64,000 nucleotides of DNA from Aurantiochytrium sp. KH105 (Eukaryota > Sar > Bigyra > Thraustochytrida > Thraustochytriidae). A program made the position numbers and the translations under genes. Under the pieces are notes generated by a model. The model saw only the letters and a program-made list of their open reading frames with translations. It was not told the origin of the DNA and made no database searches. Shown piece by piece: positions 1 through 64,000 of the stretch (position 1 is the stretch's first letter; every line of letters begins with the position of its first letter). The stretch spans positions 186,001 through 250,000 of the forward strand of contig BGKB01000006.1 of assembly GCA_003116975.1 (NCBI GenBank), read 5' to 3'.

Positions 1-431
1 TCTATGTTGGGCATGTCGAGAATGTGACCACTGTACTTTTCACGTACACCAAATCCTTGCTCATCCGTGTTGAAGATGGATATGCTGGGCTTGTGAGTTT
101 TCGTGCACTTTTGCTCTGGATCTGGCACGAAGTCGTCTCCAAGAGACATGTCTCCTTCAGGGGGGTCACCGCGGAGACCAGAAATTTTGGAGCCAAGAAT
201 GCCACCATTGTCACTCACACCTGCACTGATTGAGAGGACGACGAGGAGAAACAGAAACAAAAGTGCAAATCCAATGGCTAGCTTCTTCAGATTTTCCGTC
301 TTTTTGTTCTTGATACAACGACCGTGATGTCGATGGACATGCTGTTCATGGTTGTTCCAGCCGGCACCAAAAGCATTCCTTACAGCGCCCGGTAGCGCTG
401 TGAATCCAAAGCGCCCACCAGCGCCTTGCAT
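1..431 (-). CDS. Type II membrane protein, N-terminal part (runs off left edge)
   Basis: An open frame on the minus strand starts at the ATG whose first base is 431. It stays open for 143 codons to the window edge, so the C-terminus is missing. The N-terminus is about 50 residues with Gly, His and Lys. A single hydrophobic segment follows at about residues 52-70 (IGFALLFLFLLVVLSI), with Lys on its N-terminal side. After it comes a polar, acidic stretch. This is the topology of a type II Golgi or ER protein such as a glycosyltransferase, but no catalytic domain is inside the window, so the function is unknown. The gene is divergent from the next one. Confidence 0.6.
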   Translation of the reverse strand, partial: MQGAGGRFGFTALPGAVRNAFGAGWNNHEQHVHRHHGRCIKNKKTENLKKLAIGFALLFLFLLVVLSISAGVSDNGGILGSKISGLRGDPPEGDMSLGDDFVPDPEQKCTKTHKPSISIFNTDEQGFGVREKYSGHILDMPNI

Positions 432-1571
432 GCTTCGTTGATTTTGTTTTCTCGCGGAAATGCTGTCGCAGAAATCAAGCATTTACAAATAGAAACACCC
501 ACTTCACTTATTCGTTGCTCAGCGGAGCAAAAGGCCGCACAGTGCATGTATAGGCAAGACTGTCTGCGAAGAGAGAGAGAGGAAGCTATAGTTGTCAGAC
601 AGGATCAGATCTAAGTAGCTAAGCAGATACAAGCAGCCTATAATTTTTTAACGTTAAAAAAGGGGGTGGCCGGAAACGCGCGCTGCGCACACCCCCTGCC
701 TGCCTGCCTGGCTACCCGCTTTACACTTTCCTTTCGCCTTTCGCACACTTTCTTTCTGCACGTGCTCGCACGTGCTGCACCGGCGTCACCGGCGTCACCG
801 CGACCGCTGCGCGGGGCGACTGCGAGGCGAACGAAGCCCGCGCCGCGCGGGCACAGAGACGCGGCGCTGCGCCGCGGCTGTCCCTCGCTCTCAGGCCGGG
901 CGGGTGTGCGTCGCCTCGTGTCCGGGCGCCGGCGGTGCGCGCTCGCAGTCGCTCGCGCGCAGGGCGCGAGCGGGCGAGACGGCGCGCGGAGCGGCACGCC
1001 GCGGCGCCTCGTCCAGGCAGCTGCAGCAGCTCACGCGCGACAGCGGCGAGGCGAGCGAGGCGAGCTGCAGCTGCAGCTGCGTGCAGAGGCCGGCCGCTCG
1101 CAGCGAGCGGGCGGGCGGGCGAGCGGGCGTGTGCGCGCCGCGGCGGCCGCCCCTCGCCAGGCCAGCGGGCTTCGTGAGAGAGGCGGCTGCTGGTCCCGGC
1201 CGTGTCGCCTGGCGGGGTGCGGCGGCGGGGGCGGGGCTGCAGCGCACGACGAGCGACGGGCTCGCCGTCGTCACGGCTGGGCAGCCTCGTCGGTATCACG
1301 ATTTTGTCCTCGAGGAGGCTCGCAGCAGCAGCAGAAGCGTGACCGTCCCGAGCCAGGCGGGGCTGGCGAGTCCTCGCGGCAAGGAGGGCGGGCGACCAGA
1401 GCCCGCATCGGTCGAGGCCGAGCTCGCCGTGGAGCAGCCGGCGGACGAGCGGAGAAGGGGAGCGCGAGAGGGAGGGGGGAAGGGCCGGCAGAACGGCGCG
1501 CGTGGGCTCCGCAAGACGAGCGGAGCAGACGAAGCGGAGCGGGGCTGGCTGAGCCGGCCGGCACTCGCACC
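432..1571. other. Divergent intergenic region with candidate leader
   Basis: This gap lies between a minus-strand gene and a plus-strand gene and should hold both promoters. A TATA-like TATAATTT lies near 640, followed by an A-run and G-run. From about 660 to 1570 the DNA is very GC-rich. It is open in the frame of the downstream gene, but that frame has no ATG before 1572, so I read it as a 5' leader. The would-be peptide is Arg/Ala/Gly-rich low complexity. Confidence 0.5.
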
Positions 1572-4500
1572 ATGCAGAATGACTACACCCCCACCTCTGG
1601 CGTCGAGCTCGTGACGCTGCTCGTGGACGAGACCAAGACTGCCTTGCAAGGCGCTGTGACGTGCAAACGCAGGGCAAAGTACTTGTTGAGCATCTTGGAG
1701 CAGGACATCCAACCCACCCTCTCGCGATGGCAGCAAGCTGAAAAACAAGAGCAACAAGCGCAAGATGCCGCTCTACATGGCACGTCTCCGCGGAGAACAA
1801 GCTTTGTCGCAAGGGGACGATCAAGCACAAGAGGATCGGCCGCATCTGGATCGTCGTTTCCCTTCGTGACCACCAGAAACCCCATGGCAGGAAATCGTTA
1901 TCCCGACCCCGACGGCCAAGGTTCCGCAGATGGACCAGAGGGTACGCTTCTGATTATTGAGGCCAAAATGCGAGACGTCGTAGTGATCTTGCGCCAGCGC
2001 TTTGCAACGCCATCGTGCCTTGAAGCACGAGCGCTGGAGCTCTTTCGAGCCCCACTTGCGGCAAAAGCACTCCTCGAGGTGGAGCAGAGTCTCAAACTAG
2101 CCTCGTCGCTTTGTCTTGCGGCCCTTTTCGGCGAGGATCAGCTGCTGCGACGTCATACCATCAAAGGCGACAGAAAGGCCCGTCCAATTGTCGACGACGA
2201 AGCTGACCGGGCAGATGCTCGCGCCGACCTCGTTGAGGCGCTGAAAACCATTCAGCAGAGTGGGCTCGGATCGAACCGGGGCGCCTTCATGGAGGTCTCG
2301 CAGTGGATACAGCGAGACCCCAAGGTGGACACATCCGAAATGATCGAGGGCCTTGTCGGCACGAAAAGACAACAAAAGGCCTCCGCGCTCCTGGCCCAAA
2401 CGCTCATCAGTGCACAAGAACACACTGCGATAACTTTAGCCGAAGAGCGCGTCCAGCTCTGTGAACCCGAGGACATTCTTGGCCAAGGTCACTTTGCACA
2501 GGTCCTCGCAGGTGTTCTTCTGCCAGCTACGCATCACCAAAACGAGGAATCAGAGAGTGTGGCTGTGAAGCGAGTGCGCAGCACGCGGGCCCACAACCTG
2601 CAACTCGATGATCGCGAAGCCCTTGTTCGCGAGTCGCAGCTGTGGAAGGACCTCCATCACGATAACATTGTATGTTTGCGTGGTGCTTGTATTACCGCCA
2701 GTGGCCATTTCCAGCTTGTTTTGGACCGCTGCGACGTTTCTCTGCACGACCTCTTGTACGAAAAGATGGCAGATTTGAGGAACCCCGACGAATCCCAGGA
2801 TGACACCGACCTCGAGGAAACCACCCGCCTCGACGCAACGGATAAGGAGGTCATTCTGCGTGGCATTGCTCGAGGGCTCGCGTTTCTCCATAGCAAGAGC
2901 ATCATGTGTGGCGATCTTCAGCCCGCAAATGTCTTGCTCAATCACGATCTTGGGCTCGTCAAGCTCGCCAACTTTGAACTCGTCACACGTGGCGCAGACA
3001 ATGCATCGCGCGAGCCCAGCTACATGGCTCCAGAGGTTCTCCAGGCCCCAGCCGAATGGACGACCATGGCTGACATGTATTCGTTCGCCATTGTTGTGTG
3101 GGAACTTTATTACCGAGAGCCGCCATACAAAGAGTCCGGCACCAATGATCTTGCCACGCGCGTCCTGCACGGGGAGAGGCCCGAACTGCTTGAAGGCGTG
3201 GCATTGCGCGCTTGGGTCACCAACATTATGGAGCGCTGCTGGGCACACAATCCGCTCGAGCGTCTCAGCGCAACGGAGGTTCTCGAAAAGCTCGAGTTTC
3301 GCGGCAGCGCACGTCAGTCCACACGCATGGTCCGCGGTCTTCTCACGCTCTTTACCAACGCGCGAATCCCTCGAAGCCGGCCGTCCGTTACTTCGGTCTC
3401 CAAGGTGCGCATGATCCAACTTTTGCTCAAAGAGCTTTCCGAGGGACCTTCGGACCCGGTCCGCACACTGCAAAGTCTCCATGACGCGCTTTGGCGCGAA
3501 TGGCACGCCGGCAAGACGGAAGAGCTACGCTCAGAGGCTTGCTCGCGCGGTGTCGTAATCGACCTCAAGCGCATTTTCGACGCGCATTTGTCTGGCCAAG
3601 GTCCGGAAGAAGTGGTAGAAAGCAAAGCAGACGACGAAAAGAATTACGAAGATGAAAGCTCCCATGACGACAGCTCCGATGAAGACGAGGACGACAACGA
3701 AGAAGAGGAGAACGAGGTCGAACGGTCAGAAAAGACCTCAAGCATTGCGGGAGACGTTGACGAAAACATCTTCACCAGCGCGCTCTGGGTACTGCGCTAT
3801 GCGCTTTCTGTGCAGGGCGCCGTTGCCTTGCGCGAAACGGCCGTCTTCTCGTACGCAATGGGAGATCGAGTCCTCGAGCTCCTTGAAGCCTATCCTGAAT
3901 CCCCGGAAATGCAAGCTGCTGGCTGCAGCGCGCTGGCCGTTCTCGCTTTTCTATCGCCACGAAATGCAGACCACTTGGTACATACTCTTGGCGCGGGCAA
4001 GGCAGTTGTCAGAGCGCTTCTCGCACACCCAAACGACATTGCTGTTCAGGAGAATGCATGCGTCGCTGTACAGCGCCTTGCTGGAACGAACGAGTCTCGA
4101 GTCGAGCTGAATCAAGCGCTCGAGGCTGGCATCGCAGTCTTGGATGCGATGCGCAGGCACTCCGAAACCGAGACCGTCGTCGTTCAGGCTCTTGGTGCGC
4201 TGTCCAATCTTGCAGTCGAAGAGCGCAACCAAGAAATTCTCGGCCAGGAGCTCGGTGCAGGCGAAGAAATCCGTAATGCCATGCGTTTCCATCTGGCAGA
4301 GGCATCCGTGCAGCGCAGCGCGTGCGGGGCCCTGCAGAATTTGTCTGCGAACGACCGCAACCAAACAATTCTTGGCCAAGAACTCAACATCGGGGTTGAA
4401 ATCGTTGCTGCGATGCGCAAGCACAAAAAGAACCCGGCTGTGCTGCGCCTGGCATGCGGTGCCGTGCGAAACCTCGCCTCAAACAACATCCGCAACAAGG

Positions 4501-5816
4501 AGATTCTCTGCCAGGACCTGAATGTGGGCGACGACATCGTCCGCGCCATGAGTGTATTCCCCATTGATGAGGAGCTGCAAAGCGAAGGGTGCGATGCCTT
4601 GCTGAACCTTGCCGAAGACGACCTGCGCAACGCGCAAATCCTGGGTCAAGATGTCCACGCATGCGAAGAGATTCTTCGTGCAATGCTTGAGCACAAAGAG
4701 AATTGGCTCATTCAGGAAAAGGGTTGTGATGCTGTGCTCACGCTGGCGATCGACGACATGAACAAGGAGATTCTTGGTCAGCGTCTCAAGGCAGGCTTGG
4801 TCATCGCCGAGGCTATGCGTATGCACCGAGACAACCCTATCGTGCAAGAGAACGCATGCGGGGCCTTGCAGAACTTGGCCTCGCGCAATTCTCGAAACAA
4901 GGAGATTCTCTGCCAAAAGCTCAATGTGGGCGTTCAGATTTCACTGGCAATGAAGGCCCACGCCGATCACGCTGGTGTGCAAGAGTATGCGTGCGGTGCG
5001 TTGTGGAACCTCGCAGCCACGAATGCCCGGAACAAGGAGATTCTCTGCCAAGAAGTGGGTGCTGGACACGAAGTCGTCGAGGCCATGCGAGCGCACCCAA
5101 AGGCGCTGGGTGTCCAAGAGCAAGCATGTGGTGTGCTACGCACGCTTGCTGGAAATGATCGCAACAAAGTCATTCTCGGCCAACATCTCCATGCAGGTGC
5201 AGACATAATTCATGCAATGCGCGCCAACATCTCGAGTGCTTCTTTGCAGCGAAATGCGTGCGGTGCGTTGCAAAACCTCGCTTTAGACGACGAAAATCGC
5301 GAAGCATTTATTAGAGACCTGGGCGCTACGAGCGCTTTACTTGAGGCGATTCGCGCGCACCGGAACAATGCTTCCGTGCAGGTGAACGCGCTCGGTGCTT
5401 TACGCAACCTTGCGGCTTATTCTGTACCAGGCGACCAGGAAATCCTTACTGCCGACGAGGACGTTGCACACGAAGTTGCCCTGGTCATGAGCATGCACCA
5501 GGATCAACCGCGCGTTCTTGAACTCGGCTGTGGTGTGTTGCGGAATTTGGCGACCGGGTCCGAACGCGACAGGGCTACGCTGGGTAAGAACGAGGAGATC
5601 ATCACTGAGATTCTCGAGGCCATGCGCTCTCATCCCGAGCACCCTGGTCTTCAGCAGGCAGCATGCGCCGCAGTTTACGCTTTTGCCTGCAACTCTGCTG
5701 CGCGCTCCAAACTTCGCAGTCTTGGCGCTGTTGAGGATGTCAAGACCGCCAAGGCCCGGTTTACTGGATTAAAAGGCCCACGTCAGGCTCTTCGCAAGCT
5801 CAACGCTTGGTTCTAA
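1572..5816 (+). CDS. Helical N-terminus, degenerate protein kinase and ARM-like repeat protein
   Basis: The first ATG in frame is at 1572 and gives about 1414 residues. Residues 7-56 and 123-283 look helical, with Cys and Leu spacing reminiscent of the four-helix bundles before MLKL-type kinases. A kinase-like domain begins near 299. It has a glycine loop (GQGHFAQV) and the VAVK lysine (K333). The HRD position reads CGD (D448, followed by LQPAN), and the DFG motif reads NFE (N467), so metal binding is probably lost. An SYMAPEVL motif is still present. An Asp/Glu-rich linker lies at about 683-730. About 13 repeats of roughly 44 residues then follow to the end, with a core like NKEIL-Q and ACGALQNLA, resembling ARM repeats. 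This suggests a scaffold or pseudokinase. Domain calls are by eye, and the MLKL comparison is inference. Confidence 0.85.
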   Translation: MQNDYTPTSGVELVTLLVDETKTALQGAVTCKRRAKYLLSILEQDIQPTLSRWQQAEKQEQQAQDAALHGTSPRRTSFVARGRSSTRGSAASGSSFPFVTTRNPMAGNRYPDPDGQGSADGPEGTLLIIEAKMRDVVVILRQRFATPSCLEARALELFRAPLAAKALLEVEQSLKLASSLCLAALFGEDQLLRRHTIKGDRKARPIVDDEADRADARADLVEALKTIQQSGLGSNRGAFMEVSQWIQRDPKVDTSEMIEGLVGTKRQQKASALLAQTLISAQEHTAITLAEERVQLCEPEDILGQGHFAQVLAGVLLPATHHQNEESESVAVKRVRSTRAHNLQLDDREALVRESQLWKDLHHDNIVCLRGACITASGHFQLVLDRCDVSLHDLLYEKMADLRNPDESQDDTDLEETTRLDATDKEVILRGIARGLAFLHSKSIMCGDLQPANVLLNHDLGLVKLANFELVTRGADNASREPSYMAPEVLQAPAEWTTMADMYSFAIVVWELYYREPPYKESGTNDLATRVLHGERPELLEGVALRAWVTNIMERCWAHNPLERLSATEVLEKLEFRGSARQSTRMVRGLLTLFTNARIPRSRPSVTSVSKVRMIQLLLKELSEGPSDPVRTLQSLHDALWREWHAGKTEELRSEACSRGVVIDLKRIFDAHLSGQGPEEVVESKADDEKNYEDESSHDDSSDEDEDDNEEEENEVERSEKTSSIAGDVDENIFTSALWVLRYALSVQGAVALRETAVFSYAMGDRVLELLEAYPESPEMQAAGCSALAVLAFLSPRNADHLVHTLGAGKAVVRALLAHPNDIAVQENACVAVQRLAGTNESRVELNQALEAGIAVLDAMRRHSETETVVVQALGALSNLAVEERNQEILGQELGAGEEIRNAMRFHLAEASVQRSACGALQNLSANDRNQTILGQELNIGVEIVAAMRKHKKNPAVLRLACGAVRNLASNNIRNKEILCQDLNVGDDIVRAMSVFPIDEELQSEGCDALLNLAEDDLRNAQILGQDVHACEEILRAMLEHKENWLIQEKGCDAVLTLAIDDMNKEILGQRLKAGLVIAEAMRMHRDNPIVQENACGALQNLASRNSRNKEILCQKLNVGVQISLAMKAHADHAGVQEYACGALWNLAATNARNKEILCQEVGAGHEVVEAMRAHPKALGVQEQACGVLRTLAGNDRNKVILGQHLHAGADIIHAMRANISSASLQRNACGALQNLALDDENREAFIRDLGATSALLEAIRAHRNNASVQVNALGALRNLAAYSVPGDQEILTADEDVAHEVALVMSMHQDQPRVLELGCGVLRNLATGSERDRATLGKNEEIITEILEAMRSHPEHPGLQQAACAAVYAFACNSAARSKLRSLGAVEDVKTAKARFTGLKGPRQALRKLNAWF

Positions 5817-6323
5817 GACAAAGAGAACAAGTTCAGGGCTCTGGTCCTGAGGAAAATTGAAAAAGGGGAACGAGTATGGGTGGGACAATGCGGATGAGGA
5901 AAGTCAACAAAGCCTACCCAATCTGGCCAATGTGTCAAAGACTCTTGACGAAGTCCCGACGAGGCAATGTGTCAAAGAATGAATTCTAATTACAAGTCAT
6001 GTTCAAGTTGTGTTTATACCATATTGATTTCATGATGCTGACGACGACGACGATGACGATGACGACGATGATGATAGAAAAAGAACAGTCAAGATGCCAA
6101 TAAAATCATTCAATAACCTAGCCATGCGTGCTTATTCTGTCTAGCTCGCAGGGTCTTCGTTACAAGTTCATACTGATCGTGTCCCGGAGCGCAGAAGACG
6201 ATGAAAAAGGGTTGCGCAAGACACAAGCTCGCTTTTCGTTATACCGGTTATAAAGGGGGCAAGAAGCAGCGCAGGGCAGGACCCGTGAATGCAAAAACCG
6301 TTTTGCGACAAGGCCCAGGCGCG
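5817..6323. other. Intergenic region with GAC/GAT microsatellite
   Basis: This holds the 3' end of the kinase/ARM gene and the promoter of the OFD1-like gene. An imperfect GAC/GAT triplet tract lies at about 6034-6076. A TATA box near 6249 is listed separately. No other coding signal was seen. Confidence 0.5.
6249..6256 (+). promoter_or_regulatory. TATA box of the OFD1-like gene
   Basis: TATAAAGG lies about 70 bp upstream of the ATG at 6324. It also lies downstream of an earlier in-frame ATG at 6201, which argues that 6324 is the real start. Confidence 0.5.
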
Positions 6324-9300
6324 ATGCGGCGAAGCGGGCGCGTGCGCGGCGCCAGGGCGACGTCGAGCGGAGCAGGCGTAGGGCGCGCGGCGGCGGCTCC
6401 ACCCTCGTCTGGAAACGCGAGCCCCGACGAGAGCTGGAGCGCGGAGGCACTCAAGAATAGCCTATTCGAAAGCTTGCGCCGCGCTGGGACCGTCGAGGCG
6501 CTCAAGGCACAGCTGCGAGCCCAGGTCGTCGACAAGCTCCAGGGCGAAGATGCCAGCTTGCTCACGCGCAGCCGGGAAACTGCGCGTAGTGGTGCTCACG
6601 ACGCCGAGGAGCCCGAGGACGATCTCGAGGTCCATGTGTTGCAAAGTCTTGTCGCCGACTATCTCGAGTCACGCGGGTGCGCTTACACGCTCTCGGTCTT
6701 CATGCCCGAGGATGGACTCGGCGAGAGAGCACCGCTTTCCCGTGCGGAACTTTGTAGAATACTCAGCCACGTCGAGGAGGCGCGGCCGTCTGACGATGAA
6801 GGTTCGCCCAAACGAAGCGTGCCACCACTTCTCGGGGTGCTGCTTGAGGACGGCACGAGATCCGTGCTGCCACGCCGAACCGCGAGCGGTCGTGGGGGAA
6901 GAGGCGGAGGAGGCGCATCTCGCGCAGGACAAGCCAGGTACAAGGATTCCGGTACGCAAACCGCCGACACGGAGCGTTTTGAGGGCGATACTGCGGTTAC
7001 GGTCCTTGATCGCAAATTGAGCCGTGTCAATGAGCAATATGTGCTACAACTTGAACGCGAAGCCCTGGTACCGCGTCGATCCGAAGAGGAACGTCTCATT
7101 CGCTATCAACGAGACTGTGATCAGCGCGCCGCCGAGCACATTCAGAGCGAGCTTGCGCGCTTTCGAGAGTCTGAGCTATCTGCGATGCGCTTGCAGGAGC
7201 GGGCTGCGATGCGGCGTGAGCTGACACGGGAAAGAGAAAGTGCACGAAACGAGCTTCAGGCTAGGCTTGCGCAGCTCGCGGAACGCGAGCGCGCTCTTGA
7301 GGACTCCCTACGTCGCAGCCAGGCACAAGTGGAGGCGGCGCTCTATGACGAGCGTCAAAAACTTCTTCACCGCTTTGAGGCCGCAGACGTGAAGACAGCG
7401 CAAGAAAGACGCGAAATTGGGATTGACCGCAAGGCTCTCAAACAGTCGCAGCTTGAGACTGATAAACTCAAGGCCGAGCTCGAACGAAAGCTCCTCGAAA
7501 TTCACACCCTGGAGCTGGACCTCAAGCGGCGCCACGATGATGACGTGCGAACGTATCGTCAATCTGTTCTGGCCGATTACGAGGAACGCGAACGCCGCGT
7601 GCAGCGCGAAGAGCTCCGTATCCGGGAGGAAAGCGTCGCTCTTGCCCGTGCCAAAGACACCCATGCTGCGCAGGACGAGGCTGCGTCAACCGTCTTTGAT
7701 GATCTTGAGGCCGCGAGGGCTGCGCTCGAGCTACGTACTCAAGAACGCGATGATGCTCGCGTCAAGGTGCGTGCGCTTGACGAACAAATGACCTTCTTGA
7801 AAGAAGCAGCACAAACGGAGAGAGAGCGACACGATCGTGTTCATGCAGCAAGCATTGAGCAAACGCGAGAACTCGAGTCCTTGCGCTCGCGCATGCAGCT
7901 CGTGGAGGGGTCAGATCTCATTAAGGAGAAACAGCGACTCGTCGATGATCTTCGCAACCAGCTGCACGAACTGCGCGAAGAGTCCTCCACCCGCATCAAC
8001 AAACTAGAGACTGAGAATGCAGCACTTTCGCGGGAGAAAACCCATCTCGAAAGAGAACTGCATGAAGTTCTTGAACACGCGGAAGGCCATCAGCAACAGC
8101 AAATTGCAGATATTAATGACGCGCTCCTTGAAGCGCGCGAGGAAGCTGAAGCATTTCGTGTTAAGTTTGAAGCTGCAAGAGCTGGCTCTCGGACCCTCGA
8201 GACGGAGAATGCCGATTTGCGACGCCTGCTGTCACAGGCTCGTCGAGCTCTCGATGAGGAGATTGCAAATCCCAAGTCATACGAAGATCCGCCGACGCCG
8301 GGTCCGCCGCGGCCACCTCCAACGCCAAGAACCTCGGTGGTCCCCGCCATGCCACCGGTAGCACCGATGGCGCCCATGCACACATATACACCCATGCAGA
8401 TTCCCTTTCTTCCGTATGCCACCGCAGCGTCGCCTGCGACAAGTGATCTGGCGCAGCAGCTTGCTAGGCTCCAGGAATCAATTGCTGGCTTGCAAAATCA
8501 GCCCGCAACCTCCCCTGCCCCTGAAATTGCGCGAGGAAGAGGAGATCAAGGAGGAGGAGGAGGAGGAGGAGTGAGAGAACGTGCCTCCTTCTCATCGTTG
8601 CCTACAAGCTCCGAGGATGGAGTCGAGGACAATGAAAAAGCACGCTCCGGCAATGAAAGAGATGTAAGTACCTCACAGTCAGGGTATCTGGCTGCGGAGA
8701 CCCCAAAGCCGAAGACAAGGAGCTCGCCTTCGCTCAATACGACTCCCGATGAGCGCCCTCGCCCGGCGCCAGTTGTGGCCACCCCCACAGCAATGTCCCT
8801 GTCGAGGCCCAGCTCGGGGTCACGAAGCGCGCGGAGCCCGCAAAGTCGACAATCTCGAGCGCCGTGGTCTCCTGCGGGAGCCCCGAAAAGGTCACCGCAA
8901 GGAAGAAGAATAAGCCCGAATGCAGCATCGGCGGGGCAAGGGAGCTCATCAAAGGCACGGCTGTCTCCCACGCGCGCGGGCCCGCGGTCGCCGCTGTCAG
9001 GATCTCAATCCGCCCAGAGGCTCTCGCCGCCCTCCAGTCGACCGACTTCTGCAAAATCTGGGGAGAGGGCAGCAGCTCCTCTTCGCATGGCCGACCTCGA
9101 AGAGGAGCAAGAGGCCAGTATGGAGCGGGATCCTTCGGATCGTAATAATGCCGACACAGCGGAAAGAAGTCCAGTAACTACCCGATCGATGAATGCCGAA
9201 GAGAAGAAAATCCCTGGAGCGGAAGACACAAAGAATAGTGTCAATGCAGACGCGACGAGTCACGAGGATCAGGCGCAAGTCGTAGAGCTCAGCGAGGAAG

Positions 9301-9646
9301 ACGCCATACGGGCCATTCGGGAGACGCAAGAACGTCAGCGAAAGTTACAAGAAGAGCAAATGAGGGATCGGCAGCGACGCGCCGAGGAGGCGCAAAGACG
9401 ATTAGAAGAAGACGAGAGACGGCGTGAAGCACGAAAAAAGGAGGCGGAGGATGCAATTGCAGCGCAAGCCCGCGCTCGCGAAGAGGCTGAGAGAGAAGCA
9501 CGAGAAGCGGAAGCTCGTGCGAAACAACGTGAGAATGATGCCATCATTGAGCAATACCGTCAAAAGGCCAAGGAAAAGCTAGCAGAGCAAGGCGCCACGC
9601 AGGGCGCCGCCGACACTGCTATGGAATCGACAACAACGATGCTGGC

Positions 9647-9680
<34 letters not shown>

Positions 9681-9854
9681 GCCTCTGTGCCTGGTAGTGG
9701 CGCAAGTGCCTCAGCAGCATCGGCAGCGGCGGTGTCGCCTCTTTCGCCTGCGTCGGAAATGACGTCTCTGCAAGAAGGCAGCGACGAGATTTCGGCGCCA
9801 AGTCAAAGCGGCCTTGGGACGGGTTCGTCTTCTTCCGAAGGGTTCGGGTTCTAG
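6324..9854 (+). CDS. OFD1: OFD1-like centriole/ciliary LisH coiled-coil protein
   Basis: The chosen start follows a TATA box and gives 1176 residues. Residues 43-72 (SLFESLRRAGTVEALKAQLR) match the N-terminal helix of OFD1. Residues 105-132 form a LisH-type segment (LVADYLESRGCAYTLSVFMP), the most telling similarity to OFD1 family proteins. A long coiled coil spans about 229-645. A Pro/Ser-rich middle and a second charged coiled coil (about 985-1085) follow. Near the C-terminus is a Thr run encoded by an ACA repeat. In animals OFD1 caps centriole distal ends and is needed for cilium assembly, so its presence fits an organism with flagellated cells. The gene is convergent with the PKG gene. 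An earlier ATG at 6201 would add 41 basic residues. Confidence 0.8.
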
Positions 9855-10181
9855 ACGCGCTCGCGCCGTTCGTTTACACGCGTGAGGCCGACTAGCGAGG
9901 TGAGATACTGGTTGTGTGCGTGTGATTAGTGTCCAAAGAGCGACACACGTGTGGGCGAGCCGTGGGTCCATGCGAAGGAGGATCTAAGATTGTAGGATTT
10001 TAGTGTCTTGGTCCCGAGGTCTCGAAGCATAGCAAGTTCGAAGGTTCCGAAGTGTAGTACATACATAATGATATCAACGCGCCTCTCGTGCGGGGTGCCG
10101 AGAGGCGTCCAGAAATAGAGCGAAACAAAATAAGTACCAGAGTAGAGGCAGTTTGTCAAGAGGCCAAACTTAAAAAGGGTG
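9855..10181. other. Convergent 3' region
   Basis: This 327-bp gap separates the 3' ends of the OFD1-like and PKG genes. It presumably holds both 3' UTRs. Nothing else was seen. Confidence 0.5.
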
Positions 10182-13100
10182 TCAGAACTCCCATTCGCCA
10201 ATGCGAATGGAATTGGGGTCAACGTTGTCGAGTTTGATGGGCTTGCCCTTGAGAGCGGGGGTGTAAAAGTTGTTCGTGTCGAATGTAGAGTCGATCTTGG
10301 GCTCAAAGGGCGGTTTCGTCTCGAAGCGCATGAGACGCGCAAAATTACAATTGCGAAAAAGTGGGTGCAGTTTGACGTCGCGAGCGCCGTTACCGCGAGG
10401 CACACAGCCGAGGCGCTTGGTCGGATTCGGGTTCAAAAGACGCAGCGTAAAGTCCGCAGACTCTCCAGACAATCCGCGTGGCAGGCGAATGTTCGGATAC
10501 GCGCGAGAGTATTCCTCGAGGCTTGCAAAAATCTGTTCCGCGTTTCCATCAAAGGGCGTCGTCGCAGAGAGCATCTCATGGGTGAGCACACCGAGCGTCC
10601 ACCAGTCTGCGGGTTTTCCATGACCCACGAGCGAGTAGACTTCGGGCGAGGCGTATGCAGGCGTTCCGCAAAGCGTGTAGGTTTTGTGGTCGTTGGTGAG
10701 GACCTTGGCAAGGCCAAAGTCAGTGAACTTGAGATAGCCATTGGCGGCCACGAGAAGATTTTCGGGCTTGAGATCGCGGTAGATGATGTTCTTGGAATGC
10801 AGGTACTCAAAGACCAAAATGACCTGCGCCATGTAAAAGGTCGCGTCCTTGAGCCGGAGACGGCCCGCGCAGCGCATGTAGGCAAAGAGCTCGCCTCCGA
10901 GGACGGCTTCGAGCAGCACAAAGACATGGTCCGGCCCCACATACGACTGCTTCAAGCTGACAATAAAGGGATGGCTCGTTCCCTCGAGAATATGTTTTTC
11001 GTTGAGCACATGGGCTTGCTGGCCCATTTGCACAATGCGAGCCTTGGCCATTGTCTTGAGCGCGTATGTGCGGCCCGTGACCTTGTTGTTGACCAAGAGA
11101 ACCTGGCCGTAGCTCCCGGCGCCAAGGACGGAAAGCTGCTCGAGGTCGGAGAACTCCACATTCGTGTCCGTGTCCTCGGTTTTGCGTTTCTCAAAATCAC
11201 GGTTCAGTAGATCCTGAAGAGACTCATCAAAAACCTCGTCAAACTGCGAGCGCTCAAGACTCAGGAGCGTCACCTGACCGACCGCGTAGGCACTCGCTCT
11301 TCGCGGCGCGGCCGTGAGGAGTGCACCTTCGCCAAAGTACGCGCCCGAGAACAAACGTCCAATCTCATCTTCGCGAGGCTCAGGGGCGGTGGGCGTCGAC
11401 AAGGACGACGATGAAGTTGACGATGGCGTCGCCACAGCGTGAGAGGACGATCCTGCACCTTGCCCTTGCGGCAGGGGAGCATGCGTCGGGACACCCTCGC
11501 CCGTCCCAATTTGCGGAAAGGGTGGCGGAACGGCAGAGTGCGGGGGAATAACCTGCGCGCCGGACGCTGCGGAAGAGACGGCCGCGGCCGCTGCAGCCAC
11601 GGCAGCAACGGCCGCAGCCGCAGAAGCCGCTGCGTCGCCCCCTTGCGCATCAATTGTAGCCAAAGTCGGCGGGGGCGGGGGCACGGCCGAGAGCGGAGCC
11701 ATGCTCCCGTCTGCGTTGTTCGCGGAGGCCATGGCCACGGCGGCTGCAGCCGCAGCAGCTGCCGCCGCGGCGGGCGGCGCATCGTCCGGGATGGGCGAAC
11801 CAGGACCGTCACGAATGCGTCGAAAGCACACTTCACCGTCTTTGATAATGTAAAAGCGGTCACCCGAATCGCCCTGTCGAATAATGCGCTCCCCGGGCTC
11901 AAAGACCTCCTCGTCGAGTTTCTCGGCGAGAATTGCGCGTTCTGTATCGGTAAGTCGCGAGAGAATCTCCACACCCTTGAGGACGCGCGCGCGAAAGTTC
12001 CGCTCCATGAGAAGTTGCAAGGAGCCCAAGAGATCTGTAAAGTCCTTACGTAAGAGCGTGAGGCAGGTGACGTCTCCAACCGCAACGACGTCGGCGTTTC
12101 GAGGAGCGTCCTTGAGAAGGGCACCCTCGCCAAAGTAGTCGCCTGCCGAGTATCGATTGACTTCGGTAACGAGCTCTCTTGGTCCCTTGCGCGTGCGCTG
12201 AAGGCACTTGACGGTGCCAGACTCCACAAAGTAAAACGATGAGCCCATCGAACCTTGCTCGATAATTTTTTCTCCGTCTTCATAGCTCTTCGTGTTGAGG
12301 GCCTTGCTCAGCGTGACAAGCTGCTCAACCGTGAGACGCTGCAACAGAGGGACCTTGCTGAGAAAAGAGACGAGGTGGGACTCTTCTTCCTTGGCCTCGC
12401 GCACGATGAGGTTACGAAAGACCTCGGGGGTGATGCGAAAGAGGCCAACATCGCGATGCGTCGTCAGCGTGAAGGCCCACTTGACGTCGTTATAGCGCAA
12501 ACAGGTCTCGCCGAACATGCGAGGCACCTCGCGTGGCTGTTCGGACGTAATCGTGAGCGCCTCTGTATCGTCCCACGTAGCAAGCATGTAGAAGGCATCT
12601 TGGTCGGCGCCTTCGGCACAAATCGTGGTCCCTGCAGGCATGTTACATTTTTCCATGCTGCTAACAATGCCAAGAATCTGGCGCCAGGAATGCGGCTTGA
12701 AAAAGGGTGCCTCACGGAGTTCGCGCGCTAGCATGGCAAGTTGAGGGTCGAGTTCGGCTTGTTGAAGGGCTGCTTCAGCGGCAACGCCGCTTGCGTCGGT
12801 TTCCATCGCATCAGAGAGCCCTGGTTGACGAGATTGGGTGGGCAAAGAAGGGACATCATTGGGCTCGTCGACGTGATGGGCTCCGCTGTTCGCAGGCATG
12901 TTATCTACTCCCTGCTGCTGCTGCTGCTGCTGCTGGTGGTGGTGGTCTTGCTTGGCGTCTAGTTGCTGTTGTTGTTGTTGTTGTTGTTGTTGCTGCTGCT
13001 GCTGCATCTTTTCGTTCGCAACGACGTGGCTTGCGGCGTTGGAGTTGGCGAGGGGGCTCGTCACAGAGGCTGTTTCGGACCGGTATGCAGCGGTGGCGGA

Positions 13101-13256
13101 TGGGCTGACGGCGATTGCGCTCGAGCTGACAGACTTGCGCGCTTGCACCTGCTCGAGGTCCTGTTGACGATGATCGTTTTCCGCGGATCTTGGGCGCCTC
13201 GCGGGCTTCTGGAGTTCTGGCGAGTTCTCGTGCACAGTCGAGGAGACGCAGCCCAT
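10182..13256 (-). CDS. cGMP-dependent protein kinase (PKG) with three cNMP-binding-type domains
   Basis: The ATG at 13256 gives 1024 residues beginning MGCVSS, an N-myristoylation motif (Gly2, Ser6) with a palmitoylatable Cys3. Next come Gln-rich tracts. cNBD1 (about 182-275) has lost the PRxA arginine of its phosphate-binding cassette. cNBD2 (about 299-412) has an intact cassette (FGEGALLKDAPRNA). cNBD3 (about 419-669) also has an intact cassette (FGEGALLTAAPRRA), but about 140 Ala/Pro/Ser-rich residues are inserted inside the fold. An AGC kinase follows from about 704: GAGSYGQV, YALK, YRDLKPEN, TDFGLAK and a CGTPAYASPE activation loop. It ends with an AGC tail. Motifs for catalysis are complete. 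Cyclic GMP rather than cAMP is inferred from the one-chain architecture. The longer frame to 13349 lacks an upstream ATG. Confidence 0.9.
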   Translation of the reverse strand: MGCVSSTVHENSPELQKPARRPRSAENDHRQQDLEQVQARKSVSSSAIAVSPSATAAYRSETASVTSPLANSNAASHVVANEKMQQQQQQQQQQQQQQLDAKQDHHHQQQQQQQQGVDNMPANSGAHHVDEPNDVPSLPTQSRQPGLSDAMETDASGVAAEAALQQAELDPQLAMLARELREAPFFKPHSWRQILGIVSSMEKCNMPAGTTICAEGADQDAFYMLATWDDTEALTITSEQPREVPRMFGETCLRYNDVKWAFTLTTHRDVGLFRITPEVFRNLIVREAKEEESHLVSFLSKVPLLQRLTVEQLVTLSKALNTKSYEDGEKIIEQGSMGSSFYFVESGTVKCLQRTRKGPRELVTEVNRYSAGDYFGEGALLKDAPRNADVVAVGDVTCLTLLRKDFTDLLGSLQLLMERNFRARVLKGVEILSRLTDTERAILAEKLDEEVFEPGERIIRQGDSGDRFYIIKDGEVCFRRIRDGPGSPIPDDAPPAAAAAAAAAAAVAMASANNADGSMAPLSAVPPPPPTLATIDAQGGDAAASAAAAVAAVAAAAAAVSSAASGAQVIPPHSAVPPPFPQIGTGEGVPTHAPLPQGQGAGSSSHAVATPSSTSSSSLSTPTAPEPREDEIGRLFSGAYFGEGALLTAAPRRASAYAVGQVTLLSLERSQFDEVFDESLQDLLNRDFEKRKTEDTDTNVEFSDLEQLSVLGAGSYGQVLLVNNKVTGRTYALKTMAKARIVQMGQQAHVLNEKHILEGTSHPFIVSLKQSYVGPDHVFVLLEAVLGGELFAYMRCAGRLRLKDATFYMAQVILVFEYLHSKNIIYRDLKPENLLVAANGYLKFTDFGLAKVLTNDHKTYTLCGTPAYASPEVYSLVGHGKPADWWTLGVLTHEMLSATTPFDGNAEQIFASLEEYSRAYPNIRLPRGLSGESADFTLRLLNPNPTKRLGCVPRGNGARDVKLHPLFRNCNFARLMRFETKPPFEPKIDSTFDTNNFYTPALKGKPIKLDNVDPNSIRIGEWEF

Positions 13257-13550
13257 TCTACGCTTGCTCCCCCTCGCTCCACGTTCTTCTCGAAGAGGAT
13301 CGATTTTGCTTCTGCTCGGCCGTGCAGGATAAGCACCCTGCACTGGCAAACGGGACCGCGGGCCTTCCTCCTTCCACGAGCCTCCCGGCCGCTCCCGCCT
13401 CGCGCGGCCGCCGCCGCCGCCGCCCGCTCGGCCCGGCCCGCCCTCCGCCGCCCTGCGCCCGGCTTCGGCCCCGCGTCAGCGTCAGCGCCGCCGCGCCTCG
13501 CCGCGAGCGAGACGTTGGACGCCTTGCGGATGGCGCTGCTCGCGTGTTAC

Positions 13551-13584
<34 letters not shown>

Positions 13585-13615
13585 GTCTCTGTCTCTGTTC
13601 TGTCTCTCTCTCTGA
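13551..13615. repeat. CTGT/CT microsatellite
   Basis: CTGT units grade into CT dinucleotides, interrupted by a few G and T bases. It is non-coding as far as I can see. Confidence 0.85.
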
Positions 13616-13819
13616 CTCTATGTGCGTCTCTCCGTATGTCTGTCTGTACGCGCGAGGAAGGAAGGCCTGCCTGTTTGAATGCGCGGTTTGTTTGAATGCG
13701 CGTGGATCTGGCACGTGGTTGTGAGAGATACGCCCTCCCGCTCCGCGCGCCTCGGGCCCGCGCCGCGACCTCCGCCGCGCCTCGAGAGCTCCTCGCCGCC
13801 GCGGCCTGCACGGACGTCT

Positions 13820-13922
13820 GGGTGGGTGGGTGGATGGCTGGATGGATGGAGATGTGGATGTGGATCGATGGATGGATGGATGGATGGCTGGATGGATTGA
13901 TGGATGGACGAACGGATGAGGA
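13820..13922. repeat. GGAT/GGTG tetranucleotide tract
   Basis: GGTG units are followed by many GGAT units with GGCT and GATG variants over about 100 bp. It is imperfect and so probably old. Confidence 0.85.
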
Positions 13923-14210
13923 TGGAGGCCTGCGTGCGTGCTTGCTTGCTCCTGGCTCGCCCGCGGACCGCCTCCGCGCGCCGCGCCCCGCCTCAAATCG
14001 CGCGCGCCTCCCCTGCGCCGCGTCGCGTCGCGTCCTGCGCCTCCTGCGCGGAGGGGTCGCGAGGCTGCGACACGGTGGATTCTATTCTGGTCTGTTCACT
14101 ACACTATACCCGCACCGCGCTCCTCCTCCATTCTCCACTTGCGCCTGGCGCTGGCCCTGTTTCTCCCCTTGGCGCCACAGCGCCATTCCCGTTTCCAGCT
14201 GTGGCTGTTG

Positions 14211-14335
14211 CTTTCTTTTTTTCTTTCGTTTTCCGTCCGAGTCCTTCTTTCTTTCTGCCCTTCTTTCTTTCTTTCTTTCTTTCAAGTTCTTTCTTTCTTT
14301 TTCGTTTTATTTTGTTTCATTTCGTTCCATTTCTT
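14211..14335. repeat. TTTC-rich pyrimidine tract
   Basis: This is a strongly strand-biased pyrimidine stretch with repeated TTTC and CTTT units. Confidence 0.8.
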
Positions 14336-14542
14336 GGCTTTCTACTTTCTCTCGCGGAGGTGGCGCCGCTGTTCATGGACACGCGCAGCACCATCGTCCG
14401 GCTTGGACACCGCGGCATGGACACCGCGGCATGGACATCGCGCAGGACAGACTTTTTCGCGCAGCAGAATCGTGGACGCGGGCCACCGAGGCTTGGGCGA
14501 GGACCTTTTGCGAAAGAGAGCAAGCCTGGCGGAGGAGGCCTT

Positions 14543-14564
14543 CTTTTTTTGGGGGGGGGGGGGG
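14543..14564. repeat. T-run joined to 14-G run
   Basis: Seven or more T bases are followed directly by 14 consecutive G bases. Such a run could form a G-quadruplex. A similar A-run plus G-run occurs near 58800. Confidence 0.8.
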
Positions 14565-15116
14565 CGGGTTTCAGGAGGACGAAGAGGGATCCAGGAGGAC
14601 GAGGAGAGGGCCCAGGACGCGATGCATAGTGTAGTTCTTGTTCATCTGGGAATTAGAAAGGGATGCCTCATGGTGACAATAAGTGATCAAAGCGTCGACG
14701 TCGAAAGGAAGATGTCACATCCGCCATACTTCTCGTTCGAGATCAATCGAAGCCACTCCCCATCCCCACGGTAGCAAGCCGCCAGGCCGACACCAACACG
14801 ATCCCAAGCCCATCATCATCGTCATCGTGGTAAGCCAACGAGGCCCATCCTTCTCCGCAAGCCTTCACTCTAAATCGTTGATAGACTAGACGTCTGCGAC
14901 ATGAGCAGTGGATAGCACCCCCTAGACCCCAGCTACCGTTTCGGTCGTGCTGCTGGGTCGGCTAAAACGTTTGGCTCCCAGCATTAAGGCCGCCGAGGGC
15001 GCCCCCCTTGGCCCTGGCCAGGCCGAATGGGCGGCGCAGACTCGCAGACTCGCATCGCAGCGCAGAGGGCGCATCGCTTGGAGGGCGGCGGCGGCGGCGC
15101 GGAGAGGCACGGGACC

Positions 15117-16004
15117 ATGCTGCGAGCGCTCGGCGCACGATGGGGCGCCGCGGCGGCGCCCGTCGGCGGCCGGCTGGCGGTCGCCGGCGGCGCAGAGGTC
15201 GCCATGGCGCGCATGCCGGCGGCGGCGGCGGCGGTCATGGGCAGCAGGAGGACGCTCGCCTCGGCAGCCGCCCAGGCGCAGACGCAGACGCAGAACGCCG
15301 GCGAGGGCGCCGGGGTGGAGACGCCGCAGGATTTCCGCAAGTTCACGAGGGCCAACCTCCTCGCCGAGCACTACAAGGACATTTTCAAGCAGAGCAGCGT
15401 GGTTTTCTTTGTGGCTGGTGACATCACCAGTGCCATCAAGCCGCTGCGCGAGCTTGGCTTTGGCGTGACCAGGGCCAAGGCCTCGCTTGTCCGTGTCACG
15501 GCCCGCAAACTCGCCCCTGAGGACGATCTCGGTTTTGAGACCGCCAAGCAAATGGCAAAGGGCATCACCAACCTCGTGTACCTTGAGGACCCATTGCTCA
15601 GCTTTGTTTCGTCCCAAGAAAAGCTCAAGGCCTTTACGAAGATGATTCCCATCTCGCGCGCCAAGAACGACGTTTACAAGGACAAGTTTGTCATTATGGG
15701 AGGCTTCATGCACGATGAGGGCAAGACTAACCCGAACCTTTGGTTCACTCGTCCCGGTGTGGACGCCTTCGTCGAGCTTCTCAAGACGGAGTCCAAGAAT
15801 GTAGCGGATGCCGAGACACTTTCACCGCACCAGCTTTTCCAGGCCAAGGTTGTTGCAGGTATGCGCAACCAGCTTGGAGCCATCCGGACCCCGCTTCTCA
15901 AGCCGGGCCAGGCTGCCGCTTCGACGGTGCGCAAGATCCCAGAAAATATTGCGTCCACGCTTGCCAAGGTCCGGGCCTTGCGTCAGGACGAAGCCGACGC
16001 ATAA
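15117..16004 (+). CDS. Probable mitochondrial ribosomal protein uL10m
   Basis: The ATG at 15117 gives 295 residues. The first 60 or so are rich in Ala, Arg and Gly with almost no acidic residues, as expected of a mitochondrial presequence. From about residue 75 the pattern matches the uL10 family: a lone strand (SSVVFFVAG), a helix ending in LRELGF, the strand TRAKASLVRVTARK, and later DKFVIMGGFMHDEGK, which aligns with the family's KLVIKGG-like segment. The role would be the base of the large-subunit stalk in the mitochondrial ribosome. The family is divergent, so I rely on pattern and length rather than identity. It is convergent with the small TPR-like gene. Confidence 0.55.
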   Translation: MLRALGARWGAAAAPVGGRLAVAGGAEVAMARMPAAAAAVMGSRRTLASAAAQAQTQTQNAGEGAGVETPQDFRKFTRANLLAEHYKDIFKQSSVVFFVAGDITSAIKPLRELGFGVTRAKASLVRVTARKLAPEDDLGFETAKQMAKGITNLVYLEDPLLSFVSSQEKLKAFTKMIPISRAKNDVYKDKFVIMGGFMHDEGKTNPNLWFTRPGVDAFVELLKTESKNVADAETLSPHQLFQAKVVAGMRNQLGAIRTPLLKPGQAAASTVRKIPENIASTLAKVRALRQDEADA

Positions 16005-16475
16005 AAGACAGCGTTTTCTATTTTTTTTTGTCACCCTCCTCCTTTCTATCTCCTCATTCTTGCAACACACACGCACGCACAAAGAGTAGCATGACTGATT
16101 TCACGTGCACACATTCCTCTTTCTTTTCTTTTTTCAACCTCTTCCAGTTCACTCCAGCCTATCGCCATGCATGATCAATCCGTTGATCAACTTTACCTTC
16201 TACTTCTTCTCTGCTTGCCGGCTTGCCTTGCCTTCTTGCTTGATGGCTCTATGTCTCTCACGCCATGCCCTGAAAATCAAGGGGGAAAAAAAATGGCATC
16301 ATCTCCTTTCAGTACGTTTTCGAGCGATCATAACCCAACAGCTCGTCAGCTCCGTGCGGCTGCCAGGTTTTTTTCTCGTGGCAATTCTTATCAATTGTAA
16401 ATTCATATCTGGCTTCCAAAACTCAGATGCAAGTCGTTTGCACTCTTCCTGTTTGCTGGCGTTTGGTCCTAATGT
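16005..16475. other. Convergent 3' region
   Basis: This 471-bp gap between converging genes is T/C-rich near 16020-16140, consistent with 3' UTRs. No further gene was seen. Confidence 0.4.
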
Positions 16476-16947
16476 TCAGGTCTTTGACTCGAGACGAGCC
16501 TTGTCCGAAGAATCAGAGTATTCAGACCCACTAAGGCTTTCATTATCGTCGCCCTCAATCGAACTGTCGTCTGATTCGGACTCTGTGTCTGCACCGAGTT
16601 TCTCTTCTAGCGCCTGTTCGAGGACGATCTTGTATTCAAGAAGGATATTGTTTTCGGGCTCGACGCGAAGAATTTTCAAGCAGAGTTCATGCGCGCTTGC
16701 ATACTGCTGGAAGTCAACAAGTCTTTTCAGCTAGGAATGCATGCGTTTAAATCCATTCGTTCATTTGTTCGTCATTGTTAGCAAGAGTTCAATCACTCTC
16801 TTTGACTTGAAGAAGTGCGCAAAATTGTCTACTCACCTTTTGCAATGACGTCGTGACACCTTGCTCTCCTGTCTTCGACTCCTCTCCCGCATCCTTGCCC
16901 TCGGCATAAAAGCGTCCGCGGTTGTCTTCAATCATGCTCGATGCCAT
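16476..16947 (-). CDS. Small two-exon TPR-like protein
   Basis: I assembled this from two open pieces. Exon 1 runs from the ATG at 16947 to 16837, and exon 2 from 16730 to the stop at 16476. The 106-bp intron has a GTGAGT donor, a TAG acceptor and a CTAAC branch-like element upstream of the acceptor. The splice is phase 0 and gives 121 residues. An upstream in-frame TGA limits the start to the ATG at 16947. Exon 2 encodes a helix pair resembling one TPR unit (DFQQYASAHELCLKILRVEP), then a Ser/Asp/Glu-rich acidic tail. It is probably a small adaptor, with no specific partner visible. It diverges from the giant EF-hand gene. Confidence 0.6.
16731..16836 (-). other. Spliceosomal intron
   Basis: This has GTGAGT at the 5' end, TAG at the 3' end and GCTAAC some 45 bases before the acceptor. 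Splicing keeps the frame, and read-through would not. Confidence 0.65.
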
Positions 16948-17315
16948 GCTTGCCAGCCCAGCTCCGAGTTGCGAGCCACCGTTTGCCAACGCGGGTCAAG
17001 CAATCTAATTGCTCGTGTCTGTCGAAACCTTTCCCTTGCCCGCTTTCTGCGTCGCTACTTTGCTAGATTGCTATTTCGCTGCGATGGAGCGGATGATCCA
17101 GCGTAGTCGCGCACGCACGCAAGCACCTACGGGGGCAGCGCTGCGAGCAGGCAGCGCGGTCTGGTCGTCTTCTCTCGCCCATTGTTTGGGAACGTGAGAC
17201 ATGCAAAAGTGACCATTTGCAAGTTACCGTTGAGACCCCATTTTGCTGCCTTCTACAGTAGAGAGAACCTCGGACCCCAAACAAGGCGCACAAGGACGGG
17301 AGAGAGGGAGGGAGG

Positions 17316-17372
<57 letters not shown>

Positions 17373-17605
17373 TGAGAGAGTCCCGTTGCTCGTCACGTCA
17401 CACATATTGGCCTTGCCGACTTTGGGCCAGACAAAGTTCGTCTGGCCTTTCTCGCCGGAGCTCACGGCCTTGAGACGGCTGCCGCAGCGAGCGTAAAGGC
17501 AGAGAAGGCGAGGACCTGGTAGACCCTGCTGCGCACGCTGATACTGCCAGCTGCGTGGTCAGACCTGGAAATCTGGGCTTTTCTAGGCTTACTCGTGGAC
17601 AGCTC
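16948..17605. other. Divergent intergenic region with GA repeat
   Basis: This holds the promoters of the TPR-like and EF-hand genes. A GGGA/GA tract lies at about 17300-17380. No coding frame was supported. Confidence 0.45.
17300..17380. repeat. GGGA/GA microsatellite
   Basis: GGGA units change into about 24 GA dinucleotides, a pure purine strand about 225 bp upstream of the EF-hand gene's ATG. Such tracts often sit in promoters, but no role is shown here. Confidence 0.85.
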
Positions 17606-20600
17606 ATGAGCGCCAGTGCCTTTGCCGTCGGCGACCTCGTCGAATGCAGACCCTATTATGAAAGGCCCGAGGGCGCTACGCCAAATGCAAATGCAGCGGT
17701 CTACGTTCACGGAAGAGTTTTGAAGCGTGGAGTGCCTCCACCTCAGAATGCGCGGGCTTTCGAAGGGGAGCACTATCTCGTGGAACTTGTCGATGCCGAG
17801 AAGCCAAAAAAGCAAATCATCGTTCCAGGAGCTTGGACGATGCCAGAAGGGCAGGGCGTAGTCATTTGGGATACTATTACAGATACCATCAAGCGTTTTG
17901 AAGCCCGAGGCGAAAGCGCACGGGCATGCTTGCATGAGTTTCTTGGTGATGATTCGTGTGTCATTGAGCAGTTCGCAAAGGCTCTTTTACACATGGATCC
18001 GAAACTGGCAATTCCCCATCGGGACGTCTTTACTCAAGTACTCTGGCGACAGGGGTTATTAGACAAGCTCGCGGAGCTTGTGGTGTGGACCAAGCTTGCA
18101 GCCCATCCAGACCTTGCAGAGATCATGCATCCGTCTCGTCCGCAGCCGAGAGGTTCTGGCAACGACGCGCTTGCGAATGCGCGCGAATGGGCGAACGAAG
18201 TCTTTCGCAGATTTTCACCCGTCAAAATGTCGGCTATCTTCGAACCACTCGCCTGCTTTAAGGGCGATCGTCTCACACCAAAGGAGCGCGACGATATTAC
18301 TCGAGCCATTGCGACTTCCCCTCCCAACGCATTGTGCAAGCAAGAGGACTTTGTTAAACTCATTGACGCAGTCGGCATCGAACGTAAGCCAGGCGCGCAA
18401 GCGAATCGAAAATTTCGAGCCTCAAATGGCGCCGGCCACGAAAGAAAAGAACTTGACACCCCCGAGGACGGCCTAACTGCAGATGAACGTTTGGAGCGCG
18501 AGATGATCAAGATTGTCAGACTTGCGTATGACATTAAAGTGGACTGTCGTGATTTTTTCGAGAGCTTTGACCTCGATTTTGACAACACAATCTCCGCCAA
18601 GGACTTCATCAAAGGAATGACTCAGCTCGGTGTTCGAGGTCTCGATGCAAACTCGCTCGAACGCATCATGCTTCGACGAGGGCTGGAGCTCAGTCCAGAC
18701 GGTCACGTCGACTATCGCAAATTTCTCGCACTCTTGGCTCCCCAAAAGTGGCGACGCGGTTCAGGGGTTGAAGAACTTCGCGCTAATGCAGTCGCAGTTG
18801 CAGCTCTCGAGCAGCTCCGCATCATCATTCATGAAATATCGATACAAAAGAAGAGCACCCTTGAGGAAGTCTTTGCTGATTTTGACGCTGACAACAACGG
18901 CCTCATTGACCGAAAAGAGTTCTCCCGCGGCCTTCGCAAGCTCGGCATCGATCTTGCAGATTCTCAAGTGCGAATTCTAATGCACATGTTCGAAAGTACA
19001 TCAGAAAACGGGCGCGGCATTGACGCACGGGCCTTTCGCACCGAAATTTTACGCAAGCCAGCTATGCTTCTTGCGCTGCGCGAGCAAACCTCTGGTGCAA
19101 AGCCTGACTCCCCACGCCATCTCTCACAGGACATTCTCTTTGAAACGAGTAAGGTCCTTGCAAAAGCAAAGGTAGACGGCACGAATCTTCGCGAGTACTT
19201 TGAGTCTTTTGCATGCGATTCTTCTTCGCGAGCGCTCGGCATCGATGCCTTCTTCGAGGCATGCTCCAAGCTTGGCCTTGTTGTTCAACAGTTGACAGAG
19301 GAAAAGCTCGATATTCTCAATGCCTTCCACAGCGCCCTCGCGGAGCTCGAGGGCGTCGTTCGCGGACGCGATCGTGTCGACGCACTGCTGGCTCTTGCCC
19401 AGCTTTGTCCTGATGGCCTATTGCAAGCCGCGGCCGCCGATGCAAGCAAACATCTTGTCGACTTCACCTTTGACCAGCTTGTCGATGTCGTGGCTGATGA
19501 GCTTGCTCGAGGTACGAGTATGGATGCATGCTTTGCCAGCTTTGACGACAATCAAAACGGACTGCTCAGCGCGTCTGAAATGCACGAGGCGCTCCGCGCG
19601 CTTCATCTCAAACTCGATCTCTCCAAGGTCCGTCTGCTGATGCAAAAGTTCCCCGGAGGAAAGCACGGATTTGTGCAGCGCGAAGCCTTTCGCCAAGCCA
19701 TTGAAGAACGCATCAAAGCGCGAGCGCAATTCCGCGGTGCTCTTGTTTATGCGCAGGAAGCCTTTCCAGATCTCGCGTCTATCTTTTCCAAGTTCGACCT
19801 CAAGAAGAAGGGGAAAATATCACTTGCCAGCGCACTCCAAGCCCTTGCAGACATTAACGTGCACTACACAGAGGACGCGCTGCTTGCTGGGGTGGGCGCT
19901 AAGTACATTGCCAAGGACAAGATGGAACTACTCTATGAGAAGCTTTTCAAGGATCTTGCCGCTTCCAAAAAGGGAAATGTAACCAAGTCGCTCTGGAGTG
20001 CGCCTTCAACTGCGATTCAGGAGACTAAGCTTCCCAGCCCTGTGCCAAACGAGGAAAAGGAACTCGAGCAGAAGATCGCACATGTGCAAGACCAAGAGCC
20101 GGCACGGTCCACCTTCGACCAGGAGCAAAAATCTGCTCACCTTACCCCTTCGCATGCGCCTCGAGGCACAGTCGCAAGAGCGCACGATGTGCTCTCGCGC
20201 CTTCGCACGCTCGTGCAAAAGGCGGCTTCGCAGGGCGTCAGCATGGTCGAATCTTTTGCTCATTTTGATGCCAATAGTGATGGGCTCATCACGCGGAGCG
20301 AATTCAAGCTTGGCCTAAAGAAATTAGGCCTCAAGCTCGGGACGCGCGAGCTGGAGGTTCTCATGACTGAATTTAAGGTGCCTGGGGGCGACTTTATCGA
20401 CATTACCCACTTTTTCAAGGCAATGGGCCCCGTGAAAACGGCGCCGGCTGTCACCGTTGACAAGCTGCTAGAGGACCTGCGAGCACTTTTGCGCGAACGA
20501 CAAAAGCATGGCGCCGACAATCAAATTTGCTTCGAGTACTTTGACCGCGATGGCACTCGAAGCATCACGGAGCGTCAGCTTGAGGATGGTTTGCGAGATC

Positions 20601-23600
20601 TCAACGTGAGCGCGAGTCGGCTTCAGGTTCGTGCGATCATGAACGAGTATGGTGTTCCTCATCTTGATGGCGCAATCGACTACCCAGCATTTCTACGCAT
20701 GATTGGGGTCGAGGAAGAGCGCATGTCCGTCATGCGCATCATCAAACGCATTCGCTTGGGAGTCGCCAAGACACATACTGAACGTGCGAAAGCAAGCGGC
20801 GACGCGTGGCTCCAGGATCTCTTTGGGAAGAATGATCACAAGCGCGATGGCGTGCTCAGTCTTGACGACTTTCTTGATGTCTTGCGAAGGCTGGATCTGC
20901 GGCTTCAAGACAAGGAAGTGGAGCGTCTCGTTCACTTTTTGGATGCCAATAATGATGGCTTTGTCGACTTTAAAGAATTCATTCAGCAGATCGAGCCGCC
21001 GACGAGCACGCCTCATGTCCGTGCTGCCGTGCGCAAAGTTCAGATGCAGCTTTCGCGCCGAAGGGCTGATCGCCACACCGTCTGTAAGCCCTTTCAGCAT
21101 TTTGACCTCGTTCAAAATGGCACCATCACTAAACGCGACTTCCGATGTGCGATCGCAGCACTTGGCATTCGTCTCGAGCAAGTTGAGCTCAAGCATCTCG
21201 AAGACTCACTTGATATCGAGGAAAACGGCAAAATTCACTATAACGAGTTCGTGCAAGCTGCGATTGGACGGCCCCAGCAGACAAGACTGCGCAACAATCG
21301 TCAATCCCCATCGCGCACGTCGCCAATGGCAGGCCCTGCGAGCCCCACGAGTCCAATGAGCGGCAATCCAACAAACGACGATCCTATTGCGCTTCTGGAA
21401 ACGGACCTACAAGACTTCATTGCAAGCGCAGAAACCATGAACATTCCTCTGCAAGAAACTTTTCGCTACTTTGACCGCAATGGAGATGGGACCGTGACAT
21501 GGGACGAGTTTCACAGCGCCATCTTGGAGCTTGGATTCGAGTGCACAAGCGATCAGCTCCGGAAGCTCATGGCACGGGTGAACGGGGTCTCAATCCCAGC
21601 CGCAACAGCGCGGACGGACGGCAGTCGTGCAGCTAGTGGTAGACAGACTATCGACTACAATGCCTTTCTCAAGTATTGGGCAGGCTCACAGCAGCCTTCT
21701 GGGGAAGGTGGCGCTGCGGGTGCTGGCGCCGCAAAGGATCCGCGTTCCGAACGTGACATCATGAAGCTAGTGAAAAAGTTGCGTCGCGAACTTCAGTCGT
21801 TCCTGCTTGAATCAAACAAACGCGGCATCAAGGCTTCCGATGTGTTTAGTCATTTTGACCTCAATGGCGACGGAACGATCAGCATCGAGGAGTTTGAGAT
21901 GGCGCTTGCAGACATATTTGCCGATCACGAACAATTTGACGAGCGCGTGCTTCGTCGCTTCACCGAGACGCTCGACGACTCGAAAGACGGCGTGGTCGAC
22001 TACTTTGAATTCCTCGGGATTAAACGGTCCGTCGTCGCCGGCGCAGCAATGCACGATGCTGCCGCCGAGAGCAAGAAACAGTCATGGCAGTCCTTGTTCG
22101 GTTCGAGGCAGATCGAGAAGCAGCGACGGTCCAGCTTGGCGGTGGCACGCTTTGCAATCGAGTCAATTCTCGGAGCTGTGGCAACCGAAGTGGAAGAACA
22201 GGGTCCCATTTGGCAAGCGCAGCGCCGCGCTCGAATTGCGCGCTTAAACAACGCGAGTTTTATTCAGCAAAATGCAAGCGCCGTCAGAGAACGAGTATAC
22301 TGTGCTCGCAAAGCACGAGTCATTCCCTCCAAGCTGCCGGAAAGCGAGAGTGAGCTCCCAAGCAACACTTTGGAAGAGACTTCAGGGCGTTCGACAGCGA
22401 CGGCGTCATCGTCCAAGTCTATTGAGCGACGCATGCGCATTGCAAAGAGGATGTACGTTGCGGAAATGGCTGCAGCACGCATGGCCGAAGAAGCAGCCAT
22501 GCGTGCCGAGGAGGCCGCCGAAGCAAAACGTCTCCGCAACGTCGAAGAAGGTGCTCTGCGACACGCTCTGCACGCCATCGGCAACGTCGTCTTCTTTGCG
22601 TCTCGAGCTAGCGTGGTCGAGTTCCTCGACTCCATCGGCCTTGCGCGCTTTCAGGACCGCATCAATGCTACTTCGTATCTTGGTCGCAGTGATTGTTATA
22701 CATTTCCGCTCGGAAACGATCAGGATATGCTCAGCGTGCTTGGGACGGGAAGTACAATTGTGGCACGCAAGGTCAAGCGTGAGCTTCTTCGTTTGCTCCA
22801 TGCAGACATCGTTCCCTCGGGGGATCCTGATCCCGCGCGTTGGCCCTCGACACAAGTTTCTCGTTTTGCAGCGACCTGCGGTCTTGACGCTGCGCAATTT
22901 GAAGCTCTTGAGATCGATGGCGAAGCGCTCCTAGAACTCAGTGTTGCCGAGGCCCTCGACGAGATTCAGGTTTGCAACGAGGTTGCGCTGCAGGCGCTTC
23001 TCTTTCGTGCCGCATACATGCACTTTCTGGCGCAGTCCCAAAGCAGCCGAGGTCATGACGAAATGTCCATTGCGAGCTCCACGGGTACCAAAAACCCCTC
23101 AGGTCGCGTCTTTCGCAGCCTCGTTGTGGATGACGCCACGTTACCAAGACCAAACGAAGCCCCGATCGACGAGTGGGGCACGAGGGACGTGGTGCAGCTC
23201 ATGTCGAGCTTGGAGCTTCCAGTTGACGAAGTCATGGCTCTTGGTGTTGACGGCGAAACATTATTGGAGCTGAGCGACGAGGAAATTACGCGAGAGCTTG
23301 GCCTTCGCGGCCCGCAGCTCACAAAATTTCGTGGCGCAATCGAAGCTGTTCGACAACCGCCGTGGATGGCCCTGGGCACCGGGCCATACTTTGAGGCAAG
23401 GCTCGCGGCTTCGACAAGCAAGGACAAGTTGTCCACTGTGCGGCAAGATAGCGAGCTTGAGTGCACCATGCTTCGCGTAGGCCGCGAGCACGACATTTGG
23501 GTTCACGTGGGTCCTGCGCTCAGCGAGGCGTTCCAAGTCGCGCAGCGCGTGCTACGGGCTGGCAGCGAGCAAGAACGTGCCAAGCTTGTCTTGGCCGAGA

Positions 23601-26600
23601 GTGCAGCCGGGGACACGGAGCGCGCAGCCAAGGCGCTCACTGTAACAACGGCCGACATTGATGCGGAGGAAGGCCGCGTTATGGAATTCATTCAACATGC
23701 GACTCGCAGTGGTCTGCCCGTCCTAGAGACCTTCAAGTCGCGCGACGACCAAGGCGATGAATCGTTGTCTCTGTTTAAATTCGAAGAGGCACTTCTTGCC
23801 CTCGGGTATAACTGCGAGGATCTCGGTCTCTTGCGCGTCACTCTTCAGTCGCGTCTTCGCGATGAGAACCGGAAAACGTGCATTGCATACAGATTATTTT
23901 ACGTAAGGTGTCTGAACTGCGCAGAGTTCCACCAACCATTCTTTACCAAGTCAAGAAGCTCGCAAAAGATGGCGTTCTCCAGTGATGGATCGATGGTGAG
24001 TCTGCTCATGGAGAGCTATGCACCTGACGGTCAGCCAGCTTCACGTAGCGGCTCTGACGCTGCTGAAGACGTCAAAATCGATCTGCAGCGGACGGTTCGT
24101 GTACGGTACGGTGGCGGATCTGCGCTGTACGATGCAACGATTGTGTGTGATCACAAGAATGGAAGCTATGACGTTCAGTTCGAGGAGACCGGCGAAGTTC
24201 GCGTTGTACCCTTTGACTGGGTTGAGTTTCGCTCTCCAGCTTTGCCATCGCGTGCCACGAGTTCATCACGCGTTCTAAATTTGCAGTTGGCAAGTTGCGA
24301 GCCGAGCTTTTCACGCGGAATTCATGTGTGGCGTATGGCCATACGCCACCTTGTAAACGACATTGCCCTGGGCGTATCAACACTGCGCGGGGGAAAGCGG
24401 CGCTTCGTTGGCATGGACTGTCGCGGAAACCTCATTTGTCAGGGCTATTCCGCTGCTAAAGTGCGCAGTATGCAGCGTTTTGCGCGACTCAACAAGCGAG
24501 GGTATTCCGTCGGGGAGAGTATACTTGTGCGTCTTGACCTTGACGCCCAAGAACTTCACCTATTTTTAGCACCGCAAGCTCTTGACGCCAAAGCATGCAT
24601 TGACGACCTCGAGGAGCTTGCGCGGATTCGCCTTCAGGAAGTGCATAAAATGCACGATGTATCAAGCTCGACAAAGACAATTCGGTCCTTTGTTCGACGG
24701 AAGAAGGAGCAGATTGAAAAGTTTTTGCAGCGCAAGATGGAGCATCACCAACGCGTTGTGCCCGTATCCGTCATTTCGTGCGAGCTCTTTGAGCTTGGGC
24801 TCGAGGCTCGCGAGACGGACCTCTTTGCGTTTTTGCAGCCATTCCTGCATCGTCGCAAGGACGGAATCGATCCCGTCGCAATGCTCGAAGGTCTCAACCT
24901 TGCAAGTGACAAACGCTGGGAGAGCGACTCGGAGGACGACGATGCGGATGTCAATATGCAAACAGGAGCTCATCCGGCCTCTTACGAGCCTGGTATTTTG
25001 TTACGCGGAGCTGGCGATGCGGTGCAGACAGTCGAGGCACGCAAAGCCACGTCAACGCTTGCACAGGCAAAGCTTGGGGCGCTCGTTCAAGTTCGATATG
25101 GAGGTGGATCAACGTGGTATGAGGGCAAAATTGTTGATATTGAGAGAAGCGAGGACGGGGGAGCCCCGACATTTGGGATCCAGTATGAGGACGGCGAAAC
25201 GGAATTTGGCGTGCGCATGAGCAATATGCGCATTTCGCGCCAAGAGCAAGCTCCAGCGCAAGCTCCGCAGAGTCGGCTCTTCTTGCAGCTTTATTGCCGA
25301 TTGCTTGCATACATGGCGCCCGTGTCCGTCAACCAGCGCGAGGACCGACTGGCGCAGCGTCAGGCAAAGATGCTGGAAAAGTCTCGACGATCTGCCGCGG
25401 CCAGAGGCCGCTACTGGCAAAAAGGACAGCATCACGAAGTAGAGATTGCCAGTCCGGAAGGACCTGGAGCTTCCGTACCAATGCGCTCCGGCGCGTCGAG
25501 CGTACGGAATAGTTCAACGACGCGGCCGCAAGCTCGGGCTACGCAGGTGCAAATGCGAGGCTCAACCTTTTCCGATGTGGGCGGCCTTCGCACGCAAGAG
25601 CTCTTGCGGAAGCGTCTAAATACGCCGCACCCAGTGAATTGGTCACAAACGACAAGTGTACAGCACCAATTCTATGCCCCGCTCGCGATAAAGCAGCAAG
25701 GCGGAGACAGAAGCGAGGGCCAGTCGGAATCTGAATACGCGTCATCTCGAGTCCCAGAAGCGGTGGTGTCAGACCAAGCGTGGACCTTGGTGGGTTCAGT
25801 CGATGTGGAGGCCATGCAAAAAGTTTCGTGCGGCGAGGCGGGCATTCCCGTCTCGCTACGCCTCGATGCGCCCTCGGACAGAAGCTACTACCGAATTTGC
25901 TTTATGGGCATACTTGGAACTGTGAGTCCTTCTGGCGTCTTTACCAAGATTCAGGCCCCTGTGGAGCCCGTTCGAGCGGTGATGAACAAGAGTCGGGTAA
26001 GGATCGGTGGTGGCTGGGAGCACGACGTCTTCGATTCGCTTGCTGAAAGCGATAATGCAGATTTCTCTGCTGGTCGTTTCTTCCTACTGAGTGGGGCCAT
26101 TACGGCACACGGAAAGGACAAAAGCGAAGCTTCAGCCGATTCTCGCGTTAATGTGAAGAAACGCCAATCTTCTACGAGCAAAAAGCGGGCAAAAGCGAAC
26201 CAAATCGGCGGGCTGCCGCAACCGCCGCATCGTGCCATGCAAGCGGACGCACCTGCAATAAATCAACGTTCAGGCACAGGGCCGGCGCAACCTGTGCTCG
26301 TGCGTACTATTGGCATTGAAGACATGGGGCGGAGCAACGAATTTATGGCAAGCAATCGAGAGCGCTCGTTTCAGCAAGAAAAAGAAGTCTCTAGCGTTGA
26401 CCGCACCATCGCGTCCAACGAAGCGGACGGCCCGTACATGGATGAACGCATCGAAGACGACCATAATTCGGCAAAGGATACAGTGCGAGGGCGCTCGCCG
26501 CGCCAAAAGGGCCACAGGAAGGACCCACACCTGAGTCAAAGTCCTTCGCGACGGTTCCGATCGCCGCCGCGAACGTCGTCGCTGCAAGCATCGTTTTCCG

Positions 26601-27715
26601 AGGATGAAAAGATCGTGATTGATCGATGGCTTCACTTTGCCAAACTCAATGAATTCGGTGAACCTCACGACATGGTCGACGAATTTGAGGCACTTGGATC
26701 TCGGGAAAACCGCATGCGCAATAGATTTCAAAACGTGGCGTTCATTCATCCTGAAAAACCGTGGTTCAATATGGCGCGGGAGCGCGGTTGGCTTCCAGGC
26801 CGCGAGGAACAACGCAAGATTCGTCATTGGGTTCGGCGAACAAAGACACAGCGCCCAAGCCGTAAATCAACGACGCAGACCTTGTACGAGGCTCTTGTTC
26901 AGGGTTTCCCTGAGAAACCATGGCTCGAGCGTGTTCCGCAAAAGGACAGATCGGGAAACAAAAAGGACAAGACTGGAGCAACCGACGTCAGCCAAGGACG
27001 ACCCGTCGCGAAACAAGCTGTCTCCTTAAAGAAGAATGGGGTGGTATCTCCACAGAAGAAGAAGAAGAAGAAGGCCCATCTCGACGATGGTCGCTCGCAG
27101 GTAACCTTGGGGGTGGCTGCCTCGACGTCTGCGCAGGGGCGTGTACAGCAGGAGCTTGAGCGTGGCATGGATCATGTGAAGCGCAATCTGCAGCGCATCG
27201 ACGAAGACATCAAAAAGCTCCACGAGATCAGGGCTGGTCTTGACTTGCAGTCGGATGCACAGCTACAGCATATCAGCAGAGACCTTGCAAAGCTGTACGA
27301 GACCAAGGCGGGTCTGGAGGCCATTGCAGAAAAGAAGCATGTCGTCAATGCAGACGAGCTTCGACGTGTCGCACAGGTTAAGGCTCTCGAAGCGACCCTG
27401 CAAGCTAATGAGGAAGCACAACTTGCCTGGGAGCGGGAGCAACGTCTTCGTCAGGCGCAAAGACTTCAACTGCAGCAGGCTCAGGTTGATCGTCGTGAGA
27501 CAAGACTTCAGCATCTAGAAGCGGAAGTTCGCGCTAATGCTCAACGGCAAAGCTGGGCGCAGCGCGTCGATGACGCTTTTGTCGCTCAAGGTGGGCGCGC
27601 CGAGGCCACAGAGGCCACAGTACGTGCGCAACGTTTGGATTACGGCGACGAAGATGAAGATCAGGCCGCTTTGGAGCGGGCGGTGAGTCGCACAGGCAAG
27701 AATATTCCCTTATGA
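17606..27715 (+). CDS. Giant EF-hand, SAM-like, SPRY-like and Tudor-like protein
   Basis: A single uninterrupted 10.1-kb frame gives 3369 residues from the ATG at 17606; the frame upstream has only GTG. About 14 EF-hand-like loops lie between residues 320 and 1460, with one more near 2047. Clear ones include FDANSDGLITRSEF, LDANNDGFVDFKEF, FDRNGDGTVTWDEF and FDLNGDGTISIEEF; others have lost ligand residues. Three SAM-like helical domains follow (about 1670-1732, 1747-1809 and 1856-1914). Two similar small barrels start VRYGGGS (about 2162 and 2492) and look Tudor/Agenet-like. Between them is a SPRY-like segment (about 2230-2321). The C-terminus is basic, then coiled coil (about 3179-3315). 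It is probably a calcium-responsive scaffold, but its place in the cell is unknown. I know no named family with this architecture. Confidence 0.88.
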   Translation: MSASAFAVGDLVECRPYYERPEGATPNANAAVYVHGRVLKRGVPPPQNARAFEGEHYLVELVDAEKPKKQIIVPGAWTMPEGQGVVIWDTITDTIKRFEARGESARACLHEFLGDDSCVIEQFAKALLHMDPKLAIPHRDVFTQVLWRQGLLDKLAELVVWTKLAAHPDLAEIMHPSRPQPRGSGNDALANAREWANEVFRRFSPVKMSAIFEPLACFKGDRLTPKERDDITRAIATSPPNALCKQEDFVKLIDAVGIERKPGAQANRKFRASNGAGHERKELDTPEDGLTADERLEREMIKIVRLAYDIKVDCRDFFESFDLDFDNTISAKDFIKGMTQLGVRGLDANSLERIMLRRGLELSPDGHVDYRKFLALLAPQKWRRGSGVEELRANAVAVAALEQLRIIIHEISIQKKSTLEEVFADFDADNNGLIDRKEFSRGLRKLGIDLADSQVRILMHMFESTSENGRGIDARAFRTEILRKPAMLLALREQTSGAKPDSPRHLSQDILFETSKVLAKAKVDGTNLREYFESFACDSSSRALGIDAFFEACSKLGLVVQQLTEEKLDILNAFHSALAELEGVVRGRDRVDALLALAQLCPDGLLQAAAADASKHLVDFTFDQLVDVVADELARGTSMDACFASFDDNQNGLLSASEMHEALRALHLKLDLSKVRLLMQKFPGGKHGFVQREAFRQAIEERIKARAQFRGALVYAQEAFPDLASIFSKFDLKKKGKISLASALQALADINVHYTEDALLAGVGAKYIAKDKMELLYEKLFKDLAASKKGNVTKSLWSAPSTAIQETKLPSPVPNEEKELEQKIAHVQDQEPARSTFDQEQKSAHLTPSHAPRGTVARAHDVLSRLRTLVQKAASQGVSMVESFAHFDANSDGLITRSEFKLGLKKLGLKLGTRELEVLMTEFKVPGGDFIDITHFFKAMGPVKTAPAVTVDKLLEDLRALLRERQKHGADNQICFEYFDRDGTRSITERQLEDGLRDLNVSASRLQVRAIMNEYGVPHLDGAIDYPAFLRMIGVEEERMSVMRIIKRIRLGVAKTHTERAKASGDAWLQDLFGKNDHKRDGVLSLDDFLDVLRRLDLRLQDKEVERLVHFLDANNDGFVDFKEFIQQIEPPTSTPHVRAAVRKVQMQLSRRRADRHTVCKPFQHFDLVQNGTITKRDFRCAIAALGIRLEQVELKHLEDSLDIEENGKIHYNEFVQAAIGRPQQTRLRNNRQSPSRTSPMAGPASPTSPMSGNPTNDDPIALLETDLQDFIASAETMNIPLQETFRYFDRNGDGTVTWDEFHSAILELGFECTSDQLRKLMARVNGVSIPAATARTDGSRAASGRQTIDYNAFLKYWAGSQQPSGEGGAAGAGAAKDPRSERDIMKLVKKLRRELQSFLLESNKRGIKASDVFSHFDLNGDGTISIEEFEMALADIFADHEQFDERVLRRFTETLDDSKDGVVDYFEFLGIKRSVVAGAAMHDAAAESKKQSWQSLFGSRQIEKQRRSSLAVARFAIESILGAVATEVEEQGPIWQAQRRARIARLNNASFIQQNASAVRERVYCARKARVIPSKLPESESELPSNTLEETSGRSTATASSSKSIERRMRIAKRMYVAEMAAARMAEEAAMRAEEAAEAKRLRNVEEGALRHALHAIGNVVFFASRASVVEFLDSIGLARFQDRINATSYLGRSDCYTFPLGNDQDMLSVLGTGSTIVARKVKRELLRLLHADIVPSGDPDPARWPSTQVSRFAATCGLDAAQFEALEIDGEALLELSVAEALDEIQVCNEVALQALLFRAAYMHFLAQSQSSRGHDEMSIASSTGTKNPSGRVFRSLVVDDATLPRPNEAPIDEWGTRDVVQLMSSLELPVDEVMALGVDGETLLELSDEEITRELGLRGPQLTKFRGAIEAVRQPPWMALGTGPYFEARLAASTSKDKLSTVRQDSELECTMLRVGREHDIWVHVGPALSEAFQVAQRVLRAGSEQERAKLVLAESAAGDTERAAKALTVTTADIDAEEGRVMEFIQHATRSGLPVLETFKSRDDQGDESLSLFKFEEALLALGYNCEDLGLLRVTLQSRLRDENRKTCIAYRLFYVRCLNCAEFHQPFFTKSRSSQKMAFSSDGSMVSLLMESYAPDGQPASRSGSDAAEDVKIDLQRTVRVRYGGGSALYDATIVCDHKNGSYDVQFEETGEVRVVPFDWVEFRSPALPSRATSSSRVLNLQLASCEPSFSRGIHVWRMAIRHLVNDIALGVSTLRGGKRRFVGMDCRGNLICQGYSAAKVRSMQRFARLNKRGYSVGESILVRLDLDAQELHLFLAPQALDAKACIDDLEELARIRLQEVHKMHDVSSSTKTIRSFVRRKKEQIEKFLQRKMEHHQRVVPVSVISCELFELGLEARETDLFAFLQPFLHRRKDGIDPVAMLEGLNLASDKRWESDSEDDDADVNMQTGAHPASYEPGILLRGAGDAVQTVEARKATSTLAQAKLGALVQVRYGGGSTWYEGKIVDIERSEDGGAPTFGIQYEDGETEFGVRMSNMRISRQEQAPAQAPQSRLFLQLYCRLLAYMAPVSVNQREDRLAQRQAKMLEKSRRSAAARGRYWQKGQHHEVEIASPEGPGASVPMRSGASSVRNSSTTRPQARATQVQMRGSTFSDVGGLRTQELLRKRLNTPHPVNWSQTTSVQHQFYAPLAIKQQGGDRSEGQSESEYASSRVPEAVVSDQAWTLVGSVDVEAMQKVSCGEAGIPVSLRLDAPSDRSYYRICFMGILGTVSPSGVFTKIQAPVEPVRAVMNKSRVRIGGGWEHDVFDSLAESDNADFSAGRFFLLSGAITAHGKDKSEASADSRVNVKKRQSSTSKKRAKANQIGGLPQPPHRAMQADAPAINQRSGTGPAQPVLVRTIGIEDMGRSNEFMASNRERSFQQEKEVSSVDRTIASNEADGPYMDERIEDDHNSAKDTVRGRSPRQKGHRKDPHLSQSPSRRFRSPPRTSSLQASFSEDEKIVIDRWLHFAKLNEFGEPHDMVDEFEALGSRENRMRNRFQNVAFIHPEKPWFNMARERGWLPGREEQRKIRHWVRRTKTQRPSRKSTTQTLYEALVQGFPEKPWLERVPQKDRSGNKKDKTGATDVSQGRPVAKQAVSLKKNGVVSPQKKKKKKAHLDDGRSQVTLGVAASTSAQGRVQQELERGMDHVKRNLQRIDEDIKKLHEIRAGLDLQSDAQLQHISRDLAKLYETKAGLEAIAEKKHVVNADELRRVAQVKALEATLQANEEAQLAWEREQRLRQAQRLQLQQAQVDRRETRLQHLEAEVRANAQRQSWAQRVDDAFVAQGGRAEATEATVRAQRLDYGDEDEDQAALERAVSRTGKNIPL

Positions 27716-27914
27716 TCGGTCTAATTTACAAGATTTTGATGGCCGACGTGTGGACGATCAATCGAGCAAGCAAGTCCAACGAGCCAAAAGTCTAGATTGC
27801 ATTGAAAAAGAGATTCCCTAAAGATCCTATCACATCTTTCTTGCGTATTTTTTTTGTTCGGGTGCGACGGTACCATCCATCATCTTGCCATTTCTACAGT
27901 AAATAATAAGGTCA

Positions 27915-28935
27915 TTACACCCAAAAGGATGACGAAGATCGATGTGGGGTGCGCGGCCGTGGTGTTCGTTCAGCTAGAAACGAGTTTGTAAGAATGATTT
28001 CATCCTCAGGCCAAAGCTCGTACTTGCGTGGTGTTCTTGGAGCGACTAGTTTTGGGGGAATCGAGTGGCCCACGCCAGCTCTTTCAAGCAGCTCGAGGGA
28101 GTCATGGATGCGCAGCTGAAGAACGCGTTCGGGCTTGTCGTGAAAACGTAGATTGACTGCAGGACGGACGACAAAGGAAGATTTGGATTCCCGGGGCGCA
28201 TCAAAGGCGCGAAAATTCTCCCGAACGTACTCGCAGGGGGGGCGACGAAGACGCGGTTTGGGAAGAGCGGGCAACGACGCCAATTCACGAAACGCGCGTC
28301 GAAGGCTTGAACGTTGAAATGCGGCAACGACCCGACGAGACGCTTCGACGCGCTCTCCTCGTCGTCTTGCAGCGTATTCACTCCAGCAGCGTAGTGCTTT
28401 GCGAAGGACGTTTTGGCTCTCTTCCATCTCGCGTTTGCAATTCACCCATTCAAGCCAACGTACCCACGACTGGCGTCTGAGAGCTCTTGCGAAGACGCTT
28501 ACGATCGAGGCAGCAGCCTCGCGACGTTTGGCAGCTTCACGCTGAACAAGTGCATGCCATTGTGAGATAATTTTACGAAGAAGACTTTGTTCGAGGGCAA
28601 GGCGGACCCATGCACTAAAGTATTGATGTTGGACGGCCCACCGGCGAGCGTTTGATTTGCGAGACAATGGCTCGCAACACTTGCGCCAGGCTCTGAGATG
28701 GTTGCGCAGGAGGGCGCGCACAAGCAAGTCACGGTCTTGGTCCACTGCTTGTTCCGGCTCGGATTCTAGCTTGCTTTGATTCAATTCGGCCATTCGGCGC
28801 ATTTTTGCAGCTCGCCGTGCTTGCATGCGCTCGCAGGCCAAAAGAAAGTGATGAGCATCCTCGAGGTCCTGCCGAGGTCCATCTTGAGGACGCCACGCCT
28901 GCGCCGCTCTTCGACCGCCCACTAATCTGCAGCTT

Positions 28936-28996
<61 letters not shown>

Positions 28997-29018
28997 TCGT
29001 CTTCGTAAGGACTCGCAT
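27915..29018 (-). CDS. SFI1-like centrin-binding repeat protein
   Basis: The longest ATG start (29018) gives 367 residues. An N-terminal run of about 20 Thr is encoded by a pure ACG repeat. The middle has several SFI1-type motifs, in which a Trp lies in a basic helix: HLRAWRKCC, YFSAWVRLALEQ, IISQWHALV, SWVRWLEWV and ALRCWSEYAARR. In yeast and animals such repeats bind centrin at spindle poles and basal bodies. The C-terminal third is Pro/Arg-rich and not recognised. The start is uncertain. A TATA-like box sits only a few bases upstream of 29018, so translation may begin at 28997 or at 28826, which would leave the ACG tract partly or fully untranslated. Confidence 0.65.
28936..28995. repeat. 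GTC/GAC-register triplet repeat, about 20 units
   Basis: A pure 60-bp GTC tract on the plus strand reads as ACG (Thr) codons in the minus-strand gene if its longest start is used. Confidence 0.9.
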
Positions 29019-29023
29019 GGGTC

Positions 29024-29032
29024 TTTTTATAT
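29024..29032 (-). promoter_or_regulatory. TATA-like element close to the SFI1-like start
   Basis: ATATAAAAA on the minus strand lies 6-14 bases upstream of the ATG at 29018. If it is a true TATA box, transcription would begin inside the annotated frame. Confidence 0.35.
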
Positions 29033-29959
29033 GGCTGCGAGCTCCTTCCTGCCTATGCCATGCGCCTTACCGTCCCGCTGCAGCGCGCGTCTTCCCGTCG
29101 TCTCACGGGAAAGACATTTTGACTGACCTGAGCGCGCGCTCTTAGCCCTATACTCGAGACCTATCAAACGGTTACATGCTCAATCCAGCTTTTTTTCTTT
29201 CTGCCTTTCGAAAGACAGGACCAAAAATGCAGAGGCGGCGAGGGGGTTAGGGGGGCTGTGATGCCAGCAGCCAAGAAAGGCCGCAAGGCTTTTTATACAC
29301 ACGGCATGTGGGTTCTGTTCTCATCTCTAGGCTTCTTCGCCCAAAGGCGGGTCGGTATACATGCCCTGAGTTTGAGGTCAAAGTTGAGAGTCTGTGAGTA
29401 AATACTGAAGAGGACGGTTTCCTTGGGCAAGAGTGGATTTCGGTCGAGGTGCGGGCGAGGTTTGCGACGAGCACGACTCGTCCATGCCATTCCCGTAATT
29501 GTAGCTAAACCACAAATGTGTCATTCTTGCATGCATGGTCTTTTGGGAGGCCCCTTTCGAGAGGTCAGCATTTCGGTGAGGGGAAATTCTGACAAGGCAA
29601 CAGAATGATGGCTGATCAAGGCAAGTGCTGAGGTGGTGTTTCATTTGTTTTTGTTTCTATGGTTGTTTTTATATTTTGGGCGTAGCTGGAATCATCGTGG
29701 TCGGGGCCGCTCGCCAAAGCTTGAGACACAAATATACGAAGAGCACGAAGGACAAAGCGAGAAAGGAAAGGACACACAATCAGCATCTGACAGTGGAGCG
29801 CGAGCGAATAGCGCAGAGTAGCGCAGTGCGGTGCAGGGCAGCGTGCTGTAAAAATCCACTTTTTGTTTCTTTTTGTTTCTCTTTTTTTTTTTTGGAAAAA
29901 AGGCACGAGACAGCAGGCTATGGCACGGCAGGGCACACGGCAGAGCAAAAGAATTTCAA
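29033..29959. other. Intergenic region, no gene seen
   Basis: This lies between two minus-strand genes and holds the promoter of one and the 3' UTR of the other. Short open frames here have no protein-like features. A T-rich run lies near 29880-29895. Confidence 0.4.
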
Positions 29960-31030
29960 TCAGATGACCTCGTCGTCGAAATCGTCAAAGGAGGCAGCGC
30001 CGCCGCCGCTCGATGAATCGGAAGATCCGTCCTCGTCGTCGTCACCAGCCGACGAGGCGTCAATGTCCGGGAGAGGCTCATCGTCCTCTTCGGGAGGCGG
30101 GGGCGGAGCGCTGTCATCGACGCGGTCGCACTTGTATCGATTGGAGACCTGATGACAGCGTGACTTGCAGGGCTGAAAGGATGCGTGGCAAGCCTTGATG
30201 CACTTGTTGTGCTGGGCCGTGTTTCCTTGGCAACCTTCCTTGCACTTGTCCATCTTTTGCTCGCGCTCGACATAGCCGTAGTGGGGCTCATCTTTGCAGC
30301 GCTCCTCGCAGCGAGCCTTCATGCAGCGCTTGCGGCAGATCTTTTCACGATCGGTCTTGCACGATTTTTTCGCCGCGCACTTCGCGGTAATTTTCTTGTT
30401 GCATGAGGTGATGCAGTCCTCCATCTTGCACGCGAGCTCCTTTTCCTTTTGTTTGTTGAGCTTGATGGGCTTTTTGGAGTCAAAGACCTGCTCGGGAATG
30501 GCCTCGGGGTCTTCAGCGGCGGCGTTGGCGCCGCCTTCGGCGCCGCCGTCTTCGTCGTCGTCGGCGGCGGCGCCGCCGCCGCCGCCGCCCGCGGCGTGGT
30601 TGGAGGCGACGTCGGCCTGCTGACCCCGCAGAAATCCGGGCACGACGGCGTCCATGATGCCTCCATCCGAGCGGTCGGCGGCCGAGCTGGCCCCGGCAAA
30701 GGGGTTCACCTCAAAGCCGAGGATGCTGAGGATGGCGAGCAGCACGGCGACGAGCCAGACGTAAAAGGCGACTTTCTTGCACACGCGCTTGGAGGTCCCT
30801 GCCGGGTCGACTCTAAAGTCTGCGGCGAGGTCTGCCAAGCCGGGCACGAACCTGGACGCGCCGGCCCCGGGCCTCTTGCCTCCGACGGGTTTCCTGCGCT
30901 TGCCCACGGACGAGGCCGTGCCGCTGCTCTTGGGGCTCTTGGTCGGGCTCTTGGCCTTGCGCCGCGAGCTGCGCTTCAGCCGCTCGTCGTCCTCGTCGCC
31001 GCGCCCGCTCCTGCGTTCTGCGCGGCCCAT
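29960..31030 (-). CDS. Type II membrane protein with six CX3C motifs
   Basis: The ATG at 31030 (MGRAERR) gives 356 residues. The first 80 or so are basic and Ser/Lys/Pro-rich, then a single hydrophobic helix follows (FYVWLVAVLLAILSILGF). The positive side faces the N-terminus, so the rest should lie in the lumen or outside. After an Ala/Gly/Asp-rich spacer comes a domain of about 115 residues with 16 Cys. Six pairs have CX3C spacing (CITSC, CRKRC, CEERC, CKEGC, CIKAC, CKSRC) among many Lys and Arg. The tail is Pro, then Asp/Ser-rich. CX3C pairs occur in small TIM chaperones, but the length and membrane anchor do not match. I do not recognise the family. Confidence 0.72.
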   Translation of the reverse strand: MGRAERRSGRGDEDDERLKRSSRRKAKSPTKSPKSSGTASSVGKRRKPVGGKRPGAGASRFVPGLADLAADFRVDPAGTSKRVCKKVAFYVWLVAVLLAILSILGFEVNPFAGASSAADRSDGGIMDAVVPGFLRGQQADVASNHAAGGGGGGAAADDDEDGGAEGGANAAAEDPEAIPEQVFDSKKPIKLNKQKEKELACKMEDCITSCNKKITAKCAAKKSCKTDREKICRKRCMKARCEERCKDEPHYGYVEREQKMDKCKEGCQGNTAQHNKCIKACHASFQPCKSRCHQVSNRYKCDRVDDSAPPPPPEEDDEPLPDIDASSAGDDDEDGSSDSSSGGGAASFDDFDDEVI

Positions 31031-31219
31031 GGCTGCCTTCTTCTCCCTGCGCTCGCCCGCGCGCTCGGCCTGCGTCTGCGCCGTCTCCGCGTCGCCGTCG
31101 CCGCCCGCGGCTCGCAGAGCGCGCTCGAGCCGCGCCTCGCCTCGCCGCTGGGACGCGCCGCCGCGCTGCCTGCCTCGCTCGCTCGCTCGCTCCTCGCGCC
31201 GCCGCCCGGCCGCGCTCCG

Positions 31220-31220
<1 letters not shown>

Positions 31221-31269
<49 letters not shown>

Positions 31270-31270
31270 G
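31221..31270. repeat. CACG tetranucleotide repeat
   Basis: This is a pure tract of about 12.5 CACG units, 190 bp upstream of the minus-strand ATG at 31030. Confidence 0.9.
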
Positions 31271-31673
31271 GGCGGGCTGGCCTCGCGCGCGTCTCGGCTC
31301 TGCTGCTCCGCCCGCTCTGCTCGGCGCTGCTGCGCGCCGCGGCCTCGCTCGCGGCTGCGCGGAGGAGCCTCAGCCTGAGGAGGAGGCGGCTCCGTTCTAT
31401 GGAGCTGGCCGCCTTAAGGCGCGCGCGCGCCGCGCCTTTCGCCCCCGCGCCGCGCAGGGAGGTTAAGGCGCGAGCCGGCCAGGAACGGCTCGCTGGGAGG
31501 GGCGTCCCCGCGGGGACCGGGGACACCGGTGTGCGCCCCGCGGAAGGGGGTGTGTGTGGTGGACGGTGAGGAGAGGTGGTTTAGGTTGGGCGGGGGCGGG
31601 GGGAGGGTGGTGAGGATGATGGGTATCATCGTCATGGAGGGCTTTTGCGCTTGGAGCCCCCGCGCCGGGCCTT

Positions 31674-31714
31674 GGAGCGAGCAAGCGAGCGAGCGAGCGA
31701 GCGAGCGAGCGAGG
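31674..31714. repeat. GAGC tetranucleotide repeat
   Basis: About nine GAGC units with one early interruption lie in non-coding DNA. Confidence 0.85.
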
Positions 31715-32258
31715 GAGGGGCCTTGTTTTGCGGGAGGGAGACGATCGCTCTGCAGCTGCACGCTGCTGCTGCTGCTGTGTGGAAGAGAGGAAAGAAAGCT
31801 CAGCAGCGTCTCAGGTCCCAAACGATGATCATAATAAGATGGACAGCGTCTGCGTGCGTGGCCGCACCACCCACCCAAAACCTCGGCCATTGGCGCGATC
31901 CTGAGAGCGAGGTGAGACAAGCGAAGTTTGATCCCGCGGATTGGACTATCGTGCGCGTCAAGCTGCCAGAAAAAGAGTGAGCGTGTTTGCAAGGGTGCAG
32001 CGCGCATCCACTTTTTTTCTGCTCCTCCTTTTCCAGCTTTCTTTCGTATCAACGTGGGACAGCAACCTACAACCAACTTGAACCTTCTGACCTCCAAGCT
32101 GCCCTTGGTTACTGTCGCAGGAGCGATGGGTTGATTGATAGATAGATGATCGCAACTGGACTCCAGTCCCACACGCTGGCTCTCCAACCACCTTCTTCTT
32201 CCACTCACCTTTTCGCTCCCTTTTCGCCGCGCCGGTACAAGTCAACTTTCCGCGCCCC

Positions 32259-32420
32259 GCAAGTGCGCTATTCCCCGCCCGCAACCGCACTAAAAAGCCC
32301 TCCGCTTTTCCAGCGCCCCGCAGCCAGCCAGGCGCAACAAGTATAACCCCACTTGCAGCGCGCCTTAGCGCACTTCCCCTGCGCTATAACCCACTTGCGC
32401 CGCCCGCCCGCGCCACTTGC
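32259..32420. promoter_or_regulatory. Cluster of CACTTGC elements
   Basis: CACTTGC occurs at 32350, 32392 and 32414 on the plus strand, and its complement in GCAAGTGCGC at 32259. Two copies are preceded by TATAACCC. CACTTG and CAAGTG fit the E-box form CANNTG. A regulatory role is inference. Confidence 0.35.
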
Positions 32421-33534
32421 GCCAGCGCGCACGGCCCGAATCTGGCACATTTATGGGGGATAGGCCGGGTGTCCTCTCTTTTTGGTCTTCTTTTTTCCTT
32501 CTTTTCTCAGTTTATTTTTCTTGGAACGTGGACCCGAAGCAGCCGAAAGCAGAAACAGAATTAGGAGGTCCAAGGTACGTTCGCCCGCGTCGCGGCCGCA
32601 GCTCGCTCGCGCGGCCTGCGCGGCGCGCCGCCCGCCGCGCGCTTCTCCTCTTCCCGCCCGCCTGCGCCCCCCCTCCTCGCGGCGCGCCGCCGCGGCCGCC
32701 GGACTCCGCGGGGGACGCGGATTTGAAAGCATGAAATGGAATGGAAAGGAATGTCTCCATGCCACGGACGGGCGGACGCGCAGGCTCGGACGCACGTGCC
32801 GCACGGCTCGGGCCGCCCCGCCTCGCGCCGCCCCGCCCCGCGCGCCGCCCCGCGCTCGGCGCGCCGCGGCGGCGAAGGCCTCTCGCCGCGCGCCGCCGCG
32901 CGTGCCGCGGCCAGAGGTACCCAACCCACGCGTGCTGCTGCTGCTGCTTGGCCCCTTGTCCATCCATCCCGCGCCATCCATCCATGCCTCGCTCCGCCAG
33001 CCAGCCAGTCGGCCGGCCAGCCGCGCCCGCGCGCCGCCCCTCGCTCGCCGCCTCCGCGCCGCCGGCCGCCCTCCGGCGAGCGCCCCGCGGCTGCGCCGAG
33101 GAGAGCGGGCGGGCGCGGGTCCTCAGCACGTGCGTCGCACACGCAGGCGCGAGAAGGAGGCAAGGAGGGATGGCCCAGCGCACACTCGCACACGTAGAGT
33201 AGATAGAAGACGTACAGACAGCCGCACTTGCCCGCGCTGCTGCTCGGGCTCGGGCGGCTGCAGCCCGGGCCGGGTACCTGCTTGCGCTCGGCCGGCCGGC
33301 CGGCCCGCCGTGGTCTGCGCAGGTTCTCTGGCGGCCAGGGGTTGGTGGGAGCGGGGAGGGAAAGATGGGGACTGCAGAATGGTGAATGAACTGACGACCG
33401 CGCTCGTACGTACTACTTGCAGACAGACTGACAGTGGCCGCAGATCAAGGTACACGGTGTTCCGCTTTCGCTGGAGCACGAGTGGCAGGGAGCAGGGAAG
33501 GCAAGGGAAGGCAAGAAACAGACGTGGTTGAGAC

Positions 33535-33562
33535 GAAGAAGAAGAAGAAGAAGAAGAAGAAG

Positions 33563-33598
<36 letters not shown>
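33535..33598 (+). repeat. AAG then CAG triplet repeat before the CaMKI start
   Basis: About ten GAA/AAG units switch directly to ten CAG units, ending 15 bases before the ATG at 33614. The tract is in frame with the kinase and would encode Lys then Gln if a non-ATG start upstream were used. Confidence 0.85.
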
Positions 33599-33600
<2 letters not shown>

Positions 33601-33613
33601 AGAGGAGCCCAAG

Positions 33614-34693
33614 ATGCGCCGCACCGTGCGCAGCATCCGCTCGTTCTTCCGGGTCCCGTCCAGGTCACAGGATGGCGACAACGGCTTTGGCGGCGAAATG
33701 AGCCAGGAAAAGTTCGAAGACAGATTCCGCCTGGGCACCACGCTGGGCAAGGGAAACTTTAGCGTCGTTCGCGAGGCTGAGGACCTCGTTACCGGAGAAA
33801 TCGTGGCCGTCAAGTGCATCAGAAAGAAGCATCTCTCGGCAGAGGACCGCGAAGGCCTCAAGGCCGAGGTCCGCATCCTCTCCGGCATGGACCACCCCAA
33901 CATCATCAAACTCTACGGTATGCACGAGGATAACGCCTACTACTACGTCGTAACCGAGCTCGTCAAGGGCGGAGAACTCTTTGACCGCATCGTCGCCAAG
34001 GAGTTCTACCAGGAAAAGGATGCCGCCCAGGTGGTCAAGACCATCGCCGAAGCGCTCAAGTACTGCAACGAGCACGGCATCGTGCATCGTGATCTCAAGC
34101 CCGAGAACATCCTCATGGAGGACGACGAGAACGACCACCGTCTTAAACTCGCCGACTTTGGCTTTGCCAAGGAACTCGATACCTCGAGCGAGGAGGCCAT
34201 GCTTCGCACTACGTGCGGTACGCCCGGCTACGTTGCGCCTGAGATCATCAAGGGCGCTCCGTACGGCAGAGAGGTGGACATGTGGTCCCTGGGCGTCATC
34301 ACGTACATTCTGCTTTGCGGCTACCCGCCCTTTTACGACGAGAACCAGGCGCATCTCTTTCGTCTCATCAAAAAGGCCAAGTACAAGTTTGACCCCGAGT
34401 TCTGGTCTGAGGTCTCCGACTCCGCCAAGGACCTCATTCGCGGCCTGCTCCAGGTCGACCCCACGCAGCGTTTCACGCCCGACGATGTCCTTGCGCATCC
34501 TTGGATCGTCCACGGCGGCGCCGATCAGGACATTACTCCTGCGCTCAACCAGCTCAAGAGCTACCAGAACCGCCGCCGCCTCAAGAAGGGTATCCTCACC
34601 GTGATGGCGGCCAACCGCATCCGTAAGCTCGTCTCTTTTGATGAAAGGGATGGCGAGGCCGAGGCCGAGGACGACAGCGACGACTCCAAGTAA
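33614..34693 (+). CDS. CaMKI-type calcium/calmodulin-dependent protein kinase
   Basis: The first in-frame ATG gives 359 residues. The kinase domain has LGKGNFSVV at about 43-52, VAVK lysine K67, HRDLKPEN with D160, and DFG with D181. The activation loop reads LRTTCGTPGYVAPE, whose Thr is the usual CaMKK target. The subdomains DMWSLGVITYILLCGYPPF and HPWI are typical of CaMK. After the domain, residues about 325-343 (KKGILTVMAANRIRKLVSF) form a basic amphipathic segment like the autoinhibitory and calmodulin-binding region. The protein ends in a Glu/Asp tail. All catalytic residues are present. It is a soluble Ser/Thr kinase. The substrate is unknown. Confidence 0.92.
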   Translation: MRRTVRSIRSFFRVPSRSQDGDNGFGGEMSQEKFEDRFRLGTTLGKGNFSVVREAEDLVTGEIVAVKCIRKKHLSAEDREGLKAEVRILSGMDHPNIIKLYGMHEDNAYYYVVTELVKGGELFDRIVAKEFYQEKDAAQVVKTIAEALKYCNEHGIVHRDLKPENILMEDDENDHRLKLADFGFAKELDTSSEEAMLRTTCGTPGYVAPEIIKGAPYGREVDMWSLGVITYILLCGYPPFYDENQAHLFRLIKKAKYKFDPEFWSEVSDSAKDLIRGLLQVDPTQRFTPDDVLAHPWIVHGGADQDITPALNQLKSYQNRRRLKKGILTVMAANRIRKLVSFDERDGEAEAEDDSDDSK

Positions 34694-35799
34694 GCGTGTG
34701 TATGTGTACGGAACCTGTAGATGACGCAAGCAATGCCGGTCTTCCTTTTGCCTGGACAAACCATCCATTTGTCTTTCTTCACGCTGAAGCCAAGTCACGC
34801 GGTTCGCGATTTGATCGATCAGCCAAAATTTCCAACTCCTCTTTTGACGCGTCTGTTGTGACCCGGTCTCATACACACGGTTCTCATTTGCCTCTCACGG
34901 CGTGCTGAGATCATATGTTTTCTCACTTTTTTTTTACACAAACATACACACACGCACTCACGCACCCTCCCCGCTCTTTTCTTCCCCCATTTCTCGTCAG
35001 ATACTTTTGGCGAAAGAGAAGGCGAACGAGAAAATGGGATTCGCTTCTTCTTTCTCTCTTTTGTTTCGACTGTGCTTCTTCCCTGCTTTCGTCCTCCTTT
35101 TGCTTAAATCGGGGTCGAAAGCTCCCTCGCGCACAAGGCCTAAACATATCGTTAACAACCAAGCCAGCCGCATTCTTCTTGAAGTCGTCCAAACGCCATT
35201 CGCCCTTTCTTTTGCATCGGTGCTTTCCCGACATGTTTTTAAAGACCACGATTCATGTGGAGAAACTGACATCAACATTTTGTTTTGTTTCCTACAAAGA
35301 TTGGGATATGTTTCCTTTTGTTTTTCCTCCGCATGATGGCGCATGAACGAGTGTTTGCGCCGAAATTTGGTGGCTTTTCTTTGAACCCTCTCAGACCACG
35401 GAACAATGGCAACAATTAAAAAAAAAAAAAGCTTGTCTCGACTTGAAAGATGTAATGACTCGAGCGTCTGAGACTCCACGCCTCGCTCGTTCTCCTATTC
35501 TCCCCCTTGCGATGACGCAAGGGATCCGGCAAAAACTAGTTTGGTGAGACAAAAAACTAGTTTCGCAGAACTATGCAATGTCAAGCCCCGATCGATTGCA
35601 GCGCGTGCAAGCCCAGCACACGCGCGCTCGCTTATATTAGAGTCGAAAGGAAGCGCGCTTCGAGCGGGCGCTCGGGGGGCCGCTGCCAGACGAGCCGTCT
35701 GCAGACGCTCGCGTTCGTCGCGAGAGACAACCTCCTCGCCCCCCTTTCCCCAGACCGCGAGCGAGGTCTGAGCTGAGCTGAGGTGAGCTGAGCGCGATC
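34694..35799. other. Intergenic region, no gene seen
   Basis: This holds the CaMKI 3' region and the promoter of the ARM-like gene. There is a pyrimidine-rich stretch near 34915-35100 and an A-run at about 35417-35430. A TATATTA lies at 35633-35639, about 160 bp before the next ATG. TGAGC-like direct repeats lie just upstream of that ATG (35769-35792). Confidence 0.4.
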
Positions 35800-37494
35800 A
35801 TGGCGACCGAGGACGGCGCGGAGCGGCACGTGCCACCGCGAGGAACGGGGGCGTCGAGCGCGAGCGCCACGTCAGCCGCGAGATTCGTGGTCGGTGGAAA
35901 CGCAGCGCCTTCAACGACAAACTCCAAGTCTCTCGGAAGGAAAACTGGCCCGCTCGTCGCGCCGCGAAGCTCGCTCATACGACGCACGCTGTCGAGAAGG
36001 CTTTCGGGCGTGCGCACGCTCGGGCGCACGGCCGCGCGCCAACGCGTCTCCGTCCCCGACTATCCCAATTCCCCATGGGTCGTAGACGCCACAGGCATCC
36101 GGGACGATGAAACACCCGAAGACCCGAACAGCCCAGGCGAGCGAATCCGTTTGCAGCGCATGGACGTCTACCTCGAAGCCGCAAAATCAGACGACCACGC
36201 TCGCAGACTTGCAGGCCTGCGATGCATTCGCTTTCTCTTTACTGCCTCCGGACGCGTCCCTATTTGGCTCATCATCGAGTCGGATCTGCACTCGAGCCTC
36301 ATTTCGCACATTCAACCCGGCGCGGACGAACCTCTTCTCTTTGAAACAGTCTGGATTGCCGCGCAGCTCACCAAAACCCGCTCGCGCGCCAATCTTCAGG
36401 CGCTGCTGAGCAATGACATCATCGGCGAGCTGGCACGCGTCCTTGACCTTTTTGTCAGTCCACGCGTTACGGAGCAGAGTCTGCGTTGCTTGAGTCGTCT
36501 TGCGCGCGTCAATCTCGAAATCCGCGACGAGATTCTCGCCAACGAGACCGTCATCCCTGTGCTTCAGCGCATTTCCGTCTCCGCAGGCCCGCCTTCAATG
36601 TTTGGTTCCTTAGCCTCTGCAATCTGTAGTTTGCTCCAAGGGTCACCGGCTCCAAACGTCGACGCTGTCATTGAACCGCTCATGCCCGTCGTGGCCACAC
36701 TTTTCAAGTCCGAGGACGTCCACGCCATCAACAGCCTCCTTTTTGCACTGGCCTATCTTGCCGAGTCCAATCCCAGGAGCCTCGAGCCGATGAAGGAGCT
36801 TGCTTTGACCTCTCAGATTACTGCTGCGCTTGATGGAAGTCTTGCCGAACGCCTGTTGCAGAGTGAATTTTCTTCCGGCGAATATAGTCCCAGCGAGCGG
36901 GCCGAAACGGAGATGCTGCTCTTAGTACCCGCGCTTCGAACGGTTGTTGGCATGGCCTCTGCCGGCGAGGACTTTATCCAAGAGCTCATCGATGCTGATG
37001 CAATTTTGCCGCTGCGCGACCTCATCGACCATGACCGCCGTGACGTTCGCGTTCTCGCCACGCGTGCCCTGGCGAATTTGGCGCAGGGAACGCAGGACCA
37101 CATTCAAGCACTCCTCGACGCAGACTTTGCTGATCTCACGCGCTCGCGCCTCGAGCGCGAAGGTCATACGACGGTCAAGAAGAACATTGCCATCTTTTAT
37201 GCGCGAATCTGTTGTGAAGGCACCCCGGAGCAAATCAGTACCATCGTCTCGCGGGGGGGTCTCCGCAGCATGTGGCATGTAGCGGGCCTCGTCGGCATTG
37301 AGGCCACGACGGACATTGTCGTCACTGCTACAGAGGCAGCCCTCATGACCCTCGAGGGTGCGCTCGCGCGCCAGGCCCTCATCGACATTCAAGAGACTGA
37401 TGTCTTTGAGATCCTTGATCGCCAAGGCATTTCCGAACGCTACTTTGAGCGAATCACCGAGGCCATGTTCTTTTGCGAGTCGCGAGCCGCCTGA
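35800..37494 (+). CDS. Armadillo/importin-alpha-like helical repeat protein
   Basis: The ATG at 35800 gives 564 residues. The first 100 are disordered with a basic patch (RRTLSRRLSGVRTLGR). From about residue 120 to the end the sequence is all helical, with ARM-style units such as FETVWIAAQLTK, EQSLRCLSRLAR and VRVLATRALANLAQG. The overall length and basic N-terminus recall importin-alpha. However, the conserved Trp/Asn array that holds nuclear localisation signals is not evident, so I would not name it importin-alpha. A role in protein binding is the most that can be said. Confidence 0.7.
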   Translation: MATEDGAERHVPPRGTGASSASATSAARFVVGGNAAPSTTNSKSLGRKTGPLVAPRSSLIRRTLSRRLSGVRTLGRTAARQRVSVPDYPNSPWVVDATGIRDDETPEDPNSPGERIRLQRMDVYLEAAKSDDHARRLAGLRCIRFLFTASGRVPIWLIIESDLHSSLISHIQPGADEPLLFETVWIAAQLTKTRSRANLQALLSNDIIGELARVLDLFVSPRVTEQSLRCLSRLARVNLEIRDEILANETVIPVLQRISVSAGPPSMFGSLASAICSLLQGSPAPNVDAVIEPLMPVVATLFKSEDVHAINSLLFALAYLAESNPRSLEPMKELALTSQITAALDGSLAERLLQSEFSSGEYSPSERAETEMLLLVPALRTVVGMASAGEDFIQELIDADAILPLRDLIDHDRRDVRVLATRALANLAQGTQDHIQALLDADFADLTRSRLEREGHTTVKKNIAIFYARICCEGTPEQISTIVSRGGLRSMWHVAGLVGIEATTDIVVTATEAALMTLEGALARQALIDIQETDVFEILDRQGISERYFERITEAMFFCESRAA

Positions 37495-38289
37495 TGTTGA
37501 CGATAATGATAATGAATGTATCAATCTCTCTTTATTTCACACGCAGGCACTCCAGTAATTTGTTTTTATTTTTGGTATCTCTCTCGATCTCCAAAAAAAT
37601 GAACTCCATCCACATTCAGGGTCCAGGGAAAGCAAATGGAGGTCGAACACGAGGTTTGATTCTTGCGCTAACACGGAAATGCACTTCAAGCGCAAGGTTG
37701 AGGACGAGAGTAAAGCAGAGCACGGGAATAATCGATTTGACAAGCCGTGACATCGAAGCGTCGACGCAGCCGCTCCCACAACGCAACTCCCAGTGCTTCT
37801 TCACTTACCTATCTAGGCCACGAAGCAGAATCATGACTGCCCGCAACAGCATTTGCGAGATGATTTCATTGCCTTCCCATCCTCCTTTTCCCCAAAACAG
37901 TTTTCATAAGCCTTGCGCTCGGCGTCGATAAATTCCCTCCGAGTTTATCCTTGTTACCCGACCCCACCACGAAATTACACAGTGATATTGCGTTGGAACC
38001 GGGTCCGGTGTGCCTGTCGGCGGCACCATTGGTGCGGCGCTCGCAGAATGTGCTCGAGCGCCGCAGAGCTACTAGCGAGAGCGCAAAAGGCCACAGACCC
38101 GGCTTAGGCAGCAGCAAACCCGCATTCGGAGGCGTGGAGAGAAAACCCGGGCAGCAGCGTCGGCCGCGAAGACCCTCACTCGCCGCGCTTGTTCGTCTCT
38201 CTGTGCGTGTGGCTACGCGAAGCGGCGCGAGGCACGGAATCGAGACTCGAGTTCCAGGACTTGCGCGACCGAGCGACGCGTCAAGGACG
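37495..38289. other. Intergenic region, no gene seen
   Basis: This holds the 3' UTR of the ARM-like gene and the leader of the PdxT gene. The frame before 38290 is open but has no protein-like character. Confidence 0.4.
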
Positions 38290-38688
38290 ATGACTTCTTC
38301 GGGCGAGGTTGTGGTTGGCGTCCTGGCGCTCCAAGGCGCCTTCAAGCAGCATGTGCAGTTGTTTGAGAAAATTGGCGTCAAGGCCACGGAGATTCGGACT
38401 CCCGAAGAGCTCGCAGAGGTCGACGCACTCGTCTTGCCTGGCGGCGAGAGCACGGCGATTGCTCTTGTAGCGCGGCGCACTGGTCTCGTAAGTTGCTCAG
38501 ATGAGCAAATGTAGCACTCGCGAGCAGCTCGCTTGTTCGTCGGCTCAATGGTGCTCAGAGAAAAACCACACACAACACACAACACCAAAAATCACAAAAC
38601 ACTCACGCTCGAATGTCGACACGAAATTCACTGCTTTTTTATGTTCTTACAGATGGACCCGCTCCGCGAGTGGGTGTCTCAGGGAAAG

Positions 38689-38720
<32 letters not shown>

Positions 38721-39316
38721 GCTCGCCAACAAAATCACAGGCAAAATGAAGGTGAGTTTCCCAACATGATGCAGCTTGGTGTCACAAGCTCTTCGTCATT
38801 TTCCTTGGCACACAGTAGTGTCGCTTGCGCTCTTTCAAAGCAGCAACTAACATGAGCTAGCGAGAACAGGAGGGTCAAGAACTGATTGGAGGTTTTCCCG
38901 GTGTGGTGCACCGCAACTTTTTCGGATCTCAGCTCGGAAGCTTTTCTGCCATGCTTGAAAGTCCGCTGAGTGTCAGCGACGGTGACGCCGTGTCTTCGGA
39001 AGCCGCCGCGGACACAGCGTCCAGCAAGCAGTATCGCGCCGTCTTTATCCGCGCTCCGGTCCTTATTGAATATGACGACGCCGTAAATGTGCTTGCCAAG
39101 GTTGTGCCGCACAAGGAGTCCCAGGAGGCTGACGCCAAAGTGGACGCGCACGAGCCTATTGTCGTCGCCGCCTCGCACGGCAACATCCTCATGACCTCCT
39201 TTCATCCCGAACTCACGGACGATGCCTCTTGGCATCAGTATTTCTTCAACTTTGCCACCAAGGTGATCAAGGCGGCGCCCGGCGGCGCTGCCCCAGCTAG
39301 CTCTTCATCTGCATGA
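38290..39316 (+). CDS. pdxT: Pyridoxal 5'-phosphate synthase glutaminase subunit (PdxT/SNO), three exons
   Basis: Exons are 38290-38487, 38653-38751 and 38870-39316, all phase 0, giving 247 residues. The protein starts with [15 protein letters not shown] and has the LPGGES oxyanion motif. The nucleophile Cys is in [11 protein letters not shown] (exon 2), and the His-Glu pair is in FHPEL near the C-terminus. This is the glutaminase that supplies ammonia to PdxS/SNZ in vitamin B6 synthesis. Exon 3 has an extra loop of about 20 residues rich in Ser and Ala after AMLESPLSV. Introns begin GTAAGT and GTGAGT. The PdxS partner is not in this window. Confidence 0.92.
38488..38652 (+). other. Intron 1 of the PdxT gene
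   Basis: This is 165 bp, with a GTAAGT donor and a TTACAG acceptor after a short T-run. Removing it joins the LPGGES half to the half carrying the nucleophile Cys in frame. Confidence 0.85.
38752..38869 (+). other. Intron 2 of the PdxT gene
   Basis: This is 118 bp, with a GTGAGT donor, an AACAG acceptor and a CTAAC branch-like element about 20 bases before the acceptor. An alternative acceptor (GCTAG) lies 9 bases upstream and would keep frame. Confidence 0.8.
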
Positions 39317-40271
39317 AAAATAGATAGCTTTCTCAGTCTTTTCGGTTCGATGCCATCTTCATTCAACATGGAGTGTGTATACATTTGGGAATGGGCTCTT
39401 TCCAAAGTCCTTACAAGGACCGTTTGATGGGGTACAGATGCGAGTTATATTGTGCAAAAAGTTGATTATTCTGCCTTGCTCAAAGTAAATGGTCAGGGTG
39501 GATTGGATCAACTCAATCAGATGTTCAGACCAGAAAGAATGAAAACCACCAAGGATGTAGTCGATTGTTTCATGCAGGTTCATTTGTCTAAAGTGGTGAT
39601 GAACGCGTTGGAAAGTTTTTGGGTCTCAGATGTGCCATAATTCTGCCGGTGGTTCTGAGCGAGGTAGGCCGTCCAAGTACTTCGATCTTCCGGCTGCTTG
39701 CATTTCAGTTTTGCAGTGATATTGTTGTCCTTTTTAAAATATTCTTGTCTAGTGGAGGTGCGACGGCAGAGCGCACCGAAGATTGCTTACCTGCGCCACA
39801 CCTCTATAGCTTTGCAATACTTGTCTTTAACATTCAACAGCAAACTTGGTGCAGTCACCGTTCTTGTAGTTTAACTTGCTATTGACACGCGTACAATAAG
39901 CATGTCGTCTGAGTGTTGTGCGTTAATTCGACGTCTCCATGTTCTGAGCCCAAGGACGTCAGCGCAACGAAAGAAGAAGAAACAAAAAAAGAAACAAAAA
40001 GATCCGTTAATGTCCCAGAAAGCCTTGGCTGAGCCTGAGTCAACATGCACATTAGACTGTCAGTGCCGCCACTTGAAGGCTTAGGTAGACTGCACAGGGT
40101 TGAAAAAAAGGCGCAGGCTGGCGCTACCTGCGATCGACGACGGCCATGAGACATTACGCGTGCGGAGTTTGAACGGTTTGTCGCGACGCCGCAGTGACCG
40201 CCACTGCCCCGAACAAGAACAGGAAAAGGGCTAAAGGGCACCGCCAAGCACCAATTTCTTTGGCGTGGCCG
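39317..40271. other. Intergenic region, no gene seen
   Basis: This is nearly 1 kb of more AT-rich DNA between two plus-strand genes. An A-rich AAG/AAA stretch lies at about 39969-40003. Short open frames have no family features. Confidence 0.4.
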
Positions 40272-43088
40272 ATGGACGCGCGCGGGCACGCAAACAGCAT
40301 GGCGAGCCAACCCAGCCCCTCCCGCTCAACACCTGCGCCAGCGCCTCGAAACCCATTGCAGCGGCGCACAACTTTCATGGCACGATGGGATGTCATGCAA
40401 GTAGACGCCGCATCGATTGCCGCACAGGCTGCGAGACAAGGTGCGTCTACCATTCCGGTACCCCTCACACGAAAACAAACAGTCTCCAAGGCCCTTGGTC
40501 TCGACAGAGTGTTTTCGACGAGCAAGCGGCTTCACGGAGGCACTGAGGCCACCTTTTCAAGCGGTATTCTCGACACGGTGGAAAGTGACACGCACTCACA
40601 GCGAAGTCATTATTCGGCCCCATCATCAAACCTTCAACGCGCTCTTGCTGCATTGTTCACGACGCAGCAAGGATTTATTCTTCCAAGCTCGAAAAATCTC
40701 CACTGGTGGTCACTTATAGTTTCCGGCTTCATGGTGTACTTGCTCCTCGTTGCGCCGTACCGACTCGCAGTCCATCGAATCGATCATGAACCTGAGCTAG
40801 TTGCGGTATTGACGGACACCATTGCCGCGCTTGTATTCGCTCTCGACATTGTCATCCGGCTTAACACAGGCGTGGTGAATCCTCGAACACGCGAAGAGGA
40901 TATTCGCAAGCTCCGAACCAAGTATGCGCGGTCGCGTCTCATTCGTGACGTCCTCGGGTGCATTCCCGTGGAGCTCTTAGGTTTAAGTTTACGTAATACT
41001 GGCGATGCGGGACAGGGTATCATGATGGCTCTCGCCATCATGCGTCTGTCAAGAGGCACGCATGTGGTGAATTTGGAAAGAACCCTCGCGGGCGAGCACT
41101 TTAATTTGAACCGTGGCATTCGTCGACTCATTGCAACGGTGGTCTTTGTTCCTCTCATGTCACACCTATTTGCATGTCTATGGATTTTCGTCGGAAGTAG
41201 ACCTCGCAATCCAGACATGAATGACACCTGGCTCGAGGTTTTCTTGGCCACGAACGCTAGTGAACAGCAAAACGTTGACGTTTTCATTGCTGCACTTGAG
41301 TGGTCTGTCTCAACGCTAAGCTCTGTGGGCTTTGGCGACTTTTCAGGTGTCAACGACGAGGAGCACATTGTGTCTATTCTTGCCTGCGCCTGCGGCGCCC
41401 TGCTCGCCGGTGTCCTCATCGCACAGACGAGCAGCATTGTCTCGGACATGAACGAGGCGCAGCACCAAATTGATCTTCGAATGCACTCCCTACGCGCCTA
41501 CTTGCGCTACCGGCGCGTTCCTAAGTCTCTCCAAATGCGAATGATTCGTTATTTCCGACATGTGTACACTCGCCGTGCTCACTTTGATGAAGTGAGCATT
41601 CTCGAGAACATGACAGCAGATTTACGGAGAGCACTCAGCCTGTATCTATTGGAGGATACATTGCAAGATCTCGACATTTTTCGTGGCATCTCGGATACCC
41701 AGCTCGTTGCATCCCTTATCGCTATGTTGAAACCTGTATCTTTTTCAGCCGGTACGGAGATTGTACGTCAAGGCGAACCGATTACAGAAATGTACTTTAT
41801 CGTGAGGGGAAAGGTCGAGGTGCTCGCCCCTGGTGACGAAGCTGTGGTCTCTGACGTCCAAGATGAGAAAGGCAGTACAAACGAAGAGGACAAGGATCGC
41901 ACTGCCGCAGATGGAAGCCAGAAGCTTCGAAACAAGCTGCGCGTCATTGCAACTTTGGGAGAGGGTAATCACTTTGGAGAGTTATCTTCCACCGCGGGGC
42001 AGGGTATCGAAACCCACCTGGTCACCGTACGCGCAGTTGTGAGCACAGACTTGTTCTCGTTGACACAGCAACACCTCTCGGAGCTAGCAAAGACGTTTCC
42101 TCTGGTCAATCAGCGATTGCAGTCTTTCAAGCAAGCCAAGCAGGATGCCCTCGTAAAAATCAAAAACAACAAGTTGCTCGAAACGACGAAAGCTTCCTCT
42201 GGGAAAAGTGCGGGGTCGACATCTTCATTTCGGCGCGCACGAGGACTGTTGCTGGGCAAGCGAGAGGAGTCAGGCGATTCAGGCAGAGGAAGCTGGCAAC
42301 GTCTTTTAAGTTTCAAGGGCTCAACGATGGTCAAACTGTCTGCCTCATTTAAAGCGCCTGTGCAGGATGAACCTACCGAAGGTAGCGGAATTGATGACAC
42401 AGGCAGCGTAATTCGATTACGGCGGCCAATTTTCCAAGGACGCAATTCCAAAGTGTACACTAAAACAGAGGCTGAGCAGGTTGCTCTTTTGTCAGTCAAC
42501 ATGAACCTCGCAAAAAAAGGATCCGGATCAAATTCGGCAGTTCCACCTCATTCGAGCGACGAACACGACAGCAGCTCTGAGATGGATGATTTGAGAACCA
42601 CCGCAAGCGATTTGATCTCGAATGGCTCGAATGTGGGCGACGAGGAAGTAAATGTACAACGCGAACTGAGGGGGGCTGAGCCTACCGAAGACGGAAATGA
42701 TGTCTGTCACAAGGAATCTAACCTTGCGGATATCGAGTGGAAGTCGTCCGCCCCTGCGGGACAAGTCTCGATGTCGAATGAGCAAGAGACAGAGGCAAGC
42801 GCACAGCGAAACTCGAAGACTGAGGATGCTATCATGAGCCCGGAAAAAGCTGCAGTTGATACCGCTGCTAATTCTAAAACCTCGCCTTTGGTAGACCCGC
42901 TGGCTTGCGGTTTTCCAGACCCTGGTGCAAACGTTCACGATCTCGTGCGAGACCTTCTCGAGACCGCAAGACTTCAAGATAATGCAATTGCAGCCTTGCG
43001 AGCACGCCTTGCGAACCGAAAGAGGAAGCCGGGCTCCAGACGCGGTTTCTCTGCCATGGAGGTTTCCACAGCGCAAGCAGTTCACTAA
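40272..43088 (+). CDS. Six-TM potassium-type channel with C-terminal cNMP-binding-like domain
   Basis: The first in-frame ATG gives 938 residues. After a basic Ser-rich N-terminus, membrane segments begin at about residue 144 (WWSLIVSGFMVYLLLVAPYR). The pore helix and filter read SVGFGD at 351-356, the form found in EAG/HCN-type potassium-permeable channels. The segment where S4 should lie (MMALAIMRLSRGTHVV) has few Arg/Lys. A C-linker (LRYRRVPKSLQMRMIRYFRHVY) and a cNBD fold (about 470-607) follow. Its phosphate-binding cassette, FGELSSTAGQGIETHL, lacks the usual PRxA arginine, and an acidic insert of about 30 residues interrupts it. The long C-terminus is disordered. It is likely a plasma-membrane or ciliary cation channel; direct cNMP gating is doubtful. 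Confidence 0.87.
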   Translation: MDARGHANSMASQPSPSRSTPAPAPRNPLQRRTTFMARWDVMQVDAASIAAQAARQGASTIPVPLTRKQTVSKALGLDRVFSTSKRLHGGTEATFSSGILDTVESDTHSQRSHYSAPSSNLQRALAALFTTQQGFILPSSKNLHWWSLIVSGFMVYLLLVAPYRLAVHRIDHEPELVAVLTDTIAALVFALDIVIRLNTGVVNPRTREEDIRKLRTKYARSRLIRDVLGCIPVELLGLSLRNTGDAGQGIMMALAIMRLSRGTHVVNLERTLAGEHFNLNRGIRRLIATVVFVPLMSHLFACLWIFVGSRPRNPDMNDTWLEVFLATNASEQQNVDVFIAALEWSVSTLSSVGFGDFSGVNDEEHIVSILACACGALLAGVLIAQTSSIVSDMNEAQHQIDLRMHSLRAYLRYRRVPKSLQMRMIRYFRHVYTRRAHFDEVSILENMTADLRRALSLYLLEDTLQDLDIFRGISDTQLVASLIAMLKPVSFSAGTEIVRQGEPITEMYFIVRGKVEVLAPGDEAVVSDVQDEKGSTNEEDKDRTAADGSQKLRNKLRVIATLGEGNHFGELSSTAGQGIETHLVTVRAVVSTDLFSLTQQHLSELAKTFPLVNQRLQSFKQAKQDALVKIKNNKLLETTKASSGKSAGSTSSFRRARGLLLGKREESGDSGRGSWQRLLSFKGSTMVKLSASFKAPVQDEPTEGSGIDDTGSVIRLRRPIFQGRNSKVYTKTEAEQVALLSVNMNLAKKGSGSNSAVPPHSSDEHDSSSEMDDLRTTASDLISNGSNVGDEEVNVQRELRGAEPTEDGNDVCHKESNLADIEWKSSAPAGQVSMSNEQETEASAQRNSKTEDAIMSPEKAAVDTAANSKTSPLVDPLACGFPDPGANVHDLVRDLLETARLQDNAIAALRARLANRKRKPGSRRGFSAMEVSTAQAVH

Positions 43089-43537
43089 TGAGTAGACAAC
43101 ACAGACAAGAATCTAAGCTGGCCTGAAAAGCAGGAAGATGACGTCACCCAGCGAATGTGTAAAAGCCAAGGTTGGAATACCTGCAGGTAGCGCGCTTCAT
43201 CTTGCTTTGAGGAAGATTGACACATTGAACACAGATGTGATGGCCACAACAAACGTGATTGGCCTTGTTGGCGAACCCTGCCTCGACGAAGATCAAGTTA
43301 ACCTTATCTCCATTGGGCTTCAATGCCTTCGCAAGTCATACGAATGGGTTTTTCTTTGCAAGACATGATGTAATTTATGATCATAATCAAAGAGAAAAGG
43401 AAGACAACATAAGAGAGCAAATAGATTACATGGCAACACTCTCTGTATGGCGATATGGCAAGTATCGTCTCTTTCCATGACGGATAAATTTTTGACGAAG
43501 ATTCACCCTAATCGTGTGCACGGGCTACGTTGCTGTG
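43089..43537. other. Convergent 3' region
   Basis: This 449-bp gap lies between the 3' ends of the channel gene and the coiled-coil gene. A 76-codon frame at 43138 has no recognisable features, and I take it as 3' UTR. Confidence 0.4.
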
Positions 43538-45064
43538 CTACTCGTCGTCAATACGGAGTTGTTGCCTGTACCAGTCTTCAATATTGGACGAGAGATCGCC
43601 GAGATCTGCCAGGCCGTGCGTGTCGCTCGCAGCGCTCGAGAGAGGATCTGCAAAACTTGCAGCTTCAAGCTGAACACTTGTCTGGGGGCTATGTACGCTC
43701 GGTGTGCTGTCGAGGCGAGCAATAAGATTGGCCGTGAACTCATCAAGTTCGGACTTGGATGAGTACAACTCGCCCCCCATTGCGTCAGCGCTTGATTCAG
43801 GGCCAGTAGCAGTAGAATTCGTCGTCGTCCAATCGGGTTCCGAAGAAAGCGCATAATCTCCGGATGATCGGAAATCCGGAGCCGGCGAGTCTGCAAATGC
43901 TGAAGTCAAACCGTCTGCAGCTGCGATGTCATTTGGCTGTTGAAGGAAAGAGAGGTCCTCCTGAGACAATGCGCGGCTTGTTTCTGGATCTGCACTTCCA
44001 TTTTGCACATTTTGCACGATTCGACGTGCCATTTCGACAATGTCCGTATCGCTCATTTTCTTGGCACGGCGAGGCGCTTTTGTTTTTTGACGTCCTGTGG
44101 TTGTTGAGGAACCTGGCATTGCTTTGAGATGCTTTGCGGAGGAAACGCTCGGATCGTAGGAAGACTTGATTTGGCGCATGCGTGAATTAAGGTCGCGAGG
44201 CATCTTGGAGTCTGCGGCGGCCATGGAGCCATCGCCCCGCGCGCTAGAAGATGATACCGCCGCCGACGATGACGACGAAGGCGCTCCTGAAAGTGGAGGG
44301 AGGATACTCGTCTGTGGTGGTCGTTTGTGGCGGTTGGCACGCTCATGTTCCTTGAGTTGGGCAGCGTAGCGTTCTTGTCTTTCTTTGAGGCCTTGTTCGA
44401 GTTCCCGACGCTCCTTTGCCTTTCGACGTTGCTCGCGACGTTGTTTCTGCGCCTCGCTTGCTTGCACGCTACGCTTCCAGTCAACAAGATGTTTGGTGCG
44501 TTCTGCGCGTTCGCGCTCAAAGGTGCGCCGCCGTCTGTCCTGCCGACTGCGTTCTTCCTCAACCTCCTGCTCGCGGAGGGCTTCTAGATCTTGTTGCATC
44601 CGCTCGCGCTGACGAAACTTTTCCTTGTAGCGTTGCCTCGCACGTCGCACGGCATCCTCGTTGACTTTTGATCGGGGCGTAAGATGTGTGGTCGTGGAGC
44701 TCGAAGACTCTGGCGTTGCAGATTGAGGCGTAGTCGATCTTGCGTGAGGGAACAATAGGCTTTCTGCAGACGCAGCTCTTGCAAGATGTTGATGTGCCTG
44801 TCGCGAGCTGAAAGAGGCAGTCTCGTTGTTGTTGTTGCCTTCACGTCGCTGGAGCGTCCCGTCGCGCGAGACCTGACGAAATTGAAGGCCTGCAACGACC
44901 TGTTTAGCTGACTTGGATCGCTCTAGCTTGCGCACGAGTGCTCGCTTCGTCATGGCGCCGGTTCCACTGCTGCTGCTGCTCATGGCGCCGACATGACTGG
45001 GAGCGCCGCTGCCGCCTGCACCAAGTCGGGTCACGAGAGATTTGCGCACGCGTTGGTGCTCCAT
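43538..45064 (-). CDS. Coiled-coil protein of unknown function
   Basis: The ATG at 45064 gives 508 residues. The N-terminus is basic and Ser-rich. A long charged helix (about residues 135-245) is rich in Arg, Glu and Gln (for example RRTFERERAERTKHLVDWKR) and is almost certainly a coiled coil or single alpha helix. The rest is Ser/Asp-rich and disordered, ending near NIEDWYRQQLRIDDE. No family is recognised. Such proteins are common in ciliary and cytoskeletal sets, but nothing here fixes the role. It shares orientation with the next gene and is convergent with the channel gene. Confidence 0.68.
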   Translation of the reverse strand: MEHQRVRKSLVTRLGAGGSGAPSHVGAMSSSSSGTGAMTKRALVRKLERSKSAKQVVAGLQFRQVSRDGTLQRREGNNNNETASFSSRQAHQHLARAASAESLLFPHARSTTPQSATPESSSSTTTHLTPRSKVNEDAVRRARQRYKEKFRQRERMQQDLEALREQEVEEERSRQDRRRRTFERERAERTKHLVDWKRSVQASEAQKQRREQRRKAKERRELEQGLKERQERYAAQLKEHERANRHKRPPQTSILPPLSGAPSSSSSAAVSSSSARGDGSMAAADSKMPRDLNSRMRQIKSSYDPSVSSAKHLKAMPGSSTTTGRQKTKAPRRAKKMSDTDIVEMARRIVQNVQNGSADPETSRALSQEDLSFLQQPNDIAAADGLTSAFADSPAPDFRSSGDYALSSEPDWTTTNSTATGPESSADAMGGELYSSKSELDEFTANLIARLDSTPSVHSPQTSVQLEAASFADPLSSAASDTHGLADLGDLSSNIEDWYRQQLRIDDE

Positions 45065-45513
45065 GAGGGTCTCTGCTTCCCTTCGCGCGCGAGCGCGAGC
45101 CGTATTCCTCGCGTTCCGATGATGATTGGATTGCGAAGTCTGTGCGGCTGACTGCTACACCCCAAACGTCTGCTGAGCTGCTATCCGTTGGAAGGAGAAT
45201 TTTTTTTTTGAAAACTCGCCAGAAAAGAAAAGCAGTGAATGTTTTGTTCTTTCACCAAACCAAAAGATCTCGAAAGTGAGGGAGGCTGCTTCGTTAGGTT
45301 AGATACCTACTAGGTCAAGAATGCATCTGATGGATGACCTCTTTGTTTTTTTCACAAAAGTGAGCGTTGTGGTTGGGTTTAGCGCCTGTAAAGATTTGGA
45401 GTTATAAAAATACGATGGTGCGTGTGGTCAGGTCGTCAAAACGTTCTCACCTTGTGATGCTTCTTTTGAAGGTGCGAGTTCGAACAAGGCTTGCTATAAA
45501 TTTACATGTTTCT
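45065..45513. other. Intergenic region between minus-strand genes
   Basis: This holds the promoter of the coiled-coil gene and the 3' end of the next. A TATAAAAA at 45403-45410 on the plus strand faces no plus-strand gene and is probably chance. Confidence 0.35.
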
Positions 45514-46479
45514 TTATGATTTTTCATCGTGAACTTCCTCAATGGTCGGACCACCACTAGCTGCCGTGCGCTCTTGCGCGGCGGTGCGACGCGCCTCATG
45601 TCGGCGCGCCATGACTGCTGTGAGATCGGCTGCCCAGACCAGCTCACGATCGTCTAAGGCGTCTTCTTGTTCGTCATTTTGCTGTTGCTCTGATGTCACG
45701 GGCGAAAGAAAGTCTGCAAACTCGATCTCGATTTCCTCAAGGGAAGATCCGAGAGCCTGGGCTGGGGAGTCGACAGTCTGGCGGACTTGAGGCCAAGCGA
45801 GGGCCAGGTACGAGGCTCCAAGTGTTTTGGTAATTTTTGCGCCAGTGCTTTGCGTGCGTACCTTGAGGGATACAAAGTGGGCCACCTTGTAGCGCATAAT
45901 TTCGTCGAGACGGTCGGAGGCGGTTTGTTCCTCGCCCTGACCGCTCTCCTTTGCCCATGTGGAGGGATCTTGAAGCGCGTGGGCATTAAGAGCGCGGAGA
46001 ACGACGCCTGCGAGTTTGAGACGTTTGGCGGCGTCCATTGGGACGGGTTTGTCCTTTTTGGCAAAATACGCGTCGACCTGCTCGCTCGTGAGCTTTTGCA
46101 GCTTGCCGTCGGCGCCGATGGTGGCCCCTCCTCGGGGAAACGCTGCGGATGCGGCTGCATTTTGCGCACCGTTGGCGGCAGCTCTTGCCTCTGCGCCGAT
46201 GGACGGCGCCGTTTGCGCCTGCGCGAGTCGCAGACTTAGAAGGTTCCGCATGGCCCCGTCGAGCTTGGGCTGTTCGCGAAGCATGGCGGCGGCCTCATCC
46301 TCCATGCGCTGCTCTGCCGTCTTGACGCTGGTTTCCGCGGGCTTCTCGCTCGCGTCTGCGGACTTGCCGCTGTCGTTGCCGGTGGTTGCCGCCATCTTCG
46401 GGAGCGCGGCGTTGTCGTTTTCCTCGGTCGTTGATGATGTTTGCACTCTCCGGCCAAGTCGAAACCTTGCCAAGATCAT
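45514..46479 (-). CDS. Unrecognised conserved-looking protein
   Basis: The ATG at 46479 gives 321 residues. The first 16 (MILARFRLGRRVQTSS) are basic and amphipathic and could target mitochondria. If so, the ATG at 46395 would be internal; otherwise 46395 may be the true start. The middle is Ala-rich with helices. The best-structured part is about residues 125-255 (AYFAKKDKPVPMDAAKRLKL to LEEIEIEFADFLSP). The C-terminus is Glu/Gln-rich. I do not recognise it. Coding is supported by length and by non-repetitive, well-mixed composition unlike the flanking DNA. Confidence 0.6.
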   Translation of the reverse strand: MILARFRLGRRVQTSSTTEENDNAALPKMAATTGNDSGKSADASEKPAETSVKTAEQRMEDEAAAMLREQPKLDGAMRNLLSLRLAQAQTAPSIGAEARAAANGAQNAAASAAFPRGGATIGADGKLQKLTSEQVDAYFAKKDKPVPMDAAKRLKLAGVVLRALNAHALQDPSTWAKESGQGEEQTASDRLDEIMRYKVAHFVSLKVRTQSTGAKITKTLGASYLALAWPQVRQTVDSPAQALGSSLEEIEIEFADFLSPVTSEQQQNDEQEDALDDRELVWAADLTAVMARRHEARRTAAQERTAASGGPTIEEVHDEKS

Positions 46480-46602
46480 CGAGAACTTTGGCGGGAAAAG
46501 ACGACAAAAGCCCTTGTGGGGGGAAGGAAGGGGGCTAACGCAGGGCAAAGAAAGCTAGTCTCTCTGGCCATGGCCAGGAAAGTTCTCCCGCCCGCCCGTC
46601 AG

Positions 46603-46633
<31 letters not shown>

Positions 46634-48356
46634 TGAGCACAAGCATCATTTTTGATGCTAAGGTAAGAAAGAACAATTTTTTCTGTGTCTTCGATCGTTG
46701 CGTGGCCACCCTGTCAGCAGCAGCAGCAGCAGCTGCAGCTGCAAGCCGGCCGGACCAGTCGGTCGTTGTGCGTCCGCACCGCCAGCCTGGGTGTTTCCCT
46801 TCAACTTTTCGGGAGTAAGCGAGCCCCGATCTTTGCCAACGAAATATGCCTCTTTGACGAAGAGCACGTTTCAGTCCCGATGGCCCAACCGACCTGGACC
46901 CAAAAAGAAAAAGAATGATCGTTTTCGCGGAGAAAAGCTTACGGGCATTCCATCATCCGCCCATCTCCAGGCCTCCATTTTTCGCAGCCATTCTTCTGCG
47001 TGCAGCAGCAGTGGCCGCTGCAGCCGCTGCAGAGGTTACTGGCCAGCGAGCTTACCTACACTTGAGGTTGCTGTCAAGAGTCCAGTTGGGAGCAGGAATC
47101 AGGTCAGTCCCAGTCGCTGTCGACAGCAGCACAGCAGCGCGAGGCGGCTGACTGGTGACCGAACGAACGTCCCTCGGTTGCGGCTGCGGCTGCGGCTGCG
47201 GACTGCAGGCCGTTCGTTATGCGTGCACAATTCGCGGCAAATCGTAAGACTGCGAACATCACATGTCCGTGGCAGTGGCATGGCGCCAAGGAATTTATTT
47301 ATTTATTCTAACTGTCCACCATGGCAAGTGCAGCAGCCAGTGTAGGCAGCTGCAGCTGCAGCAAGCCTGACAGCGGTGCGGCAATGGCAGGCGGCGGCGT
47401 CCACAGGCCATGCTTTAGGGCGACGAGGGTTCGCTTTGCTACATGGTGGTCGCAGTCGGTATATACACCAAACGAAGCACTCGAAAAGGGAGTGTGGCTG
47501 GCATGATGGGGACGGAAAAATCATGGTGTGACCGCGTGCCGTATGTCGCACTGCCGCACCGACAGCGGCACGGACCGACCGAGGTGGTATCGAGACGTAA
47601 CGCTCGTTCGCGGCGGCAGGCCACAAGCCACACCAGCAACGCAGGCAACACGACCAACCCGGGTAGCCTCACATCTGTCTGGACGCACGACAGCGATTCC
47701 CTTCCTCCCTGCCCGGTCAAGAGCTGCAGCAGCAGCAGCAGCTGCTGCTGCTGCAGCCTCTGGTGCCATCGTCCCAACTTTCGCCGCGGCGCTGCCACGC
47801 GCAGAGCGTGCACCGCGGCGCACCGCGGCGCACCGCGGGGCACCGCGCCACCACGCGCGGCGGCGCGCGCCGAGCCCCGGGCCTAGGCGAGTTTGCCCGC
47901 CGGACCAGCAGCCAGCTGCAGCGGGCTGGCCTCTGTTACTGTTAGTTACATTGTTAGTACGTGTGGAGCCTCCGAGGCCGCACCTCCGCAAGTTACCGCA
48001 ATAGCCGCCACTGTGGAGCTGCTTGCTTGGTGGGTCGAAGCAGGCGCCGCGTGCGCCTGCTTCCACAGCCACCCCACAATTTGGTGCTCCCACACTGCGC
48101 GCCCGCGTGAAGCAGCTGGGCAGGTAGGGGCGCCCGCCATGCTGGAGCGCCCGCGAGTGGGGAGGGAGGTGCAGGCGCCCTTCGGCGACCGGAGCTGGCC
48201 TGGGGAGCGAGGGGGGAAGGAGGGAGGACCACGGGTACTCCTGCGCTGCGCGGACGTTCGATTTCCGACGCTCGTTTCGTCCGTTCACACTATCTTGGTC
48301 GCACCGCCGCCGCCGCCGCCGCCACCGCACGCGGCGCAGGGCGGTATTCATGTATG

Positions 48357-48366
48357 TATAAAAATA
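48357..48366 (+). promoter_or_regulatory. Isolated TATA-like element
   Basis: TATAAAAATA sits in otherwise very GC-rich DNA, 2.8 kb upstream of the zinc finger gene. It could mark an unannotated transcript. No coding frame starts convincingly after it. Confidence 0.2.
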
Positions 48367-49650
48367 CGTATGCACGCCGCCATCACAAGCGCCCCCGCAC
48401 CCGTCCACACCTCGAGTCTCCTCCCGCGCGTCCGACTGCCGCGCTAGGTTGCAGTGTCGGCCCCTTATCCGCCAAGGGACCCCGCAGCTGTGCAACAGCT
48501 GGAGCAGCCCGACCTCCCACGAAGCAGCTCTGCAACTTCCTCCGAGGGCCGGTCCGAAGAGCCGATCGAGACTGGCGGTGACCCTCTCTCTCTCTCTCTC
48601 CTCGCGCTCGCTCAACAAGTTCTCTCTTGACATGAGTTTTCTTTGACACGCGCCCGCGCGCGGCACGGCGAGCGCGTGCGGCGCAGCACGGCGGGCGCGC
48701 GCGGGAGGGCTCGCCGCCGCATCGCGCGGGGCGGCCTCGGCGGGCTGCCTGCCTGCTCGCCCGCCTGGCTGGCAAGAGCTCGCTCGCTCGCTGCAGCTGC
48801 CCCGTCGCGAGCGTTTTTCTTTCGACGCTCGCGCGCTGAGCTGGCGGCGGCGTGCGCCTGAATGCGCGCGCGGAGAGTCTCGGCGAGCTAGCCAGCTGCT
48901 GGCTATTCTGCGCGCCTTGCCTGCCTGGCCCGCACACGAGCCCTGCGATGCCACGCCGAGCCAAGCCAAGCCAAGCCATGCCAGGCGATGCGAGCGGCGC
49001 CGGCCTCCGCGCGTTGCTCGCGAGCGCGCTCGCCGGCGAGGCACCTCACTCATCTCCTCCCATCGTCATCCCATCTCATCTTCCCGCGCACAGCTCCTCC
49101 CCTGCCGCCTGCACAAGCGCCGCTCCAAGCCAAGCCGGAGCGGCCTCGCGGACGAAGCAGCGCGGCAGCGGCGCGGGCGTGCGGGTGTCTCGCCGCGCCC
49201 GCGACGCCTCCTCTCGGAGGCCCCGGAGCGGCACCTGCCCGGCTCCGCCGCCGGGCCGCGCAGTACACCGTCAGGTCGTGTCCCGGCAGAGCCCGAACTG
49301 CAGCGGCGGCATCGCAGCGCAGCGCCGCGCTGAGCAGCAGCAGCAGGCGGCGACGGCGCGAGCAGCGAGGAGCGGCGAGGGAGGGCGCGGGAGAGGAGGG
49401 AGGGCGGGAGGGCTCGCCCGGGCAGATTTGATTGACTGTCAGTCAGGCTGTCTGTGTGGCTGTCTGTCTGACTGTGCGTGCCGGCGTGGGCTGGGCTGGC
49501 GCCACCGCAGCGGCGCCAGGCGCCCCCGCAAGGCAAGGCGCAGCAGGCTTTCCGCCGCGCGCGTTCGAGGCCGGCGCCGCGGCGGGCAGACCTGCGACGC
49601 GGAGCAGAGGCTTCCTCCGCGCCGTTGGGCCCGAGGGCGAGGCAGCGGGG

Positions 49651-49800
49651 CAGAGCAGAGCAGAGCAGAGCAGAGCAGAGCAGAGCAGAGCAGAGCAGAG
49701 CAGAGCAGAGCAGAGCAGAGCAGAGCAGAGCAGAGCAGAGCAGAGCAGAGCAGAGCAGAGCAGAGCAGAGCAGAGCAGAGCAGAGCAGAGCAGAGCAGAG
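49651..49800. repeat. Pentanucleotide CAGAG array, 30 perfect copies
   Basis: This is exactly 150 bp of CAGAG with no mismatch, followed by TAGAG and GGAGC variants. The unit is 5 bp, so every frame is read through the same 15-base cycle, and all plus and minus frames stay open across it. Confidence 0.95.
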
Positions 49801-50818
49801 TAGAGCGGAGCGGAGCACGGCGGCAGACCAGAACAGACCCGTTTAGATCCGTCGACCTGGCCTGGCCCCCTGCGCGGGAGGGCTTCGTCGTCCTCGTCGT
49901 CTTCGTGGCCGGGAGCAGAAGCAGGGCGAGGCAGCAGGAACAGAGCGCTGCAGCAGCGAGGTCGCAAGCGCGAGCGCGAGTCTTCAAGAAGACCTGTGGC
50001 TTCGACTTCCTGCATCGAGTCAGGCCTCGCTCCGCTCGACTCGACTCGTCTCGACCCGACTCGACTCAACTGACCCAGCCAACGCGCGCTGCTGCTTGCG
50101 TCTTCCGGAGTTTGCAAGCGAAGGCCAGCAAGGCAAGCTTGAGCGGGCGACGACGCGGCAGCAGACCGCTCCCTAGCGCAGCAACGCGGCTCTCGCGCCC
50201 CGCTCTCGGCTTTCGTGTCGTAGCTTAGCTTAGCTTGGCTTGGCTTGGCGAGGCTTGGCGTGGCGCGGCTCTGCAGGAGTGCGCCAACCAGGTGTCTTGT
50301 CCTCTCGCCTCGCCCGCTCACCTCCGCCGCCCCAGCGCCTCGCTTCGCCCGCCCCCGCCGGCAGCCTCCGCGCCAGTGCGCAGCGGCCTCGCGCAGCGGC
50401 AGGAGCGGCGAGAGCGCGAGCGGCGGCTAGCTTCCCGGCGAAGACAAGCGCGCGAAAGAGCAGAGAGAAGCAAGGCGCGACCAGGCGCGAAAGCAGCGCC
50501 ACCGCTGCGGCGGTGAGGAGAGGCTTCCGCTCGCAGCGCGGGCAAACCCGGCGCGCGAAGAGAGCGGGCGCGTGCGCGAGGAGAGGCAGCGCGTGTGCGA
50601 GGCTTTCATCAGGTAAGGCGCGCGCGAAGGCGTCGTTCAAGTAAGGCGCGCGGGCGCGCGCGAGAGAGAGAGCGGGCGCGGGAAGCGGGCGCTGGCAGCT
50701 GAAGCTCCTGGCGAGGCCAGCCCAGGCCAGGCCAGAGGGTTGTTCAGAGCGAGATCTGGTCGAGCGAGATTGATTGATTGTGAGCTGTCTGGCGAGAACA
50801 GAGCGAGCGAGCGTGTTG

Positions 50819-50819
50819 T

Positions 50820-50856
<37 letters not shown>

Positions 50857-50870
50857 TGCCTGCCTGCCTG
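50819..50870. repeat. GGCT/TGCC tetranucleotide repeat
   Basis: About nine GGCT units are followed by TGCC units in non-coding DNA. Confidence 0.85.
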
Positions 50871-51080
50871 TGCGAGCGGCGGGATAGAGGAGCCGCAGCG
50901 CGCTTCGCCTCCGCCGCGGTCGCTTGGGGCCGACGAGAACGGTCGTTTTTGTTCTTGTCCTCGCCTGCCTGGTTGATTGATTTATTTTCCCTCGACCGAC
51001 CCCACCCACCAAGGCCGCGTTCTCGAGGCGTCTTCCTTCGTCTTGGCGCCCGCGCGACGAAGATCGCTGATCTAACCTAA

Positions 51081-51102
51081 TCTGATCTGATCTGATCTGA
51101 TT
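51081..51102. repeat. Short TCTGA repeat near the zinc finger gene start
   Basis: Four TCTGA units lie 100 bp upstream of the ATG at 51202. GATC lies inside the repeat junctions. Confidence 0.7.
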
Positions 51103-51201
51103 CGGTCTGGTGTGGCGCGCGTACGCGCTTCATTGCTCGCGCAGGACCTGCGCGAGCCGACCGACAGACAGATACACCTGCACCAGCAGCAGCAAGTGGC
51201 G

Positions 51202-51356
51202 ATGCGCGAGCCGGACGAGAAGGGCGTCTCTGTGGCACGCAAGCGGCAGCGAGGTGATGTCGACGACGGCGACGCCTCCGTGAACGTCGCCGAGGGCGCC
51301 AAGAAACATTCCCGAAGCGAACGCGGCAAGGCCGATAGCAGCAGCAGTAGTAGTAG

Positions 51357-51387
<31 letters not shown>

Positions 51388-52746
51388 GACAGCGAGAGCA
51401 GAAAGGGCGCCAGCAGCAACAGCAGCAAACAGTCCGGCGGGGAAGATGACGGCGACTTTGTTGATTTCGACGAGTCGAAGATCACGAAAAAGACAGTGTA
51501 CAACAACAACAACAACAAGACGGGCTACTTCGAGGTCCAGGTCACGGACGGAACCAGCAACAAACTCGTCAAGTTTGGTTGCAAGCATTGTGAAGTAGTG
51601 CTGGAAACTGGCGAGGATATCGTCACACACATCGAAAAGGTTCACGGCTCGCACGGTACTGCCGAAGGTAGCGTGCGCTGTGTCATCTGCAATCGCTGCG
51701 TGCCAACACCGGCCGATCTCGAAAGACACTCGGCCGACATGCATCGTCGTGTCCGCAAGTACGGCTGTCTCACCTGCAAGAAACGATTTGAGCGCCTCGT
51801 CGATGTCCAACTGCACGTCGAGTCCATGCACGACGCTAACCGACGCCACAGATGTCCCGAGTGCGACAAAACCTTTGGTCGTGCTGGAGATCTCAAGCTG
51901 CACGTGCGCACTGTACATAAGGGGGAACGCCCGTACACGTGTCAGCACTGTGGGTCTACTTTTGGTTACCGGAACAATCTCAAGAAACACGTGGATACTG
52001 TTCACAAGGGCATTCGTCGATTCCAGTGCGATATATGCGGCAAGCGTTTTGGACGCAAGGACCACCTTTACCGCCACAGTGAGAATCGTGTTTGTCTTCT
52101 CGAGCGCTCCCGCCAAGAGCGCGAAACGGCCATGGCTCCTCCGCCTTCCGCGCCCGCCCACCTCGCCAGCCTACCACAAGAAACGGCGGCACTTTTGCAG
52201 GCCCAGGCACATTTACACTTCAGCAACACTGCAGCTTTCCTCGCCAGCAATGCGGCATCCATGCCGCACCGTTTTCCCAATGGACTCGGGACGCACGTTG
52301 CCAACCCGTCCTCGTTCATGTCCAACATGTTTCCTTTTGCCTGGCCTTCGGCGATGAATTCGCACCAGCATCAGCAGCATGCCCAGCTCGCTGACGCTCT
52401 GTCTTCTTCGCGCGAGAATAAGGGGACTAAGCCGACGGATTCAATGGTCGGGAGCAGCGCCCCTTCAAACGCGTCTCTTTCTTCTGATGAAAAGGACAGG
52501 GCCGCAGAGTCACTCGAAACTTCATCATCGGACCCGAGTAGCCTTCATGCCTACTACCAGCGTTTGCGTGGTCTCGATTCGCTGCAGCAGTCCGCTGCTG
52601 CAACTGCCGCCGCGTCCTCTGCTTCTGCTGGCGCTACTCCCCCTGCGACGGCTTCGGCCCGGGGGACGCATGCCAGCGGGGTGAGCGCCTTTGCAGGGAG
52701 TAATATGCCAGATCACCAGCAATCATTCCAGCAAATTTTCCAGCAG

Positions 52747-52782
<36 letters not shown>

Positions 52783-53136
52783 CCTGTGCCCTCTACCGTG
52801 GACGCCATCGCGTCCTGGGCCAAGTACGGTGGAGCTGCTCTTGGATACGGAGGATACCATGCGCATCTTCAGCAACAACAGCAACAGCAACAGCAACTGC
52901 AACAACAACCATCCGAGCCTCACCGGGGGGACTATATTCCGCAACGCGACCGAGATCTGTACCTGCACCAGTCCGCGATGGGCGGCCGCCCGCCGCACCT
53001 CTTTTCCGAAGCAGAGTCTCGAGGACAAAACCAGGAACGTCAGCCGCCGCGCGTACCTGGGAGAGAGCAACAACAGCAAGCAGCGTCAAATCTTGGCAGC
53101 GATGGTGTAGCAGACGACAAAGGCCAAGGCTGTTAA
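51202..53136 (+). CDS. C2H2 zinc finger protein with six fingers
   Basis: The first in-frame ATG gives 644 residues. A Ser run and an acidic stretch come first. Six fingers then run without long gaps: CKHC...HIEKVH, CVIC...HSADMH, CLTC...HVESMH, CPEC...HVRTVH, CQHC...HVDTVH, and a last one CDIC...HSENRVC in which the final His is replaced by Cys. Fingers 4-6 have the usual TFGRAGDLKLH form and HKGERPY-type linkers, so these likely bind DNA. The C-terminal half is Ala, Ser and Gln-rich with two Gln runs, typical of a transcription factor's activation region. The target is unknown. Confidence 0.88.
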
Positions 53137-53678
53137 GTGCTAAACCCGAAATTGATCATGCGGTTTCCTTCGGGCACAGCAGCACATACGACGTCACGCT
53201 CACGCACGCAAAAGAAGTCGATGTCTCTTTGCAGGTCTGATGATGGACATTAGTGCCTGCGTGGAGCCCGTGCGCTTGCATTGCATTTCATTACGGTCTT
53301 CAAGTCGAAGTGGGCCGCCAAAGATACAAAGAAGAAGAACATTAAAGAAGGAAAAGAAGGAGCTGTTTTTCTGCCTCATTGTCAACTTCGTGACCCAAAC
53401 TCTTTTAGGTCTGGAAAGTCAAGACGTCTTATTTGTTTTTTCAGGGCCACGATCGATCGATCGATCAATCCTTTTTTACTTTTTTTTTTTTCATCCGCTG
53501 CCAGAGTACGTAGCAAACCTGTTTCTGGCATCCGGCAGCCTGCAGACTCTGGAGCGCGCGGTCGGTGGTTGCATCAGACGCAGAGTCAAGCGCGGCTGCA
53601 GTGTGCGTTGCCAACGCGATCGAGGCGTGACCTGACAGAGCGCACACAGCTAGCGCAGGCAAGACCGTGGCCTCGAGG
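53137..53678. other. Intergenic region, no gene seen
   Basis: This holds the zinc finger 3' region and the COQ3 leader. Four GATC units overlap near 53452-53466, and a T-rich run follows (53468-53492). Confidence 0.4.
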
Positions 53679-54542
53679 ATGGCGCTGGCGGCGGTCTGCC
53701 GGAGACAGCTCAAGAGGTTGCTGCCGACAGCGCAAGGCAGACGAGGACTTGCAAGCACTGCCTCGTCATCAACAACGACGACGACGACAACGATAGAGAG
53801 TAAAGGAACAGGATCCCAGGCGAACCATGCACAGCGGTCCACGATCGATAGCGCAGAGGCAGCCAAGTTTGCCGGTATTGAATGGAGCGGCGAGGAGGGC
53901 CGCGCTCTTGAAGCTATGCACCAGACGCGCATGGGCGCACTGCGCAAGTATCTTGCCGAAAGACATGCTTGGGATCGTCTCGAAGGTCTTCGCGTCGCCG
54001 ACATTGGTTGCGGTGGTGGTCTTTTGTCTCAGTCCCTCGTCGAGCTTGGCGCCGACGTCGTCGCAATTGATGTCGCGCAAAGCAACGTCGAGTATACCTC
54101 GGCAAGGGTTGCCAAGATTGATCAGCCCACCGGTTCTTTCGAGGCCCGCTGCACCACCGCCGAAGATCTCTTTCGCGAGGAAGGGCCTCAGAGCTTTGAC
54201 ATGGTCGTGTCTCTCGAAGTTATTGAGCACGTCAGCGATCCCACTCTGTTTTTGCAATCTTGCGCGGACATGACGCGCAATGTCTTAGCCATTTCCACCC
54301 TTGATCGCTCCATTCGGAGCTATTTGCTTGCGATTGTCGCTGCAGAGCACGTCGCGCGCATGGTTCCTACGGGGACCCACGATTGGGCCAAGTTTGTGCA
54401 GCCTCGCGAAATCGAACACGTCATTCATCAGCGGGGCCTTCACACCGATGATGTCGTTGGCATGATTTACAATCCTCTCTTCAACTCTTGGCACACCACT
54501 CACGACACGAGCGTCAACTACATCCATTTCTCATCTCGCTAG
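53679..54542 (+). CDS. COQ3: Mitochondrial polyprenyl dihydroxybenzoate O-methyltransferase (COQ3/UbiG)
   Basis: The ATG at 53679 gives 287 residues. The first 45 are Arg/Ala/Ser/Thr-rich without acids, as in a mitochondrial presequence, and include a short ACG-coded Thr run. The core has the AdoMet motif VADIGCGGGLLSQSL (about 106-120), then VVAIDVAQSNV and the family segment MVVSLEVIEHVSDP. The later stretch STLDRSIRSYLLAIVAAEHV followed by VPTGTHDWAKFVQP is characteristic of UbiG/COQ3. It makes both O-methylations of ubiquinone synthesis on the inner membrane. Length and motifs are complete. Confidence 0.93.
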   Translation: MALAAVCRRQLKRLLPTAQGRRGLASTASSSTTTTTTTIESKGTGSQANHAQRSTIDSAEAAKFAGIEWSGEEGRALEAMHQTRMGALRKYLAERHAWDRLEGLRVADIGCGGGLLSQSLVELGADVVAIDVAQSNVEYTSARVAKIDQPTGSFEARCTTAEDLFREEGPQSFDMVVSLEVIEHVSDPTLFLQSCADMTRNVLAISTLDRSIRSYLLAIVAAEHVARMVPTGTHDWAKFVQPREIEHVIHQRGLHTDDVVGMIYNPLFNSWHTTHDTSVNYIHFSSR

Positions 54543-55252
54543 GAAACGTCGTGCCAGGCTAAAGACAAAACACTCTGATATCTTTCTGTTGCACTGCAAA
54601 AAGACTTGTTCCTTTGACGCGCTGAGCACTTTCGGCGGCGCGTGTCATTGCAACGCTGGCGCGTGTCTCTGCAACGCCGACGTGCAGCGCCGATGCACGA
54701 GAACAACTCCACAAAAATGGCCTTCATGTATCGTTGCTCTATGTTTCGGAATAAATTCTATACATTCCGTGGTACCTTCACACCGAGGGCCATCCATAGG
54801 CCAAGCTAGACCGGACCACCTACTACCATCCGTCCATGCTCGTGGTGCGTAGTGTACTTTCTTCTTCATCATCATCGTCCGTGTGAAGCCTAGTCGTACT
54901 AGTAGGTACGCTGGCCACTCGTACGAGATATCACATCAATAAAAGTGCCACCACTCATTGTGACGGTCAATCAGTCACTCTCGATCATTTTTTTACACAC
55001 TTGCGAGCGACACGTGCAGCAACAGCGGGCCACGCGCGTGGCACTGCCTCCACGTCGACTGCACGAGGGAAATAAACTTGCAACAACCAAGCAAGCGAGC
55101 AAAGGGAGCAAAACCAGTCGCTCGCGTCGCGCTGCTGGCGTACTCGCAACAAGCCCGCGCTGGTCCTCGTGCGCGAGGACTCGAGCCTCGACCCCCTTTG
55201 TTGGGGTCTTTCGTGGACCGTCTGGCTCGGCGGGGCGAACTTGATCAAAGTC
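54543..55252. other. Intergenic region, no gene seen
   Basis: This is about 700 bp between two plus-strand genes, holding one 3' UTR and one promoter. AATAAA-like sequences lie near 54749 and 54937. No coding frame was supported. Confidence 0.4.
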
Positions 55253-56335
55253 ATGGGCCGCATCCGAGGAAACGTGCAATATGTCGCGCAGTCGCTCGAG
55301 CTCGTGCTGGCTGTCTCTGGCGTGCCCAATGAGGCCATGCTTGGTCCCCGCGCCAACGACGTGACTCTACGCGCGTGGAGTAGAGACGGGTCTCTCGTCC
55401 TCGAGTTGAGAATGCCCAACGACGAGCCGGCCGACGCGGTGGCTGTGCAGGGCAAGCTCGCTGCTGTAGGAACCCGGGACGGCGACGTCTATCTCGTGAA
55501 CCTCCTTTCCGGGGCCGTCTTGCACTCGCTACAAGGTCATACGGGCTACATTCGAACCGTTGTCATTGAAGACGAGGTGGTGCTCTCGGGGTCTTCAGAC
55601 GGCACCATTCGCATTTGGGACAAGGCAAGCGGAGATTGCATCCAGACAATCCTCGCGGGCGGCGTCACAGTCTGCGGCCTTGCCACGCATGAAAATTTTG
55701 TCGTCGCTGGGCTTTACGATCAGGCCACTGGTGTGCGCGTCTTTGACCGTACTACGGGAAAGAAATGCCACGAACTCCACGACGCAACTGAAGAGGTGTT
55801 TTCCGTCGCGATGAACGGGCGCCACATGGTAAGCGCGTCTCGCGATCGAATGGTGAGGGTCTACGCTGTACCTTCCTTTGAGCTCGTTCACGTTCTTCAA
55901 GGACACAGTGACGTAGTGCATGCTGTCGCTCTCGAGGAGGACCTCGTCGTGAGTGGTTCCTACGACCACACAGTCAGAGTTTGGGACGCGATCAAGGGAG
56001 ACCAGCTGCACGTCTTGCTCGGTCATTCTGGCCGCGTCTTGTCTGTCTCCCTTCGCGGAGTTGAGATTGTGAGTGGGTCAGCTGACAAGAATGTTCGCGT
56101 CTGGAATGCAAACACCGGCGCACTAGAACACGTCTTGTCAGGGGGAGAGCACCGGACTCCCATTTCAAAAGTGCTTGCACCAGAAAGGAGAACGCACGTT
56201 ACGACCGGATCGAGACTTTCCTCGCTGTTTACATCTTCTGTTCGCCTCTCCACAGCAACGAGCATCCTCGACGACCAGCACCTTGATGAGGGCGAGACCA
56301 AAACACGTAAGACCTGGAGCTGCGCGGTTCAATAA
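55253..56335 (+). CDS. WD40 repeat protein with C-terminal CaaX box
   Basis: The first in-frame ATG gives 360 residues. About seven WD40 blades are visible, with units such as LQGHTGYIRTVVIEDEVVLS and SDGTIRIWDKASGDC, then GHSDVVHAV...YDHTVRVWDA and GHSGRVLSV...ADKNVRVWNA. After the propeller is a linker of about 50 residues. The last four residues are CAVQ, a CaaX motif of the type farnesyltransferase prefers. That would tether the propeller to a membrane. The TAA stop overlaps an AATAAA signal (56332-56337). The closest relative is the next gene, which lies 373 bp downstream in the same orientation. Confidence 0.85.
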   Translation: MGRIRGNVQYVAQSLELVLAVSGVPNEAMLGPRANDVTLRAWSRDGSLVLELRMPNDEPADAVAVQGKLAAVGTRDGDVYLVNLLSGAVLHSLQGHTGYIRTVVIEDEVVLSGSSDGTIRIWDKASGDCIQTILAGGVTVCGLATHENFVVAGLYDQATGVRVFDRTTGKKCHELHDATEEVFSVAMNGRHMVSASRDRMVRVYAVPSFELVHVLQGHSDVVHAVALEEDLVVSGSYDHTVRVWDAIKGDQLHVLLGHSGRVLSVSLRGVEIVSGSADKNVRVWNANTGALEHVLSGGEHRTPISKVLAPERRTHVTTGSRLSSLFTSSVRLSTATSILDDQHLDEGETKTRKTWSCAVQ

Positions 56336-56708
56336 AAAATCCTAGCGCATGTGACCGACTTGTTCTGCATCGCTTCTTTCTGTCTGCTGCAGCTCGCGCT
56401 GGTGCGCGGCATGACTCGTTGTCTTTCTTCTTCTGAAAAATTGTTTGTTTCTCTTGTTGTTTCTCTTTTTTCGTTTCGAAGCGTTTTTATTCGCTCTTTC
56501 GTTGTACAGTTTTCTTTGCGCACGTGCACAGGATTTTCATCCCCAATCACAGGTTTCGTCGTCGTTGCAGCGCTCAGAGAGGCATTTGACCCCCAAAGTT
56601 TCCGATCTGAAATTTGTCGCGATGCCAAGCTCAAGGCACGAAAAAAGGAATCGTAATAAAGAGCAGATTCCTCACTAACTCGCTCTCACGGTGAGACGAA
56701 CATTCGCC

Positions 56709-58634
56709 ATGGGCCGCTTCAATGACTCAGTGTGGAGTGTCGCCCAGTCTGCGGACCTTATCCTAGCTGCCACCAGGAATGACGCGTCTGTGCGCGCGTG
56801 GAGTAAAGATGGCCGCGCCCTGGTCGTGGACCTCAAGATGCCCCAGAAAACCTCCTCTGTGGCCCTTCAGGGCACGCTAGCCGCCATCGGAACGCAGCGC
56901 GGGGGGCTCTTTCTCGTGGACCTGCTCACGTCCGCCATTCTCCACTCTCTGCAAGGCCACACCGAAAAGGTCTGCACCCTCGTTCTCCGCGGCACGGAGG
57001 TCTTTTCGGGGTCGCTGGACGCAACCATTCGGGCCTGGAACATCGTCACTGGCACGTGCTCCAAGACGATATCCGCCGGCGCACGGGTCGCGGGGCTTGC
57101 CGTCCAGAATGACACAATCGTTGCTGGGCTAGACGACCACACCGTACCCGTCTTCGATCGAGCCAGCGGCGAGCAGCGCCATGTCCTCACCGAGGCGAAA
57201 GCGGCCGTCACCTCGGTCGCGTTGGACGCAAAGCGCTTGGTGAGCGGGGCCGCCGACAATTATGCAAGGGTGTACGCCGTGCCTTCTTACGAGCTCGTCC
57301 ATGTGCTCAAAGGACACACGCACGTGGTGGCATCTGTTTCGCTCCAAGATAATCGCATCGTGAGCGGATCACACGATAAATCGATCCGAGTTTGGGACGC
57401 GCAAAACGGAGACCTAGTGCACGTATTGCAAGGCGACGCAGGCTCGGTGCTGACGGTTAATCTTTTGGGGTCAGAAATTACGAGCGGGTCAGAGGACAGC
57501 TGCGTCCAAATCTGGGAGGCAACGACGGGCGCATTAAAGTGCACGCTTCGTGGGGGGGAGCGTCGTTGCAAAATCGACTCGGTGCTTCCTCGGCCCGAGA
57601 GGTTGCCAAATGTGGACCATTTTGCCGTCAGGGGCCACATGGGATGTGTGTATGGTGTGACTCAGTCCACAGAACTCGTTCTAGCCTGCTCCGATGACGC
57701 GTGTTTGCGCGCTTGGAGCAAAGACGGCGCTCTCGTTCTCGCGATGAAAATGCCAAACAATCGCTATGCTGTTTGTGCGGCTGTGCAGGGTCATTTGGCC
57801 GCCGTATCAACCTTTTACACAGGCCTGTATCTCATTGATCTCTTCTCAGGTGCCATTCTGCAGCTTCATGGCCACGCAGGCAACGTCCGAAGCCTTCTTA
57901 TCGATAACGACGTTGTACTCACAGGATCCGAAGATAAAACCATTCGTGTTTGGGACACCTCAAGCGGTGCGTGCATCAAGACAATATCTACTGTGGCACT
58001 CATTATGGATATGGCTGTTCATGGAAATCTGATTGCGGCTGGCCTGCTTGACAATACTTTGCGTGTCTTTGACCGAGTCAGTGGTGCCCAGCGTCACGTT
58101 CTCACCGAGGCGACAGAGTTGGTGAGATCGGTTGCGATCGACGCACACCGCTTGGTAAGCGGCGCCGACGACAGTATCATTCGAATATACACCGTGCCCA
58201 GCTTTCAACTCATCCGAGCGTTTCAAGGGCATGTCGGATGGGTCACGTCCATCGCACTCGAGGGAGATTGTATCGTAACAGGTTCAAACGACATGAAGCT
58301 CAAAGTTTGGGATGCGGAAAACGGGAAACTACTGCACGAACCTCAAGGCCACAAGAGTGTAGTGACGTCGGTTTCTCTCTTGGCATCAGAAATCGTCAGC
58401 GGATCTCATGACTCGTCCGTGCGAATTTGGAACGCTGAGACGGGTGTCCTGACAAGGACGCTCGTTGGCACCGAGTCCACTCGGCACATTGCGGAGGTGT
58501 TTGGAGATGATTCTGCAAGGATTACAGCGGCATGGCCTACGTTGCAGCCTCCCCAGACACCACCAAAACCACGAGGATGGCACGTCTTCAAGGCTGCAAA
58601 CATGCCGAAACAAGAGCGCTGCACACTCTTGTGA
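56709..58634 (+). CDS. Double WD40 propeller protein with C-terminal CTLL prenylation box
   Basis: The ATG at 56709 (MGRFNDSVWSV) gives 641 residues. It contains two copies, back to back, of the unit seen in the preceding gene: residues about 1-305 and 306-600. Matching landmarks are RAWSKDG, LHSLQGH or LQLHGH, VFDRASG or VFDRVSG, RHVLTEA, and YAVPSYELVHVLKGH or YTVPSFQLIRAFQGH. It should form two seven-bladed propellers. The C-terminus ends CTLL, a CaaX form with final Leu that geranylgeranyltransferase I prefers. The gene therefore arose by duplication of the neighbouring gene followed by internal duplication or fusion. The function is unknown; membrane-attached scaffolding is inferred. Confidence 0.88.
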   Translation: MGRFNDSVWSVAQSADLILAATRNDASVRAWSKDGRALVVDLKMPQKTSSVALQGTLAAIGTQRGGLFLVDLLTSAILHSLQGHTEKVCTLVLRGTEVFSGSLDATIRAWNIVTGTCSKTISAGARVAGLAVQNDTIVAGLDDHTVPVFDRASGEQRHVLTEAKAAVTSVALDAKRLVSGAADNYARVYAVPSYELVHVLKGHTHVVASVSLQDNRIVSGSHDKSIRVWDAQNGDLVHVLQGDAGSVLTVNLLGSEITSGSEDSCVQIWEATTGALKCTLRGGERRCKIDSVLPRPERLPNVDHFAVRGHMGCVYGVTQSTELVLACSDDACLRAWSKDGALVLAMKMPNNRYAVCAAVQGHLAAVSTFYTGLYLIDLFSGAILQLHGHAGNVRSLLIDNDVVLTGSEDKTIRVWDTSSGACIKTISTVALIMDMAVHGNLIAAGLLDNTLRVFDRVSGAQRHVLTEATELVRSVAIDAHRLVSGADDSIIRIYTVPSFQLIRAFQGHVGWVTSIALEGDCIVTGSNDMKLKVWDAENGKLLHEPQGHKSVVTSVSLLASEIVSGSHDSSVRIWNAETGVLTRTLVGTESTRHIAEVFGDDSARITAAWPTLQPPQTPPKPRGWHVFKAANMPKQERCTLL

Positions 58635-58791
58635 CCCAAAGACGTTAGTCGCAACGCATGCGTGTGTAGGCGCAGCGTAAAATAGTTTTTTCTTTCATCG
58701 CAAGAAACCAGACGCAGAGGTCCAGCAAAGGTCTTGTTGTGAAGACAATGGGAAAAAGAATGACGAGCACATTCTCTGTTTTTACCACGGG

Positions 58792-58813
58792 AAAAAAAAG
58801 GGGGGGGGGGGGG
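58792..58813. repeat. A-run joined to 14-G run
   Basis: Eight A bases run into 14 consecutive G bases, closely mirroring the T-run/G-run near 14550. Confidence 0.8.
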
Positions 58814-59010
58814 CAGGGTGAGCAGTTTCGCTGTCCTCCGACAAAAGCTGATCCATGTGGAATTAAGGATCGTAATCCACCCAGATCACGGCGCGGAGAT
58901 CATTGACCTGGAGAGCGTGTGCAAGTCGACCGACCCGAAAAGGGCTCCAGATCGAGTGGGGCACCATGTTTTGCTCGATCTTCAACAATTCTGTGAAACA
59001 AAATGAAGTC

Positions 59011-59308
59011 GTGTCACGAGTCCTCTCACCTTCACCATCTCCAACGCTTTCAATGTCGCTCTCGAGCTGAAACAAAAATCGTGTCACGAGCGCTCTCATC
59101 TCTCCTTCATTCCACCATCTTTATGTGTGCAACACTTTCAATGTCGCTCTCGAGCAAAATCAGAAAACCGTGTCACGAGCGCTCTCGTCTCTCCTCCATT
59201 CCAATATCTTTATGTGTGCAACGCTTTCAGTGTCGCTCTCGAGCAAAAATACAAAATCGTGTCACGAGCGCTCTCACCTTCCCTCCATTCCGCAATCTAT
59301 TTCCAACC
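59011..59308. repeat. Tandem repeat of about 89 bp, four copies
   Basis: Each copy opens with GTGTCACGAG (59011, 59081, 59170 and 59259). Most copies go on to CGCTCTC, a CCATTC segment, GTGTGCAAC, TTTCAATGTCGCTCTCGAG and a short A-rich end. Spacings are 70, 89 and 89 bp. The first copy has a shorter middle and the fourth is cut. GAGCGCTC and CTCGAG inside the unit are palindromic. Confidence 0.85.
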
Positions 59309-59430
59309 ATTCTTGACTACCACCTCAGATTTATGTCGGACAATGCAAGTCAAGCTCTTATGTCGGAGAACTTGCATACGTCAATCTTCCGTCGGGGAAC
59401 GACGCGTTCATCCCTCCCTCATAAACAGCC

Positions 59431-59438
59431 TATAAATA
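59431..59438 (+). promoter_or_regulatory. TATA box of the Gln-rich gene
   Basis: TATAAATA lies in an AT-rich island 400 bp upstream of the ATG at 59837, just before the GC-rich leader. Confidence 0.4.
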
Positions 59439-59836
59439 AATTTTAAGCGGCAAGGAAAAGGAAAGGAAAGGAAAGAAGGGAGGAAACATGCAAAACCCAA
59501 ACCAGAAAAAGCGAGCGGCAGCGGAGATCGGCGAGGAGGCGCGGCGCCCGCTCGCTCGCGCTGGCGCGCGCGCGCAGACAAGCGCCCGGAAGTATTCGCT
59601 CCCCGCCCCCGCGCGGCCCCTTCGCCTCGCCAACCCTCCCTCCCGACCCCGCGCGCGCGGCTTGCTGACGTCCGCGAGGGCGCGCGCACAAACTCGAGGC
59701 GCTCGCGAGGCCGCGAGAAGCCTGCGTCTCCTGAGGCCTCGAGCGCGAACGAGAGCGTGCACGAGAGCGCGAACGAGAGCGTGCACGAGAGCGGAACGAG
59801 AGCGCGCCGAGAGTGTGGCGAGAGCGCGCGGACAAA

Positions 59837-62249
59837 ATGTCGAACGGGTACAACAACAACTACGGGTACCAGGACCAGGGGTACGGAGGCGGGTACAATC
59901 AAGGGTACCAGCAGGTCCCGGAGCTTGAGCATGACCAGCAGCAAGCGCACGGCCACCATCACAACCAGTACGCGCACGACGCGGCACCAGCAAATGGGTC
60001 TTCTCATCATCAGCAGCATGACCAACATGGCTATTACGACAGCGGCGCGCCCGAAGAAGCACCTGGCGATAGCGGCCACTACGGATCGCAGTCCTATGCG
60101 CAGGGAGACTATTATGCGCAGCCCCAACGCACACATGCACCGCAGCCCTCTCCCCGGAATGCCGGTCATCATCCGAACGCGGCGTCGGGATCGGGGTCGA
60201 ACGCGTACGCTTCGTCTCATGTCTCGGGTTATAGCGCTGCAACAGACTCACACATGTCGTCGTACTCGGCAGGCTCGTATGAGTCGTCGAAAGGCGCACA
60301 TCTCCACGGTGGCTCTTCTTCGAGACAGCCCTCGTCGCAGTCGCAAGCGCGGCAGCAGCATCCTCCGCAGTCTCAACAGCCTCAGCAGCAACAGCAACAT
60401 CACCAGCAGCAACAGCAACCAGGGTATCACCATCGTACCCAGACATCCCGGAGTCAATACCCGGCTGCGCCAAACCAAACGCGGGAGACAGGCGCATATC
60501 CCGCAAGTGCGCAGCCTCGTCAAGCAAGTCGACCATCTCAGCAGCAGCAGCAACAGCGGCAACAGCCATCGCAACCGCAACAGCAGCCACAACGACAATC
60601 GCATCCGCAGTCTACGTCTCGACAAAGCGCTTCGCAAGGCGACTATCGGGGTGGGCCTTCTGCTGCTTCGCATGGTCAGTATGGACACCACACTCATCAC
60701 TCGCAGCAGTCTTCGCAGCAGCCTTCGCAGCAATCTATACCGCCGCCGCAGCAACAGCAGCAGCAGCAGCAGCAGCAGCAACCGCCTCCGCAGCAGCAAC
60801 AACAACAACAGTATTCGCAACGGCAGTCAGCACCGCAGCAACAGCAACAGCAGCAACAACAAAAACAACAAAAACAACGACCACAAGATAGCAGTGTTTC
60901 ACGACCTGCATCGAACGATCCACGAATGAGAAATCCGTCCGGCTCGTCTGGCCGCGTGAGCTCCACGCAAGTTCGCCGGTCTTGCACGCAGAATCTGCTT
61001 CTTAGTGTCTTGAACCTGCAAAAAGCTACACTCCGAATTAAAGAGAAGCGCGATCTGACCAAGGAAGAATACGAAAAGCTCAAACAACAGGTGATGACCT
61101 ACGAAAAGGATCAGTACGACAAATACCTCATGCAGCAGGATCGCCAGGGCTATGAGCAAGCGTTCAACACGAAGATTAGCGTGCTCAAGCGCAAGACCCA
61201 ATACATGGTCGGTATGGTCAAACTTCAGCAATATGTTCATGGCTTAAAGTCAGCCGTCCGCCACTACGTAGCATGTCTAGATCGGGTTCCCAACGACCGC
61301 GAAAAGCGAGTCCACTACAAGGCGAAGATTGAGGAGTTTCAAAGTTACATTGCGGACATTGAAAATCCCACAAAGTTTCATCCCAACCTGACTGACCACT
61401 ACTTGAAAGTCCGGGCAGTTGTCAGTACCGTGATCAAGTCGCTTCGCAGCAGCAACAAGCAGAGGCAGCGGCAGCAGCAGCAGCAACAACAACAACAAGA
61501 AACTTCGGCAGGATCGGAGGCTCGACCTTCTCCTCATATGCACGCGTCTGCAGCCTCGCAGCCTTCGCAGCAACGGGCTCGATCGAGTGCGAGTCTCGAC
61601 CCAGAAGGAACGCGCACGGCTCCGCCGGGCTCAAGCGGCGGACGTGGCTCGGGGGTAGCTCCTGCGAGGCCACACATGCCTCACGGGCCCACGTCGGGAG
61701 CTCCGCAGGATTACCGCGGGACACAGTCTTCGCAGACGCCACAACAAGGCCAACAGCCACAAGCAGCACAAGGGAGCCAGGCATATTCAGTGCCGCGTGG
61801 TGCTGCGGAAGCTCAAGCTTACGCAGCTTCTCGTGTTACTCAGCCAAATGCATCTGGCCCGCATGCGGTGAGTCCCACGCACGCCATGGGCTCCCAGCCG
61901 TATCAGCGGCCAGGTGGAACAAGTGCACCTCCACCGCACGCGCAAGGTACCTCGCCACAGCAGCGACCGCCGCAGCAGCAGCAACAACAGCGGCAACAAC
62001 AGCGGCAACAACAGCTGCAGCAGCAGCGCTATCTGCAGCAGCAGCAGCAGGAACAAAAGCGTAAGCAACAACAGCAGCTTTTGAAGCAGAAACAGCTCGA
62101 AGAGCAAAAGAAGAAGGAGCAAATCGAGAAACAGAAAAAATTGGAACTCGAGCGGCGCAAGGCGGAGGAGCAGCAGCGTAAATTAGCCGAGCAAAAGCGA
62201 CTTGAAGCGCAACAGCGTCAGCAACAACTCCGGCAGCAGCAACAGCAGC

Positions 62250-62313
<64 letters not shown>

Positions 62314-62920
62314 GAAGTTGCAGCGACAGCAGCAATTGCAGCAGCAGCAACAGCAGCGAGCCATGGCGCGGCAGTCTTCGCAGTCTTCCACTGCGGCACC
62401 TGCTCCATCTATGCGGAATGCCAGCGCTGCAACACCCCCACATGCCCATCCTCCTGTGGGTCCTGCTGGTGCACGAACTCCTATTCCATCCAAACCCGGA
62501 TCAGGACCCAGCGTGCATCATCATCAACAACAACAACAACCGTCTCCATCGTCAAAGCGCCCCGCGCCCCAGCAGCAAGTGGCGCCTGCAAAGCGGCTCA
62601 AAGTAGAACCCATGCCTAAGGGCAGTCCCGCGCCGTCTGTGCCTCCGAAGCAGCAAAAGCCGCCGCAGCAACAGCAACAACAAGACACGCCCAAGCCCAC
62701 CAAACCTCCTTCATCGTCGACGCCAAAGCAGTCAGCGAACGTCAAAAAGGAGGGAGCTGGAGCAACCAAGGCAAAGGCCCCCAAGGAGCCGCCTGCTCCC
62801 TCCATGTTTGGGCCTGGCGTCTCCTCGATTGTCAAGGGTCTGCCTTTTGCCAAGGCCGATCTCACTGCATGCAAAGATGCCTGCACGCGGCTCACTCGCG
62901 CATTTACAGCGTGGGCTTGA
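59837..62920 (+). CDS. Gln-rich protein, possible transcription cofactor
   Basis: The first in-frame ATG gives 1027 residues. Residues 1-370 are Gln, Ser, His and Tyr-rich with an early Gly/Tyr/Asn segment (NNNYGYQDQGYGGGYNQGY). A single folded part lies at about 380-540: charged helices including LLLSVLNLQKATLRIKEKRD and TYEKDQYDKYLMQQDRQGYE. After it come more Gln-rich tracts, a charged coiled coil (about 740-800), a run of 27 Gln at 62234-62314 coded mainly by CAA, and a basic Pro-rich stretch. The C-terminus is better mixed (FGPGVSSIVKGLPFAKADLT). Gln/Tyr richness fits nuclear or condensate-forming cofactors. I do not recognise the folded region. Confidence 0.75.
62234..62314 (+). repeat. 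CAA/CAG tract encoding 27 Gln
   Basis: The run begins with mixed CAG/CAA and becomes an uninterrupted CAA series before ending in CAG. It lies inside the Gln-rich gene. Confidence 0.9.
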
Positions 62921-63203
62921 TTTTGCAATTTTTCTCTTTCCCTCTCTTTTTGTAAAGCTGTGTAGGATGAGTGGAACTGCGGGGCGTGTGGCCGTCAAGA
63001 AATCAGCCAGCAGCCCGTTCGTGGCCCAGGCGAACGAATCCACAGAGGCTTTTCCAACCGCTCGCAGACCTCCTTCACAATTGCTTCCCCCAAAGGAAAA
63101 GTAACCGGCGGCATCGTTAAAAAAACAAGTTCTTCGTCTTCAAGGTAAGGAAGCACAGAGGGCCAAGCAAGTGACAGGATGGAAGTATCAATTACCAGGT
63201 CTA

Positions 63204-63245
<42 letters not shown>

Positions 63246-63367
63246 GCCAAACTGCACAGCCTGTAAACGCATAGTGTGCACGCATGTTGAGTATGCACGC
63301 ATGTTCCTTGCATAGTAAAAAGTAATCGGGTAAAAGAATAAAATTTTGAATGCTTTCAGCTCAGCGC
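62921..63367. other. Convergent 3' region with CT repeat
   Basis: This 447-bp gap lies between converging genes. It has a CT dinucleotide tract at 63207-63242 and an A-run near 63119-63125. No gene was seen. Confidence 0.5.
63207..63242. repeat. CT dinucleotide repeat
   Basis: About 18 CT units lie in the convergent gap, probably transcribed as 3' UTR of one gene. Confidence 0.9.
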
Positions 63368-64000
63368 TTATTCGAGAGGTGGCGTCTGCTGCATGCTGAT
63401 CTGCTTCTTGTGGCTGATCATGCGGTTGAGCGCGCTGAGGTAAGACTTTGCGCTAGCGACAAGGATATCGGTGTCCGCGCCATGGCCTGTAAAGTTACGG
63501 TTCGTGACGGAGCCCGTCTGCGGGTTCTTGAACTCGCCGGCATCAATGCCCGAGTCCGTACGCTGCAGGCGGCGGCTCTTCTCGGGGCTCTCGTAATCCT
63601 CGACAAATTCGAGCTTGGTGACCACCTCGCCGATGGCATCAACGCCCTCAGTGACAGCGTTGATCTTGTACTGGACCAGGCGGTTCGGTACTCGGACCAC
63701 CTGCTGGATCGAGGTGAAGATGGCGTCGACGGGGCCGGCGCCTACTGCAGCTTCGGTGACCTCATGGCCGTCAATGTGGACGAGGGAAACAGTGGCAGTG
63801 GCCTTGACAAGGTTGCCGGCAGTCACGTGGATGGAGCGCAGCTCCCAGACGTGCTCGGGCTGGTAGATCTCGTCGGCGACGATGGCCTCCATGTCTGCGT
63901 CCGTCACGACCTTCTTCTCGTCGGCAAGGCGCTTGAACTTATCAACAAACTCGTCAATCTGCTGCGGGCTCAGGTCCGTGTAGCCGAGCTCCTCGAGACG
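63368..64000 (-). CDS. leuA: 2-isopropylmalate synthase, C-terminal part (runs off right edge)
   Basis: This open minus-strand frame is continuous from the window edge to a TAA at 63368, giving 210 residues of the C-terminus. The edge segment (LGYTDLSPQQIDEFVDKFKR, then LADEKK and TDADMEAIVADEI) matches the linker that follows the TIM barrel. The rest fits the LeuA allosteric/dimer domain: VTAGNLVKATATVSLVHIDG, EAAVGAGPVDAIFTSIQQVV, LVQYKINAVTEGVDAIGEV and GHGADTDILVASAKSYLSAL. The enzyme condenses acetyl-CoA with 2-oxoisovalerate, the first committed step of leucine synthesis, and this domain carries leucine feedback. The catalytic part is outside the window. Confidence 0.93.
   Translation of the reverse strand, partial: RLEELGYTDLSPQQIDEFVDKFKRLADEKKVVTDADMEAIVADEIYQPEHVWELRSIHVTAGNLVKATATVSLVHIDGHEVTEAAVGAGPVDAIFTSIQQVVRVPNRLVQYKINAVTEGVDAIGEVVTKLEFVEDYESPEKSRRLQRTDSGIDAGEFKNPQTGSVTNRNFTGHGADTDILVASAKSYLSALNRMISHKKQISMQQTPPLE

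Follow-up and report, generated by a model that had tools for sequence, protein, structure and literature searches.

Two tandem WD40 genes and their C-termini

The window, by which we mean the whole 64,000-nucleotide stretch of Aurantiochytrium sp. KH105 DNA analysed here, contains two neighbouring genes, P1 and P2, that encode WD40 proteins. The original prediction described them as tandem frames ending in CAVQ and CTLL exactly at their stop codons, and both frames were found in place on the plus strand, open and terminated in this way:

55253..56335, plus strand: P1, a single WD40 propeller protein of 360 amino acids ending in CAVQ (open frame, WD40 domain matches)
56300..56317, plus strand: basic stretch KTRKTW of P1, upstream of the box (sequence; KRRKTW in the allele)
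56321..56332, plus strand: CAVQ codons of P1, with the stop TAA directly after (sequence; kept in the allele L010)
56709..58634, plus strand: P2, a fused double WD40 propeller protein of 641 amino acids ending in CTLL (open frame, WD40 matches in both halves)
56709..57608, plus strand: propeller 1 of P2, end approximate (alignment to P1)
57609..58500, plus strand: propeller 2 of P2, ends approximate (alignment to P1)
58620..58631, plus strand: CTLL codons of P2, with the stop TGA directly after (sequence; kept in the allele L040)

P1 runs from MGRIRGNV to KTRKTWSCAVQ (stop at 56333-56335) and P2 from MGRFNDSV to MPKQERCTLL (stop at 58632-58634). Both exceed the curated cut-off of 27 for the WD40 family PF00400 (92.4 bits for P1 and 156.2 bits for P2), and in alignment the first and second propellers of P2 share 52% and 47% identity with P1, respectively. 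In both haplotypes CAVQ and CTLL have the Cys at -4 and the aliphatic residue at -2 of a CaaX box, the former box being of the farnesyltransferase type and the latter of the geranylgeranyltransferase I type. The KTRKTW stretch of P1 may serve as a second membrane signal in the manner of K-Ras.

The second haplotype lies on contig C15, where the alleles of P1 (L010) and P2 (L040) share 91-96% DNA identity with the copies in the window and end, unchanged, in CAVQ and CTLL. Over the WD40 part, P1 and L010 differ at 18 synonymous and 4 nonsynonymous codons; the first propeller of P2 differs from that of L040 at 9 synonymous and 17 nonsynonymous codons, and the two P2 proteins are 95% identical in amino acid sequence.

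A recurrent Cys box among stand-alone paralogues

Paralogues from the same genome were examined at 42 places, made up of P1, P2, 11 loci and 29 further loci. Apart from the long receptor frames, they cover every propeller place scoring at least 165 bits but one, C9:493839, a 1,030-amino-acid frame with a stop that was left out of the tail census. The genome search scored 113 of 559 propeller candidates, so more paralogues may exist. Nine of the 42 were dropped as broken or as receptor pieces (L022, L038, L054, L071, L072, L074, L086, L094 and L095); L074 is the allele partner of the boxed L075 and has lost its readable end. Several broken receptors exist among the paralogue places.

Conservation of the terminal Cys, which the original prediction had proposed to check in orthologues of related genomes, was assessed among these same-genome paralogues and holds for part of the family: a Cys exactly at -4 together with I, L or V at -2 ends 20 of the 33 complete stand-alone places and is absent from the other 13. 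When allele-like pairs are merged, 14 of 21 loci are boxed, some of which may still be mutual alleles (L070/L076 and L034/L073). From position -1 to position -14 of the 21 merged loci, Cys occurs 0, 0, 1, 14, 4, 0, 4, 1, 0, 1, 0, 0, 0 and 0 times. Among distinct tail types, the box is found in 8 of 15.

Could the stand-alone genes be truncated receptors whose random tails end in a Cys box by chance? Apparent receptor remnants do occur, in that the tails of L013, L014 and L088 resemble an inner stretch of the receptors described below, and the broken receptors point the same way. However, such recognisable remnants lack the box, and all eight boxed tail types carry an aliphatic residue at -2. 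The alleles of P1 and P2 are intact, and among the matches listed there is no COR-A or TIR_2 near the two genes (C6:241253-244631). The binomial chance of at least 8 of 15 tail types having Cys at -4 is 1.5e-10 for a Cys frequency of 2% and 3.5e-9 for 3%, figures that treat the tail types as independent, which tails of common descent are not. The Cys peak at -4 and the intact alleles lead us to reject chance or decayed ends, an origin that we consider highly improbable.

Because the boxes are real, do not differ between the haplotypes and turn up again in paralogues that have diverged, selection on them, as the original prediction proposed, is likely. Its pairing of a farnesyl-type with a geranylgeranyl-type end also recurs: contig C259 carries a second head-to-tail pair, L069 ending in CSIQ followed by L070 ending in CSIL, and the boxed ends across the family mix farnesyl-type (Q, S) with geranylgeranyl-type (L, I) residues. 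Extra Cys or basic residues upstream of a CaaX box can serve as second membrane signals, and several tails have them just before the box (CPTCSIL, LFCCALL, ASCCTLS and KTRKTWSCAVQ).

The genome encodes genes resembling those for CaaX prenyltransferases, Rce1 and ICMT. Matches to the prenyltransferase beta subunit lie on six contigs, which we read as three allele pairs, and none of the 14 control genomes has a match; alpha-subunit repeats were found as well. Evidence for the Rce1-like and ICMT candidates is weaker because both models also match prokaryote controls (11 of 14 and 5 of 14, respectively).

Receptor paralogues and a hypervariable propeller face

The propeller of P1 and P2 also occurs in 46 frames that are 1,123 amino acids long or longer, all of which have a COR-A match and 45 of which have a TIR_2 match, the matches having been joined for each frame by contig and frame length. 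Roc was examined in one of them, the full-length L016, which combines WD40 with Roc (2.4e-21), COR-A (1.2e-12) and TIR_2 (1.5e-11). Genome-wide, the commonest form of the P1/P2 family is a putative WD40-Roc-COR-TIR receptor whose ligand face is hypervariable. The long paralogues have the layout of NLRs, with sensor repeats, a nucleotide switch and an immune-type effector, and they are NLR-like by layout only because the switch is Roc rather than NB-ARC or NACHT. These family members look like innate-immune receptors and may have an immune role. No Cys at -4 or CaaX box was found in the 20 receptor tails examined among the 46 long frames (L099-L118). P1 and P2 have no Roc or COR among the best 25 of 41 and the best 25 of 42 Pfam families, respectively, and, judged by their domains, are relatives of ROCO receptors but not themselves ROCO proteins.

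In 29 receptor propellers, pN/pS is 1.9 (bootstrap 1.73-2.15) at 28 hypervariable positions, which were chosen from the same rows on which the ratio was computed, against 0.54 elsewhere. Synonymous differences are also higher at these positions (0.30 versus 0.12), perhaps through multiple hits or exchange. Three boxed stand-alone propellers that played no part in selecting the positions (L011, L029 and L034) differ at 24 of the 28 in each of their three pairs, and at 36-53 of the 242 other positions per pair. In seven allele pairs, changes were not enriched at the hypervariable positions, so the diversity lies between loci and not between these two haplotypes; we therefore reject allelic diversification at the variable face.

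These results bear on whether the two proteins might simply be prenylated scaffolds, that is, adaptors in membrane traffic or signalling that have no immune role and resemble the TIR receptors through shared propeller ancestry only. Several observations fit such a role. The propellers of P1 and P2 have diverged from those of the receptors, P1 looks conserved between haplotypes given the few nonsynonymous differences noted above, and a known WD40 protein, WDR72, needs its terminal CKVS for Golgi location according to the portion of PMC8930991 available. The CSIL-type stand-alone members, however, vary at the variable positions of the receptors, which is unexpected for a generic scaffold, and we regard the scaffold reading as rather unlikely. 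Outside the variable positions P1 and P2 differ by 37-41% from the receptor consensus, so that a receptor-like function is less certain in their case than in that of the CSIL members. Nevertheless, their membership of a large family, in which the commonest form is a WD40-Roc-COR-TIR protein with a hypervariable face, makes a sensor, co-receptor or decoy likelier than a generic scaffold, and the "scaffold pair" of the original prediction is in our opinion too narrow a description.

Boxed and receptor propellers are intermingled in the propeller tree. A single clade of ten boxed rows is rejected by an AU test (p 0.007; L120 and P2b left out, and the group picked after the first tree had been seen), and with it a single origin of all boxed propellers on this tree. 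The box was accordingly gained more than once, or propellers were exchanged between genes. A clade of the four CSIL rows is not rejected (p 0.27). An earlier tree of 48 rows, 14 of them stand-alone, needs 6 label changes, and well-supported branches force no fewer than 3 of them.

The interleaving would also fit a reading in which the stand-alone prenylated propellers are host originals that pathogens attack, or that are guarded, and the receptors carry a propeller copy as bait, on the pattern of plant HIPP proteins and receptor-integrated HMA domains. Rice has the same two forms, an isoprenylated stand-alone domain and a receptor-integrated copy, as described in the part of PMC11611257 on which we draw. 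On the other hand, a great variety of variable faces is what one would look for in a sensor, not in a bait mimicking one host protein, and there are more receptor frames (46) than boxed places (20). We therefore regard this reading as improbable.

A model for tethered sensors and its relation to known systems

Given that relatives in the family look like innate-immune receptors, P1 and P2 may be membrane-tethered, signal-less versions of the sensor. Our favoured interpretation, which we hold to be probable, is that they are prenylated WD40 sensors and effector-less kin of an NLR-like receptor repertoire; lipid addition, membrane location, binding of non-self ligands and work with the receptors are all steps that we infer. 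According to this model, one kind of hypervariable propeller would be used in two forms. In the receptors, it would bind ligand and signal through the Ras-like GTPase to the TIR effector, as in an NLR. The stand-alone form would lack an effector, whose place is taken in most tail types by a C-terminal CaaX box. P1 would be farnesylated at CAVQ and P2 geranylgeranylated at CTLL after synthesis, and each box would then be trimmed by Rce1 and methylated by ICMT, pinning the propeller to an inner membrane or the plasma membrane. On binding ligand, the tethered propeller may recruit or oligomerise with a TIR receptor as a co-receptor; alternatively, it may compete with the receptor as a decoy. More tentatively, this unicellular marine protist may possess a large germ-line set of hypervariable, immune-like WD40 sensors that come as two matched forms, WD40-Roc-COR-TIR executioners and prenylated propellers that lack an effector and show a variable face of the same kind at membranes, with tandem pairs of farnesyl-type and geranylgeranyl-type members posting each specificity to different membranes.

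If this interpretation is correct, a single-celled lineage has built an NLR-like recognition system around a Roc-COR switch, and the propeller of that system has a hypervariable face resembling the one in fungal HET-E. The same lineage would also have separated sensor from effector by attaching a lipid anchor to the sensor itself. It would then become possible to test by what means these protists recognise viruses or other cells, and whether the kind of lipid distributes immune sensors among different membranes.

A close parallel for the propeller is the HET-E/HET-D family of Podospora NACHT-WD40 NLRs, for which the available portion of PMC1805685 describes four positively selected codons per repeat, with codons 7/9 and 25/27 flanking the conserved codons 8 and 26. 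The variable pairs here flank the V of GHxxxV and the D of SxDxT, the same conserved residues as in HET-E, in blades 3-7, with propeller geometry and the placing of variable residues taken from the sequence register and the published HET-E model. HET-E differs in that, by the same partial source, its switch is NACHT and its repeats are highly similar and recombine, whereas the receptors here have a Roc-COR switch and a C-terminal TIR effector. P1 and P2 lack both of these and end in a CaaX box instead.

For the box, a parallel is WDR72 (human, ending in CKVS), a WD40 protein that depends on its terminal Cys box for its membrane location; nothing in the part of PMC8930991 drawn on places it in a hypervariable family that also includes receptors. 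The relevant parts of PMC10683996 and PMC11611257 likewise describe the prenylated innate sensor OAS1 p46 and the isoprenylated plant HIPPs as immune-related proteins placed at membranes by a CaaX box, as P1 and P2 may be, and the HIPPs, as here, share their domain with receptor-integrated copies. The folds are unrelated to those of P1 and P2, OAS1 being an enzyme (PMC10683996) and HIPPs small HMA-domain proteins (PMC11611257).

In the open-licence literature we found nothing joining Labyrinthulomycetes with ROCO or labyrinthulids with a TIR domain, and papers on thraustochytrids and immune receptors concerned, by title, other subjects; two papers on thraustochytrids mention WD40 and TIR a handful of times. 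Among results for CaaX/WD40, CaaX/NLR/decoy and ROC-COR/TIR/WD40, no title or abstract start describes the P1/P2 family. The brown-algal ROCO candidate immune receptors and Chondrus TPR-ROCO-TIR (PMC11378527, in part) nevertheless share with it a Roc-COR switch, a diversifying repeat sensor, the possible attachment of a TIR domain and repeat-only relatives beside the receptors; "prenyl" is absent from the main text of that paper. The sensor there is LRR or TPR rather than WD40. According to the sections of the paper used here, none of several SAR species, Schizochytrium aggregatum among them, exceeds four ROCO copies, while the present diploid assembly has 124 COR-A matches.

Tandem propeller genes and their alleles

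The original prediction placed CAVQ at the end of the first of two tandem WD40 proteins and CTLL at the end of the second, exactly at the stop, and the reading frames bear this out: a stop codon follows each box immediately, and both boxes recur unchanged in the second haplotype. The two genes, P1 and P2, lie head to tail with 373 bases between them, in the following surroundings of the window.

51262-53136: C2H2 zinc finger protein
53742-54542: methyltransferase gene (Methyltransf_11, 1.7e-14), which presumably resembles UbiG/COQ3
55253-56335 (+): P1, a WD40 propeller of 360 aa ending in CAVQ
56709-58634 (+): P2, 641 aa ending in CTLL, a fusion of two propellers (P2a and P2b; 52% and 47% identical to P1)
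59042-59298: tandem repeat downstream of P2 (89-base unit, 2.9 copies)
59837-62920: Gln-rich frame of 1,027 aa without any Pfam match

The window, C6:186001-250000, belongs to a 76-Mb assembly of 367 contigs. Because contig C15 carries a second copy of P1 and P2, with 91-96% DNA identity across genes and flanks, and the low-copy families looked for occur as pairs, the assembly behaves like a diploid. Its long stop-free frames suggest genes with few introns. Comparing the two alleles of the P1 propeller gives 18 synonymous and 4 nonsynonymous changes, as against 9 and 17 for the first P2 propeller, so that P2 is either less constrained or still changing.

Terminal boxes and the receptor relatives

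Searching the genome with P1 and P2 uncovered a large paralogue family (113 of 559 candidates scored; family counts are lower bounds). Ends were read at 42 places of non-receptor length, namely P1, P2 and 11 plus 29 further loci; a frame of equal strength at C9:493839 (1,030 aa, containing a stop) was left out. Nine of the 42 were set aside as broken receptors or receptor pieces or, at L074 (C73:323000-323900), because undetermined bases inside an acidic run had cost the end. Among the 33 remaining stand-alone propellers, those outside the long receptor frames, a Cys-x-aliphatic-x end of the prenylation (CaaX) type is present in 20 and absent from 13. The box is found in 14 of 21 loci once allele-like pairs are merged, a few of these 14 perhaps still being alleles, and in 8 of 15 types when loci are grouped by tail sequence.

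Boxes at the ends of stand-alone propellers
P1: CAVQ
P2: CTLL
L011: CSIL
L029: CSIL
L034: CSIL
L069: CSIQ
L070: CSIL
L073: CLIL
L076: CSIL
L080: CSII
L087: CLIL (partner L089: CLVL)
L092: CALL
L075: CILQ, after a very long Glu-rich linker (C18:100700-101600, stand-alone WD40)
L096: CTLS

From position -1 to -14, the numbers of merged loci with Cys are 0, 0, 1, 14, 4, 0, 4, 1, 0, 1, 0, 0, 0 and 0. The binomial chance of at least 8 of 15 types having the Cys is 1.5e-10 if 2% of residues are Cys and 3.5e-9 if 3% are, on the generous assumption that tail types are independent; Cys makes up 1.1% of P1 and 1.9% of P2. As for non-boxed loci, the tails of L013/L014 and L088 resemble, by eye, an inner receptor stretch, and a TIR match lies ~1.5 kb beyond L013. 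These loci look like receptor remnants, and L013 (C5:448411-451126, -), a WD40 frame with that stretch at its end and the TIR match separate, is probably a decayed receptor. The other five non-boxed types (L077, L079, L082, L084, L090, with their partners) show unrelated ends, for which no such explanation offers itself.

The receptors themselves are long paralogues, probably of WD40-Roc-COR-TIR layout, of which at least 46 frames of 1,123 to 1,369 aa occur among own-genome matches of at least 170 bits (113 of 559 candidates scored). When frames were paired with domain matches by contig and frame length, all 46 had COR-A and 45 had TIR_2, the exception on C58 (L099) reading out of frame near its end. 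One receptor taken in full (L016+L101; 1,096 aa from the first propeller Met) contains WD40, Roc (2.4e-21), COR-A (1.2e-12) and TIR_2 (1.5e-11) domains. In a PDB sequence search its centre matched the leucine-rich-repeat protein 4wnr (2.5e-18), LRRK2 Roc domains and 3dpu, and we take 4wnr and 3dpu to be bacterial Roco proteins; its TIR matched solved TIR domains weakly (E 0.04-0.1). A Glu within the motif MEL, presumably about where the catalytic Glu of TIR NADases sits, is found in 18 of 20 receptor tails. Of these 20 tails, read out of 46 receptor frames, L099 and L112 deviate while the other 18 finish in an ordinary TIR domain; none has Cys at -4.

Judged by domain matches, the TIR and ROCO repertoire is very large. 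TIR_2 is matched at least 150 times, with 150 of 258 candidates scored, and COR-A 124 times (diploid assembly; 116 above cut-off). By contrast, a section of PMC11378527 puts the ROCO genes of several SAR species, Schizochytrium aggregatum among them, at four or fewer each. A second ROCO-TIR class has frames of ~870-1,000 aa. Frames of ~1,500 aa at C51:44947-48042 (-) and on C123, C68 and C21 match TIR nearer the N-terminus and WD40 several times after it; the order of these outer matches recalls HET-E-type NLRs.

Variable propeller face

Across 33 receptor propellers, variation is packed into a few positions per blade. These are spaced 2-14-2 in blades 3-7, flanking the V of GHxxxV and the D of SxDxT, and are less regular in blades 1-2. 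The arrangement in blades 3-7 is like that of Podospora HET-E as set out in a portion of PMC1805685, where codons 7 and 9 bracket conserved codon 8, codons 25 and 27 bracket conserved codon 26, and all four positively selected codons map to the interaction face in a propeller model. With four allele copies dropped, the 29 receptor propellers left give a pN/pS of 1.9 (bootstrap 1.73-2.15) at 28 variable positions, picked from the same rows, versus 0.54 elsewhere, and pS too is raised there (0.30 versus 0.12). The boxed L011, L029 and L034 provide an independent check: every pairing of them shows 24 differences among the 28 positions, and the three pairings show 52, 36 and 53 among the remaining 242. 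Against the receptor consensus, P1, P2a and P2b show 24, 27 and 23 differences at the 28 positions, and they are also diverged elsewhere (96/258, 109/269 and 101/268). Seven allele pairs speak against simple allorecognition, none of them having excess change at the 28 codons (0 to 3 nonsynonymous each).

Receptor and boxed propellers interleave in the propeller tree, and a single clade of the ten tested boxed rows was rejected (AU p 0.007); the four CSIL rows alone as one clade were not (p 0.27). The box may therefore have arisen more than once, or gene conversion may move propellers between tails, a reading we do not press because many branches are weak and several, including those of P1 and P2, are long.

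Candidate enzymes and a proposed working

Prenyltransferase beta subunit matches fall on six contigs, which we interpret as three loci, each with two alleles, a number that would fit FTase, GGTase-I and RabGGTase. Alpha-subunit PPTA repeats occur at one locus pair above cut-off and a weaker second pair. There is one Rce1-like pair and one ICMT pair, which are domain matches and not proof of CaaX processing because prokaryote controls also matched both models (11/14 and 5/14). Boxes ending in L or I are usually geranylgeranylated. Those ending in Q or S are farnesylated, according to a passage in PMC8930991. A second tandem pair on C259 has the same order as P1 and P2, a Q end (L069, CSIQ) before an L end (L070, CSIL), making two cases only.

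From the observed and recurring ends, the variable propeller positions, the receptor relatives and the candidate enzymes, we suspect that a lipid is attached to the P1 and P2 boxes and that the linker and basic or Cys-rich tail would keep the propeller at the membrane. There it might bind ligand and then recruit, prime or compete with TIR receptors bearing similar propellers. Parallels are known, in so far as excerpts of the sources describe them: an OAS1 isoform requires its CaaX for antiviral action (PMC10683996); isoprenylated HMA proteins are related to receptor-integrated HMA domains (PMC11611257), much as boxed propellers are to receptor ones; and brown algal ROCO genes have repeat-only relatives (PMC11378527), comparable to the stand-alone propellers. 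Each single ingredient is already known; no entry listed by the searches of open-licence literature showed a hypervariable WD40 family that combines a WD40-Roc-COR-TIR form with an effector-less form of prenylation type.

A model of PfaA-type polyunsaturated fatty acid synthase matched two parts in this genome, at 930 and 456 bits with its cut-off at 1010. Such a synthase would point to a thraustochytrid (Labyrinthulomycetes), though weakly, since the model also had matches below cut-off in 11 of 14 control genomes. On C61 and C290, near the contig end, a CTLS-ended WD40 gene lies ~2.5 kb from a partial PfaA-like synthase cut by that end.
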